The notes beneath the pieces were generated by a model. The model was not told the DNA's origin, made no database searches, and saw only the letters and a list, made by a program, of their open reading frames with translations. A DNA stretch of 50,878 bases from Thermodesulfobacteriota bacterium (GTDB lineage: Bacteria > Desulfobacterota > Anaeroferrophillalia > Anaeroferrophillales > Tharpellaceae): positions 1 to 50,878 of the forward strand of contig JANTFH010000014.1 in NCBI GenBank assembly GCA_024763535.1, written 5' to 3'. Shown piece by piece: positions 1 to 50,878 of the stretch (position 1 is its first letter; every line of letters begins with the position of its first letter). The translations under genes and the position numbers were made by a program.

Positions 1-23
1 CCAGTTTATTTCGGCATATAAAA

Positions 24-1217
24 ATGACTGAAGATTCCTCCGCATACGACCTCTTGCAAGGCCTTAAGGTTTTGGATTTGACCAGGCTTTTGCCGGGGCC
101 TTTCTGTACCATGATTCTGGCTGATTATGGAGCCGAAGTGCTGAAAATTGAAGCTCCGGGGGAGGGTGATTACCTGCGCAGCTGGGAACCGCTGGTTAAT
201 GGAATCAGTGCTTTTTTTCTGGCGGTCAATCGCAATAAACGTTCACTGACGCTCAATTTGAAAAAATCTGCGGGCCGGGCCCTGTTCAAGAAACTTTTAC
301 TTGAATACGATGTTGTCCTGGAAAGTTTCCGTCCCGGGGTTATGGAACGCCTGGGGTGTGGGTATCAGGAACTATCTGCCCTGAAACCGGAATTGATTTT
401 CTGCTCGATCAGTGGTTATGGTCAGGAGGGTCCGCAGGCTTTCAAAGCGGGTCATGATCTTAATTATATGGCTGAGACCGGGGTCTTAAATACGACCGCG
501 AGTCGAGAAATTCCGTCACTGTCTGGGATTCAGGTTGCTGATGTCGCCGGCGGGGCTCTTTATGCCGTCAGTGCGGTACTGGCCGCTTATATAAAAGTTC
601 TGAAAGGAGGTTCCGGGAGTCGACTGGATATCTCAATGACTGACGGCTTGGTCAGTATGCTGCCGCTGCTCTCCGCTTATCACTACACCTCAGGCCTAGA
701 GCCAAAGCCGGATACGACCATTTTCAACGGTCAATTGGCCTGCTATAATATCTATCGAACCCAGGATAATCGTGAGATTGCTCTGGGGGCGCTGGAAAAA
801 AAATTCTGGGATAACTTCTGCCGGGCTATTGAGCGCGAAGATCTGATCCTCGATAATCATCATGAACCTGCACGTCAGACCTATCTTAAAAATGAACTCG
901 AGTTGATTTTCGCTGCTCGTACAGCCTCCGAATGGGAAGATCTTCTCTCTAATCGTGATACCTGTTGTGAAATCCTGAAGACTATGGCCGAGGTACGAGA
1001 GGCGCCGCATTTTCAGGAACGCAAAATGTTTTATGATATGAATCTGGCCGATGGCAGAAGGTTGCCGCAGACCAATACTGCGATTATGATTAATTCGCAG
1101 AAGCCGGTTCACCACATACCGGCCCCCGGTCTGGGAGAACATACCACGGCGGTGTTAGTTGATTTGGGATTTAGTGCGGCTGAAATATCGGCACTGCGGC
1201 AGGAAAATGTTATCTGA
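24..1217 (+). CDS. CaiB/BaiF family CoA transferase or alpha-methylacyl-CoA racemase
   Basis: 397 residues, the usual length for class III CoA transferases and alpha-methylacyl-CoA racemases. The N-terminus (LDLTRLLPGP, residues 18-26) and the NRNKRSL stretch near 69-75 are family hallmarks. A GHD motif (143-145) and the Asp of VADVAGG (Asp173) match the His/Asp pair used by the racemase branch, and LGALEKKFW is also racemase-like. It would move CoA between organic acids or epimerise 2-methylacyl-CoA in the cytoplasm. It lies upstream of thiolase, hydroxyacyl-CoA dehydrogenase and acyl-CoA dehydrogenase genes on the same strand, so a role in acyl-CoA entry or branched-chain stereochemistry is likely. 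Racemase versus transferase cannot be settled from sequence alone. Confidence 0.85.
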   Translation: MTEDSSAYDLLQGLKVLDLTRLLPGPFCTMILADYGAEVLKIEAPGEGDYLRSWEPLVNGISAFFLAVNRNKRSLTLNLKKSAGRALFKKLLLEYDVVLESFRPGVMERLGCGYQELSALKPELIFCSISGYGQEGPQAFKAGHDLNYMAETGVLNTTASREIPSLSGIQVADVAGGALYAVSAVLAAYIKVLKGGSGSRLDISMTDGLVSMLPLLSAYHYTSGLEPKPDTTIFNGQLACYNIYRTQDNREIALGALEKKFWDNFCRAIEREDLILDNHHEPARQTYLKNELELIFAARTASEWEDLLSNRDTCCEILKTMAEVREAPHFQERKMFYDMNLADGRRLPQTNTAIMINSQKPVHHIPAPGLGEHTTAVLVDLGFSAAEISALRQENVI

Positions 1218-1300
1218 TGCTTTGCGCTTTTAAGTCTTGCAAAAAGAGATTTTTTTCAAGGCAGGGCTGGTAAGATATTAATTATTTTTGAGGAATTATC

Positions 1301-2485
1301 ATGGCTAAAGATGTAGTTATCGTCAGCGCGCTGCGTACCGCGATCGGAAATTTTCAGGGTGGACTCTCCTCTTTCAGCGCGACCGAACTCGGAGGCTTGG
1401 CTATTGCCGGGGCCGTATCCCGGGCCGGTATCGAAAAAGAGTTGGTTGATGAAGTGATTATGGGTAATGTCGTACCTATTGGCCTCGGTCAGAATCCCGG
1501 CCGACAGGCGATGATTAAGGCCGGTCTGCCGATGGCAGGCGGTGCGATCACGGTTAATAAGGTCTGTGGATCCGGGCTTAAAGCGGTGATGCTGGCGGAA
1601 CAGGCGATTAAAGCCGGTGATGCCGAAATTATTGCAGCCGGCGGCATGGAGAATATGTCCAACATTCCTTATTATATCCCCGCCGCCCGCTCGGGCGCAC
1701 GAATGGGAGATACTCTGGCGGTTGACGGCATGGTGCATGATGGCCTCTGGGATGTAGTTAACGACTACCACATGGGTTATACTGCGGAACTGGTCAGTAA
1801 AAAGTTCTCGGTCAGCCGCGAGGAGATGGATGCCTTTTCGGTGGCATCAAATGATAAAGCTCTGAAAGCGATTGAAAATAACGCTTTTGCTGATGAGATT
1901 TTACCGGTAACCATCACCCCGCGGCGGGGTGACCCTTATGAGTTTAAGGTTGATGAAGGGCCCCGGGCGGCGACGATGGAGGCTCTGGCAAAATTACGTC
2001 CGGCTTTTGATAAAAATGGTATTGTTACGGCCGGTAATGCCTCGAAAATCAGTGACGGCGCCAGTTGTCTGTTGGTCATGAGTGCAGAGCGGGCCGCCGA
2101 ACTAAAGCTTGAGCCTTTAGCCCGTATTGTGGCTCAGGGTGCTGCCGGGGTGCCCTTGGAGGATGTTCTGGTGGCTCCCATCAATTCAATCCCCAAGGTT
2201 CTGAAAAAGGCCGGGTTGAAGGTTGCTGATATTGATCTGCATGAAATCAATGAGGCCTTTGCTACCTCCAGTGTCGCCATTATCAAGGAACTTGGCATTG
2301 ATTCGGAACGGGTTAATGTCAACGGCGGCGCTGTTGCCCTGGGTCATCCGATCGGCTGCTCCGGCGCCCGGGTTTTAACCACCCTGATATATGCTTTGAA
2401 ACACCGTAGTAGACGTTACGGCATGGCTTCTCTCTGCCTCGGCGGGGGAGAGGCGGTTTCGATGGTTATCGAGAATTTGTCTTAG
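1301..2485 (+). CDS. Thiolase (acetyl-CoA C-acetyltransferase)
   Basis: 394 residues, full family length. Nucleophilic Cys89 sits in [15 protein letters not shown] is intact, His349 lies in GHPIG and the second catalytic cysteine is Cys379 in SLCLGGG. It condenses two acetyl-CoA or cleaves 3-ketoacyl-CoA in the last step of beta-oxidation. A Shine-Dalgarno GAGGAAT precedes the ATG. It is followed by a second thiolase and by hydroxyacyl-CoA and acyl-CoA dehydrogenases, so a degradative or butyrate-type C4 cycle is the likely setting. Chain-length preference cannot be read from the sequence. Confidence 0.93.
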
Positions 2486-2543
2486 ATTTTAGCATTAAGC
2501 ATAATATTATAAATCGGAATATTTTAATTTTAAGGAGAGTAAC

Positions 2544-3824
2544 ATGCGTGAAGTATCAATTGTCAGTGCGACCCGAACCGCGATCGGGAACTATGGTGGA
2601 ACTTTAAAAGGGATCCCGGTTGTCGATCTCGGTGCAACTGTAATTCGCGATGTTCTCGAAAGAGTTAAATGCCGGCCGGTAATGAGTCCGGCTGTGGTTG
2701 GCGCCGGGGCTGCTGCACTGGCGGGTAAAGAGTGTGAGGTTGAAAATAAATATAGTTCCTGGGACAGTGCTTTTGCCGAGTTGCAGGTTGATGAAGTGAT
2801 TATGGGTAATGTCGTCGGGGCGGCTCAGGGGCAGAATGTTACCCGTCAGGCTATGATTCGCGCCGGCTTGCCGCGTGAAGCGGGAGGCTATACGGTTAAT
2901 AAAGTTTGTGCCTCCGGTTTAAAAGCCGTAGCTCTGGCAGTTCAGGCAATCGCCTCTGGTGAAAATGAGGTTATGATTGCCGGCGGTATGGAAAATATGA
3001 GCCAGATTCCTTATGCGATGCCTGCCGCCCGCTGGGGAGCGCGAATGGGTAATACGGAAATGGTTGATCTGCTGGTCAATGACGGCCTCTGGGAGATCTT
3101 TTACGGTTATCATATGGGGATGACTGCGGAAAATATTGCTGAGCTTTATGGCATTTCCCGTCTGGAGCAGGATGAGTTGGGTGCATTAAGTCATCAGCGG
3201 GCCTGTAAAGCGATTGCTGACGGGGTTTTTGTTGATGAAATTGTTCCGGTCATGATCCCGCAGCGGAAAAAAGATCCGCTCGCTTTTGCCGTTGATGAAC
3301 GGCCGATGGAGACATCGGTTGAGAAAATGGGTAAATTACGCCCGGCTTTTAAGAAGAACGGCACGGTTACTGCCGGTAATGCTTCCGGAATTAACGATGC
3401 CGCCGCCGCCTTTTTACTGATGACACCTGAAAAAGCCAAAGAATTGGGCCTTGAAGTCAAGGCGGTTATTAAGGGTTTTCAGTCCGGCGGACTTGATCCG
3501 GCTTACATGGGTCTGGGTCCGGTTCCCGCAATCAACCGCTTGCTCTCTAAGCTTGATATCGGGCTTGACGCGATCGATTATTTTGAATTAAATGAGGCCT
3601 TCGCATCGCAGGCTATTGGGTGTGTGCGGGAACTGAAGCTTGATATGGATCGGGTTAACATCTACGGCAGCGGCATCTCTTTGGGTCATCCCATCGGCGC
3701 TTCTGGCGCCCGGATTCTGGTTACCTTGTTAACCGCTCTCGAAAGAAATGACTATGAACGCGGTATCGCCTCACTCTGTATCGGCGGAGGTCAGGGCGCC
3801 GCGATGGTAATCGAGAGAAGATAG
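2544..3824 (+). CDS. Thiolase with an internal insertion
   Basis: 426 residues, about 30 longer than its neighbour. Catalytic residues are intact: Cys122 in NKVCASGLKA, NEAFASQ, His382 in GHPIG and Cys412 in SLCIGGG. The extra length is an Ala/Gly-rich stretch of about 36 residues (roughly 43-78) between the first helix region (IRDVLER) and VDEVIMGNV, where the upstream thiolase has only a short linker. GGAG in the leader (AAGGAGAG) gives a good ribosome site. It probably acts on 3-ketoacyl-CoA beside the other thiolase, perhaps with a different chain length. The insertion is in frame and leaves the active site complete, so the enzyme is probably functional. Confidence 0.9.
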   Translation: MREVSIVSATRTAIGNYGGTLKGIPVVDLGATVIRDVLERVKCRPVMSPAVVGAGAAALAGKECEVENKYSSWDSAFAELQVDEVIMGNVVGAAQGQNVTRQAMIRAGLPREAGGYTVNKVCASGLKAVALAVQAIASGENEVMIAGGMENMSQIPYAMPAARWGARMGNTEMVDLLVNDGLWEIFYGYHMGMTAENIAELYGISRLEQDELGALSHQRACKAIADGVFVDEIVPVMIPQRKKDPLAFAVDERPMETSVEKMGKLRPAFKKNGTVTAGNASGINDAAAAFLLMTPEKAKELGLEVKAVIKGFQSGGLDPAYMGLGPVPAINRLLSKLDIGLDAIDYFELNEAFASQAIGCVRELKLDMDRVNIYGSGISLGHPIGASGARILVTLLTALERNDYERGIASLCIGGGQGAAMVIERR

Positions 3825-3836
3825 GAGTAAAAGTCA

Positions 3837-3891
3837 GAAGTTAGAGGGGTGAAGTTAGAAAATTTCACCCTTCGAACTTCACCCTTCACCC
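3837..3891. repeat. Heptad-like repeat and hairpin between thiolase and hbd
   Basis: The 88-base gap holds two copies of GAAGTTAGA (3837-3845 and 3851-3859) and TTCACCC units at 3864-3870, 3878-3884 and 3885-3891. GGGTGAAGTT (3847-3856) pairs with AACTTCACCC (3875-3884), giving a 10-bp stem with an 18-base loop. There is no T-run of terminator type. It may be a short dispersed intergenic repeat or an mRNA-processing hairpin inside the operon. Confidence 0.6.
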
Positions 3892-3912
3892 TTTATTTTA
3901 GGAGAACATATA

Positions 3913-4767
3913 ATGGAGATCAAAAAGTTTGGCGTCGTCGGTGCCGGGCAGATGGGTAACGGAATTGCCCAGGTTGCAGCCCAGGCGGGTCTGGATGTGG
4001 TTATGCACGATATTGCGGATAAGTTTGTTGCGAACGGTATGGCTGTGATCAAGAAAAATCTTAAGCGTTCAGTTGATAAAGGTAAATTGGAGCAGACGGA
4101 GATGGATGCAGTTTTAGGCCGTATTTCGACCACAACTGAACTTGCCGCCATGAAAGATGTCGATATTGTGGTTGAGGCCGCGACTGAAAATGAGAAGATT
4201 AAACTCGATATCTTTGCCCAGCTTGATGAAATTTGCGCAGAAGGTGCGATTCTTGCTTCCAACACCTCGTCCATATCGATTACAAAAATTGCCGCCGCCA
4301 CTAAACGTCCCGGCAAGATGATCGGCATGCACTTTATGAATCCGGTGCCGGTAATGAAGCTGGTTGAGGTCATCAAGGGGCTGGCAACAACGGATGAAAC
4401 CTATGATGCCGTAGTTGAACTTTCCAAGAAATTGGGTAAGATTCCTTGCGAAGCCAATGATTTCCCCGGTTTTATAGCCAACCGGATTTTGTTGCCGATG
4501 ATTAATGAAGCTGTTTACTGTCTCTTTGAAGGGGTTGGCAAACCGGAAGATATTGATAATGTTATGAAACTTGGCATGAATCATCCGATGGGGCCTCTGG
4601 CCCTGGCCGATTTAATCGGCCTGGATACCTGCTTGGCGATTATGAATGTTCTGCATGAGGGTTTGGGTGATAGTAAATATCGGCCCTGTCCGTTGCTGAA
4701 GAAATATGTTGATGCCGGTTTTTATGGCCGCAAGAGTGGGCGCGGTTTTTACGATTACAGCAAATAA
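3913..4767 (+). CDS. hbd: 3-hydroxybutyryl-CoA dehydrogenase
   Basis: 284 residues, the single-domain bacterial length. A Rossmann NAD(P) motif [11 protein letters not shown] starts at residue 10, the SNTSS segment is at 116-120 and the catalytic His140 lies in [15 protein letters not shown]. The C-terminal helical domain begins around 185 (FPGFIANRI). It oxidises (S)-3-hydroxybutyryl-CoA to acetoacetyl-CoA with NAD(P)+, or runs in reverse. AGGAGA precedes the ATG. Position between thiolases and butyryl-CoA dehydrogenase supports a C4 acyl-CoA cycle. No enoyl-CoA hydratase gene accompanies it in the window. Confidence 0.95.
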
Positions 4768-4787
4768 TCTAAGCGGGGACATGTGAA

Positions 4788-5927
4788 ATGGAATTTGTCT
4801 ATACTGAAGAAGAGAGAATGATGTTGCAGATGGCCCGCAGTTTTGCCGAAAAAGAGGTGAAACCGCTAGCCAAAGATACGGATAAAGAGCATAAATATCC
4901 CGCAGAGACGGTCAAAAAAATGGCTGAACTCGGCCTTATGGGAGTCAGTGTTCCGGTCGATTATGAAGGTTCAGGTATGAGTAATATCTGTTACTCTATA
5001 GCGATTGAGGAGATCTCGCGTCATTGCGCTGCTACCGGGGTCATCATGTCGGTAAATAACTCCCTGGCCTGTGACCCGGTTAAAATTTTTGGTACTGAAG
5101 CCCAGAAACAGAAATATCTGGCGGATATGGCCAGTGGCCGCAAACTGGGTTGCCTCGGCCTGACCGAGCCGAATGCCGGTTCTGATGCCGCCAATCTGTC
5201 TACGACTGCAGTTCTGGATGGTGATGATTGGGTCATTAACGGCCGCAAGATCTTTATTACCAACGGTAACGAAGCTGATTACTGTATTCTGATTGCGGCC
5301 ACCGATAAGTCAAAGGGGCACCGCGGCCTCAGCGCTTTTATCGTTGAGCTTGATAATCCCGGCTTCAGTGTCGGTACACTTGAAGACAAACTCGGTATTC
5401 GCGGCAGTTCGACTGCCGAGTTGGTTTTTGAAGATTGCCGGATTCCCAAAGATAATCTTTTGGGTGAAGTCGGTAAAGGTTTTAAGGTCGCGCTGACGAC
5501 CCTGGACGGTGGTCGGATTGGAATCGCCTCGCAGGCTCTGGGGATTGCCCGGGCCGCGATTGAAGACGCCACAGCTTATGCCAAGGAGCGGGTTCAATTT
5601 GGGAAACCGATTGCCAAATTGCAGGCGATTCAGTGGATGCTGGCGGATTTGTCGACGCAGTATGAAGCGGCTCGTCTGTTGACGCACCGGGCGGCTTATT
5701 TAAAGGATCAGGGCCAGTCTTTCGGTAAAGAGGCGGCAATGGCGAAATTGATGGCGGCCGAAACCGCAATGAAAGCCGCAACTCAGGGAATCCAGATTCT
5801 CGGTGGCTACGGTTATACGACGGATTATCCGCTCGAACGCTATTTTCGGGATGCCAAGATTACCGAAATTTATGAAGGTACCAGCGAGGTTATGCGTCTG
5901 GTAATTGCAACCAATATTTTGCAGTAG
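4788..5927 (+). CDS. Short-chain (butyryl-CoA-type) acyl-CoA dehydrogenase
   Basis: 379 residues, full length for the flavoprotein family. The signature LGLTEPNAGSDAA is near 120-132 and the catalytic base is Glu363 in IYEGTSEVMRLVIA, the position used by short- and medium-chain enzymes. It interconverts butyryl-CoA and crotonyl-CoA with FAD and passes electrons to EtfAB, encoded immediately downstream. The gene follows hbd by 20 bases, so they are almost certainly co-transcribed. Substrate length is inferred from the neighbourhood. Confidence 0.93.
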   Translation: MEFVYTEEERMMLQMARSFAEKEVKPLAKDTDKEHKYPAETVKKMAELGLMGVSVPVDYEGSGMSNICYSIAIEEISRHCAATGVIMSVNNSLACDPVKIFGTEAQKQKYLADMASGRKLGCLGLTEPNAGSDAANLSTTAVLDGDDWVINGRKIFITNGNEADYCILIAATDKSKGHRGLSAFIVELDNPGFSVGTLEDKLGIRGSSTAELVFEDCRIPKDNLLGEVGKGFKVALTTLDGGRIGIASQALGIARAAIEDATAYAKERVQFGKPIAKLQAIQWMLADLSTQYEAARLLTHRAAYLKDQGQSFGKEAAMAKLMAAETAMKAATQGIQILGGYGYTTDYPLERYFRDAKITEIYEGTSEVMRLVIATNILQ

Positions 5928-5967
5928 GCGGTAAGTAAAATTAACCTTATAACAGGAGGTAAGTGTT

Positions 5968-6747
5968 GTGAAAATTGTAACTTGTATCAAACAGACTTTC
6001 GACACCGAAGCCAAGATTGTCGTCGGTGGTGATGGTCAAATCTCTGATGAAGGGGTCAACATGATCCTTAATCCCTACGACGAATATGCTGTCGAAGAGG
6101 CGATTAAAACTAAAGAAAAAGATGGTGGCGAAGTGGTTGTCGTCACAGTCGGCGGAGACAAGGCTCAGGAGGCTCTGCGCTATTCACTGGCGATGGGTGC
6201 CGACCGTGCGGTTTTGATCAATGATCCCGCACTTGAGAAAGCTGACAGTCATGCCGTATCCGTTGCTCTGGCAAAACTGTTGAGCGACAAGGAGGCCGGT
6301 TACGACGTTATCTTTGCCGGCAAAGAGGCAGTTGATGACGGCGCCGCTCAGGTCCCTTCACGGCTGGCGGCGAAACTTGATCTGGCTCTGGCCAATGTCG
6401 TTGTGGCGGTCGAACTTGCTGACGGCAAGGCGACGGTTACGCGTGAGATCGATGGTGGTACCGAGGAACTGGAGATGGCGCTTCCGGCCTTGATCAGCGC
6501 TCAGAAAGGTCTTAACGAAGTGCGTTATCCTTCATTGCCGGGGATTATGAAAGCCAAACGTAAGCCGCTTGACGTTGTCTCTCTGGCTGATCTTGGCTTA
6601 AGTGCCGAAGATGTCGCTTCTAAAGTAGAGATGGTCTCAGCTGAGTTGCCGCCTGCCCGTAAGGCCGGTCAGAAGTTGACTGGAGAGGTTGATGAAGTGG
6701 TTGCCAAGCTGGTTGAATTACTCAAAAATGAAGCCAAGGTTATTTAA
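5968..6747 (+). CDS. etfB: Electron transfer flavoprotein beta subunit
   Basis: 259 residues. The N-terminus MKIVTCIKQTFDTEAKI, NPYDEYAVEEA and AMGADRAVLI are typical EtfB segments, as is the DDGAAQVPSRLA region. The start is GTG at 5968, chosen because AGGAGGT lies at 5954-5960. With EtfA it accepts electrons from acyl-CoA dehydrogenases. It sits 40 bases after the acyl-CoA dehydrogenase and 14 before etfA, in the common order dehydrogenase-etfB-etfA. The sequence does not show whether it takes part in flavin-based bifurcation. Confidence 0.95.
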   Translation: MKIVTCIKQTFDTEAKIVVGGDGQISDEGVNMILNPYDEYAVEEAIKTKEKDGGEVVVVTVGGDKAQEALRYSLAMGADRAVLINDPALEKADSHAVSVALAKLLSDKEAGYDVIFAGKEAVDDGAAQVPSRLAAKLDLALANVVVAVELADGKATVTREIDGGTEELEMALPALISAQKGLNEVRYPSLPGIMKAKRKPLDVVSLADLGLSAEDVASKVEMVSAELPPARKAGQKLTGEVDEVVAKLVELLKNEAKVI

Positions 6748-6761
6748 GGGGGATTAAGATA

Positions 6762-7721
6762 ATGAGTATTGTTGTTTGCGCTGAACAGCGCGATGGGAAA
6801 TTGAGCAAAGTCACTTTTGAAGCCTTAAGTGAAGGTAAACGCCTGGCGGCGGCTTCCGGTGAAACTTTGAAAGCTCTGGTTATCGGCAGCGGCGTGGCCG
6901 CTTGTGCCGATGAATTGAAAAAATATGGTGCTGACGAGATTGCGGTTGCCGATAATGAAGCTCTGGCCGCCTACACCACCGAAACCTACGCTGCGGTTCT
7001 GGCGGCTTATATCGCGCAGGAGAGCCCGGCTCTGGTCTTGATGGGTCACAGTACCGTTGGCCGTGAACTGGCCGCCCGGGCTGCCGGTATTGCCGACTGC
7101 GGACTGGTAAGTGACTGTGTTGCCATTGAATCTGCTGATGGTGACTATCTTTTCAAACATCCGGTCTACGCCGGTAAGGCAATCGGAACTTTCAAGATTT
7201 CCGGAGCTACCCGTCTGGCCACCCTGCGACCCAATGTTTTTGCCATCGAAGAATCTGATGGCGCCGGTGCCGTAGTTGATTTTGCTCCGGAAATTCCGGC
7301 CGCGAAAGTTACTGTCAAGGCGGTTAACAAGGTCTCCGGCGACCGTCCGGAGTTGACTGAAGCCGATATAATCTGTTCCGGTGGGCGCGGTCTCGGTGGT
7401 CCTGAAGGTTTCAAACTGATCGAAGATCTTGCTGATTCTCTGGGCGCTGCCGTAGGTTCATCTCGTGCGGCAGTTGATGCCGGCTGGCGTGAGCATGCGG
7501 CTCAGGTTGGTCAGACCGGTAAGGTTGTCAGCCCCAACCTCTACATCGCTTCCGGAATCTCCGGTGCGATTCAGCATCTGGCCGGTATGGGTACCTCTAA
7601 ATACATTGTCGGTATCAACAAAGACGGCGAAGCCAACATCTTCAACGTTGCCGATTATGGTATTGAAGGCGACCTCAACAAAATTATTCCGGCTCTGGTT
7701 GAAAAACTCAAAGAGGCGTAA
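6762..7721 (+). CDS. etfA: Electron transfer flavoprotein alpha subunit
   Basis: 319 residues. The C-terminal FAD domain is clear: SGGRGLGGPEGF (about 206-217), GSSRAAVDAGW, QVGQTGKVVSPNLYIASG and SGAIQHLAGM. It binds the FAD that carries electrons between acyl-CoA dehydrogenases and a membrane or ferredoxin-linked partner. It has no N-terminal ferredoxin extension. It is the last gene of the acyl-CoA operon, with a strong terminator about 65 bases after the stop codon. Confidence 0.95.
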   Translation: MSIVVCAEQRDGKLSKVTFEALSEGKRLAAASGETLKALVIGSGVAACADELKKYGADEIAVADNEALAAYTTETYAAVLAAYIAQESPALVLMGHSTVGRELAARAAGIADCGLVSDCVAIESADGDYLFKHPVYAGKAIGTFKISGATRLATLRPNVFAIEESDGAGAVVDFAPEIPAAKVTVKAVNKVSGDRPELTEADIICSGGRGLGGPEGFKLIEDLADSLGAAVGSSRAAVDAGWREHAAQVGQTGKVVSPNLYIASGISGAIQHLAGMGTSKYIVGINKDGEANIFNVADYGIEGDLNKIIPALVEKLKEA

Positions 7722-7785
7722 TAATCTCCAAGATATCGGGTTTAAGGTGTTATTGATGTCTTAAATCCAGTTTGCTTGCTGACTG

Positions 7786-7829
7786 AAAACCCCCGTGTAC
7801 TCATTCATAATGATCACGGGGGTTTTTTT
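7786..7829 (+). terminator. Rho-independent terminator after etfA
   Basis: AAAACCCCCGTG (7786-7797) pairs perfectly with CACGGGGGTTTT (7815-7826). The loop adds an inner TCATT/AATGA stem (7801-7805 with 7809-7813), and a T-run extends to 7829. It ends the acyl-CoA operon and separates it from the glycan island. Confidence 0.9.
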
Positions 7830-7920
7830 AGATTTGCACATTTTTTTGGAATTCGTTAGGGTTGGATTATAGCGTCGCCTCTGCATTTTGGTACATTAGT
7901 GCGACTCTCAGACATATCAA

Positions 7921-7950
7921 TTGACATCCCTAAGCAATGTTCTATATATT
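7921..7950 (+). promoter_or_regulatory. Candidate sigma-70 promoter of the glycan island
   Basis: TTGACA (7921-7926) is followed 18 bases later by TATATT (7945-7950); TATATA at 7943 with a 16-base spacer is an alternative. It lies in the 361-base gap between etfA and the first sulfotransferase, about 130 bases before that ATG. The rest of the gap is A+T-rich and I see no other gene in it. Confidence 0.5.
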
Positions 7951-8082
7951 GTTTATGCATCTTACGTTTAAGCTTTGATCCAACTTTAAGTGCAATATCT
8001 TAAAATGTTTAGGGACGCATCATATAGTGTTTTGTAATCCAGCAAATAACATGAGGGTGCAGAAAATGACAGTGCACAGTAA

Positions 8083-8811
8083 ATGATAATAGTAGGAACA
8101 TATCATAAGACCGGCACGGTACTTATGTCCAGTATTTTTAAAGAAGTTGCAAAATACAAAGATTGGAAATTTTATAAAAACACAGAATTTGATCCGAAGG
8201 TTAAAACAGATATCTATTTCGTGAGAAAATCGAATATTGACCTGGAAAAAATTCCACCTGACTGCAAGGGGGTTCATCTTATCAGGAATCCTTATGAAGT
8301 GGTGGTGTCAGGGTACCGCTACCACCTCATAACGCGGGAAAAATGGTGTCGGATACCAAAAAGAGAGCGGTTGGGAGGCAAAACCTACCAGGAATACTTG
8401 AATTCCTTATCCCCTGACGAAGGCATTACGTTTGAAATGATACATGTGGCCTATAGTACCATCAACAGCATGTACCGTTGGGATTATGCCGACGAGCGTT
8501 TCCTCAACCTTCGCCTTGAGGATTTCCTGGAGAATTTTGATAAGGCGCTGGAAAAAACGCTTCGCTTTCTTTCCTTTAGTGAAGCCGATGTCGTTGCACT
8601 GTTGCAACGTTGTCAGAAATTCAAAAAAGGGGTTGCTGTTGACAAGGGGGGGCATATCACCAATAAAAGCAGTAAAGTATATACCTATAGGGAATATTTT
8701 AAGCCGCACCACTATATACTCTTCGATCGGCTTTTCCCAGGAGATTTAATGCAGAAACTCGGTTATACAAAAAAGATGAGTTGGTTAAAAGGGCAACTGT
8801 GGGTAGAATAA
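8083..8811 (+). CDS. PAPS-dependent sulfotransferase domain protein
   Basis: 242 residues, a single sulfotransferase domain. The 5'-phosphosulfate loop is GTYHKTGTVLM (residues 4-14), where Lys and Thr contact the PAPS phosphate. The 3'-phosphate motif is IRNPYEVVVSGYRYH (about 68-82), with the conserved Arg and Ser. The Phe-rich LEDFLENFDKAL stretch near 145 is also typical. It would transfer sulfate from PAPS to a hydroxyl of a carbohydrate or lipid. It is first in a run of sulfotransferase and glycosyltransferase genes, so a glycan acceptor is likely. No signal peptide or membrane segment is seen. The ribosome site is weak. Confidence 0.85.
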   Translation: MIIVGTYHKTGTVLMSSIFKEVAKYKDWKFYKNTEFDPKVKTDIYFVRKSNIDLEKIPPDCKGVHLIRNPYEVVVSGYRYHLITREKWCRIPKRERLGGKTYQEYLNSLSPDEGITFEMIHVAYSTINSMYRWDYADERFLNLRLEDFLENFDKALEKTLRFLSFSEADVVALLQRCQKFKKGVAVDKGGHITNKSSKVYTYREYFKPHHYILFDRLFPGDLMQKLGYTKKMSWLKGQLWVE

Positions 8812-8823
8812 AAGGGAAATAAC

Positions 8824-9624
8824 GTGATCATCTCAAATTCCAAACGGTTTATCTATATTCATATCCATAAAACTGCCGGAACCTCAATCGAGCATGCTTT
8901 TGATCCCAGTTTGCAGTGGAACGATATCATCCTGGGGTCAACGAAGTACGGCGAGGAAATTCAGCATATTTACCGACAGCGCTTTCGCCTTTACAAACAT
9001 TCAACGGCGCAGGAGTGCTATGATGTTGTTGGCGCTGCAGTATGGGATGATTATTTTACTTTTGCTACCGTCCGCAACCCGTACAGTTTGGCGGTATCGG
9101 CCTTCACTTATGCCCAGAAAGTCCTAGACAAGGTAATTACTTCCGGTCGTTACAGTTACGAAAATATTCGCCCGCTCATAAAAAGTGGACAAATGTCAAA
9201 GCGTCGTCTTTGGCACTGGTCACGATTCAGACAACCTAAGAAATCCAACCGGATTTTTCAGTGGCCGGTCATTAAGGCTTTGATGGAAAGTGGCTACCCT
9301 AAGTCCTCATTTGTGGGCTTTTTGCAATCACCTTACGCCTGGGATGACCTTGCACTGAAACCCCAGTGGGACAAACTGGCAGTTAGTCGGGGAGGCACGC
9401 CACGCATTGATCTGAATTGTATTGTTAAAGTGGAAGAGCTGAATCGGCAGTGGCCGGAATTATGTCACAAGCTTAAAATGGACGTCAAACTTCCTCACCT
9501 TAATCAATCATCCAGAGGAACTCCATGGCAGGATTTTTACGACTGCGATGAAGTTGTCGCACTGGTGGAGCACCACTTTACCGCTGATTTTGAAGCTTTT
9601 GGTTATGACCGGTTAAAGATTTAG
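8824..9624 (+). CDS. Sulfotransferase family 2-like protein
   Basis: 266 residues with GTG start (8824), 12 bases after the previous stop. The N-terminus runs RFIYIHIHKTAGTSIEHAF, the phosphosulfate loop of the carbohydrate sulfotransferase family (Sulfotransfer_2 type), and FATVRNPYSLAVSAFTYA (about 78-95) is the 3'-phosphate-binding segment. It probably sulfates a sugar. It differs from the upstream protein in loop type (HKTAGTS against HKTGTVL), so two different acceptors or positions are plausible. Confidence 0.85.
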   Translation: MIISNSKRFIYIHIHKTAGTSIEHAFDPSLQWNDIILGSTKYGEEIQHIYRQRFRLYKHSTAQECYDVVGAAVWDDYFTFATVRNPYSLAVSAFTYAQKVLDKVITSGRYSYENIRPLIKSGQMSKRRLWHWSRFRQPKKSNRIFQWPVIKALMESGYPKSSFVGFLQSPYAWDDLALKPQWDKLAVSRGGTPRIDLNCIVKVEELNRQWPELCHKLKMDVKLPHLNQSSRGTPWQDFYDCDEVVALVEHHFTADFEAFGYDRLKI

Positions 9625-9711
9625 CATCATGAAGCCAGCAGGATTTTAGATCAAAAAACAAGATGAATTTTTACAAGACCTTATCTGTTTCATCCAAAAG
9701 GGAGCAGGATA

Positions 9712-11817
9712 TTGAATCCGATCAAGTTTGTTGTTTATGGCGTGCCGCGCGTTGGCAGCAACTTCTTTATCAGCCAGCTTAATCGTCATCCCGATATTTT
9801 GTGCCATTACGAGATCTTCCACCGTCATGCAATCTATAACGGGTTCGAGGACAAGCCAGAGCGCTCTCATTGGCTGGAAGCGGTTTCGTTGCAGGAACGG
9901 GATGCATCACCAGAAAAGTTTCTGGCAAGACTGTTCGCAGAACATCATGGCTATACCCATATTGGTTACAACCTTTTTCCTGGCCAGAACGATGCGGTGT
10001 TGCAATACAGTATTGCCGATTCATCCCAAAAGAAGGTCATCCTCAAACGAAAAAATATCCTTGATAATTATATTTCCCTTAAAGTAGCGGTAAAAACAGG
10101 GGTTTGGTCTTCAAAAGCTGCCAAAGAGAAAGGGGTTGATGAAAGAATCCTCGACAAACATGTGCGCTTTGAACAAAAGGAATTTGTCCAGCATGTGCGG
10201 AAGGTTAACCTCTTTTACAATAATATAGAAACTAACATATCCTTTAGGCAAAATGAAAGTCTGATTATATACTATGAGGACCTGCTTGAGGACCGACAGG
10301 CGGTATTAAATCAGGTGTACGATTTTCTTGGCGTTGAGCGGATTATGGTATCTGAATCAACGGTTTTTGAAAAACAGAACAAGGAGGGCCTGCGTGAGCT
10401 TGTAAGTAATTACAGTGAATTGATGACTTTTTTATCAGAAGAGTACTATGATTTTTTCCCTTTCCATAGGGGGGAAGCGGCTGTTCTTGCCACAAGCAAA
10501 AACCGGCAAAATGTTGATAGTGTCGAGTGCAAAAAAAAGTTGAACACCCTAATGCCTCAAGATATCCGATACAGGCAGGCGGTAAAGATTGATATCCATA
10601 TCGGCATGGAAAAAACCGGCACATCCTCAATCCAGGCGGCCCTCATGCAGGCCAGAAAGAATTTGTGTGAAGTGGGAATTTTGTTCCCCAAGTCCTTGAA
10701 TATCCCCAATAATACCTACCTGGCAACGGCATTTCAGTCTGAAGATAAAAGTGATACTTTGCGGATTGTAAGCAATGTGGTGGGTAAAGAGTCCGTAGAA
10801 CATTTCAGAAAACGTTTATTGCTGGACTTTGGAGAGGAGCTTGGCAGCTCCGATTGCCTGCGGGTGGTTGTTTCCTCGGAGCATCTTTCTTCAAGGTTGA
10901 CGATGATCGAAGAAATTAAGCGGCTTAAAGAATTTTTTGCCCGCTTTGGTTCTGAAATTTCCATTTACCTCTACCTTCGGCCCCAGGATGAGTTCTGCAT
11001 CAGCCATTACTCCACTAGAATCAAGTTTGTTGATGAAACTGAACCGTTTGTATTCCCCCCACTTGAGACCATCAGGGATGATCTGTTCTATGACCGGCTG
11101 CTGGATCAATGGGTATCTGTGTTTGGGCGTGAGCATGTACATATCCGCACCTATGAACGCACTGCTTTGGCGGGCGCTGATGTTGTCAAAGATTTCTGGC
11201 AGTGGCTGCAACTACCTGAAAATATCCTTCCAAGCGTCAATGAGCGAAATCTCTCCCTAGATGTGAAAAAGCTGGCGTTTATGGGATGTTTCAATAACTA
11301 TGTGCCCCGCTTTATCAATGGAAAGCTCAATCAGATGAGGGGAGATATTGTTATGGCTATGGATGCAATTGAGTCGATGGGGAGGAAAATAGCAGTCAGC
11401 GAAAAGGAAAGAGCCGATTTTTTGGAACTGTTTGAGGAGGGGAACCGAAAAGTGGCCACTGAATACTTTGGGCGGGATTGGTTGTTTACCCCAAGGTTTG
11501 CGAATATGCAGGACCATGAGCAATCAGAGGTGGCGGACGAGACATTAACGGCTGACGATGCCGTGAAGATTTCAGCCGCTTTGTGGCAGTGGTTGCAAGC
11601 AAAACTGATAAAAAACAAACAGCAGATTGCTAATCTCAGAGCTACTATTGCTGACCTTAACGCTAAAAATGAACGGTTTAAGGAGCGAAATGATACTTTG
11701 ACCAGTTCCATCGATGCAGTTGCCCGCTACAGCCTTTTCAGGAACCCATTCAAAAAATTGCACGCCTACAAAATATTGATGAAAAGCTATCGTCATGGCA
11801 AATCGGAGCAACAATGA
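9712..11817 (+). CDS. Two-domain sulfotransferase with coiled-coil tail
   Basis: 701 residues from a TTG start (9712) preceded by GGAGCAGGA. Domain 1 (about 5-255) has a NodH/Stf0-like loop GVPRVGSNFFISQL and the segment VILKRKNILDNYISLK. Domain 2 (about 290-560) has a second loop HIGMEKTGTSSIQ (296-308) and IYLYLRPQDEFCISHYSTR, a sulfotransferase-like family common in polysaccharide clusters. A predicted coiled coil follows (about 610-665), then the tail NPFKKLHAYKILMKSYR (678-694), which recurs in the next two glycosyltransferases. The two catalytic domains suggest double sulfation of one glycan. The gene overlaps the next ATG by 4 bases (ATGA), so translation is coupled. Confidence 0.8.
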   Translation: MNPIKFVVYGVPRVGSNFFISQLNRHPDILCHYEIFHRHAIYNGFEDKPERSHWLEAVSLQERDASPEKFLARLFAEHHGYTHIGYNLFPGQNDAVLQYSIADSSQKKVILKRKNILDNYISLKVAVKTGVWSSKAAKEKGVDERILDKHVRFEQKEFVQHVRKVNLFYNNIETNISFRQNESLIIYYEDLLEDRQAVLNQVYDFLGVERIMVSESTVFEKQNKEGLRELVSNYSELMTFLSEEYYDFFPFHRGEAAVLATSKNRQNVDSVECKKKLNTLMPQDIRYRQAVKIDIHIGMEKTGTSSIQAALMQARKNLCEVGILFPKSLNIPNNTYLATAFQSEDKSDTLRIVSNVVGKESVEHFRKRLLLDFGEELGSSDCLRVVVSSEHLSSRLTMIEEIKRLKEFFARFGSEISIYLYLRPQDEFCISHYSTRIKFVDETEPFVFPPLETIRDDLFYDRLLDQWVSVFGREHVHIRTYERTALAGADVVKDFWQWLQLPENILPSVNERNLSLDVKKLAFMGCFNNYVPRFINGKLNQMRGDIVMAMDAIESMGRKIAVSEKERADFLELFEEGNRKVATEYFGRDWLFTPRFANMQDHEQSEVADETLTADDAVKISAALWQWLQAKLIKNKQQIANLRATIADLNAKNERFKERNDTLTSSIDAVARYSLFRNPFKKLHAYKILMKSYRHGKSEQQ

Positions 11818-13193
11818 ATATCCTGATTTTTTCACCCTCACCGTCACACCCCCAGAATCATGGAAATCGAAAACGGATCTTTATGCTGGCAAAATATCTG
11901 CAGCGGCTTGGGCATCGGATCCATTTTGTTTATTTTGCGAAGGAAGTGATAGCTAGGGAGACATTTGACCGGATGAGCCGGGAGTGGGATACCCTGACTG
12001 TTATAAAACAAACAGATCCCTGTGCTCCCAGCACCAGCGGCTATTCTCTCGACGCCTGGTATCAAAACAACATTCACGAGATTGTCAACGAAATGATTGA
12101 TGTTTTTGATATTGACATGGTGCTGTTGAATTATATCTTTCAGTCCAAGCTGTTCGAATATCTGCCTGATCATGTTCTGAAAGTCATTGATACACACGAT
12201 GCGTTTACGGACCGGTATCTTCTTTATGAGAGTAAAAAAGGCCGTCCCTATACCTGGTTCAGTGTCAGCAAAGAAGACGAAGGGAGGGCAATGGACCGGG
12301 CGGACCTCATAATTGCTATTCAGAATGAGGAAGCAGGCTATTTTTCTACAATTACCCGCACCCCTGTCCAGGTTATCAACCATTTTGAGGACGAGCATAG
12401 GTCTGACCGGAGCTATCGCTTTCTGAAAACTGTTGGTTACATTGGCAGTGGCAATCTCTGCAATGTTGACAGTTTGAACAGTTTTCTGCAAGCTTATTTC
12501 GACCGTCCCAAGGTCAAGGAAGATGTGCGAATCGTCGTGGCAGGGAATATCTGCAGTGCGGTAAAGATGCGCCACGACAACCTGCTCCTGCTGGGTCCCG
12601 TCAAAGACCTGGGGGATTTTTACGGCCAGGTTGATATCATAATCAACCCTCAAACCTTTGGCACGGGGCTTAAAATCAAAAGTGTTGAGGCGCTGTCATA
12701 TGGCGTCCCGATTCTTTCAACGAAAATAGGCTTCGAGGGGGTTGAAAGTCAGCATCCCTATCATCAGCTTGATACACTGGACGAAATAGTGGTGGTCATT
12801 GAACACCTGTGCAATGCACCGGAGAAATTGGCTGATTTGGCAGTACTGAGCCGGGATATTTTCAATCAGTATAAAGATCGCACTAAAGAGGCTATTGCAG
12901 CCCTGCTGAAAAAAGTAGAGCTACGCGAAGAAGCGAAATCATTTCAAGCTCTTCAGCACAAACTGCTCGAAAAAGAAGATATCATTCTCCGCCAGTACCG
13001 CCGGTTTCAAACCGAGGCTTTTTACAAAAATCAAGATAGAGAAATAAATTATAATATGATAATGTCGGAGATTGCTGCAATTACTGAAACAAATACGCTC
13101 AGGATGCCGTTGAAAAAAATTGCTGCATACAAAAAGATGCTGGCCACTTTTCACCGTTTGCGGCAAGAGCAGATAAAGTCATGGAAGGAATGA
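11814..13193 (+). CDS. Glycosyltransferase, GT4-like (paralog 1 of 3)
   Basis: 459 residues. N-terminal MNILIFSPSPSHPQNHGNRKR is a GT-B nucleotide-sugar transferase start with the glycine-containing loop. VIDTHDAFTDRY (about 123-134) and FGTGLKIKSVEALSYGVPILST (about 281-302, the E-x7-E-like donor-binding region) are shared with the next two genes. The C-terminus carries a charged helix, then MPLKKIAAYKKMLATFH, the island's shared tail. No membrane segment is seen. Donor and acceptor sugars are unknown. It is translationally coupled to the upstream two-domain sulfotransferase, so the glycan it builds is probably sulfated. Confidence 0.85.
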   Translation: MNILIFSPSPSHPQNHGNRKRIFMLAKYLQRLGHRIHFVYFAKEVIARETFDRMSREWDTLTVIKQTDPCAPSTSGYSLDAWYQNNIHEIVNEMIDVFDIDMVLLNYIFQSKLFEYLPDHVLKVIDTHDAFTDRYLLYESKKGRPYTWFSVSKEDEGRAMDRADLIIAIQNEEAGYFSTITRTPVQVINHFEDEHRSDRSYRFLKTVGYIGSGNLCNVDSLNSFLQAYFDRPKVKEDVRIVVAGNICSAVKMRHDNLLLLGPVKDLGDFYGQVDIIINPQTFGTGLKIKSVEALSYGVPILSTKIGFEGVESQHPYHQLDTLDEIVVVIEHLCNAPEKLADLAVLSRDIFNQYKDRTKEAIAALLKKVELREEAKSFQALQHKLLEKEDIILRQYRRFQTEAFYKNQDREINYNMIMSEIAAITETNTLRMPLKKIAAYKKMLATFHRLRQEQIKSWKE

Positions 13194-13223
13194 TGTTGTT
13201 TAACGTAAGAGAAGAAGGCTGAA

Positions 13224-14552
13224 TTGAATATTCTCGTTTTTTCCCCCATACCCTCGCATCCACAATTTCATGGTCATCGAAAGCGCATTTTTAACCTGAC
13301 AAAATACCTGCAACAGATGGATCATGTGATCCATTTTATCTATTTCAGCGAAGATGGATTAAAAAACTGCGACTGCGAGGCAATGGCACAAGAGTGGGAG
13401 ACCTTGACCCTGATCGAAAAGACGTCCTTTTATGATCCAATCAATGGGAATTACGGTTTTGACGCGTGGTATCAGGAAAACATTGCCGAAGAGGTCAATC
13501 GCATCGTCGATCTTTTCAATATAGACGTGCTCTGGTTGAATTACGTCTGGCATTCAAGGCTGCTGGAAGATTTGCCGCCGAACGTGCTCAAAGTAATCGA
13601 TACCCATGATAAATTCTCGAATCGCTTTGCACTTTACGGCCGAAATGGAGACAAATCGTATCGTTGGTTCAGTTGTTCGGCAGAGGACGAAGGAAGATAC
13701 CTTGACCGGGCGGATGTGGTAGTGGCGATTCAGGCTGAGGAGGCAGAGTATTTCAGGTCAATTTGCAGCAATGAAGTTGTGACGTTGAATCACATTGAAC
13801 GTAGACATTTACCAAATAAAAAACTTGTTTCCTTGAAACGCATTGGATTTTTGGGGACAGACAACACGATCAATGTTACATCAATCAACAGTTTTTTGAA
13901 GGTATGGTACAATCACTCCAAATATTCAGACAGCATCGAGGTCATTATTGCTGGCGATGCCGGGAAAAAAGTGATCTGCTCACACCAAATGTTGCGATTG
14001 CCGGGACGCATTGATACTCTTGAAGGATTTTATGACCGGGTTGATCTGGTTATTGTCCCACTTGTTTTTGGGACTGGATTAAAAATAAAAAGTGTAGAAG
14101 CGCTGGCATATGGCGTCCCGATTGTTTCAACCGTGGTTGGCTTCGAAGGGATTGGCAGTGATTCCAGGTATCATAATGCGCCAACACCGCATGCCATGGT
14201 CAGCTTGATTGATGAGTTGTATGAACATCCTGCTGATTTACAGGCACTGGGTGAGTTGACTACTGAAATTTTCATCGCTTACCAGCAGCGTTTTGTCGAA
14301 AGTCTCGATGCTATTCTGCATAAAGTAGAACCTTCGACCGTTGACCAGGAAAAAAGCAGCTCGAAAAAAATGATTGGCCTGTACCGGGAACTGCAGCAGT
14401 GCAGGCGAAAGCATCAATTAAGCAACAGCCACGAGTTTGCCAAATTGATGAAGGACCTGTCAGCGCTTTGCAACCTCAAGGCTGCTAAGAATCCGTTGAA
14501 AAAGCTGCGGGCCTATAAACTACTGATGCAAACATATCATGCCTTTAAATGA
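13224..14552 (+). CDS. Glycosyltransferase, GT4-like (paralog 2 of 3)
   Basis: 442 residues from a TTG start preceded by GAAGAAGG. It is closely similar to the upstream protein over its whole length: MNILVFSPIPSHPQFHGHRKR, VIDTHDKFSNRF, WFSCSAEDEGR, FGTGLKIKSVEALAYGVPIVST. The C-terminus ends in KNPLKKLRAYKLLMQTYH, the shared tail. This is a tandem duplication that has diverged, so the two probably add different sugars or linkages. The last 14 bases overlap the next gene. It is cytoplasmic, with no signal or membrane segment. Confidence 0.85.
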   Translation: MNILVFSPIPSHPQFHGHRKRIFNLTKYLQQMDHVIHFIYFSEDGLKNCDCEAMAQEWETLTLIEKTSFYDPINGNYGFDAWYQENIAEEVNRIVDLFNIDVLWLNYVWHSRLLEDLPPNVLKVIDTHDKFSNRFALYGRNGDKSYRWFSCSAEDEGRYLDRADVVVAIQAEEAEYFRSICSNEVVTLNHIERRHLPNKKLVSLKRIGFLGTDNTINVTSINSFLKVWYNHSKYSDSIEVIIAGDAGKKVICSHQMLRLPGRIDTLEGFYDRVDLVIVPLVFGTGLKIKSVEALAYGVPIVSTVVGFEGIGSDSRYHNAPTPHAMVSLIDELYEHPADLQALGELTTEIFIAYQQRFVESLDAILHKVEPSTVDQEKSSSKKMIGLYRELQQCRRKHQLSNSHEFAKLMKDLSALCNLKAAKNPLKKLRAYKLLMQTYHAFK

Positions 14553-15990
14553 GATAGGGATAAAAAAAAGCGGGGAAGATGCCACGCTTCTGGTGACGGA
14601 TATCCCATTTTGGAAAGCTGATCTTGGTAATCGCCAGCGCATCCTTTCCCTGGTCAAGTATCTGCACCAACAATCAATAACCTTTATGGTTTTATACCTT
14701 GGCCGTAACGACTATAGAGATTCGGAAGCGATAGAGGAATTGGAACTTTCCAGTTGCCTGCACTATCTTGATGATACGGTGCTTTCACATGAAGGTATGA
14801 AATCTGTAGCGCCGAAAACAGCAAAGGCGTTGTCGGAGTTTTATGATCATGATGCAAAAGCAAGATTTGATGTTTTCTTGAGTGAACATGCCATCGGCAA
14901 GATCTTGGTGGAGTATATCCATCTTGACTACCTGGTGAGCAACCTGCACCAGCAGTATGTGACAATTATTGACACGCATGATCTTATGAGTCGGCGTGCT
15001 CGTCACTATGAGTTATGCGGAGAGACGCATCATATCATTATCTCGGAAGCAGAGGAAATGGCACTGCTGGATCAGTATGACTATGTGATTGCAATTCAGC
15101 AAAATGAATATGATTCCATGAAATCATGTCTGAAAAACGCAAAGGTGATTATGGTACCGCATGCGGTTGAGCCAGAAGATTCGGCAGAACTGGTGTTTGT
15201 TTCCGGTACCGCACAATGGAAATCGATCGTCTGGTTTATTGAAGAAGTGTGGCCACGGTTTGCGGGAACAGGCATGGTTCTTCATATCTATGGGAATGTC
15301 TGCAAGTATTTAAAAAAATATGTCCGAGTTGATGGTGTTTTTCTCCATGGTACGGTCACGTCACTTGATACAGCCTACGGCCGGGGCGGCATTGCAATCA
15401 ATCCCGTGCAATTTGGGGGAGGCCTTAAAATAAAAAGCGTAGAGGCATTGGCATACGGGTTGCCGTTGGTTGCAACCTCAGAGGGTGTTAATGGATTGGA
15501 AAAAGCGGTGGGTAAAGCCTGCTTGCTGGCAAACACTCGAGAAGAGTGGATTGAAGCCCTTTCGATGCTGTTGTTTTCCAGGCAGCTGCGCACCGCGCTG
15601 TCCTATAACGGGCTTTGTTATGCACATAGGCATTTTATGGGAACAACCTGCTATTCTGAGATTGGTGCAGTCCTTTGCGGCAGGGAAGAGGTTCAGCAGG
15701 TATTGGAGTGCCCGGGTCAATTTGTCGAGACGGAAGGCCTTTCGCGCTTTCTTCACACCCGGCTGCCCGAGTTTATGCAGCGTCTGCAGGCATTGCAGGA
15801 GCGATATATCTCGCGACCGGAAGTCGCTGAACGGTGTCATGTTGAATACATTGGAGAACGGTCGTTTGAACTTTTTAAGCGTTACCAGGACTCCCGTTTG
15901 AGAATGTGGATGCAGGGGCTGAAAAAAGTTCCGCTGCTTGGGAACGCTTTACTTTATTTTAAACGAAAAGTCCTCAAATGGGATATGTAG
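14539..15990 (+). CDS. Glycosyltransferase, GT4-like (paralog 3 of 3)
   Basis: 483 residues starting at ATG 14539, inside the end of the previous gene. The fold markers are the same but more diverged: LGNRQRILSLVKYLHQ, TIIDTHDLMSRRARHY and FGGGLKIKSVEALAYGLPLVAT. It lacks the shared tail of the two upstream proteins and instead ends in a basic, Leu-rich segment (LKKVPLLGNALLYFKRKVLKW) that could be a peripheral membrane anchor. The first 10 residues look non-homologous, so initiation slightly downstream is possible. Function is inferred from the glycosyltransferase motifs and the operon. Confidence 0.8.
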   Translation: MPLNEIGIKKSGEDATLLVTDIPFWKADLGNRQRILSLVKYLHQQSITFMVLYLGRNDYRDSEAIEELELSSCLHYLDDTVLSHEGMKSVAPKTAKALSEFYDHDAKARFDVFLSEHAIGKILVEYIHLDYLVSNLHQQYVTIIDTHDLMSRRARHYELCGETHHIIISEAEEMALLDQYDYVIAIQQNEYDSMKSCLKNAKVIMVPHAVEPEDSAELVFVSGTAQWKSIVWFIEEVWPRFAGTGMVLHIYGNVCKYLKKYVRVDGVFLHGTVTSLDTAYGRGGIAINPVQFGGGLKIKSVEALAYGLPLVATSEGVNGLEKAVGKACLLANTREEWIEALSMLLFSRQLRTALSYNGLCYAHRHFMGTTCYSEIGAVLCGREEVQQVLECPGQFVETEGLSRFLHTRLPEFMQRLQALQERYISRPEVAERCHVEYIGERSFELFKRYQDSRLRMWMQGLKKVPLLGNALLYFKRKVLKWDM

Positions 15991-16003
15991 GCAGAGATCA
16001 GAC

Positions 16004-16987
16004 ATGAAGGGTAAAGGCCAGAGTTGGCAAAAGGTGATCATTACAGCCGGGGGAGAACCACGGAAAGCCGCCGAACATCGTGAGTGGCTCTATCTTTTGT
16101 TGGGTGAGCTAATTGCCAGTGCGCTTAAAGTCCCTGATGTTAAGTGTTTACCGCTTGAAGAAACACTAGGTGATAGTTCCGCGCTTGTCATTGGGTTTGA
16201 ACTCCCTAAAGAAGCCGGGCAGCAACTGGACGCGCGGAAACAGCCCTACTTGTCTCTTGCCATTCATCCTCTGCGTTATATGGATGATATCTTTTTTGCT
16301 TTCCGGACGAACAGTGATGCCATGTTGAGGACCCTGCAGGCGCACGAGGTTAATCCTGTGCTTTGTCAAGCATATGCCAACATGGTTCAAGCCACGGTGC
16401 TGAAGTCAAAAAAAAAGCCTTTGTTGCCACCAGATACCTTGCTGCTTGTCGGTCAGACTGAGAGGGATTTAGTGATTTTTGATGGGGAATCATACCTCTC
16501 TCTGCTTGATTTTATTGACGCAATCGCCCCGCTTGCAGCGACACACCGGCATGTCGTTTTCAAACCGCATCCCTATGCCCGCAATAATCGCATGATGCAT
16601 CGACAGCTTAAAAAGCGGCTTGGAAAAGTGGCGATGACATATGCCAATATCTACCATTTATTGTCACAGCCAACACTTTCGCATGTCTGCGCACTTAACT
16701 CCAGCGTTCTTTATGAGGCGGAAATGTTCATGAAGACGGCTACGTTCCTCTATAAGCCGCCTTTTAATGGGGAGGCCCTCGGTATTTATGATGCGTGGCT
16801 GTCTGGAAGCTTCTGGAGTACACTGCTCTCACCGCATATGGCAACCACTCCATCGGACATTGTGCTGCCTTTTCGGCCAGATCGCCTTCGTATCGCCCTG
16901 AACGATTTCTGGAGCTATGGTGAAGTCAGCGGAAAAATCGTCATGATGGACCTGGTAAAAAGCGCCCTGCGACGCTACCTCAGATAA
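16004..16987 (+). CDS. Capsule polysaccharide KpsS/KpsC-like protein
   Basis: 327 residues from ATG 16004; the reading frame opens earlier (15938) but that start lies deep in the previous gene. HVVFKPHPYARNN (about 184-196) and ALNSSVLYEAEMF (about 229-241) match the conserved KPHP and NSS segments of capsule export/Kdo-transferase proteins (KpsS, KpsC, WcbO). Such proteins start or extend the Kdo linker on a lipid acceptor before export. Sequence outside these motifs is not recognisable, so the family call is moderate. It is followed after 160 bases by an ABC exporter. Confidence 0.6.
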   Translation: MKGKGQSWQKVIITAGGEPRKAAEHREWLYLLLGELIASALKVPDVKCLPLEETLGDSSALVIGFELPKEAGQQLDARKQPYLSLAIHPLRYMDDIFFAFRTNSDAMLRTLQAHEVNPVLCQAYANMVQATVLKSKKKPLLPPDTLLLVGQTERDLVIFDGESYLSLLDFIDAIAPLAATHRHVVFKPHPYARNNRMMHRQLKKRLGKVAMTYANIYHLLSQPTLSHVCALNSSVLYEAEMFMKTATFLYKPPFNGEALGIYDAWLSGSFWSTLLSPHMATTPSDIVLPFRPDRLRIALNDFWSYGEVSGKIVMMDLVKSALRRYLR

Positions 16988-17147
16988 ATACAGGATATTA
17001 TGGTAATGGATCGGCTCTGGCCGGTTTATTGTGGAATCATTGATTTATGGAGTCATGAACCTTTTATATGCCAGTGAAAAACCTCAGCCCTTGGTCAGAT
17101 AATTTATCGATGTTTTTGGAAGCGGTTATTGGTTTTCAAGGAATATT

Positions 17148-18956
17148 ATGAAGTATAATCAACTTGATAAATTGGAATTCAACCTGAAGTCATATCTTCG
17201 CTCAATCCGCTGGTCCATTGCTGCATTGAAAGAGTGCTCACCAAGGCTTGGGATATTCCTTCTTTCTTTCAGTATACTTTCTTCTATTATCCCTATTCTG
17301 TCGACCATCGTTCTTGGTACCCTGATAAGCCATTTTGTGAAAACAAATAATAATACACCAGATGGCCTGATCATATGGCTGGTGCTGGCAATTTTGCTTT
17401 TCTTGACCGGAAGTATTTTGGAAGAGCTGGGGCAATATGTTCGTAATAAGCTCACGGATGACCTTGCCCTTTTTATGCAAAAAAAGTTATATGAGCATGC
17501 AAACCAGCTTCCGCTTTCATTCTTTGAGGATAGTAAATCATTGAATCAGCTGTTTTTGGTTCGCAATGGGAGTGGTGCCTCCAGTGTCCTTGCTCCGGTT
17601 AACAGTGCCGTCAATGTTGCTGTGGGCTTTTTTCAAACTGCTTCATTATTCGGACTCATGGCATGGTATGCTCCATTGCCAGGGATTTTTTTATTAATTG
17701 CGGCAGTGCCGATGTTAGTCTTGCAATGGTATATGGCGAAACAGCAATTCCTGCTTAAGATAAGTACCTCCCAGAGCCGTCGTTGGGGCAGTTATTTTAC
17801 TTCTCTCCTGACTCAACCTAAAACCTTGATCCCGGTCAGAATGTTGGGTTTGACTGATTTGCTGCTGGAACGATTTATAGAAAAAATCCAGAGCATTAAC
17901 CTGGGAAGGAAGAATCTTTATGTAAAACGGGTGAAACTGGCAATCTCAGCTCAAATGTTTTTCTTCCTGGTTTTTGGGGTAATTTTAGTCTGGATGTTTT
18001 CCCAGCGGCATCATGGGATGCTAACCACAAAGGGCCTAGTTATTTTCGGCATCGCCGCTTTTAGGGCAAAAAACTCTATGGCCAAAATTATCGGATCGAC
18101 GACAAAGGCTGTTAACTCATCATATATCGTAAACTTTATTCTCGATTTTTTTGAAACCCCGATTCCTGACTTGCATAAACGGTCTGTCTTTTTGCCGGTG
18201 GACAGTATTAATGCTTCTATCACTTTTGAGCAAGTTTCATTTGCCTATGAGAACACCGAAAGGGATGTCTTAAAAAATATTAGTTTTACATTTAAGGCAG
18301 GGCAAAAAATTGCAATTGTCGGAACTAACGGAGCGGGAAAATCAACTTTAGTTAAATTGCTTTGCCGACTCTACAACCCTGGATCGGGAAAAATATTTAT
18401 CGATGACACAGATCTTGCGACGCTATCTCCTGGCTCTATCAATGAAATGATTTCTATTGTTACCCAGAACCCTATCCGGTTTGAAGGTACGGTTAAGGAA
18501 AATATAGCTTTTGGCAACTGGGGAAAATACAAAAACAATGATGCTGCGGTTTATGAAGCCCTTGAAAAAGCCAAACTTACTGACTTTGTCAGAAAACTGC
18601 CGGATGGTTTAGATACTTTGATAGGCAGGAAATTCGGCAATTATTCCATGTCAGGAGGGCAATGGCAGCGTTTGGCCATTGCCAGAATCCTGACACGATC
18701 AACACCTGTCCTGATTCTTGACGAGCCTACTTCCAACCTTGATTCCATAGCTGAACAGGAGATATTTCAGATGCTTTGCGATCAAAAGCGGAAGCAGACT
18801 GTTATTTTTGTTACGCATCGGTTTTCTACGGTTAAAATGGTTGACCGGATCATGGTTCTTGAAGACGGCTGTTTGGTTGAGGATGGTACTCATGATGAGT
18901 TGATAACACAAAATGGTATTTATACCGCTATGTATCATGCATATCAGGGAGATTAG
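17148..18956 (+). CDS. ABC exporter, fused permease and ATPase
   Basis: 602 residues. An N-terminal membrane domain (about 35-310) has several hydrophobic helices. The ATPase domain follows: Walker A GTNGAGKST near 391-399, signature SMSGGQWQR near 500, Walker B VLILDEPTSNLD near 522 and the switch His in VTHRFST. It is a homodimeric half-transporter of the MsbA/lipid-exporter type. Its place after glycosyltransferases and a KpsS-like gene suggests export of the lipid-linked or sulfated product, but peptide export cannot be excluded. The gene is more A+T-rich than those of the flanking operons. I see no terminator or clear promoter in the 160 bases upstream. Confidence 0.88.
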   Translation: MKYNQLDKLEFNLKSYLRSIRWSIAALKECSPRLGIFLLSFSILSSIIPILSTIVLGTLISHFVKTNNNTPDGLIIWLVLAILLFLTGSILEELGQYVRNKLTDDLALFMQKKLYEHANQLPLSFFEDSKSLNQLFLVRNGSGASSVLAPVNSAVNVAVGFFQTASLFGLMAWYAPLPGIFLLIAAVPMLVLQWYMAKQQFLLKISTSQSRRWGSYFTSLLTQPKTLIPVRMLGLTDLLLERFIEKIQSINLGRKNLYVKRVKLAISAQMFFFLVFGVILVWMFSQRHHGMLTTKGLVIFGIAAFRAKNSMAKIIGSTTKAVNSSYIVNFILDFFETPIPDLHKRSVFLPVDSINASITFEQVSFAYENTERDVLKNISFTFKAGQKIAIVGTNGAGKSTLVKLLCRLYNPGSGKIFIDDTDLATLSPGSINEMISIVTQNPIRFEGTVKENIAFGNWGKYKNNDAAVYEALEKAKLTDFVRKLPDGLDTLIGRKFGNYSMSGGQWQRLAIARILTRSTPVLILDEPTSNLDSIAEQEIFQMLCDQKRKQTVIFVTHRFSTVKMVDRIMVLEDGCLVEDGTHDELITQNGIYTAMYHAYQGD

Positions 18957-19083
18957 AAAAAACAAACAACCATTGACAATTCATCAAATCATCGAAAAAA
19001 TAGTCTTTCAATATTAATTAATCAGAGGATGCTGTATTTTATTAGCCTTTCTGTAAATTTGTTACTAGTTTCAGGGAGATAAG

Positions 19084-19665
19084 ATGCCACTGACTTTTCA
19101 AACGATAAACCATGGTCGTATTGCTTTCGGTTTTTTTAATATTGAATCGGATATGTTGCTTTTACAGCACTGCTTTTTCTTCGCGGAGGCTTTCTGCCAT
19201 TATATATCAACCTGTGCCGCCTATGATATATGGGACCCGCTTGAAAGATTTTCGGTTTATGAAATAACCGACCCGGAGGATGTCGGGGATCTGATGGGGG
19301 CCATAAATGGTATTCGCTATACCGGTTTTATCGGAGATACTTACCGCAAATTTCCTTTTCCGGACAATCCACTTCACTTTAAACAGAATCCTCTCGGTTA
19401 CAAATCACAGGATACTTTCAGGGAGATGATCACTCCCTACGCGCAAATGATTGAGATCCCATTTCTAAGATTGCAAAACCAAAATGTTCGCATTGGGGAT
19501 TATATTTTTGACCTTAATAACTTCCATGAGTTATTGCGTTATGTCGAACGGGGCGGTTTTCCGGGTTGGCTGAATAACCTGATACCGGAGTATGTAGACT
19601 TTATGAAAAAAGCAATTAACGGCAGTACAAATAACATCTTTTCCGGTCTGAAATTCGATACTTAA
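19084..19665 (+). CDS. Uncharacterised 193-residue protein
   Basis: I do not recognise this family. The reading frame is clean, with GGGAGATAAG just before the ATG. The protein is soluble-looking, rich in aromatic residues (Phe, Tyr, Trp), with no signal peptide, membrane helix or Cys motif. Notable segments are HCFFFAEAFCHYIS (about 30-43), FIGDTYRKFPFPDNPLHFKQNP (about 80-101) and a C-terminal helix-rich part (ELLRYVERGGFPGWLNNLIPEYVDFMKKAI). It lies between an ABC exporter and a glycosyltransferase on the same strand, so a part in glycan assembly or export is a guess from context. Confidence 0.65.
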   Translation: MPLTFQTINHGRIAFGFFNIESDMLLLQHCFFFAEAFCHYISTCAAYDIWDPLERFSVYEITDPEDVGDLMGAINGIRYTGFIGDTYRKFPFPDNPLHFKQNPLGYKSQDTFREMITPYAQMIEIPFLRLQNQNVRIGDYIFDLNNFHELLRYVERGGFPGWLNNLIPEYVDFMKKAINGSTNNIFSGLKFDT

Positions 19666-19699
19666 CCGATATCATGAAATCTCTTGAGAATTTATTTTA

Positions 19700-20842
19700 A
19701 TGAAAATATTAATTGATGGAAGCTCGCTCTTAAAATCATTAACCGGGGTTGGATACTATACTTCCCAATTTGCAAAAAATCTTATTGGTTCAGGAAATGA
19801 TGTAACTTTTCATTATACCTGGTTCTGGAGTTCAAAACTAAGAGATAAGCCTTCGAAAAGCTACTCTAAGTTTGTTGATCTGGTAAAAGAATATATTCCC
19901 AAACCCTATCTATTAGTTCGCTGGATCAGAGCGATAGCTTTCAATTTGCAGATAGTTATAGAAGAACCGGATCTGATTTTTGAACCTAATTATATCTCCC
20001 CTCCAATAATCGGTGTAATTCCCACGGTCGTCACCGTGCATGATTTATCTCACGTTCGTTTTCCCGAATTCCATCCCGAAGGGCGGGTTCAATACCTAAA
20101 TAGATTTCTGGTACAGAATTTGATGAATGCCAAGAGAATTATAGCCGTCTCTGAGTTTACTAAAAGAGAACTGATAGATTTGAAAATTGTTACGGAAGAG
20201 AAAATTGAGGTTATCTATAATGGCGTCTCACACGAGTTCAGACCATACCCTGAAAGAGAGGTTGAAAAAACCCTTTCTGATTATAACCTTAAATTTAAAG
20301 AGTTTATCCTGACGATCGGGACACTGGAGCCCAGGAAGAATTTCCTTACACTTTTAGAGGCTTATGAAAAGCTTTTGAAAAAAGGCTATAATATCCCGAA
20401 ATTGATTGTTGTCGGGATTAGAGGGTGGAATTTAGAACGTATTGAAGGTAGTTTGAAAAGAGCAATGAATAACCAGCAAATTGAGTTTCTTGGATATGTT
20501 GATGATGATGCGCTTCGACATATCTATGCTGCTGCTAAATTCTTTATTTTCCCATCTTATTATGAAGGTTTTGGCCTTCCTCCACTGGAAGCGATGGCTT
20601 CCGGAACTCCGGTTATCTCCTCAAATACATCTTCTCTTCCTGAGGTTGTTGGAGAAGCCGGGATTCTGGTAGATCCCGGCAATCCGGAGGAACTATGCCA
20701 AAGTATGGAAATGTTAAATGAAGATAGTTCTTTAAGAGCCGTTTTGATCGAAAAAGGGTTGGAGCAGAGTAAAAAATTTTCCTGGGAAAAGAGTGCTGAT
20801 AAGCTTAATTCTCTTTTCAGAGAGGTTTCCGAACAGGGGTAG
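19700..20842 (+). CDS. GT4 family glycosyltransferase
   Basis: 380 residues. It starts MKILIDGSSLLKSLTGVGYYT with the GVG loop of the GT-B fold. TVHDLSHVRFPEFHP, LTIGTLEPRKNFLTLLEAYE (about 198-217) and FPSYYEGFGLPPLEAMASGTPVI (about 285-307, the EGFGLPPLE donor site) place it in the mannosyltransferase-like GT4 branch. It is not a close paralog of the three upstream transferases. It is the last gene of the island on + and ends against a remnant on the opposite strand. Donor sugar is not known. Confidence 0.9.
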   Translation: MKILIDGSSLLKSLTGVGYYTSQFAKNLIGSGNDVTFHYTWFWSSKLRDKPSKSYSKFVDLVKEYIPKPYLLVRWIRAIAFNLQIVIEEPDLIFEPNYISPPIIGVIPTVVTVHDLSHVRFPEFHPEGRVQYLNRFLVQNLMNAKRIIAVSEFTKRELIDLKIVTEEKIEVIYNGVSHEFRPYPEREVEKTLSDYNLKFKEFILTIGTLEPRKNFLTLLEAYEKLLKKGYNIPKLIVVGIRGWNLERIEGSLKRAMNNQQIEFLGYVDDDALRHIYAAAKFFIFPSYYEGFGLPPLEAMASGTPVISSNTSSLPEVVGEAGILVDPGNPEELCQSMEMLNEDSSLRAVLIEKGLEQSKKFSWEKSADKLNSLFREVSEQG

Positions 20843-20977
20843 CAGCCGAATGAAGCATAGTCAAACTGCTCAATATCGGTTTCCGCGGGCCCGCCAGTGT
20901 TGCCGGTAGATAACAGCTTTTTCCGGCGGTAACAAAGCTGTTTCTAAAATCAGTTTCTGAGTAGGATCCGGTAGCAT
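20825..20977 (-). pseudogene. Frameshifted 5' remnant of a nucleotidyltransferase-like gene
   Basis: Read on the minus strand just after the ABC exporter, ATG at 20977 opens MLPDPTQKLILETALLPP and continues EKAVIYRQHWRARGN. One frame change then gives DIEQFDYASF, and a second, explained by loss of a single C, gives RLLPLFGNL. Joined, these resemble the N-terminus of uncharacterised nucleotidyltransferases (NTP_transf_5 type), which have a conserved S-x-RLLPL-x-x-x-NL pattern. The remnant stops where the glycosyltransferase on the other strand ends. I infer a decayed gene that once followed the exporter. The family name is from memory of the pattern. Confidence 0.45.
20912..20942. repeat. 9-bp inverted repeat between convergent genes
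   Basis: AACAGCTTT (20912-20920) is the exact complement of AAAGCTGTT (20934-20942), with a 13-base loop. It lies between the convergent glycosyltransferase and ABC exporter genes. No good T-run follows on either strand, so it is at best a weak terminator. It also lies inside the nucleotidyltransferase-like remnant. Confidence 0.4.
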
Positions 20978-20990
20978 GAGGGATTTTATT

Positions 20991-22637
20991 TCATATTGAT
21001 TCCTGAATACCTGCGATTGTAATAACCTGGTCACAACAGTTTATTACCCTGGGATCATGCGAAGCAATACAGATACTCCCGGAAAAATTTTCTGAGTGAA
21101 GCATATTAAGCAGACGCTGCATTACTTGATAGTCGAGATGATTGGTCGGTTCATCTAAAAGTAGCAGTGCCGGCTTGCGAAGTAAAGCCCGACTTATAGC
21201 CAGACTCTGTCGCTGTCCCCCCGAAAGCTGCAATCCATTTTCTCCAATCAGGCAGTCAAGCTGTTGTGGTAGAGTCTCTATCCAATACCAGGCAGATGTC
21301 CAGTCCAGAACCTTATGCAGCCAGTTGTGATCGATTTCAGCTATGCCATAAATAAGATTTTCTTTGAGGGTCCCGTCAAAAAAGATCGGATTTTGGGGTA
21401 CCAGTGCAATCTGATGTCGCAGGTTTTCCATGTCCAGATCATTATAGGCTGTGCTATCAGCTGTAAGGTGCCCCGATTGGGGGTGTAGAATTCCGAAAAT
21501 CAAGTTAAGCAGAGTCGATTTCCCGCTGCCGTTAGGGCCGGTCAGACCGGTTACTGAAGCCTTGTTGATTGTCAGGGAGAAGTCTTTAAAAATAGGTTTT
21601 TTATTTGGAAATGCGAAAGAGAGATGATGACAACCAAGCTCTCCCTGAAAAACAATTCTTTCTGTTCCACGGTAAAAATTGTCCGGCTGCATTTCGGAAA
21701 ATAACTGCAGACGTTTCAGAGATTCACGGCCGCTGACATATTGAGGCACCGCCATAGAGAAAGTTCTAAGTTGCGTTTTCAGGATCATTACTGCGATATA
21801 AAAGGAGGCCAGTTCCCCTACTGCCAGTTTGCCGTTTTGAACGGCGAATCCACCACCTAAAAGGATGACAATCGTGGCGATAATTACCAGCAGATCCTGT
21901 CCTTGGGTATAAGCTGTGTTCATCAGGGCCATTGATTGACTGCTGGATTGTAATTTTCGAGTATTTCGGTGTTGTCGTTCCAACTCAAGCTTTCTAGCAT
22001 TTTGATGCAGCGTTAATTCAAACATACTGAGAATAAACCGAACACCACGGTTGAAACTCTCAAAGCTGTTGTGAAATATTTTTATTCGTCTCTGAAGATG
22101 AATCCATAGATACCGGTTGAACAGATAAAACAGAGGAACAGTTATTAAAAGTAGCAGGGTTAAACCAGGACTCAGAAAAAACAGTAAAATGATCAGAGCT
22201 CCGGCTGCCAGAGCCCCGGGAAGAAGGTTGATGGCCAGGGCATTCAGCATGATATCGACCCTTTCAGTGTCATCAATAATGCGCGAGTGAACAACCCCGC
22301 GATTCAAACCGGCATATTGTTCGTATGAGCCGAAAAGCAGACGTTTAATCAGGTCATTGCGTAACCGGCATATAACCTCTTTGGTGGCGTTCAGGATGAA
22401 CCATCTTGAAAATAATATCAGGACTACGGCCAGCAAATTGACACCGATTATTTCAGTTCCGATTATGAGTAAAGCCCACCAGTCCTGTTTCGGTAAAACC
22501 GAATCGACCGCGACCCGAAAGAGGTATGGTATTAATAACAACACAGCAATACTTATCAAGGTAAGCAGTGTGCCCAGACAGAGTTTCAGCCTCTGTTCAC
22601 GCCAGCAGCGTTTTATCAGGTTTTGTTCAAAGTTCAT
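20991..22637 (-). CDS. ABC exporter, fused permease and ATPase
   Basis: 548 residues from ATG 22637; a TTG one codon earlier is possible. An N-terminal membrane domain of about six helices (20-300) precedes an ATPase domain with Walker A GPNGSGKST near 369, signature LQLSGGQRQS near 470 and Walker B ALLLLDEPTNHLD near 490; the switch His is in IASHDPR. The linker and ATPase are shorter than in most MsbA-like proteins. It is transcribed against the glycan island and is followed by a decayed nucleotidyltransferase-like gene, so its original operon is broken. Substrate is unknown (lipid, glycan or peptide). Confidence 0.87.
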   Translation of the reverse strand: MNFEQNLIKRCWREQRLKLCLGTLLTLISIAVLLLIPYLFRVAVDSVLPKQDWWALLIIGTEIIGVNLLAVVLILFSRWFILNATKEVICRLRNDLIKRLLFGSYEQYAGLNRGVVHSRIIDDTERVDIMLNALAINLLPGALAAGALIILLFFLSPGLTLLLLITVPLFYLFNRYLWIHLQRRIKIFHNSFESFNRGVRFILSMFELTLHQNARKLELERQHRNTRKLQSSSQSMALMNTAYTQGQDLLVIIATIVILLGGGFAVQNGKLAVGELASFYIAVMILKTQLRTFSMAVPQYVSGRESLKRLQLFSEMQPDNFYRGTERIVFQGELGCHHLSFAFPNKKPIFKDFSLTINKASVTGLTGPNGSGKSTLLNLIFGILHPQSGHLTADSTAYNDLDMENLRHQIALVPQNPIFFDGTLKENLIYGIAEIDHNWLHKVLDWTSAWYWIETLPQQLDCLIGENGLQLSGGQRQSLAISRALLRKPALLLLDEPTNHLDYQVMQRLLNMLHSENFSGSICIASHDPRVINCCDQVITIAGIQESI

Positions 22638-23001
22638 CAATTTACGCCGCCGCTCAAGCGCGGCTTTGAGAGTATCGAAATAGCAACTGTACTACGGGGC
22701 CGCCTGCCGGCCTGATTTGTTGTTTATAAATACGTAGTTAAACAGTATATAGTATATAGGGTATTTTGGCTTAACCGATCTTAAGTAAAGAGCTTAAGCC
22801 GACACGACCTTCTATGGCTTTCCAGATTACGTGAAGGAGCTGCAAAAGGAATAGTGATTTCTGATAGGCATTGTCCGGTATTAACCTGAGAATTATTCGG
22901 TTCATGAGTGAATGCTAAACAATGCTCGGTACCATATGCTGTTATTTGAGTGCAGTTCTATCATGTTTATTGGATTTAGTTCAATGAAAGTTTTGGTTTG
23001 A
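22638..23001. other. Non-coding stretch upstream of the divergent ABC exporter
   Basis: The gap between the divergent exporter and the acyl-CoA dehydrogenase runs to 23160. In this part I see no convincing gene. A GGCTTAA/TTAAGCC pair (22768-22774 and 22794-22800) and a TATATAGTATATAG run near 22747 are the only visible structure; promoters for the minus-strand exporter may lie here. Confidence 0.4.
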
Positions 23002-23040
23002 GTATAGAAAAAAAATATTTTTCATATTTTTTTTCTATAC
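23002..23040. repeat. Perfect 17-bp A+T-rich palindrome
   Basis: GTATAG, eight A and TAT (23002-23018) are mirrored exactly by ATA, eight T and CTATAC (23024-23040), around a 5-base spacer. It ends 33 bases before the candidate -35 box of the acyl-CoA dehydrogenase operon. It may be a binding site for a dimeric regulator or a terminator for read-through. Confidence 0.75.
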
Positions 23041-23072
23041 TTTATTTGCCAGCTGACGTTAACTGATTTTGG

Positions 23073-23101
23073 TTGACAGAAACAGTGGTTTAGTGTATTC
23101 G
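23073..23101 (+). promoter_or_regulatory. Candidate promoter of the acyl-CoA mutase operon
   Basis: TTGACA (23073-23078) with a 17-base spacer to TATTCG (23096-23101), about 60 bases before the ATG at 23161. The -10 box is weak, which would suit activation by a factor bound at the palindrome just upstream. Confidence 0.45.
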
Positions 23102-23160
23102 ATTTGCCGGTTTTAAGGCGGTTTATAATAAGTTTTTTATCACCGGTTTGGTGGAGTAAT

Positions 23161-24309
23161 ATGGATTTTTTTCTCAACGATGACGAGTTGATGATTCAGG
23201 AAGTGGTGCGGGATTTCGCTTTGAGTGAGCTGAAACCCAATGCCGCAACGCTTGACAAAGAGCACCGGATGGATCTCGGTAACCTCAAAAAGATGGCAGA
23301 CTTAGGTTTTATGGGGATGAATATCCCTGAAACCTATGGTGGAGCCGAAGTTGGAGTGGTAGCTTACAGTCTGGGTATGATTGAGGTCGCCCGGGCCTGT
23401 GCCGCCACCGCGGTAACCATGTCGGTAACCAATATGGTGGCCGAGGTGATCTGCGCTTTCGGCAATGAAGAGCAGAAGAAAAAGCATGTCGGCCGGATCT
23501 GCAATGGTGAGTACGCGGCCGGAGCTTTCGGTCTGACCGAGTCGATGGCGGGTTCCGATCCCGGCGGGATGCGGGCCACAGCGGTGAAAAAGGGAGATCA
23601 TTACTGTCTCAACGGCAGTAAAATATTTATCACCAGCGCCGAATATGCCGGAGTCTTTATTGTCTGGGCGGTGACCGATAAAGATGCGCCCCGGAGTCAG
23701 CGGATCAGTGCCTTTCTGGTGGAGAAGGATACCCCGGGATTCTCGGTCTGCCGGGCTGAAGAGAAGATGGGTCAGCGGGGTTCGGCTACCAATGAAATTG
23801 TTTTTGAAGACTGTATGATCCCGGCTGAAAATTTGCTCGGAGAAGAGGGTTTCGGTCTTAAAATTGCCTTTATGGCCTTGGATGGCGGCCGGATCGGGAT
23901 CGCTTCACTGGCTTTAGGAATCGGTCTTGAAGCGATCGATTACGCCAAGGAGTACGCCCGGGAGAGAGTGCAGTTCGGGCGTCCGATTGCGACCTTTCAG
24001 GGTTTGCAGTGGCGTTTTGCCGACACCTATACGGAACTTGAGGCGGCGCGCCTTCTGGTTATGCAGGCGGCCTTCTTGAAACAGAAGAAGAAGCCTTTTA
24101 CGACGGCGGCTTCAATGGCCAAACTTTACGCTTCCGAGGCCGCCAACCGGGCCTGCTATCAGGCGGTTCAGGTGCTTGGTGGTAATGGTTATACGGCTGA
24201 GTACCCGGTCGAAAGGCTCTATCGGGATGCCCGGGTTACTACTATTTACGAAGGTACTTCCGAGATTCAGCGTCTGGTTATCGCCCAGCAGATTCTGGGG
24301 CGTTTGTAA
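23161..24309 (+). CDS. Acyl-CoA dehydrogenase
   Basis: 382 residues from ATG 23161, chosen over an upstream in-frame ATG (23104) because GGAGTAAT precedes it and MDFFLNDDELMIQEV is the usual family start. The signature FGLTESMAGSDPG is near 122-134 and catalytic Glu364 lies in IYEGTSEIQRLVIA. It oxidises a short or branched acyl-CoA with FAD, passing electrons to Etf. It heads the operon containing the acyl-CoA mutase, so butyryl-CoA, isobutyryl-CoA or 2-methylacyl-CoA are candidate substrates. It is related to but distinct from the enzyme at 4788. Confidence 0.92.
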   Translation: MDFFLNDDELMIQEVVRDFALSELKPNAATLDKEHRMDLGNLKKMADLGFMGMNIPETYGGAEVGVVAYSLGMIEVARACAATAVTMSVTNMVAEVICAFGNEEQKKKHVGRICNGEYAAGAFGLTESMAGSDPGGMRATAVKKGDHYCLNGSKIFITSAEYAGVFIVWAVTDKDAPRSQRISAFLVEKDTPGFSVCRAEEKMGQRGSATNEIVFEDCMIPAENLLGEEGFGLKIAFMALDGGRIGIASLALGIGLEAIDYAKEYARERVQFGRPIATFQGLQWRFADTYTELEAARLLVMQAAFLKQKKKPFTTAASMAKLYASEAANRACYQAVQVLGGNGYTAEYPVERLYRDARVTTIYEGTSEIQRLVIAQQILGRL

Positions 24310-24395
24310 TCCTGTAGGAATTATTCAATTTTTTAAGTTTATGCATTTATCCGCTGGGGCCGCGATGGCTCAGCCGGGTTGTCGAAGGAGATCTG

Positions 24396-26072
24396 ATGTT
24401 TACCGAAGAGAGTATTGCCAGGGTGGCTGAGCGTCATCAGGAGTGGGATAAACTTCTGGCCAAAAGGCTTGAGAAAGCTCCGGAAAGACTTGAACGTTTT
24501 TCGACGGTATCCGACGAAGAGATTAAAAATATCTACACTCCCGAGGATATCAGCGAGTTGGATTATGAAAAAGATCTGGGTTTTCCGGGTCAGTTTCCCT
24601 ATACCCGCGGAGTCCAGGCGAGTATGCATCGCGGCCGGCTCTGGACCATGCGGCAATTTGCCGGGATGGGCGGGGCCGAGGAGACCAACGCCCGTTTTCA
24701 CTATCTCATGGATCACGGTGAGACCGGTTTGAGTACGGCTTTCGATATGCCGACCCTGATGGGTTATGATTCCGACAGCCCGATGTCTTTAGGAGAGGTT
24801 GGTAAATGCGGGGTGGCGATCGATACTTTGGCCGATATGGAGATTCTGTTTGAAGGAATCCCGATGGACAGAGTCACGACCTCGATGACGATCAACCCCC
24901 CGGCAGCGATTATGCTGGCCATGTATATCGCTACGGCGGAGAAAAAAGGTGTCAGCCGGGATCAGATCGGCGGCACGATTCAGAATGATATGCTCAAGGA
25001 GTTTATCGCCCAGAAAACCTTTATGCTGCCGCCTGAGCCTTCAATGCGAATTATCGCCGATACGGTTGAGTTCTGCACCAAAGAGGTGCCGCGCTGGAAT
25101 TCGATCAGCATCAGCGGCTACCATATCCGCGAGGCCGGATCGACTGCGGTTCAGGAACTCGCCTTTACCCTGGCTGACGGTATCGGTTATGTTCAGGCCT
25201 GTGTCGACCGCGGTTTGAATGTCGACGATTTTGCTCCGCGTCTCTCTTTCTTTTTCAATGCTCACGTCGATTTCTTTGAGGAGGTGGCCAAGTATCGGGC
25301 CGCCCGCCGGATGTGGGCCCGGATCATGCGGGATCGTTTCGGGGCCAAAGATCCGAAATCGATGCTCCTCCGTTTCCATACCCAGACAGCCGGCTGTTCG
25401 CTGACGGCCCAGCAGCCCTATAACAATGTCGTCAGAACGGCCTATCAGGCACTCTCGTCGGTTATGGGTGGAACCCAGTCTCTGCATACCAATTCCCTTG
25501 ATGAAACCCTCTCGCTGCCGACCGAGCATGCGGTGACAATCGCCTTAAGAACCCAGCAGATCATCGGAGAAGAGATCGGCGTAACCAATACGATCGATCC
25601 TCTGGCGGGCTCCTATTTCGTTGAGTCCCTGACCGATGAGATGGAGCGTAAAGCGCTTGATTATATCCAGAAAATTGATGATATGGGGGGTATCTTAAAA
25701 GCCATTGATGTCGGTTTTCCTCAGAAAGAGATTGCCGATGCCGCCTTCAACTATCAGCGCCAGATCGATGAGGGTGAAAAAATTATTGTCGGCGTCAATA
25801 AATATCAGATGGATGAGAGTTTGAAGGTTGATCTTCTGACAATCGATCCGGTGGTGGAAAAACGTCAGCGGCAGCGTCTGGCCAAGGTCAAGGAAGAGCG
25901 TGACAGCGCTAAAGTCGAGGCCTGTCTCAAGGCGGTCGAAAAGGCCGCACTAGGTACCGATAACCTGATGCCGCATCTGATTGAAGCGGTTAAATCATAC
26001 GTTACGGTACAGGAGATTTGTGACTGTTGGCGTAACGTTTATGGCCGTTACACTGATCCCGGTATGTTCTGA
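24396..26072 (+). CDS. icmA: B12-dependent acyl-CoA mutase large subunit, isobutyryl-CoA mutase-like
   Basis: 558 residues, the substrate-binding barrel without a B12 domain, as in Icm[22 protein letters not shown] (70-90) aligns with the methylmalonyl-CoA mutase segment, but the position of Tyr89 is Phe88 and that of Arg207 is Gln206 ([17 protein letters not shown]). Phe/Gln is the pair known in isobutyryl-CoA mutase; Tyr/Arg is that of methylmalonyl-CoA mutase. His243 in SGYHIREAG is the conserved catalytic-site His. An unusual Gln74 stands where mutases have Tyr75. It probably interconverts isobutyryl-CoA and butyryl-CoA. The B12 subunit follows 133 bases downstream. Confidence 0.85.
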
Positions 26073-26083
26073 TGTAATGAGGA

Positions 26084-26102
26084 GACAGAATTCAATTCTG
26101 TC
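26084..26102. repeat. 19-base palindrome between mutase subunits
   Basis: GACAGAATT and AATTCTGTC (26084-26092 and 26094-26102) flank a single C. It lies in an unusually long 133-base gap inside an operon whose other gaps are mostly short. The core resembles the dispersed GACAGAATT-type intergenic repeats seen in related bacteria; no T-run follows. Confidence 0.6.
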
Positions 26103-26205
26103 CCCGGTTATGGAGAGCGAAGCGGCGTTCATCTCCATCTGCTTTTACTTTTTAGTGGTTTGGCTGAATAATTACCTAAATCTACAGATATTAAGGATTT
26201 GATCA

Positions 26206-26607
26206 ATGAGTGAAAATAGAATTAAAGTTCTGATTGCCAAGCCCGGTCTCGATGGTCATGACCGGGGCGCGAAAATTATTGCCCGCGGACTGCGGGATGC
26301 CGGTTATGAGGTAGTCTACACCGGCCTGCATCAGACACCGGAAGAGATTGTCGCCACGGCTATTCAGGAGGATGTTAATGTTATCGGCATTAGCAGCCTG
26401 GCCGGGGCCCATATGTATCTTTTCCCCCGGATCATTGAACTGCTTAAGGAGAAGGGAGCTGATGATGTGCCGGTTTTCGGCGGCGGGATTATTCCTGAAG
26501 ATGATATTCCAGTTTTGAAAAAAGCCGGAATCAAGGCAATTTTTACCCCCGGAAGTCCTGTATCTGAAACCGTTGACTGGATAAAAGAGAACGTTATAGC
26601 ACAATAA
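26206..26607 (+). CDS. icmB: B12-binding subunit of acyl-CoA mutase
   Basis: 133 residues, a stand-alone cobalamin domain. DGHDRG (about 16-21) supplies the His that replaces the lower axial base, SSLAGAH (about 64-70) and [10 protein letters not shown] (about 90-99) complete the cobalamin site. It pairs with the large subunit upstream to form the heteromeric mutase, the arrangement of isobutyryl-CoA and some archaeal mutases. A terminator follows 25 bases after the stop. No MeaB/ArgK-type chaperone gene lies in the window. Confidence 0.93.
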
Positions 26608-26631
26608 ACTTCGATATATGCAGCCGTTCTC

Positions 26632-26664
26632 AAAAACCGGGTCTGAAGCGGCCCGGTTTTTTTT
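26632..26664 (+). terminator. Rho-independent terminator after the mutase small subunit
   Basis: AAAAACCGGG (26632-26641) pairs with CCCGGTTTTT (26652-26661), and the T-run continues to 26664. It closes the dehydrogenase-mutase transcription unit before the 2-oxoacid oxidoreductase genes. Confidence 0.88.
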
Positions 26665-26820
26665 ATCAGGATTTTTTCGGTTTTATTAAATAAAGCTTGA
26701 ATTTTTTCAATTCATTTGCTATCTGATTCGACTCTTTCGTTGTCGGATAGAGGTTTACTGATAGCTTATGGTCCGGCATGCTTTTTTTTACGACTCTCGG
26801 GTTTTAGAGCGGAATTTAAT

Positions 26821-27045
26821 ATGAGTAAAAAAGATAAGGTGTTTACTGTTAAAGTGCGCCGTGATTTCTGCAAAGGTTGCGGTTTGTGTATTGAGTTTTG
26901 TAAAAAAGGGGTTCTGGCCTCTTCGGCAAAACTTAATAGTATGGGTTATAATCCGGCTGAGGTGGTCAAACCTGAGGCCTGTGTCGGTTGTCTGATGTGT
27001 ACTCAGATGTGCCCTGATCTGGCGATAGAGGTGTATAGTGGATAA
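26821..27045 (+). CDS. korD: 2-oxoacid:ferredoxin oxidoreductase ferredoxin (delta) subunit
   Basis: 74 residues from ATG 26821; an open frame extends upstream but without ferredoxin sequence. Two [4Fe-4S] motifs are visible: CKGCGLCIEFC (about 17-27) and CVGCLMCTQMC (about 56-66), each with a distal Cys completing the other cluster. It relays electrons from the thiamine site to external ferredoxin. It overlaps the alpha-subunit start by 8 bases, which supports one operon. Name by family; VorD is equally apt. Confidence 0.9.
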   Translation: MSKKDKVFTVKVRRDFCKGCGLCIEFCKKGVLASSAKLNSMGYNPAEVVKPEACVGCLMCTQMCPDLAIEVYSG

Positions 27046-28093
27046 GGTTTTTATAAGCGGTAACCATTGTATCGCTGAAGCGGCGATTCGGGCCGGCTGC
27101 AGGTGCTATTTCGGTTATCCGATTACGCCCCAGAATGAACTGGGTGAGTATATGGCCGCGAACATGCGGAAAAACGGCGGAATTTTTCTCCAGTCTGAGA
27201 GTGAAACTGCAGCCATCAACATGGTTATCGGCGCGGCCTCGACCGGCGCCCGGGTGATGACTTCGTCCTCCAGTCCCGGTGTCAGCTTGAAGCAGGAAGG
27301 TCTCTCTTTCCTGGCCGGTTTCGAATTCCCGGCGGTGATTGTCAATATGATGCGCGGCGGTCCCGGGCTTGGCAATATCGCCCCGGCTCAGGGTGACTAT
27401 TTTCAGTCAACCCGGGGTGGCGGTCACGGTGATTACCGAACTCCCGTTTTAGCTCCGGCTTCGGTTCAGGAACTGGCTGATTTGACGGTAAAAGCTTTCG
27501 ATCTGGCGGATAAATACCGAACCCCGATTCTTTTGATGGGTGACGGCATGATGGGTCAGATGAAAGAGCCGGTGCTCTTCCCGGAGCCGGTTACCGATCT
27601 TCCCGCAAAACCCTGGGCCTTGAAAGGCCGGGGTGACGGTCCCAGCCGCTATCAGGCGTCATTGATTCTTGACGGTTTGGCGATGGAGCGTCACAACTGG
27701 AAACTGGTGCGCAAATACAAAGAGATGGCGGAGCAGGAGACTCTCTTCGAACTCTATATGATGGATGATGCCGATTTTGCCGTGGTTGCTTATGGCACCA
27801 CCGCCCGGATTGCCAAGGGCGCGATCAAGCGGGCTCGTAAGGACGGTTTGAAAGTGGGGCTGATCCGGCCGATTACGCTCTTTCCGTTCCCGGATAAGAT
27901 CCTGCAGAAGGTTGCTCAGCAGATCAAGAATTTCCTGGTGTTTGAGATGAGTACCGGCCAGATGGTCGAAGATGTCAGACTGGCTCTGGAAAATGAAAGG
28001 GTGGTTATCGATTTTCACGGCCGTCCCGGCGGTATCATCCCGACCCCGATCGAATTTTCCCGGGTTATTCACCGCTACTATCGGAGAATGTAA
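27038..28093 (+). CDS. 2-oxoacid:ferredoxin oxidoreductase alpha subunit (VorB/KorA type)
   Basis: 351 residues from GTG 27038. MDKVFISGNHCIAEAAIRAG, then CYFGYPITPQNE and the SESETAAINMVIGAAS region (about 50-65), place it in the short alpha-subunit group annotated as 3-methyl-2-oxobutanoate dehydrogenase VorB or 2-oxoglutarate KorA. Together with the beta subunit it decarboxylates a 2-oxoacid, binds CoA and reduces ferredoxin. The adjacent isobutyryl-CoA-mutase-like genes favour 2-oxoisovalerate (from valine), giving isobutyryl-CoA. Substrate is inferred from context. Confidence 0.9.
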   Translation: MDKVFISGNHCIAEAAIRAGCRCYFGYPITPQNELGEYMAANMRKNGGIFLQSESETAAINMVIGAASTGARVMTSSSSPGVSLKQEGLSFLAGFEFPAVIVNMMRGGPGLGNIAPAQGDYFQSTRGGGHGDYRTPVLAPASVQELADLTVKAFDLADKYRTPILLMGDGMMGQMKEPVLFPEPVTDLPAKPWALKGRGDGPSRYQASLILDGLAMERHNWKLVRKYKEMAEQETLFELYMMDDADFAVVAYGTTARIAKGAIKRARKDGLKVGLIRPITLFPFPDKILQKVAQQIKNFLVFEMSTGQMVEDVRLALENERVVIDFHGRPGGIIPTPIEFSRVIHRYYRRM

Positions 28094-28858
28094 ATGGAAC
28101 TTATAAATAAATGGCCTGAATATCATAAGAAAGATGTGGTCAGTCACTACTGTCCCGGCTGCGGTCACGGTATTGTTCACCGGATTGTTGCCGAACTGCT
28201 GGAAGAGATGGATCTCGGGAAAAAGGCCTATCTCGTCTGTCCCGCCGGTTGCGCGGTTCTGGCCTATAACTATTTTGACTTTGATGTGATTGAGTCGGCT
28301 CATGGCCGGGGAACCGCGATTGCCACTGGAGCCAAACGGGCTAATCCCAATCTTTTTGTCATCAGTTATCAGGGTGATGGTGACCTTTCAGCGATCGGCA
28401 CGGCCGAGACGATTCACTCCGCCAACCGGGGTGAGAATATTTGTGTCATTTTTATCAATAACGCGGTTTACGGTATGACCGGCGGCCAGATGGCCCCGAC
28501 TTCATTGGTCGGTCAGTCAACCATGACTTCACCGGCGGGACGTAATCCTGAGGTTGACGGTTATCCCCTGCACATCACCGATGTCGTGGCTCAGTTTCCC
28601 GGGGTGGTTTATGCTGAACGGGTTTCGGTCTCATCTCCGGCCGGGGTCAAAAAGACCAAAAAGGCGATTCGCAACGCTTTTGAGACCCAGCAGGAAGGTT
28701 TAGGCTATTCGATTGTCGAGATTCTCTCACCCTGTCCGACCAACTGGAAGATGGATCCGGTAAAAGCCTGCAAATGGATCGATGAAGAGATGGTGAAGGA
28801 GTATAAACCGGGATTGCTGACTGATAAGCGGGAAGAGAAAAGGAAGGAAAAAGGATGA
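28094..28858 (+). CDS. 2-oxoacid:ferredoxin oxidoreductase beta subunit, TPP-binding
   Basis: 254 residues. YCPGCGHGIVHRI (about 19-31) provides cluster cysteines, and QGDGDLSAIGTAET (about 95-108) with NNAVYGMTGGQMAPTS is the thiamine-diphosphate site. It begins directly after the alpha-subunit stop codon and overlaps the gamma start (ATGA). It carries the catalytic thiamine. Same complex as the genes at 26821, 27038 and 28855. Confidence 0.93.
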   Translation: MELINKWPEYHKKDVVSHYCPGCGHGIVHRIVAELLEEMDLGKKAYLVCPAGCAVLAYNYFDFDVIESAHGRGTAIATGAKRANPNLFVISYQGDGDLSAIGTAETIHSANRGENICVIFINNAVYGMTGGQMAPTSLVGQSTMTSPAGRNPEVDGYPLHITDVVAQFPGVVYAERVSVSSPAGVKKTKKAIRNAFETQQEGLGYSIVEILSPCPTNWKMDPVKACKWIDEEMVKEYKPGLLTDKREEKRKEKG

Positions 28859-29388
28859 TAGTCAAGACGCTTTGCGCCGGTTCCGGCGGCCAGGGGGTAA
28901 TGACCCTGGCAAATATTATGGGAAACGCGGCGATGATTCAGGGATTTCATTCCACCTACCTGCCCTCCTACGGGGCGGCCATGCGTGGAGGTACGGCCAA
29001 CTGTACTCTGACCATCGCTGATGAAGAGATCGCCTCTCCGGTAGCCTCGGCCCCGGATATTGTGGTCGCCTTAAACCAGCCGTCGGCGGTGGCTTTCATC
29101 AACCGCCTGGTAAGCGGCGGTAAACTGCTCTACAACTCTTCGGTTACCGAAGAGATCCCGAAGCGCCAGGATATTGAGACCTTCTCAATCCCGGCGAATG
29201 ATCTGGCAACCGAACTCGGTAATAATCGTTCCGCGAATATGATCATGCTCGGAGCCTTTGCCCAACTTGCCGGGGTTCCGGATAACGATTCGATCTTTGC
29301 CAGTCTTGATCTGCTGATGGGTAATAAACCGGCCCTGGTTGAGATTAGTCGTAAGGCCGTCTTGAAAGGCGCTGAATATTTCTCATAG
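28855..29388 (+). CDS. 2-oxoacid:ferredoxin oxidoreductase gamma subunit
   Basis: 177 residues. LCAGSGGQGVMTLANIMG (about 6-23) and YGAAMRGGTANCTLTIAD are typical gamma-subunit segments. ATG overlaps the beta stop by 4 bases, so translation is coupled. It completes the D-A-B-C gene order of a four-subunit VOR/KOR. It is distinct from the POR-type gamma at 40061. Confidence 0.92.
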   Translation: MIVKTLCAGSGGQGVMTLANIMGNAAMIQGFHSTYLPSYGAAMRGGTANCTLTIADEEIASPVASAPDIVVALNQPSAVAFINRLVSGGKLLYNSSVTEEIPKRQDIETFSIPANDLATELGNNRSANMIMLGAFAQLAGVPDNDSIFASLDLLMGNKPALVEISRKAVLKGAEYFS

Positions 29389-29459
29389 TTTTTTACGTTC
29401 AAAGAGTTAAATTTTAGCCGTTACCGTTTTTCTAAGGTGATGGTTCAGGAGCTTTTATT

Positions 29460-29888
29460 ATGTCTATAACACAACTTTCGATTGCGATTGACAACACCCC
29501 GGGCCGTCTCAACCAGATATGTGAGATTATGGAGCGCGAGCAGATTAATATAAAGGGTTTTATGGCCTGCTCGGAACTTGATCCGGATCGTTTCAAGGTG
29601 ATTGTCGATACTCCGGAACAGGCCTATAATGTTCTGCTGGCGAATGGTTTTGCGGTTAAGAGTAAAGAGGTGATCGCGGTCGGCGCCCCGGATCATCCGG
29701 GCGGTCTCAATGTCGTACTCAGAGCCTTGACAGAGGGCGGAGTGAATGTTGAAACCCTGTATCCGTTTATCACCTTGAAGGGTGACGATGCCATTTTGAT
29801 CATCGAGGTTGATGATATTCAGAAAGCCAAAGACCTCCTGCGCAGTCAGTGGATCAAGACCTATGGTGCCGAGATTTATCAGATGTAA
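29460..29888 (+). CDS. Tandem ACT-domain protein
   Basis: 142 residues with two ACT domains (about 1-70 and 71-142); each contains the amino-acid-binding turn (DNTPGRLNQI, then DHPGGLNVVLRAL). It has no catalytic domain. Such proteins commonly follow 2-oxoacid oxidoreductase and acyl-CoA ligase genes, so it may sense an amino acid (perhaps branched-chain) and modulate the neighbouring complex. It lies 71 bases after the gamma subunit and before the operon terminator. Ligand is unknown. Confidence 0.85.
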   Translation: MSITQLSIAIDNTPGRLNQICEIMEREQINIKGFMACSELDPDRFKVIVDTPEQAYNVLLANGFAVKSKEVIAVGAPDHPGGLNVVLRALTEGGVNVETLYPFITLKGDDAILIIEVDDIQKAKDLLRSQWIKTYGAEIYQM

Positions 29889-29930
29889 TCAGTTTTTACG
29901 TTACATTTATTGATTATCAGAAATTTACAG

Positions 29931-29965
29931 GGGACACCGGTCAGCATAAGGCGGTGTCCCTTTTT
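29931..29965 (+). terminator. Rho-independent terminator after the ACT gene
   Basis: GGGACACCG (29931-29939) pairs with CGGTGTCCC (29952-29960) and is followed by TTTTT. It separates the oxidoreductase operon from dapL. Confidence 0.85.
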
Positions 29966-30002
29966 ATCATGACCTATATTTTTGAAAAAACAGGAGAGCT
30001 TG

Positions 30003-31184
30003 ATGAGTAAGCCGTTCAGTGTAGAGTATGCCGAGAGAATTAAACAGTTGCCGCCCTATCTTTTTGCCGCGATTGATGCCAAGAAGGCTGAGGTGCAGGC
30101 TCAGGGAGTTGATGTTATCGATCTCGGGGTTGGTGATCCGGATATGCCGACTCCGGCTCATATTGTCGAGTCCTTGAAAATTGCCGCCGAAAAGGCTGAA
30201 AACCATCAGTATCCCTCCTATGTCGGGATGCTTACATACCGTAAGGCGGCCACCGACTGGTTTGCCCGGCGTTTCGGGGTTGAATTCGATCCGGCAACCG
30301 AGGTGGTGTCGATGATCGGCTCGAAAGAGGGGATCGCGCATATGCCTTTAGCCTTTGTCGATCCCGGCGACTATGTTCTGGTTCCCGATCCCGGTTATCC
30401 GGTCTATGCGATTGCCACCACCTTTGCCGGAGGTATACCCTATAAAATGCCGCTTAAAGCGGAAAACGGATTTCTCCCCGATCTTGAGGCGATTCCGACC
30501 GAGATTGCTGCTAAAGCTAAATTGATGTTCATCAACTATCCCAACAATCCAACCGGGGCCGTAGCCGACTATGACTTTTTTGCTAAAGTCGTTGAATTTG
30601 CGGCTCTTCATAATATTATTGTCTGTCATGACTCAGCTTATACGGAACTGGCTTATGACGGGTGTAAGCCGATGAGTTTTCTGGAAGTGCCGGGAGCGAA
30701 AGAGGTCGGCATCGAATTTCATTCGCTTTCGAAAACCTATAATATGACGGGCTGGCGGATCGGTTTTGCCGTCGGTAACGCTAAGATAGTTCAGGGTCTT
30801 GGCAAGGTTAAAACCAATATCGATTCCGGGGCCTTTCAGGCCATTCAGGAGGCTGCGATTACTGCTTTAAGATCAGATCAGCAATGTGTTCTGGAGATGT
30901 GCGAGATCTACCGTAAACGTCGGGATATGATGGTTGAATTTCTTAAAAAAGCGGGTTTTAAGTTGACGGCCCCGCTGGCGACTTTCTATCTCTGGATTGA
31001 TAATCCTGAAGGGATGACATCGGCCGAAATTTCAACTATGTTTCTTGAAAAAGCCGGGGTTGTGGTTACCCCCGGCAGCGGTTTCGGTGAAGCCGGAGAG
31101 GGGTACTTCCGGATCTCGCTGACTGTCCCCGAGACCCGCCTTAATGAAGCGGGTGAGCGTATCGTCAAGGTTTTGAAGGTTTAA
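30003..31184 (+). CDS. dapL: LL-diaminopimelate aminotransferase
   Basis: 393 residues from ATG 30003, chosen because AGGAGAG precedes it and [20 protein letters not shown] is the family start. Fold-type I aminotransferase: [12 protein letters not shown] (about 40-51), NYPNNPTGA (about 178-186), HDSAYTEL and the PLP lysine Lys244 in [15 protein letters not shown]. It converts tetrahydrodipicolinate directly to LL-diaminopimelate in lysine and peptidoglycan synthesis, the one-step route of many anaerobes. A related alanine or aspartate aminotransferase is the main alternative. Confidence 0.85.
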
Positions 31185-31303
31185 CCGCCTTTTGTCTTAT
31201 ACGTAAACACCTGCGATAGGTTGCGGGTGGCTTTAATATTTAAAACTTCCTTTATTTTAGTGATTGAGGTGATAAAATTATTCAAGCAATAACTCGATTA
31301 AGG

Positions 31304-32080
31304 GTGAAGCGCCAAATCATACCGGTTTTGCTGATGATCTGCATTATGCTGGGAGGTATCAGAGTCGCTGCTGCAGCGACTCTGGATAATGCCTGTGCCC
31401 TGCTTTTTGAAAAGCTCTATGCCAATATTGCCGCCCGGGGTGAGGTAGTGGCTCTATTGCCGGATAAAGATGAAGTTGCGATTGAGTTCTATGACGATCT
31501 GGTGCCCGTTTACGGGGCTGAGCTTATGGTCTTTTCCGGGACGGCCGATAAGCCGGCGATTGAATCCGGTTCTGATAGCGTGATTGAGGAGAACCTTTCG
31601 CCGGCAAAACCAACGATGATATTTCGTGGTTCCGTGACTGTACGTGAAGCGGCCGGTCATTTGAACCTGGCCTATGTAAATCCGGGAGCGGATAAATTTA
31701 CTGAAGGTGACCAGGTTTTTCTTCCAACTCCGATTCAAATCTATATTACTCCGGTCAGGAATTTAACCCCATATCCCGCTTTCGGGTCAGAGGCAACCGC
31801 AGCTATCGCCCGGATGCTTAAAACTCTTCCCGGAATTGAGATATTTAATCTGCCGGCCTCCAATCGGAAGACGGTTGATTTCCTGATGACAAAATGTCGT
31901 AATGAGGGTCATTACGGTTTGGTCGTGCAACCCTATGTGATGTTTCAGAGTAATTTTTATAAAGTACAATTGCGGCTGACCTCACTGTTTTCCGGTCAGT
32001 CATTAGGAACCATGGTCGAGAAGTTCACTCCGTATACTGCGGCTCCTCCGGCATCAGCCTACAACCGTCCCAGACGTTGA
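31304..32080 (+). CDS. Exported protein of unknown function
   Basis: 258 residues from GTG 31304. A signal peptide is clear: MKRQ, a hydrophobic core to about residue 22, then cleavage near VAAAA. No Cys follows that would make it a lipoprotein. The mature part has short beta-rich segments (GEVVALLPDKDEVAIEF, YGAELMVF, PGADKFTEGDQVFLP) and ends in a Pro-rich tail. I do not recognise a family; the GDQVFLP-type turns resemble small beta-barrel modules of envelope proteins. It lies between dapL and an amidohydrolase with no clear functional link. Confidence 0.7.
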   Translation: MKRQIIPVLLMICIMLGGIRVAAAATLDNACALLFEKLYANIAARGEVVALLPDKDEVAIEFYDDLVPVYGAELMVFSGTADKPAIESGSDSVIEENLSPAKPTMIFRGSVTVREAAGHLNLAYVNPGADKFTEGDQVFLPTPIQIYITPVRNLTPYPAFGSEATAAIARMLKTLPGIEIFNLPASNRKTVDFLMTKCRNEGHYGLVVQPYVMFQSNFYKVQLRLTSLFSGQSLGTMVEKFTPYTAAPPASAYNRPRR

Positions 32081-32095
32081 GCAACAGGTGGTATT

Positions 32096-32935
32096 ATGAA
32101 AATTGATGTCCACGTCCATATCTTTCCACCCGAGATTCGCGAAAACCGGGAGAAGTTTTTTGCCGGCGAACCCGATTTTGAACTGCTTTACGCCTCCCCT
32201 AAATCCCGGCTGGTCGGGGTCGAAGAACTCCTTAAAACTATGGCCGAAGACGGGGTTGATAAATCCGTGGTTTTCGGCTTTCCCTGGCGGGATCTCGGGA
32301 TCGCCAGAATCTGCAATGACTATGTAATTGAAGCGGTAAAAGAGCATGCCGATAAACTTTACGGTCTTGCCTGTTTCGCTTTTGCCGATCCTGAAGCTGC
32401 GGCGCAGGAGAGCGAAAGATGTATTAAAGCAGGGCTCTCCGGTGTCGGGGAGCTGGCCTTCTATGTCGAAGGCTTCAGTGAAAAAGTCGTGGCTGAATTT
32501 GCCCCGGTGATTGAAGTCCTGCGCCGTCGGAAAAAACTTTTAATGCTCCACACCAACGAGCCGGTCGGCCACGAATACCCCGGCAAAGCCGATGTCAGTC
32601 TGCACAACCTCTATAGTTTCCTGAAACTCTACGGTGATGTGCCGACCATCTTTGCTCACATGGGCGGCGGTTTTCCTTTTTATCATCTCTTGAAAAAAGA
32701 GTTCGCCGAAGTTGCGAGAAATATCTATTATGATACTGCTGCCTGTCCCTATCTCTTTAAGAATGAGATATACCGTTTAGGCGGTGAACTGGCCGGTTTC
32801 GACCGAATTCTTTTCGGTAGTGATTTCCCCCTGCTGCGGCCGCGACGCTATTTCAATGATCTTCAGGAATCAGGTCTTAACCCAGCCCAGCTGGACATGA
32901 TTTGCGGTGAGAATGCGGCAGCTCTTTTTTCCTGA
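32096..32935 (+). CDS. Amidohydrolase family (TIM-barrel) metal-dependent hydrolase
   Basis: 279 residues. Metal ligands are visible: DVHVH (4-8), LHTNEP, FAHMGGG and the Asp of FGSDFPLL (about 239-246). This is the amidohydrolase_2 branch, which includes decarboxylases and lactone or amide hydrolases. It starts 15 bases after the exported protein, so the two may be co-transcribed. Substrate is not predictable from the sequence. Confidence 0.88.
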   Translation: MKIDVHVHIFPPEIRENREKFFAGEPDFELLYASPKSRLVGVEELLKTMAEDGVDKSVVFGFPWRDLGIARICNDYVIEAVKEHADKLYGLACFAFADPEAAAQESERCIKAGLSGVGELAFYVEGFSEKVVAEFAPVIEVLRRRKKLLMLHTNEPVGHEYPGKADVSLHNLYSFLKLYGDVPTIFAHMGGGFPFYHLLKKEFAEVARNIYYDTAACPYLFKNEIYRLGGELAGFDRILFGSDFPLLRPRRYFNDLQESGLNPAQLDMICGENAAALFS

Positions 32936-32954
32936 AATCATTCTTGATTTCTGC

Positions 32955-32984
32955 TTGACAGGCAGGGCCTTTCGGGTCTACTAT
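32955..32984 (+). promoter_or_regulatory. Candidate promoter of the TRAP binding protein
   Basis: TTGACA (32955-32960) with an 18-base spacer to TACTAT (32979-32984), about 70 bases upstream of the ATG at 33053. Confidence 0.45.
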
Positions 32985-33052
32985 GATTTTTCGTTAAAAT
33001 ATTGTTTTAGGCAGTTTGTAGTTCTAATTTTTAGACAGGGAGGCTGAAAAAC

Positions 33053-34144
33053 ATGAAAAGACGTGATATTTTGAAAAAGGCTGGAGTTGGCGCAGTTGGT
33101 ATCGGAGCTGCCGGAATGGCTTTGAAACCGCGTCGGGCGCGGGCTTCGAAGAAGGTTTATAACTGGAAGATGGTAACCACCTGGCCGCCGCATTTCCCGG
33201 TTTTAGGTGAGGCTGCCGATAAGACGGCGGAATGGATTAAAGAGATGAGTGACGGCCGTCTCAATATCACTGTTTACGGTGGTGGTGAGTTGGTTCCGGC
33301 ACTGCAGGTTTTTGATGCTGTAAGTTCCGGCACCGTTGAGATGGGACATGGCGCCGCTTACTATTGGGCCGGTAAACACGCTGCAACTCAGTTTTTTGCA
33401 GCAGTGCCTTTCGGTCTAAATGCGCAGGGGATGAACGCCTGGTTGCTTGGCGGAGGCGGTCAGGAACTCTGGGATGAACTCTATGCCAAATTTAATTTGA
33501 AAGCCTGGCCTGCCGGTAACACCGGGGTCCAGATGGGCGGCTGGTTCAATAAAGAGATTAAGACTATTGATGACCTTAAGGGCTTGAAGATGCGGATTCC
33601 GGGTCTTGGCGGCAAGGTTCTGAAAAAGGCCGGCGGTAATGCCATTTTGGTTGCCGGTGGCGAGATCTTCACCAATCTGGATCGTGGAGTTATTGATGCT
33701 ACGGAGTGGGTTGGCCCCTACCATGACAGCAAGATGGGTTTCTATAAAGCCGCCAAATACTACTATTCACCGGGTTGGCATGAGCCCGGAACGACGCTGG
33801 AGTGCATGGTCAACAAGAAAAAATATGAAGCTTTACCGAAGGATCTGCAGGCGATTATTGATGCCGCCTGCGCCAAGTCTAATATGTGGTCATTGTGTGA
33901 GTTTGAAGCCAAGAACGAGAAATACCTGGTTGATCTGGTTGAAAAACACCATGTCAAGCTGCGGACCTTCCCGGATCCGGTTCTGGCGCAGCTCAAAAAA
34001 TACAGTGCGGAACTACTGGATGAGTTATCAGCGGCAGATCCTTTTACTAAGAAAGTCTGTGATTCTTATCGTGCTTTCCAGAAAACTTATGAACAGTGGA
34101 ATGCCATATCAGAAGAGCGTTATGCCAAACTGAAACATCTCTAG
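33053..34144 (+). CDS. TRAP transporter substrate-binding protein, TakP-like (2-oxoacid)
   Basis: 363 residues. A Tat signal is seen at the start (MKRRDILKK, then an Ala/Gly-rich core to about residue 31). The mature protein matches the TakP/DctP7 group in AVPFGLNAQGMNAW, GNTGVQMGGWFNKEI, GLKMRIPGLGGKVLKK and DATEWVGPYHDSKMGFYK, including the Arg and Trp that hold the carboxylate in TakP. TakP binds 2-oxoacids such as pyruvate. It probably captures 2-oxoacids in the periplasm for the QM membrane proteins encoded on the opposite strand. A shared terminator lies between them. Confidence 0.88.
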   Translation: MKRRDILKKAGVGAVGIGAAGMALKPRRARASKKVYNWKMVTTWPPHFPVLGEAADKTAEWIKEMSDGRLNITVYGGGELVPALQVFDAVSSGTVEMGHGAAYYWAGKHAATQFFAAVPFGLNAQGMNAWLLGGGGQELWDELYAKFNLKAWPAGNTGVQMGGWFNKEIKTIDDLKGLKMRIPGLGGKVLKKAGGNAILVAGGEIFTNLDRGVIDATEWVGPYHDSKMGFYKAAKYYYSPGWHEPGTTLECMVNKKKYEALPKDLQAIIDAACAKSNMWSLCEFEAKNEKYLVDLVEKHHVKLRTFPDPVLAQLKKYSAELLDELSAADPFTKKVCDSYRAFQKTYEQWNAISEERYAKLKHL

Positions 34145-34247
34145 AGAAAGGATTTTCCGGTTTATTTTTTGGTAGTATTAATCTTGTGTGTTTAACCTCA
34201 GTTAATAGATACAGATAAAATCAGATTAAAGCCGGATAGATACAAAC

Positions 34248-34287
34248 AAAAAAGGCCGTTCCGAAATTAATCGGAACGGCCTTTTTT
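34248..34287. terminator. Bidirectional terminator between TRAP genes
   Basis: Six A plus GGCCGTTCCGA (34248-34264) pair with TCGGAACGGCC plus six T (34271-34287). It works on both strands and serves the convergent binding-protein and dctM genes. Confidence 0.92.
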
Positions 34288-34310
34288 GTGGTTTGTGATT
34301 TCGACCGGGG

Positions 34311-35645
34311 TCAGTTTCCTAAAACCACCCGTGGAAGCCAGGTTACCACTTCCGGTGCCAGACAGAGGATGGCCATGCCGGTAAGTTGAATTAAGACAAA
34401 GGGGATTATGCCTTTGTAGATATCCAAGGTCTCAACCCCTTTCGGAGCAACCCCTTTGAGGTAGAACAGGGAGAAACCGAACGGCGGCGTCAGGAAAGAG
34501 GTCTGCAGGTTGACGGCAATTAAAACCGCCAGCCAGAGTGGTTCAATGCCGAGTCTGACCATGATCGGCGCCAGAATGGGGACGAAGATGAAGACAATTT
34601 CAAAAAAATCGAGAAAGAAACCGGCAATAAAGATTACACCCATAAAGATCGCAAGGATACCCCATTTGCCGTAAGGCAGGCCGGTAATCAACGCTTGAAC
34701 CGCAGTGTCTCCACCCAGCCCTCGGAAGACCAGGCCCAGGGTTGTGGCGCCGATCAGGATTATAAAAACCATGCAGGTAAGTTTGGTGGTGCTGGTCATT
34801 ACTTCCATGGCGGTTCCTAAGTTGAACCGGCCTTTGGCAATGGTGAGAAAGGTAGCGCCGACCGCACCCAGGGCCGCGGCCTCGGTTGGTGAGGCGATGC
34901 CGGCGAAGATGGTGCCTAAAACCGCACAGATGAGAAAAAGCGGCGGTATAAGAGAAGTTAACACCATCTTCCGCATTTCACTCTTGCTGATTGCGGCCAA
35001 CTCTTCCGCCGGAATCTGCGGAGCCGATTCCGGTTTGAGAAAAGCCATAATCGATATGTAGATGATATAGAGAAGTACAAGGATAAGTCCGGGAATCAGG
35101 GCGCCGACAAAAAGGTCACCGATAGGGACACTCATGATATCGCCTAAAAGAACCAGAACAATACTCGGCGGGATAATCTGTCCCAAAGTGCCGGAGGCGG
35201 CAACCGTGCCGGTCGCCAGAGTTTTAGAGTAACCGCGTTTAATCATGGTCGGCAGTGATAGAAGACCCATGGTTACGACAGTCGCCCCGACAATCCCGGT
35301 TGAAGCCCCGAGCAGGGCTCCGACAACTACTACCGAAATAGCCAGGCCGCCGCGGACTTTGGCAAATACTAAAGCCATGGTTTCCAGGAGTTCTTCCGCC
35401 AGTCCTGAACGTTCAAGCATCACCCCCATATAGATAAATAGGGGCACCGCGAGCAGGACAAAGTTCGACATGGTTCCCCAGATGCGTAAGGGGAGGAGTC
35501 CGAAAAAACCGGGGCCGAAACCGATGAGCCCGAAGAACATGGCGGTGCCGCCGATCGTAAAAGCTACCGGGTAGCCCAGTAAAAGCAATATGAATACCGT
35601 GCAGAACATAATCAGGGCCAGGTGGCTTGTGAAAAAATCAATCAT
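34311..35645 (-). CDS. TRAP transporter large permease subunit (DctM)
   Basis: 444 residues, about a dozen hydrophobic segments as usual for DctM. GATVVTMGLLSLPTMIKRGY and GQIIPPSIVLVLLGD are typical of the family. It is the ion-coupled channel partner for the TakP-like binding protein. The start overlaps the dctQ stop by 4 bases. Genes are ordered Q then M on the minus strand, with the binding protein on the other strand. Confidence 0.93.
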   Translation of the reverse strand: MIDFFTSHLALIMFCTVFILLLLGYPVAFTIGGTAMFFGLIGFGPGFFGLLPLRIWGTMSNFVLLAVPLFIYMGVMLERSGLAEELLETMALVFAKVRGGLAISVVVVGALLGASTGIVGATVVTMGLLSLPTMIKRGYSKTLATGTVAASGTLGQIIPPSIVLVLLGDIMSVPIGDLFVGALIPGLILVLLYIIYISIMAFLKPESAPQIPAEELAAISKSEMRKMVLTSLIPPLFLICAVLGTIFAGIASPTEAAALGAVGATFLTIAKGRFNLGTAMEVMTSTTKLTCMVFIILIGATTLGLVFRGLGGDTAVQALITGLPYGKWGILAIFMGVIFIAGFFLDFFEIVFIFVPILAPIMVRLGIEPLWLAVLIAVNLQTSFLTPPFGFSLFYLKGVAPKGVETLDIYKGIIPFVLIQLTGMAILCLAPEVVTWLPRVVLGN

Positions 35646-36166
35646 TGGCTCACCTCGCTCTCTTTACCGATAATAACAAAGAAATTCTTGATCGCCTGGG
35701 AGATCCCCTGGAGAATCAGCAGCACAAATCCGGCCGGGATCATCGCCTTCAGGATGTAGCGGCCCGGCAGACCGCCGGGGTCGGGAGAGACCTCGCGTAC
35801 GGCCCAGGAACTTTCAATAAAATTGCTGGTTGAGTGGATGACCATCAATGAAAATGGAATCAGGAAGATCAAGGTGCCGAGGAAATCGATCCAGGCTTTC
35901 TGTTTGGTACTGAATTTGGTGTAGAGAATATCGACCCGGACATGGGCGTCTTTTTTCAGGGAGTAGGCGGCCCCGATCAGAAAAACCACGGCAAAAATGT
36001 GCCACTCCATCTCCTGCACCGCAATATTGCCCTTTTTAAAACCGTAACGCATGATAACATCGTAAACCACGGTGATAACCATAAATGATGTCAGCCAGGC
36101 CGCAAAGAGACCGGTAAATTCATTAATGGTATCAATGAATTGGGATATTTTTTTGAGAAAAATCAC
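35642..36166 (-). CDS. TRAP transporter small permease subunit (DctQ)
   Basis: 174 residues from GTG 36166. Four predicted membrane segments (about 18-40, 52-70, 90-112, 135-160), the size and layout of DctQ. It is translated just ahead of dctM with overlapping stop and start codons. It anchors the large subunit and is needed for 2-oxoacid uptake. Confidence 0.88.
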   Translation of the reverse strand: MIFLKKISQFIDTINEFTGLFAAWLTSFMVITVVYDVIMRYGFKKGNIAVQEMEWHIFAVVFLIGAAYSLKKDAHVRVDILYTKFSTKQKAWIDFLGTLIFLIPFSLMVIHSTSNFIESSWAVREVSPDPGGLPGRYILKAMIPAGFVLLILQGISQAIKNFFVIIGKESEVSQ

Positions 36167-36182
36167 TGTCCTGCACCTTTTT

Positions 36183-36288
36183 CTGGAATTTTTTCCAGTC
36201 TGGATGGTTAAAAACTTACTTAATTTTTTTTACCTGAAATAAGTAGCTATTCTAACAGGAGGAACACTTACCTGCTACTTACAGGTAA
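36183..36288. promoter_or_regulatory. Two inverted repeats in the dctQ-porB gap
   Basis: CTGGAA/TTCCAG (36183-36188 and 36193-36198) with a TTTT loop, and TTACCTG/CAGGTAA (36268-36274 and 36282-36288) with a 7-base spacer, lie upstream of dctQ in the 217-base gap after porB. The second is a plausible regulator dyad; no protein can be named. Confidence 0.4.
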
Positions 36289-36383
36289 TCCTATGTTAGT
36301 ATACAAAAAATATATTGATACTTTCTTTACTACGAATTGCGGATAAAAGGAAGAAAAAATAATTTTTTATTTTCCTGAAGGTT

Positions 36384-37280
36384 TCATGAGGTGTTTCGGG
36401 ATGAGTTCCGGTCAATTTCACTTTGCCATAGTTCAGTCTCTTTTTCAGATACTTTCCTGAAGCGCCCCTGGGCGGCTAAATAATCCTTTACGGAAATCGG
36501 ATTTTCAGGTTCATAGGTTTTTTCTATATTGCCTGAATCATTCAATTCCAGCAGCGGGAATACTCCGCTTTCAACCGCCAGGCGGGTAACTTCCAGGGAG
36601 TTCTGCGAATCAATTTTCCAACCCGAAGGACAGGCGGCGAGCAGGTGGATAAAGCGGAAACCTCGGGCGGCTTTGGCTTTTTCGATTTTGGCGTAAAAAT
36701 CTTCCGGGTAGGCGATCGTGGCACTGGCTAAATAGCCGGGGTCGTGAGCCTTGATGATCGCCAGAATATCTTTTTTCGCGTACTTAAAATCCTTGCCGCC
36801 CGGGGTGGTTGTCGTCCAGGCCCCGTGCGGGGTGGCGGAGGATTGCTGAATGCCGGTATTCATATAGGCTTCATTATCGTAGCAGATATAGATCATATCC
36901 TCGTGGCGTTCAGCCGCGCCGGAGATTCCCTGGAGGCCGATATCAAAAGTACCGCCGTCACCGGCCCAGGCGAGAACCTGGATGTTTTCTTTTTTCTGGG
37001 CGGTCAGTGCCTGTCTAACACCGCTGGCGGCGGCTGCGGCCACGGCAAAAGGCGTATGCAGCAACGGCGTTGCCAAGGCTGTGGTCGGCTGGCCGCCGGC
37101 AATGATCGCCCAGCAGCAGGCCGGCATTACGACAATGGTTTCCGGCCCCAGAACTTTTAAGACATGGCGCATACTCAAAGAGGCGCCGCAGCCGGGACAG
37201 GCCATATGGCCCGATTCCATAAATTCGGCATTGGTTATCTGCCAGTTGGTGTCGTTGGTGAAATGATTTTTTGTCATCAT
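36384..37280 (-). CDS. porB: Pyruvate:ferredoxin oxidoreductase-type beta subunit, TPP-binding
   Basis: 298 residues. HMACPGCGASLSMRHVL (about 27-43) holds cluster cysteines, and AWAGDGGTFDIGLQ (about 110-123) with YDNEAYMNTGIQQSS is the thiamine site. It is the POR-type beta chain, longer than the VOR-type beta at 28094. It is the last of four same-strand genes (gamma, flavoprotein-ferredoxin, alpha, beta). Pyruvate is the default substrate; phenylglyoxylate or another 2-oxoacid is possible given the flavoprotein. Confidence 0.9.
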   Translation of the reverse strand: MMTKNHFTNDTNWQITNAEFMESGHMACPGCGASLSMRHVLKVLGPETIVVMPACCWAIIAGGQPTTALATPLLHTPFAVAAAAASGVRQALTAQKKENIQVLAWAGDGGTFDIGLQGISGAAERHEDMIYICYDNEAYMNTGIQQSSATPHGAWTTTTPGGKDFKYAKKDILAIIKAHDPGYLASATIAYPEDFYAKIEKAKAARGFRFIHLLAACPSGWKIDSQNSLEVTRLAVESGVFPLLELNDSGNIEKTYEPENPISVKDYLAAQGRFRKVSEKETELWQSEIDRNSSRNTS

Positions 37281-37286
37281 AATCTC

Positions 37287-38435
37287 TTAAAGCCAGTTAC
37301 ATTCAGTTTCCGATAATTGTTCCCGGTTTTTGATGATGTCACTGATGGTTTCGGGAAAGACCTCTTTGCCGCCTAAGCTGATCATGACGTCATTAATAAT
37401 GGGGCGGTCAGGGAGATGGTAAAGGGCCGTACGAATCTCCTGACTCAAGGTGCCGCCGACACCGTAGGAGCAGGCCCGATTGAGAACGATTACCCGTTTT
37501 TTCCCTTTCAAGGCCGCTGCCAGATCAGTAGTTGGGAAAGGCCTTAAAAGGCGCAGCTTGAAAAGATCAACTGCAATTTCTGTTTGACTCAGGTTTTCAA
37601 CCGCAACCCGGGCGGTGCCGGTCATAGCGCCACAGCAGATGATTGCCGTATCACTGTTTTTATCTCCTTCCTGACAATGCATCACCGCAGAATAGTGGCG
37701 CTCAAATTTTCGTGCAAATTCAGTTTGTACCTGATCGATAAGCCCCAGGGCTTCCTGCATGGTTGCGGAGTAGGCTTTTTTCAGTTCATAGAAAAGGTCG
37801 GGCTGGGCCGCACCGCCAAAGGTCAGCGGATTTCCCGGGTCAAGTTGATAAGGAGCTTTATAGGGCGGCAGGAAATCATCAACCATTTCCTGGGCCGGAA
37901 TCATGAGTCGTTCCATGGTATGTGAGAGAATAAAGCCATCGATCATGACCATGATCGGCAGCATCAGCTGCTCACTTGCCTTATAGGCCATGATGATCGT
38001 ATCGAGCGCTTCCTGTGAGGTTTCGCAATAGATCTGCAGCCAGCCAGTATCGCGCTGGGAGAAACTGTCACTCTGGTCGCTCCAGATATTCCAGGGGGCG
38101 CCTAAGGCCCGGTTGGCATTGACTAAGACCAGCGGCAGGCGGGCACCGGCGTACCAGTGCAGAAGTTCATGCATCATCGCCAGGCCCTGCGAGCTGCTTG
38201 CCGTAAATGAGCGGCTGCCGGCCGAAACCGAGCCTAAAACAGCGGCAATCGCCGACATCTCCGATTCAACTTTGATATATTGACTTTCAAGCTCACCGCG
38301 ATCAACCATCTCGGAAAGAGTTTCGATGATATGGGTCTGCGGGGTGATCGGGTAGGCCGAGATTACCTGCGGCCGGCAGAGTTTGACGCCGTGGGCGATA
38401 GCTTCACTGCCGAGAAGGATTGCCGATTTTTCCAT
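37287..38435 (-). CDS. porA: Pyruvate:ferredoxin oxidoreductase-type alpha subunit
   Basis: 382 residues. QVISAYPITPQTHIIE (about 23-38), VESEMSAIAAVLGS and SRSFTASSSQGLAMMHE are alpha-subunit signatures. GAGGAGGAT, inside the end of the upstream gene, is its ribosome site. It binds the 2-oxoacid and CoA ends of the reaction with PorB. It is separated by only 6 bases from porB. Confidence 0.92.
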   Translation of the reverse strand: MEKSAILLGSEAIAHGVKLCRPQVISAYPITPQTHIIETLSEMVDRGELESQYIKVESEMSAIAAVLGSVSAGSRSFTASSSQGLAMMHELLHWYAGARLPLVLVNANRALGAPWNIWSDQSDSFSQRDTGWLQIYCETSQEALDTIIMAYKASEQLMLPIMVMIDGFILSHTMERLMIPAQEMVDDFLPPYKAPYQLDPGNPLTFGGAAQPDLFYELKKAYSATMQEALGLIDQVQTEFARKFERHYSAVMHCQEGDKNSDTAIICCGAMTGTARVAVENLSQTEIAVDLFKLRLLRPFPTTDLAAALKGKKRVIVLNRACSYGVGGTLSQEIRTALYHLPDRPIINDVMISLGGKEVFPETISDIIKNREQLSETECNWL

Positions 38436-38436
38436 T

Positions 38437-40056
38437 TTAGAGATCCTCCTCCATCTCGATCACGCCGCGCGGGCAGACTTCAGCACACTGGCCGCAGCCT
38501 TTGCAGTGATCATAATCAAAAAGTATTGGTGATTCAGCTTCATGGCTGTCATGATTTATTGCAATTGCAACATCGGGGCAGAAAAACCAGCAGATTCCGC
38601 AGGTGGTGCAGCTGCCGCAATGAAAACAGCGTTCAGCTTCGTCGGCTAACTGGTCAAGGGTTAAGCTTAAATTAACTTCAGAGAAGTTTTTATTTCGGGC
38701 TGCGGCCTCAAGCTGCGGTGTTTTTCCGGCCGGTTTTTTCACATAGTAATTGAGGTGGAGTTGGGTGCAGGTGATGGGTGCCGACTCTTCAGTTGTCTGA
38801 TTACTGACTGGATAATCAGCTAAAAGCCCGAATTTTTCTAAAGCGGATTCTGCGGCTTTACGGCCTGAGGCTAAGGCTTCGGCAACTGAAGCGGCGCCGT
38901 GAGCAAAATCGCCGGCTGGCAGCAGCTCCGGGCTGTAATCCTTAAAATCAGTGCCGCTCTCCTGGCCGGTTGCGGCAATCAAAAAGTCGCAGGTGATAGT
39001 CTCAAGGAAATCTCCGGCGGTAATCTGCTTGCCATCTTTACGGCTGTGATGTAGATCAAGGTTTAAGGCATCACCAGTACCTGCAACCTTGGCGACGACG
39101 ACCTCTTCCTGAATCTGCAGACCCTCTTCCAAGGCTTCCATGATTTCATCAGGGTAGGCGGGCATCTCAGCCCGGGTGCGGCGGTAGATGATTTTTACCG
39201 TTTTTCCCAGTCGTTTAAGGGAGCGGGCTGTATCCAGGGCGGCGTTGCCGCCGCCGATGATTACAAAATTTTGGCCCGGGATGGTTTCGTTGCGGCTGAT
39301 TGCCGCCAGCAGGTCCAGCGCTCCTTTGATTTTCGGGATATCAGGCCATTGTGCCGGAATGCTGGAGCGGGAAAGTCCCGGAGCGGCAATTAGCACATCG
39401 TATTCAGCCGTCAGTTTCTTTAACTGTGCGGATTCTATCCGGTGGTTGCATTTGAGCTCAATTTTATAACTTTCAATTATATTGTCGATCTCCTGATCAA
39501 GGATCGGGCGCGGCAGACGATAGGCAGGAATGCCGTAACGCAAAAGGCCGCCGGGGGCCGTATTTTGCTCGAAAATTGTGACCTTAACTCCGGCCCGGGT
39601 GAGAAAGATTGCTGCCGCAAGACCGGCCGGGCCGGAACCGATGATGGCGGCCGTTTTATTTTCATCTTTATCGTTGCCCGGGTGTGGGTGGTCTAGTCCG
39701 AAATCACCCAGAGCCCGTTCAAGATTGCCGATCTGCAGGGCTTCATCAAAATCGGTACGGTTACAGGCGCTCTGGCAGAAATTGGGGCAGACCCTGCCGG
39801 TGATTGCCGGCATCGGGTTGCTCAGGCGCAGAATTTCCAGGGCGGCAAGGTGATTACCGGCGGCAAACTCCTTGATGTAGTCGGAAATCCCGATATGCAG
39901 GGGGCAGGCCTCAAAACAGGGCGCTTTTTTCGGTTTCAATAGCGGCCGGAAAAACTTCCAGTTTCCGGTCATATTGACCGCGGTTGAACTGCCGGCAATC
40001 GGCAGCCCGGTAAAATCACCGTTGCGGATGGCCGAAATATATTTTAAGTTATTCAT
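38437..40056 (-). CDS. GltD-like NAD(P)H flavoprotein fused to a POR-type 2x[4Fe-4S] ferredoxin
   Basis: 539 residues from ATG 40056; an earlier in-frame ATG (40104) lies inside the gamma gene. The N-terminus has Cys motifs (CFEACPLH, VCPNFCQSACN) like the cluster-binding start of glutamate synthase small subunits. A FAD Rossmann motif GSGPAG is near 140, and a second nucleotide motif IIGGGNAALDTA is near 275. The last 65 residues are a ferredoxin: CFHCGSCTTCGICWFFC and CKGCGQCAEVCP, the delta subunit of POR. The fusion would couple 2-oxoacid oxidation to NAD(P)H through ferredoxin clusters, as the separate flavoprotein does in phenylglyoxylate:NAD+ oxidoreductase. Confidence 0.88.
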   Translation of the reverse strand: MNNLKYISAIRNGDFTGLPIAGSSTAVNMTGNWKFFRPLLKPKKAPCFEACPLHIGISDYIKEFAAGNHLAALEILRLSNPMPAITGRVCPNFCQSACNRTDFDEALQIGNLERALGDFGLDHPHPGNDKDENKTAAIIGSGPAGLAAAIFLTRAGVKVTIFEQNTAPGGLLRYGIPAYRLPRPILDQEIDNIIESYKIELKCNHRIESAQLKKLTAEYDVLIAAPGLSRSSIPAQWPDIPKIKGALDLLAAISRNETIPGQNFVIIGGGNAALDTARSLKRLGKTVKIIYRRTRAEMPAYPDEIMEALEEGLQIQEEVVVAKVAGTGDALNLDLHHSRKDGKQITAGDFLETITCDFLIAATGQESGTDFKDYSPELLPAGDFAHGAASVAEALASGRKAAESALEKFGLLADYPVSNQTTEESAPITCTQLHLNYYVKKPAGKTPQLEAAARNKNFSEVNLSLTLDQLADEAERCFHCGSCTTCGICWFFCPDVAIAINHDSHEAESPILFDYDHCKGCGQCAEVCPRGVIEMEEDL

Positions 40057-40060
40057 TTGT

Positions 40061-40636
40061 CTATTCGCCTGCTTTTTCGTAAGCTGCCAGGAGCGCTTTT
40101 TCATTATCTTTAAGCCGGGCGGGAATAAAATCCGGCAGGGCCCGAATCAGACTTTCCGGTTTGACCAGGCCGCTGACTTTAGCTAAAGCTCCGAGCACCG
40201 GGGCATTGATCAACGGCATGATTTCCGTGCCGAGACCGAATTTAAGCGCAATCCGGTTAAGATTTATAGTTACAACCCGAAATGGCAGTCCGGCAGTGGT
40301 TGAAGCGGTGTTTCCGAAGTTGAATTTCGCGGCCTTAAGATCGCTGTTTATAAGGATAAGGCCGCCCTCTTTAAGACCGTCGGTAACCGGTACGGATTCA
40401 ATCATCCTGGCCGCCATGACGACCACAAAGTCGGGGGTTGTGACCCGGCTGCGGACATTGATGAAATGATCATCGGCACGGACAAAAGCGGCAACCGGAG
40501 CCCCGCGGCGCTCAGCCCCGAAAGTGGGAAAGGCCTGGGCGTAACGATCTTCAAAAAAGAGCGCCTGCGCCATAATTTTGGAAGCGATTACCGCTCCCTG
40601 ACCGCCGCGGCCGTGAAATCTTATCTCCTGCATCAT
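40061..40636 (-). CDS. porC: Pyruvate:ferredoxin oxidoreductase-type gamma subunit
   Basis: 191 residues from ATG 40636; the longer open frame (to 40729) lacks homologous sequence. IRFHGRGGQGAVIASKIMA (about 5-23) and FGAERRGAPVAAFVR are the gamma signatures. It is first in the operon, with AGAAGATT before the start. It ends just before the flavoprotein-ferredoxin start codon. No convincing promoter was found in the 184 bases between glgB and this gene. Confidence 0.9.
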   Translation of the reverse strand: MMQEIRFHGRGGQGAVIASKIMAQALFFEDRYAQAFPTFGAERRGAPVAAFVRADDHFINVRSRVTTPDFVVVMAARMIESVPVTDGLKEGGLILINSDLKAAKFNFGNTASTTAGLPFRVVTINLNRIALKFGLGTEIMPLINAPVLGALAKVSGLVKPESLIRALPDFIPARLKDNEKALLAAYEKAGE

Positions 40637-40820
40637 ATAATCTTCTTGTCTCAGGTTGTTGTTGTCTTGGTCGGTTGAAACCAGCGGAGCGAGAGCTGAG
40701 GAAAAGAGTCGTAAACTTCGTTTTCTCAAGCTGATCTAACCTGCATCCCGCTTCTAAACCCGGTTCGTTCTAAAGTCAAGTCCAGATTACTTTAAGGGGG
40801 CGAATTTTATCCCGGTCGGT

Positions 40821-43046
40821 CTATAAATCACGGCTCAGAATCAATGTTCCCAGAGGTGGAATTGTGATTTCTGCCGATGCGGCCTGGTTATGGAAGGGAA
40901 TTTCCGTACCACTGATTTTGCCAAGATTTCCCTGGTTACTGCCGCCGTAGATATCCGCGTCGGAATTGAAAAGTTCAATATAGTCAGCGCATTCCGGCAG
41001 GCCTATGCGGTATTTATGATGGGTTACCGGGGTGAGATTTAAGACACATACCAGACTATCATCTTCATTTTGTCCCCGGCGCTGATAAATCAGGATTGAA
41101 TGTTCATAGTCATGGCAGTCGATCCAGGCAAAACCGGTGTCATCGTCGTCTTTCTGCCAGAGAGCGGGAAGCCTGCGATAGAGATGGATAAGATCCGCGA
41201 CAAAGTGAAAAAACTTCTGTCGATCCGTATCCTGGTCAAGCAGGTGCCAGTCGAGACTGGCGGCAAAATTCCACTCCTTTTCCGGAGCGAATTCATTACC
41301 CATAAAAAGCAGTTTTTTACCGGGGTGGGTAAATTGATAACTTAATAAAAGACGCAGGTTGGCAAATTTCTGCCACTTGTCGCCCGGCATTTTACTGAGC
41401 AGCGAGCCTTTGCCGTGGACAACCTCGTCATGGGAGAAAGGGAGCAGGAAATGTTCGCTGAAGGCGTAGATAATCGAGAAGGTAATCTGGTTATGGTGGT
41501 GACAGCGGTAGAGCGGGTCGATGGCAAAATAGTCCAGGGTATCATTCATCCAGCCCATATTCCATTTGTGGCGGAAACCGAGGCCACCGAACTCAACCGG
41601 TTGGCTGACCCCGGGCCAGCTGGTCGACTCTTCAGCAATCATCAGACGGTGAGGGTAGAGTTCGTTGATGTTGTGATTGAGATCCTTCAAAAAGGCGATG
41701 GCTTCAAGATTCTCCCGGCCGCCTAAGTGGTTGGGCAGCCACTCTCCCTCCTTACGGCTGTAGTCTAAATAGAGCATTGAGGCGACGGCATCCACCCTGA
41801 GACCGTCGATGTGGTAATACTCAAACCAGAAATAGGCGTTGGCGGCGAGAAAGTTGGCTACCTCGGGGCGGTTGAAATTAAAAATCAGGGTGCCCCAGTC
41901 GGGATGCTCACCCCGGCGTGGATCATCATGTTCGTAGAGGGCGGTGCCGTCAAAAAGGCGCAGACTGAAATCATCCTTGGGGAAATGAGCCGGAACCCAG
42001 TCTAAAATCACACCGACATCGTGTTGATGACAGTAGTTAACAAAAAATTTGAAATCATCCGGACTGCCATAACGGCTGGTTGGAGCATAGTAGCCGCTGA
42101 CCTGGTAGCCCCAGGAGTCATCCAAAGGATATTCGCTGACCGGCAGCAGTTCGATGTGGGTGAACCCCAGTCTCTTGACATGGCTGACCAGCTGTGGTGC
42201 CAGTTCCCGGTAGCTTAGAAAGCGGTTATCCTCTTCCGGGCAGCGTTTCCATGATCCGAGATGGACCTCATAGATGGCCAGCGGGGCATCCGCGGCCTGC
42301 CGGGCCGCACGCTGTTTTTCCCACTCTTTATCGTTCCAGTCGAAATTATTTTGATCAAAAACGATCGCCGCTGTTTGCGGACGTAACTCCATACTGAAAG
42401 CCAAAGGGTCACTTTTTAAGCGCAGATCACCGGATTTTGTGCGAATTTCATATTTATAGACAGTGCCCGCAGTCATTTTCGGAATGAAAATTTCCCAGAT
42501 GCCGGATTCACCCAGAGAGCGCATCGGAGTGCGTAAGCCGTCCCATTGATTAAAATCACCGACCAGACTGACCCGTTCAGCATTCGGGGCCCAGAGACTG
42601 AAACTGACGCCGTCAACGCCTTGGTGATTTCGGCAGATCGCTCCGAGATGGTTAAAGAGGCGTTGATGCCGACCCTCCCGCAGCAGGTGCAGGTCAAGTT
42701 CGCCGAGGCTGGGAGAAAAGGAGTAGGGGTCAAACATTTCCCAGCTGGAACCATCCATAAAATAGAAAATGAATGCGCTGCCGGGTTCCGGGCGGTCAAT
42801 TTGCGTGGCAAAAAGCCCGCGTTCATCAATCACACTCATTACTCTTAAATTCTGCTCCAGCTGCCGGAACTCCGCTTTGACGGCTCGCGGATGCCAGATC
42901 CGAATTACCCAGCTTTCATCGTAAAGCTGATGCGATCCAAGAATCGCATGCGGGTTATGATGGCGGCCGCCAATCAGGCGTTCGATGTCATCTCGGCTGA
43001 TATTGTGGCAGAGATCCTGTTTTTGCTTTTTTGCAGATTTGTTCAT
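40821..43046 (-). CDS. glgB: 1,4-alpha-glucan branching enzyme
   Basis: 741 residues, the usual full GlgB length. Two N-terminal carbohydrate/immunoglobulin-like domains lie at about 15-110 and 130-215. The GH13 barrel follows, with GLRVDAVASMLYLDY (nucleophile Asp, near 416), MIAEESTSWPGV (acid/base Glu, near 468) and LPFSHDEVVHG (stabilising Asp). It forms alpha-1,6 branches in glycogen. CCGGAGAACTGA precedes the ATG. No other glycogen gene accompanies it here, so it is a stand-alone gene in this locus. Confidence 0.95.
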   Translation of the reverse strand: MNKSAKKQKQDLCHNISRDDIERLIGGRHHNPHAILGSHQLYDESWVIRIWHPRAVKAEFRQLEQNLRVMSVIDERGLFATQIDRPEPGSAFIFYFMDGSSWEMFDPYSFSPSLGELDLHLLREGRHQRLFNHLGAICRNHQGVDGVSFSLWAPNAERVSLVGDFNQWDGLRTPMRSLGESGIWEIFIPKMTAGTVYKYEIRTKSGDLRLKSDPLAFSMELRPQTAAIVFDQNNFDWNDKEWEKQRAARQAADAPLAIYEVHLGSWKRCPEEDNRFLSYRELAPQLVSHVKRLGFTHIELLPVSEYPLDDSWGYQVSGYYAPTSRYGSPDDFKFFVNYCHQHDVGVILDWVPAHFPKDDFSLRLFDGTALYEHDDPRRGEHPDWGTLIFNFNRPEVANFLAANAYFWFEYYHIDGLRVDAVASMLYLDYSRKEGEWLPNHLGGRENLEAIAFLKDLNHNINELYPHRLMIAEESTSWPGVSQPVEFGGLGFRHKWNMGWMNDTLDYFAIDPLYRCHHHNQITFSIIYAFSEHFLLPFSHDEVVHGKGSLLSKMPGDKWQKFANLRLLLSYQFTHPGKKLLFMGNEFAPEKEWNFAASLDWHLLDQDTDRQKFFHFVADLIHLYRRLPALWQKDDDDTGFAWIDCHDYEHSILIYQRRGQNEDDSLVCVLNLTPVTHHKYRIGLPECADYIELFNSDADIYGGSNQGNLGKISGTEIPFHNQAASAEITIPPLGTLILSRDL

Positions 43047-43150
43047 TCAGTTCTCCGGCAGGGTTGTATCCCGCAAAGTTTTTTTTACGGATTCGCCAAG
43101 TTTCGTGTTGAAGTTCTTATAACATGAAGTAGTATCTGTTGGCATTTATG

Positions 43151-44929
43151 TCAATCAAATATAGCTTGACCCGGAATAGGTATCCCTTTTTTATCCCAAC
43201 CTCTTAAAAGATAATAATCACTGAGCATTATTTTAAGTTCGGCTTCAGTGATAACCTTGTCTGAATCTTCGAGGCGGCGGTGCAGTTGTTTGGGGAGAGC
43301 GTCGGCCTGCGGGCTCATTCCTTCACGCAGGTTAAAACGGCGTATCAGGTTGGCGGTTCGGGCTGCAATTTCTCCGAGTTGGCTGCGGTCGAGATTGGTT
43401 CCGGTTACTGATTCGAGGAGTTCGCTGAGAATTTCCCAGGGGTAGAGGTCGCGGAAAAAACGGCAGAGAATTAAGCTGTCGAAAATAGTCAGACGATCTT
43501 CGTAATCAAGTAGCAGTTCGGCTTTGCCGGTGGTGGTCTCCGGATCGATGATGCCGCTTAATTCAGGCTTATAAAATGTGGTGCGCAGATGGCAGGCGCC
43601 GCGGTCGGAGGTGGCATAGCCTAAACCCATGCCTTTTAGAACCCGGGGGTCGTAGCCGGCCGGTTCGAGGCCTTTGACATGGACTGCCAGATCTTCAAGA
43701 TCCCAGACGGCGGCAGCATTTCTGATGCCTTCTGCAAGTATTGCACCGATACCTTTCTTTGCCGCAATTTCATTAAGTAGAGTGGCGATAGCATCGACGT
43801 TGCCGTAATCGATCGGGTAATCTATTCGGCCCCGACGCTGGGCTTCAATCGTAAAGGCGCAGAGATTACCGGCGGTGATTGTGTCCATGCCCAGACGGTC
43901 GCAGATAGCGTTCAGGTAAGCAATCTCTTCGATATTGTCGATCTGACAGAGGCCGCCGAAGGCGTAGATGGTTTCATACTCCGGTCCTTCAAGGGTAAGG
44001 CCGGAATGGCGCCCCTGTTGAATTGTGGTCAGGCGGCCGCAGGCCATAAAACATTTTAGGCAGGCGTGGGCTTTGACGGTGCAGCGTTCATGCAGGGCTT
44101 CAGCCCCGATTTTCGGCCATGCGCTGTAACTGCCCTTCGACCAGTAACGGGTCGGAAAAGCCCCGGCTTCGTTCATGATCTTGACCATTATCGGGGTGCC
44201 GGAATTTTTATAGGCCTGAACTCCGGGAAGGTTCCGGTTGGCGGCCGCAAATTTTTTGGCCCAGTTTGCAAGTTTATCCGATTCGGCCACCGGCCGGCGG
44301 CAATCCCCGGTGAAAAAAATCCCTTTAAGTTTTTTAGCGCCCATAACGGCACCCATGCCGGTGCGTCCGGCCGAGCGCCAGTAATCATTTTCAATAACCG
44401 CAAAGCGTACCAGATTCTCACCGGCCGGGCCGATAACAACCCCCCCGGATTTATGGTCGTCGCCGGTAGTGAAATGTTTGTGCAGGGCATCTTCACTTTT
44501 GCAAGTGTCAAGTCCCCAGAGATCATCTGCCGGAGAAAAATCAGCTCCGTCAGGATGAACTTTGAGAGCTGTCGGGCTGGAACTGCAGCCCTTAATCAAA
44601 ATTGCGTCAAAGCCTGTAGCATCGATTGCTTCCGGCACTTTGCCACCAGCATAGGATTCGGCATAGATGCCGGTTTGTGGTGATTTGCTGTAGACACCGT
44701 AACGACAGGAACCCCAGATCTGGCTCCCGGTAAATGGGCCGGTGGCAAATATCAGGCAATTATCCGGCGCCAGCGGATCAATTCCAGGAGGGTTGTTTTT
44801 GTAGAGCAGATAAGAGGCCAGTCCTTTACCGCCCAGGTATTTGCGATAAGTTTCCGCAGCTGGTTTTTCAATTTGAAATGTTTTATGGGTTAAATCTATT
44901 TTCAGAATCCGACCGTAAGAACCGTCCAT
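43151..44929 (-). CDS. aor: Tungsten-containing aldehyde:ferredoxin oxidoreductase
   Basis: 592 residues, full AOR length. The start MDGSYGRILKIDLTHK, GGKGLASYLLY and GSCRYGVYSKSPQTGIYAE form domain 1. Cluster cysteines Cys290, Cys293, Cys297 (CLKCFMAC) and Cys489 are present, and the molybdopterin segments (AGRTGMGAVMGAKKLK) are intact. It oxidises aldehydes to acids or reduces acids with ferredoxin, using tungsten-bispterin. Ferredoxin from the oxidoreductases nearby could link it to 2-oxoacid metabolism. It stands alone, without tungstate transport or cofactor genes adjacent. Confidence 0.93.
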   Translation of the reverse strand: MDGSYGRILKIDLTHKTFQIEKPAAETYRKYLGGKGLASYLLYKNNPPGIDPLAPDNCLIFATGPFTGSQIWGSCRYGVYSKSPQTGIYAESYAGGKVPEAIDATGFDAILIKGCSSSPTALKVHPDGADFSPADDLWGLDTCKSEDALHKHFTTGDDHKSGGVVIGPAGENLVRFAVIENDYWRSAGRTGMGAVMGAKKLKGIFFTGDCRRPVAESDKLANWAKKFAAANRNLPGVQAYKNSGTPIMVKIMNEAGAFPTRYWSKGSYSAWPKIGAEALHERCTVKAHACLKCFMACGRLTTIQQGRHSGLTLEGPEYETIYAFGGLCQIDNIEEIAYLNAICDRLGMDTITAGNLCAFTIEAQRRGRIDYPIDYGNVDAIATLLNEIAAKKGIGAILAEGIRNAAAVWDLEDLAVHVKGLEPAGYDPRVLKGMGLGYATSDRGACHLRTTFYKPELSGIIDPETTTGKAELLLDYEDRLTIFDSLILCRFFRDLYPWEILSELLESVTGTNLDRSQLGEIAARTANLIRRFNLREGMSPQADALPKQLHRRLEDSDKVITEAELKIMLSDYYLLRGWDKKGIPIPGQAIFD

Positions 44930-45245
44930 AATGAATTACTCTAGATTGGTTAAGTGAATTTGAATGTTGGTTGATTAAGGCATAAACCTGGAATTTGTCA
45001 ACAGGTTTAATTAGTCACAGATGCACAGTGCGGCCGGGCATAGGTCTTATATTCTAGCGGGAGTGTCAATTTTACTTTTAATTTTGTGGCTGCGATAGCG
45101 GTCTGAAAACGCTATTCAGCGTAAGTCAGAAAGCCTCAAATATTGGTGAATTTACGAGTTAGCTGAACAGTCACCTTTTATTTTTTTTCTCTGTAGTCTG
45201 GTCTCGTTACCAAAGGAGTTAAAAATAAGGTAAAATTATTTTTTC
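44930..45245. other. Non-coding stretch between aor and the 60-residue gene
   Basis: The gap between aor and the next gene holds no convincing coding sequence. A small ATAGCG/CGCTAT hairpin is near 45097-45117, and the region presumably carries the aor promoter on the minus strand. Confidence 0.4.
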
Positions 45246-45288
45246 TTGACATCGAAATATTTCCATGTTAACCATACCAATATGGTTA
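45246..45288 (+). promoter_or_regulatory. Promoter and operator-like dyad of the 60-residue gene
   Basis: A consensus -35 TTGACA (45246-45251) is followed at 45269-45288 by the perfect dyad TAACCATA, CCAA, TATGGTTA. The dyad overlaps the expected -10 and start region, a typical repressor position. The -10 itself is poor. A related dyad lies at the first feoA (46925-46944). Confidence 0.55.
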
Positions 45289-45336
45289 GATTTTATTGTT
45301 AAGCAGCATAACTTCAGCTTTCGTAAGGAGTCAAAA

Positions 45337-45519
45337 ATGAAAATTACCATCAAAGAAAAAATTGCTACATTTGTACCGGAAAATGATCAGGAAGCCAAAG
45401 CCCTGGATATGCTTTGGAAGAATGTCATCGATTGCGACGCTTACAACAAAAAGCTTGCTCCTATGGGATCTTACCTACCCGGTGAAGGCGATGGCGCCCG
45501 GTTCCTCATCGAGGATTAA
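45337..45519 (+). CDS. Small protein of unknown function, 60 residues
   Basis: 60 residues from ATG 45337, chosen for AAGGAG at the proper distance; upstream in-frame codons are not protein-like. The sequence starts MKITIKEKIATFVPENDQEAKALDMLWKN, has one Cys (about 32) and ends GARFLIED, with no signal or membrane segment. It has its own promoter, ribosome site and strong terminator, so it is a real monocistronic gene. I do not recognise the family. The shared operator-like dyad with feoA suggests a metal-related regulation, but that is inference. Confidence 0.75.
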   Translation: MKITIKEKIATFVPENDQEAKALDMLWKNVIDCDAYNKKLAPMGSYLPGEGDGARFLIED

Positions 45520-45556
45520 TGCCTTCGACATGCTGTAATAGATTGTCCAAAATAAC

Positions 45557-45595
45557 AAAAAAGCGCCCGGCAATAATACTGTCGGGCGCTTTTTT
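45557..45595 (+). terminator. Rho-independent terminator of the 60-residue gene
   Basis: AAAAAAGCGCCCG (45557-45569) pairs with CGGGCGCTTTTTT (45583-45595), 13 bp, with a 13-base loop. A strong terminator and a typical landing site for group IIC introns. Confidence 0.92.
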
Positions 45596-45837
45596 GTTGC
45601 CGGAGAAGCGCACTTATTTGCGACCTTGGGTGCGGGCCGAAATGGCCGTATTTGGATTGCAGGGTTTATCCCCGCATTAGTTTTACGGCTCTTTAGCAAC
45701 GGCCTTAATTCGGCCAGGGAAAAGTCGGTAATATGGTCGGCCAATTGTTTAATTACTTCGGGAGAGAGATCTTGTCCGATTAGGTACTCCAAACCTCGTC
45801 CGCGTATAACGGTAAACCTTTTCACTTAATCGTGAAG

Positions 45838-46005
45838 TGTACTCGTGAGGAGCCGTGTTCGTAAATAGCGCCAGCACGGTTCTAAAAGGGACCGGGGCCA
45901 ACTGATGTATGGTTGAAATACTGTGGCACCGCCGGGAAACCAGGCGGAAAACTGAGAAAACAAACCTCAACCTGAAGCATCGGAAGAAACCGGTCTACTC
46001 GACCA
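45838..46005 (+). ncRNA. Probable 3' remnant of a group II intron (domains V-VI)
   Basis: GAGCCGTG (start about 45853) and CACGGTTC (about 45878) form the lower helix of domain V with the AGC catalytic triad, around the AAATAGCG loop region typical of bacterial introns. Downstream, GACCGG and CCGGTC close a domain VI-like helix with an insertion of about 100 bases, ending CTACTCGACC. No reverse transcriptase frame is left upstream, so the intron is truncated or internally deleted. It begins shortly after a terminator stem, where group IIC introns insert. The upper stem of domain V has a mismatch, so it is probably dead. Assigned from memory of the structure. Confidence 0.55.
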
Positions 46006-46069
46006 GACATACACGGACAAGGAATTGTATCCGGTTTCGTCTGTGGTTGAAAAAGCAGTTACTTTGCGC

Positions 46070-46099
46070 TTGACTTGCAGGGTGAAAACGCTGTAATTT
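46070..46099 (+). promoter_or_regulatory. Candidate promoter of the SYLF gene
   Basis: TTGACT (46070-46075) with an 18-base spacer to TAATTT (46094-46099), 40-odd bases before the chosen ATG at 46143. Confidence 0.45.
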
Positions 46100-46142
46100 A
46101 GTGGAGAAATAAAACGCTATGAAATCTAAGGAGAAGTCTGTT

Positions 46143-46838
46143 ATGCGTTGTCAAAAAGTTGTGATCTGTTTTTTCTGTCTGTTGTTTATAATCTCTTCGG
46201 CTCCGGTATTTGCCGAAAATAACAGGGAAATTGCCAAGGTTGAGGTTTGTGCTGATGTCTTTCGTCAGTTTGTGGCCATGCCCGACAATGCGCCCCCCAA
46301 AGCCCTGCTTAATAACGCCCTGGCAATCGCGATTATTCCCGGGATTATCAAGGCCGGTTTCATCGCCGGCGGCCGTTACGGCTGGGGCGTGATGATGTGC
46401 CGTAAAGATGACGGCAACTGGTCCAATCCGGTATTTGTGAACGTCGGAGGTGGTAGCTTTGGATTTCAGGCCGGGGTTCAGTCTATAGATGCGATCATGG
46501 TCTTTAAGAGTCGCAAGAGCGTCGATCGTCTGGCCCAGGGTAAATTTACCCTCGGGGCTGATGCGGCGGTCGCGGCCGGGCCGGTGGGGCGCAATGTGTC
46601 CGCGGGTACTGATATCAGGCTGGAGGCCGAGGTCTATACTTACTCGCGGGCCCGGGGGCTTTTTGCCGGAGTTTCGTTCACCGGTTCGGTTCTGGCGATC
46701 GATTATGCCGCAACGGACGATTTTTACGGAGCCAGCGGGTTGACCGCCGGGGATATCTTTGCCGGTAAAGCCAATCTTAAAAAGGTTCCGCCGGTGACCG
46801 GTCATCTGCTTCAAATTATTGATCAATATACCAAGTAG
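46143..46838 (+). CDS. SYLF-domain (Ysc84-like) exported protein
   Basis: 231 residues from ATG 46143, preceded by AAGGAG; ATG 46119 in the same frame is an alternative. A signal peptide (CQKVVICFFCLLFIISSAPVFA) is followed by a SYLF/DUF500 domain: AIAIIPGIIKAGFIAGGRYGWG, VFVNVGGGSFGFQAG, AAVAAGPVGRN and YSRARGLFAGVSFTGS. Family members bind phosphoinositides in eukaryotes; bacterial forms are secreted or periplasmic with unknown ligands. No link to the flanking feo genes is visible in the sequence. Confidence 0.88.
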   Translation: MRCQKVVICFFCLLFIISSAPVFAENNREIAKVEVCADVFRQFVAMPDNAPPKALLNNALAIAIIPGIIKAGFIAGGRYGWGVMMCRKDDGNWSNPVFVNVGGGSFGFQAGVQSIDAIMVFKSRKSVDRLAQGKFTLGADAAVAAGPVGRNVSAGTDIRLEAEVYTYSRARGLFAGVSFTGSVLAIDYAATDDFYGASGLTAGDIFAGKANLKKVPPVTGHLLQIIDQYTK

Positions 46839-46895
46839 ACAGCTTTCGGGACGGTATAAAATTTCTATTTCTCAGAAAGTAGGTCAACAATTTTA

Positions 46896-46944
46896 TTGAC
46901 TTGGCAACTTAAGTTTGTTATGACTAACCATAGTAGTTGGTTTA
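46896..46944 (+). promoter_or_regulatory. Promoter and operator-like dyad of the first feoA
   Basis: TTGACT (46896-46901) with a 17-base spacer to TATGAC (46919-46924). Directly downstream, TAACCATAGTAGTTGGTTTA (46925-46944) is an imperfect dyad. In reverse complement it matches the dyad at 45269-45288 in 15 of 20 positions, including a full TATGGTTA half-site. A metal-sensing repressor such as a DtxR/MntR- or Fur-type protein is the natural guess. Confidence 0.55.
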
Positions 46945-46985
46945 AACTTAAATTAGTTGTCAGTTTATCTTGTTGGTGGGAGTGA

Positions 46986-47303
46986 ATGTCGAAAGCAGGT
47001 TTTGTAAATCGTTGTTGTCACCGGGTTGCGGGCTCGGGCCGGGGTTACGGCTGTCGGCGGCAACTGCCCCTGGATGGGGAATTGCCGCTGGTTGAAGCCG
47101 GTTGCGGCCGACGTCTTGAGGTCTGCCGGGTGGATGGCGGCCGGGGTGTCTGCGGCCGCCTGGCGGCACTGGGAATCTTTCCGGGGCAGAAGGTTGAACT
47201 GGTTTGCGCCTCCGACAGTTCCCGATGTCTGGTACGGCTTAACGGTTCAACCGTTAGTTTGGGTGACGGAGCTGCGGAGAAAATTCTGGTTCGCGCGGCT
47301 TAA
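46986..47303 (+). CDS. feoA: FeoA-domain protein with Cys-rich N-terminal extension
   Basis: 105 residues. The FeoA SH3-like domain covers about 32-105 (LPLVEAGCGRRLEV, GRLAALGIFPGQKVEL, VSLGDGAAEKILVRA). About 30 residues precede it. Cysteines are frequent: 10, 11, 23, 40, 47, 56, 74 and 81, unusual for FeoA. FeoA assists FeoB-driven Fe(II) import. GGGAGTGA precedes the ATG. A strong terminator follows, separating it from the second feoA and feoB. Metal binding by the cysteines is inference. Confidence 0.82.
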   Translation: MSKAGFVNRCCHRVAGSGRGYGCRRQLPLDGELPLVEAGCGRRLEVCRVDGGRGVCGRLAALGIFPGQKVELVCASDSSRCLVRLNGSTVSLGDGAAEKILVRAA

Positions 47304-47341
47304 GAGTTTAAGATAGCCTGAAAGATTATCATCTTCTCTTT

Positions 47342-47386
47342 CCCTTTACGATGTTTTTGTTTTAATTCGTAAAGGGGTTTTTTTTT
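47342..47386 (+). terminator. Terminator or attenuator between the two feoA genes
   Basis: CCCTTTACGA (47342-47351) pairs perfectly with TCGTAAAGGG (47367-47376), followed by G and a run of nine T. It lies within the feo cluster, so it would limit read-through into the downstream feoA-feoB genes. Confidence 0.88.
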
Positions 47387-47453
47387 CTCCAGTAGTTAGT
47401 TGAGGCTAATTGTAGATATTGGATTTAGCCGGTAAATTTATACAGGATTTAAG

Positions 47454-47690
47454 ATGAAGAAAATTTCATTGCGTCATATGGCCAAAAATCAGCATGGTAC
47501 TATTACTGCGGTTAAAGTGGCTGGTGATTTGGGCCGTAGGATTCGGGATATGGGCCTGATTAAGGGTACTGAAATTACGATACAGGGCCGGGCTCCGTTG
47601 AATGACCCGGTGGCTTTGCGGATTCGCGGCAATACCCTGACATTACGCAATAATGAGGCGGATTATATCGAGGTTGAGGTTGATGAGTAA
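47454..47690 (+). CDS. feoA: Ferrous iron transport protein A
   Basis: 78 residues, the canonical FeoA length: LRHMAKNQHGTITAVK, GDLGRRIRDMGLIKGTEI and DPVALRIRGNTLTLRNNEA. It overlaps feoB by 8 bases, the usual translational coupling of FeoA and FeoB. It is a small cytoplasmic SH3-like partner of FeoB. Transcription beyond the upstream terminator may start in the 70 bases before it, where no clear promoter is seen. Confidence 0.93.
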   Translation: MKKISLRHMAKNQHGTITAVKVAGDLGRRIRDMGLIKGTEITIQGRAPLNDPVALRIRGNTLTLRNNEADYIEVEVDE

Positions 47691-49857
47691 GATAACTTTG
47701 GCTTTGACCGGGAACCCCAATGCCGGTAAAACCACACTCTTTAATGCTCTGACCGGGGCCCGCCAGCATGTCGGGAATTATCCCGGAGTTACGGTTGAGC
47801 GCAAGGAAGGGGCCTATGAAAAGGATGGTTTTGAGGCCGTAATCGTTGATTTGCCGGGTACCTATTCATTAACCGCCTACTCGGAAGAGGAGGTGGTGGC
47901 GCGGAATTTTCTTGCCAATGAAAAGCCGGCGGTGGTCATCAATATTGTTGATGCCGCCAACCTTGAACGAAATCTCTATCTTACCTGCCAGCTGCTGGAG
48001 CTTAAGATTCCCCTGATTGTGGCTTTGAATATGGTTGATGTTGCCAAAGACCGGGGGATGGATATTGATGTTGAAAAGCTCTCTCTGTTTCTCGGCGTGC
48101 CGGTGTTTCCGATTGTCGCCCGTTCGGGGCGCGGCGTTGATGATCTTATGCTTGCGGCCGGTGATATGGCAGCGGGGCGGATCGCGCCTCCGGATATGGG
48201 CAAGCTGAAGATATCCTACGGTGATGATATCGATCAGACTCTTTTGTCGATGACCGATATGATCCGGGAGCGTAATCTTCTCGATAAAAAATATCCCTCC
48301 CGCTGGATCGCGGTCAAGATAGTTGAAAATGACGAAATCCTGATTCAGGAGGTTCGCGCCGCCGATTCCGATTTAGCCGACCGGCTATTGCAGGAAGCGG
48401 AGAAAGTGGCGGATCACCTGCTGAAAACCTTCGATACCTATCCCGAAGCCCTGATTGCCGACCATCGTTACGGTTTTATCAAGGGTATCCTGAAACGCGG
48501 CATTATAACCCATCATTACGATGAGAACCGGCTCTATACCTCGGATCATATCGATAAAGTGCTGACTAATCGTTTTGCCGGGCCGCTTATTATGCTGGCG
48601 GTTCTTTTCTCAATTTACCAGATTACCTTCTCTCTGAGTGCCCTGCCGGTTACCGGGGTCGAGACGGTTTTCAACTGGCTCGCCGCCGCGGTTGACGGCC
48701 TGCTTGCCGACGGCCCCCTGAAATCTATGCTGATCTCCGGGGTCATCAACGGGGTCGGCGGGGTTTTAGGCTTCGTTCCGCTGATTATGCTGATGTTTTT
48801 CTGTATTGCTATTCTTGAGGATTCCGGTTACCTGGCCCGGGTCGCTTTCATGATGGACCGCATTTTCAGAGTGTTCGGTCTGCACGGCAGTTCGGTGATG
48901 GCCTTTATCGTCTCCGGCGGCATTGCCGGCGGCTGTGCCGTTCCCGGGGTCATGGCGACCCGGACATTGCGTTCACCGAAAGAGAGAATGGCAACCCTGC
49001 TTACGGTTCCCTTTATGAACTGCGGGGCCAAACTGCCGATTTTGGCCTTGTTGATCGGGGCTTTCTTCGCCCGGCATAAAGCCCTTTATATGTTTGCTTT
49101 TACAATCCTGAGCTGGATCATCGCTCTGGTCGCGGCTAAAGTATTACGCATGACGGTCCTGCGGGGCACCCCGACCCCGTTTGTTATGGAACTGCCGCCC
49201 TACCGCTTTCCTACATTCAAGGGCCTGATGATTCATACCTGGGAGCGTTCCTGGCAGTATATCAAAAAAGCCGGAACCGTGATTCTTATGATCTCGATTA
49301 TCCTGTGGGCGATGATGACCTATCCCGGTCTGAACCCGGAACAGAAGGCCTCTTTCATGAAGGAGCGGGCCCGGGTTGCGGCTCTTTATGAACCCGGGAG
49401 TAAAGTTTCTGAAAAGAGGCTTTTGGCTATAGATAACCGGGAGAAAGCCCTGACCCTGCAAAATTCAATCGCCGGAAAGATCGGGGTTGCGATGGAGAAG
49501 GTGACCTGGTTGAGCGGTTTTGAATGGCGGACCAATATTGCGCTTTTAGGAGGGTTCGCGGCCAAGGAAGTTGTGGTTTCAACCCTGGGGACGGCATACT
49601 CTATGGGGGAAACCGACCCGGAAGCCTCCGGCTCCCTCGGCGTCCGTCTGGCCCGGGATCCGGCCTGGAGTCCACTGGTGGCTTTAAGTGCCCTGCTCTT
49701 TATGATGTTTTACGCACCCTGTTTCGTGACTGTAGTCTGCATTGCCCGTGAGTCCGGCTCCTGGAACTGGGCCCTTTTCTCTGTTCTTTACAGTACCACT
49801 TTCGCCTTTATACTTTCAACCGTAGTCTTTCAGGTCGGCCGTCTGCTGGGGTTCTGA
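47683..49857 (+). CDS. feoB: Ferrous iron transport GTPase FeoB
   Basis: 724 residues from ATG 47683; an earlier in-frame ATG lies inside feoA. The G domain begins at once: GNPNAGKTT (about 10-18), DLPGTYS (G3) and LNMVD (G4). A helical spacer follows, then the membrane domain with two gate motifs (about 300-720). CAVPGVMATRTL and GFAAKEVVVSTLGTAYS are conserved. It imports Fe(II), driven by GTP. No FeoC gene follows; the next gene is an amino-acid binding protein after 128 bases. Confidence 0.96.
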   Translation: MSKITLALTGNPNAGKTTLFNALTGARQHVGNYPGVTVERKEGAYEKDGFEAVIVDLPGTYSLTAYSEEEVVARNFLANEKPAVVINIVDAANLERNLYLTCQLLELKIPLIVALNMVDVAKDRGMDIDVEKLSLFLGVPVFPIVARSGRGVDDLMLAAGDMAAGRIAPPDMGKLKISYGDDIDQTLLSMTDMIRERNLLDKKYPSRWIAVKIVENDEILIQEVRAADSDLADRLLQEAEKVADHLLKTFDTYPEALIADHRYGFIKGILKRGIITHHYDENRLYTSDHIDKVLTNRFAGPLIMLAVLFSIYQITFSLSALPVTGVETVFNWLAAAVDGLLADGPLKSMLISGVINGVGGVLGFVPLIMLMFFCIAILEDSGYLARVAFMMDRIFRVFGLHGSSVMAFIVSGGIAGGCAVPGVMATRTLRSPKERMATLLTVPFMNCGAKLPILALLIGAFFARHKALYMFAFTILSWIIALVAAKVLRMTVLRGTPTPFVMELPPYRFPTFKGLMIHTWERSWQYIKKAGTVILMISIILWAMMTYPGLNPEQKASFMKERARVAALYEPGSKVSEKRLLAIDNREKALTLQNSIAGKIGVAMEKVTWLSGFEWRTNIALLGGFAAKEVVVSTLGTAYSMGETDPEASGSLGVRLARDPAWSPLVALSALLFMMFYAPCFVTVVCIARESGSWNWALFSVLYSTTFAFILSTVVFQVGRLLGF

Positions 49858-49985
49858 TTTTAAGGCTAACTGGGGGTTTTAAAGATATAAATATCATTAA
49901 TTAAGTTGTGTATTGTAATTTGAGAGCAAAGGGTGTTATAAGCAAAACGCATTTATAAACAACAAAATCTAAACAGGAGAAAATT

Positions 49986-50840
49986 GTGATGAAAAGTTTA
50001 CTGACCCTATTTTTAATGCTGGCTTTTTTCGTCAACCCGTTATCGGCGCAGGAGTTGACCGGTACGTTGCAGAAAATCCAGAAGGCCGGAAAAATTACCA
50101 TCGGTTACCGGGCTTCGCAGCCGCCCATGTCTTTTCTCGATAAGCAAGGTAACCCGATTGGTTACTCAATCGATTTAGGTCGGGAGATTGCCGCTACGGT
50201 TCAATATAAAATCGGCCAGAAGATTAAGGTTGAGTACGTTCCCGTAACTGCCGCCGATCGTTTTACCGCCTTAAATAATAATAAAATTGATATCCTCTGC
50301 GGCTCAACCACAAAGACTTTGTCCCGCTGTGAGGTAGTCGATTTTACTCAGTTGACATTTGTAACCGGGGCCTCGTTTATGACTTTGAGAACTACGGATA
50401 TCAGAAATAACTTCAAGGGCAAAAAACTTGGAGTTATTAAGGGCACGACCACGGTGGTAAATCTCAAAAAGATGCTTAAGGATACCGGAACTGATGCTGA
50501 AGTTGTTCTGCTCGATTCGGCGGCTGATGGACTCAAAGCCTTGCAGAATAAGAAAATAGATGCTTTTTCCGGGGACCAGGTAGTGTTGATAGGCCTGGCT
50601 TTGACGGCAAAGAATCCGAGTGATTTCACGATTCTCAGTGATCTGTATACGTTTGAGCCTTTCGCACTGGCGGTCCGACGCAATGATGCAGATTTTCGCC
50701 TGATTGCCGATCGGGTGATCTCCAAACTCTATCGCGATAAAGAGATCCTGAAAATCTACGATAAATGGTTTGGTCAATTTGCCGCGAGAAGATCTTCCGC
50801 TTTTGAAGCCTTGATTCAGTTGAATGCTATACCGGAATAG
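49986..50840 (+). CDS. Amino-acid ABC transporter substrate-binding protein (SBP_bac_3)
   Basis: 284 residues; starts GTG 49986 or ATG 49989, both after AGGAGA. A signal peptide runs to about residue 21 (LTLFLMLAFFVNPLSA). The mature protein has GKITIGYRASQPPMSFLDKQG, GYSIDLGREIA, NNNKIDILCGSTTKT and a ligand-binding pattern of the glutamate/aspartate (GltI/AatJ) group. It captures an amino acid in the periplasm. The next gene begins at about 50856 and would be the permease. Confidence 0.9.
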   Translation: MMKSLLTLFLMLAFFVNPLSAQELTGTLQKIQKAGKITIGYRASQPPMSFLDKQGNPIGYSIDLGREIAATVQYKIGQKIKVEYVPVTAADRFTALNNNKIDILCGSTTKTLSRCEVVDFTQLTFVTGASFMTLRTTDIRNNFKGKKLGVIKGTTTVVNLKKMLKDTGTDAEVVLLDSAADGLKALQNKKIDAFSGDQVVLIGLALTAKNPSDFTILSDLYTFEPFALAVRRNDADFRLIADRVISKLYRDKEILKIYDKWFGQFAARRSSAFEALIQLNAIPE

Positions 50841-50855
50841 AGACAAACGGTAATC

Positions 50856-50878
50856 ATGACAAGCAACAAAAAAGGGGG
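50856..50878 (+). CDS. Truncated start of a next gene
   Basis: ATG 50856 opens a frame MTSNKKG that leaves the window after 23 bases, 15 bases after the binding-protein stop. A permease of the same transporter is expected, but too little is present to say. Confidence 0.3.

Follow-up and report, generated by a model that had tools for sequence, protein, structure and literature searches.

An acquired gene cassette probably specifying a multiply sulfated, Kdo-containing glycan in a Thermodesulfobacteriota bacterium

Gene Content of the Cassette

Eight contiguous genes at positions 8083–18956 of the DNA analyzed here (the window, 50,878 nucleotides from a Thermodesulfobacteriota bacterium) probably form an acquired cassette. 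Its product would be a glycan or glycolipid that is multiply sulfated and contains the acidic sugar Kdo, with structure, carrier, and export inferred. The co-occurrence of four sulfotransferase domains and four glycosyltransferases in one operon is best read as pointing to a sulfated glycan product. All eight genes lie on the forward strand, and the first seven, from the sulfotransferase gene ST1 to the GT140 gene, are spaced by −14 to +87 bp; a gap of 160 bp separates the GT140 gene from the transporter gene, ABC1. Pfam backs three sulfotransferase genes, three GT4-type glycosyltransferase genes, and one ABC half transporter gene. ST2 starts with GTG, and ST3 and GT2 start with TTG. A preliminary description, made from the sequence alone, had proposed contiguous and mostly coupled genes, several GTG or TTG starts, three paralogous glycosyltransferases, and four sulfotransferase catalytic domains encoded by three genes, and on these points our analyses agree with it.

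Insertion Site and Acquisition

The cassette is part of a 15.2-kb insert (7836–23040, both edges approximate) delimited by empty sites and composition and located after the etfA terminator and ahead of the DNA upstream of an acyl-CoA dehydrogenase gene, the flanking genes being members of an acyl-CoA metabolism cluster. The preliminary description had ended the module at 18956; the atypical DNA continues to about 23040. The distance from etfA to the mutase gene is ~1.5–1.7 kb in the congeners G003, G005, and G001, with the acyl-CoA dehydrogenase gene in between. DNA alignment identifies an empty site, in which the end of etfA is followed after about 110–130 bp by the conserved dehydrogenase upstream region, in G003, G005, G007, and a paralogous contig of the same genome (C57). 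The latter (L057) carries a second, uninterrupted etfA with the beginning of an acyl-CoA dehydrogenase gene, with ~79% DNA identity to the window copy. Because G001 has a short extra stretch at this site, and G011 and G012 have different sequence and contig ends there, the intergenic site looks variable within the genus. Other genes lie upstream of the dehydrogenase gene in G004, G010, and G012.

The composition of the insert is also aberrant. The GC content of the cassette is 44.4% (43–44% for the insert), compared with a mean of 50.7% (SD 1.9), and none of 202 windows of the same length (10.9 kb), taken from stretches totaling 386 kb of the 2.6-Mb genome, is as low. The tetranucleotide distance is 0.28, beyond both the background mean (0.115) and maximum (0.212). 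The A+T-richness noted in the preliminary description is confirmed against this background, no sampled stretch of which is as extreme in composition. No tRNA was recognized at the insertion, the Pfam matches of the insert include neither an integrase nor a transposase, and close homologs of GT1 or the GT140 protein are absent from the genus. Together, the empty site in congeners, the aberrant composition, and the lack of such homologs strongly support the horizontal acquisition that had been proposed.

The insert could instead be an assembly chimera, foreign to the organism: the draft genome comprises 126 contigs, the composition deviates strongly, and the edges carry neither integrase nor transposase. 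This would, however, need two false joins, one falling just after a terminator and the other just before a promoter region, and the different sequence and contig ends in other congeners are as expected of a variable site. We regard a chimera as very improbable.

Three Sulfotransferase Genes Encode Four Sulfotransferase Domains

ST1 (8083–8811) matches PF00685 with 31 bits, and ST2 (8824–9624) matches PF03567, sulfotransferase family 2, with 32.4 bits, both above the cut-off; the former has the motifs HKTGT (8104–8118) and RNPYEVVVS (8284–8310), and the latter HKTAGT (8866–8883) and RNPYSLAVS (9073–9099). ST3 (9712–11817; 701 residues) is a double sulfotransferase with a C-terminal tail and two P-loops (9739–9759 and 10606–10629). 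Its N-terminal domain matches PF13469/PF09037 (34.3 bits, above the cut-off) and resembles the NodH-type sulfotransferase of structure 9vki over 168 residues (E = 1.8e-15). Unlike that protein, ST3 is fused to a second sulfotransferase-like domain (residues ~290–597) and to the tail. The second domain has no Pfam match, and its homologs, found on plasmids only, are stand-alone proteins of Cereibacter, Paracoccus, and Gloeothece. Because it has a P-loop of its own (MEKTGTSS) and separate plasmid homologs, the three genes are taken to encode four sulfotransferase domains, and both PAPS-binding motifs can be read in all four. ST3 has no phage match.

The three family scores are modest, and ST1 and ST2 match no solved structure, as might be the case if these sulfotransferase-like proteins used unrelated acceptors or were inactive, leaving the glycan unsulfated. 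Arguing against this are the presence of both PAPS-binding motifs in every domain, the packing of the sulfotransferase genes with glycosyltransferase genes in one operon, and the tail common to one sulfotransferase and two glycosyltransferases, and we consider an unsulfated product improbable.

A CysN–CysC fusion for PAPS synthesis is encoded elsewhere in the genome (contig C17). Further sulfotransferase-like genes are present on contigs C61, C64, and C80 (L001, L002, and L009), and CysNC is therefore not evidence for the cassette alone; that it also serves these other sulfotransferases counts against the sulfated-glycan reading. The C61 gene adjoins an O-antigen-type ABC exporter and glycosyltransferase genes, on another compositionally deviating stretch.

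ST2 is 35% identical to a sulfotransferase encoded on a Gloeothece plasmid. On a plasmid of Gloeothece citriformis (L065, 11992–13789), relatives of ST2 and of the second domain of ST3 adjoin each other, next to glycosyltransferase genes and a nonribosomal peptide synthetase gene; the locus may specify a sulfated glycolipid or glycopeptide.

GT4-Type Glycosyltransferases and a Shared C-Terminal Tail

GT1 (11814–13193; PF13692) and GT2 (13224–14552) are tandem paralogs with 43% identity, and GT3 (14539–15990) is ~28% identical to both. GT1 is 32–36% identical to plasmid-encoded glycosyltransferases, and the other 394 genomes of the phylum contain no match to it at E ≤ 1e-25. Two scans of a named genome collection, one using GT2 and the other a GT1/GT2 profile, yielded no confirmed relative, so that the named hosts of relatives come from plasmids only.

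The last 80–100 residues of ST3 (11521–11814), GT1 (12930–13172), and GT2 (14343–14552) are alike. Against a profile built from the tails of GT1 and GT2, ST3 scores 28 bits, and the highest score among 2000 shuffles is 11 bits. A three-sequence profile recovered these three genes, with no credible hit in 296 further genomes of the phylum, and a search of plasmids did not find the tail; the GT1-type homologs of Methylomagnum and Niveispirillum stop before it. A weak match in G264, antisense to a ribH-like gene, was attributed to chance, and the proposal of an amphipathic helix was dropped, the hydrophobic moment not exceeding that of shuffled sequences. The resemblance suggests that the tail is a common docking or localization module for the three proteins. 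A bolder proposal, which we put forward only tentatively and consider rather unlikely, is that ST3, GT1, and GT2 are joined or membrane-held by their tails in a compact synthase–sulfation assembly that would make a sulfated Kdo-containing glycan with sulfation as an integral part of chain assembly. The occurrence of one tail on a sulfotransferase and two glycosyltransferases makes the coupling of sulfation to assembly a testable idea.

A Stand-Alone GT140 Protein

The gene at 16004–16987, for which ATG 16004 rather than TTG 15938 is the most likely start, is predicted to encode a retaining Kdo transferase of family GT140, with CMP-Kdo as the likely donor. This family was founded on KrkA of Escherichia coli K13, part of a capsule polymerase, and was described in 2026 (PMC12887879), beyond which our search of the literature on GT140 and Kdo found nothing. 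The protein matches the GT140 domain of KrkA (9yfx) over residues 58–308 (phmmer E = 2.2e-32). Its motifs GFE (16193–16201), HPLRYMDD (16265–16288), GQTERD (16451–16468), and KPHP (16562–16573) align with KrkA and, with QTERD taken from the third, are invariant in six plasmid homologs. Equivalents are present of the KrkA nucleophile Asp193, the carboxylate-binding Gln189, the general base Glu102, Arg127, and the CMP-binding His227. KdsB, for CMP-Kdo, is encoded on contig C38. The preliminary description had called this protein KpsS/KpsC-like, an identity that we reject: Capsule_synth (PF05159) scores 13.3 bits against a cut-off of 20, and the sequence instead places the protein with KrkA. A polysialyltransferase identity was likewise rejected, the Pfam score lying below the cut-off, although the weak score fits the structural kinship reported between KrkA and a GT38 polysialyltransferase (PMC12887879). 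A single-sequence fold of the protein was set aside (pLDDT 46).

The cassette protein differs from KrkA in standing alone rather than being fused to ribosyltransferase modules, and in being encoded among sulfotransferases. In addition, its N-terminal part is short and diverged and does not align with KrkA; from an alignment of homologs, His occupies the likely position of the acceptor-contacting Asn21. The acceptor therefore probably differs from that of KrkA, and this diverged N terminus, apparently without Asn21, counts against the preferred reading. Asn21 bears on the choice of acceptor and is no part of what defines the family.

A search of 395 genomes of the phylum located GT140 in two, one of them that of the window. 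A plasmid search returned ten records, from which five distinct loci outside Rhizobium were examined, an Escherichia fergusonii record being left out. In all five of these alphaproteobacterial loci (L016–L018, L033, and L034), a GT3-type gene lies beside GT140 or within one gene of it; in Pseudoroseomonas, it encodes a 770-residue GT1-type/GT3-type fusion protein, one gene from GT140. Sulfotransferase genes occur within about 11 kb of GT140 in four of the five (Roseovarius, Sulfitobacter, Pseudosulfitobacter, and Palleronia), and Kdo-synthesis genes (kdsA and a cytidylyltransferase gene) occur near it in Palleronia and Pseudosulfitobacter. On two Rhizobium plasmids, GT140 has no recognized glycan neighbors. 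The gene-neighborhood search that the preliminary description had suggested thus recovers the pairing of GT3-type and GT140 genes but not the ST1–ST2–ST3 order, and the plasmid loci likewise lack the tandem of tailed GT1 and GT2 and a downstream ABC1. Sulfotransferases are common on such plasmids, which counts against the reading of the cassette that we prefer. In three Roseobacter plasmids, a protein of ~255 residues with no Pfam match and no counterpart in the window is encoded just upstream of the GT3-type/GT140 pair (L017, 12726–13535; L033, 7744–8508; L034, 7039–7809), with 45–68% mutual identity.

Type I secretion genes or genes for calcium-binding proteins are found near GT140 in the Roseovarius, Sulfitobacter, and Pseudosulfitobacter loci. 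These neighbors would suit a protein-glycosylation set whose glycan is attached to a secreted protein, but they may be unrelated, and no secreted repeat protein, adaptor protein, or oligosaccharyltransferase was recognized in the window. Such a role for the cassette appears unlikely to us, markedly so.

The Transporter and the Nature of the Product

ABC1 (17148–18956) has the ABC_membrane and ABC_tran domains (PF00664 and PF00005), and its structural matches are MsbA and ABCB1. The ABC exporter of the preliminary description is therefore present as a gene, but it encodes an ABCB/MsbA-type half transporter and putative flippase, 160 bp downstream of its neighbor, and not KpsMT. Neither a KpsM/KpsT ABC-2 exporter nor KpsD/KpsE was found, and Pfam revealed no other recognized export gene in the insert, the Wzx/Wzy type included. 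An apparent link of ABC1 to the Gloeothece loci was dropped, Priestia transporters scoring higher. That ABC1 is generic, set apart by the gap, and without a specific link to the cassette counts against the preferred reading, as does the fact that no polymerase, initiating transferase, outer-membrane exporter, or nucleotide-sugar genes were recognized in the insert.

An alternative is that no free polymer is made and that the cassette instead decorates a glycolipid, for example the LPS core, with a short branch that is sulfated and bears Kdo, ABC1 then acting in the manner of MsbA. In its favor, the N-terminal domain of ST3 resembles NodH, annotated as an LPS sulfotransferase, ABC1 is MsbA-like, and polymerase and capsule-export genes were not recognized in the insert. 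The likeness to NodH is limited, however, to part of one domain, and the founder of GT140 is a component of a capsule polymerase (PMC12887879). We judge this alternative possible but doubtful.

Under the reading that we prefer, in which the product is a multiply sulfated glycan or glycolipid that contains Kdo, the cassette would operate as follows. In the cytoplasm, GT1, GT2, and GT3 would use nucleotide sugars to build a short chain or repeat, and the GT140 enzyme, working with GT3, would add β-Kdo from CMP-Kdo by a retaining, double-displacement mechanism. ST1, ST2, and both domains of ST3 would transfer sulfate from PAPS to several positions of the product, and the tail may keep ST3, GT1, and GT2 in one place, such that sulfation accompanies assembly. 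ABC1 would probably flip the carrier-linked product across the inner membrane, on its way to a presumed location at the cell surface. In favor of this reading are the empty site and the deviating composition, the resemblance of the GT140 protein to KrkA with its conserved residues, the GT3-type and sulfotransferase genes around GT140 on plasmids, the Kdo-synthesis genes in two of those loci, the CysNC and KdsB genes of the genome, and the shared tail.

Relation to Known Sulfated Clusters

The preliminary description had called the module undescribed. This is fair for the gene combination, but as a kind, sulfated-polysaccharide clusters are already known, with sulfated capsule clusters in Vibrio sp. 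KMM 8419 (PMC11641403) and Cobetia marina KMM 1449 (PMC11766843). In these clusters, as in the cassette, one locus unites glycosyltransferases with sulfotransferases and a transporter, PAPS being supplied as well, and an atypical GC content, as here, is reported for the Vibrio locus (PMC11641403). They differ in comprising about 70–80 genes, with Kps-type ABC export and nucleotide-sugar and PAPS genes (PMC11641403, PMC11766843), whereas the cassette has eight genes, an ABCB-type transporter, GT140, and the shared tail. The GT140 family has carried that name only since 2026, when it was defined on a capsule polymerase of E. coli. Its presence in unrelated bacteria as a stand-alone protein, repeatedly with a GT4-type partner and with sulfotransferases, offers a route to enzymes that may make sulfated Kdo-bearing glycans.

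Remainder of the Insert

Searches of phage and defense libraries returned nothing specific to the cassette. Downstream of ABC1, a 193-residue protein encoded at 19084–19665 has no Pfam, NCBIfam, or PHROGs match. Among 297 genomes of the phylum, 37 have a member of its family, located elsewhere in the genome and with 63–73% identity in the genus, and short stretches from seven of these genomes contain no island neighbor genes beside it. The gene is therefore probably not part of the cassette; a single-sequence fold was set aside (pLDDT 33). The insert also contains a glycosyltransferase gene, GT4 (19700–20842, forward strand; PF00534), and a second ABC half transporter gene, ABC2 (20991–22640, reverse strand), the links of both to the cassette being uncertain. 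A relative of ABC2 with 54% identity is present in 1 of 98 other genomes (G015, L106), where it sits within a packed gene run.
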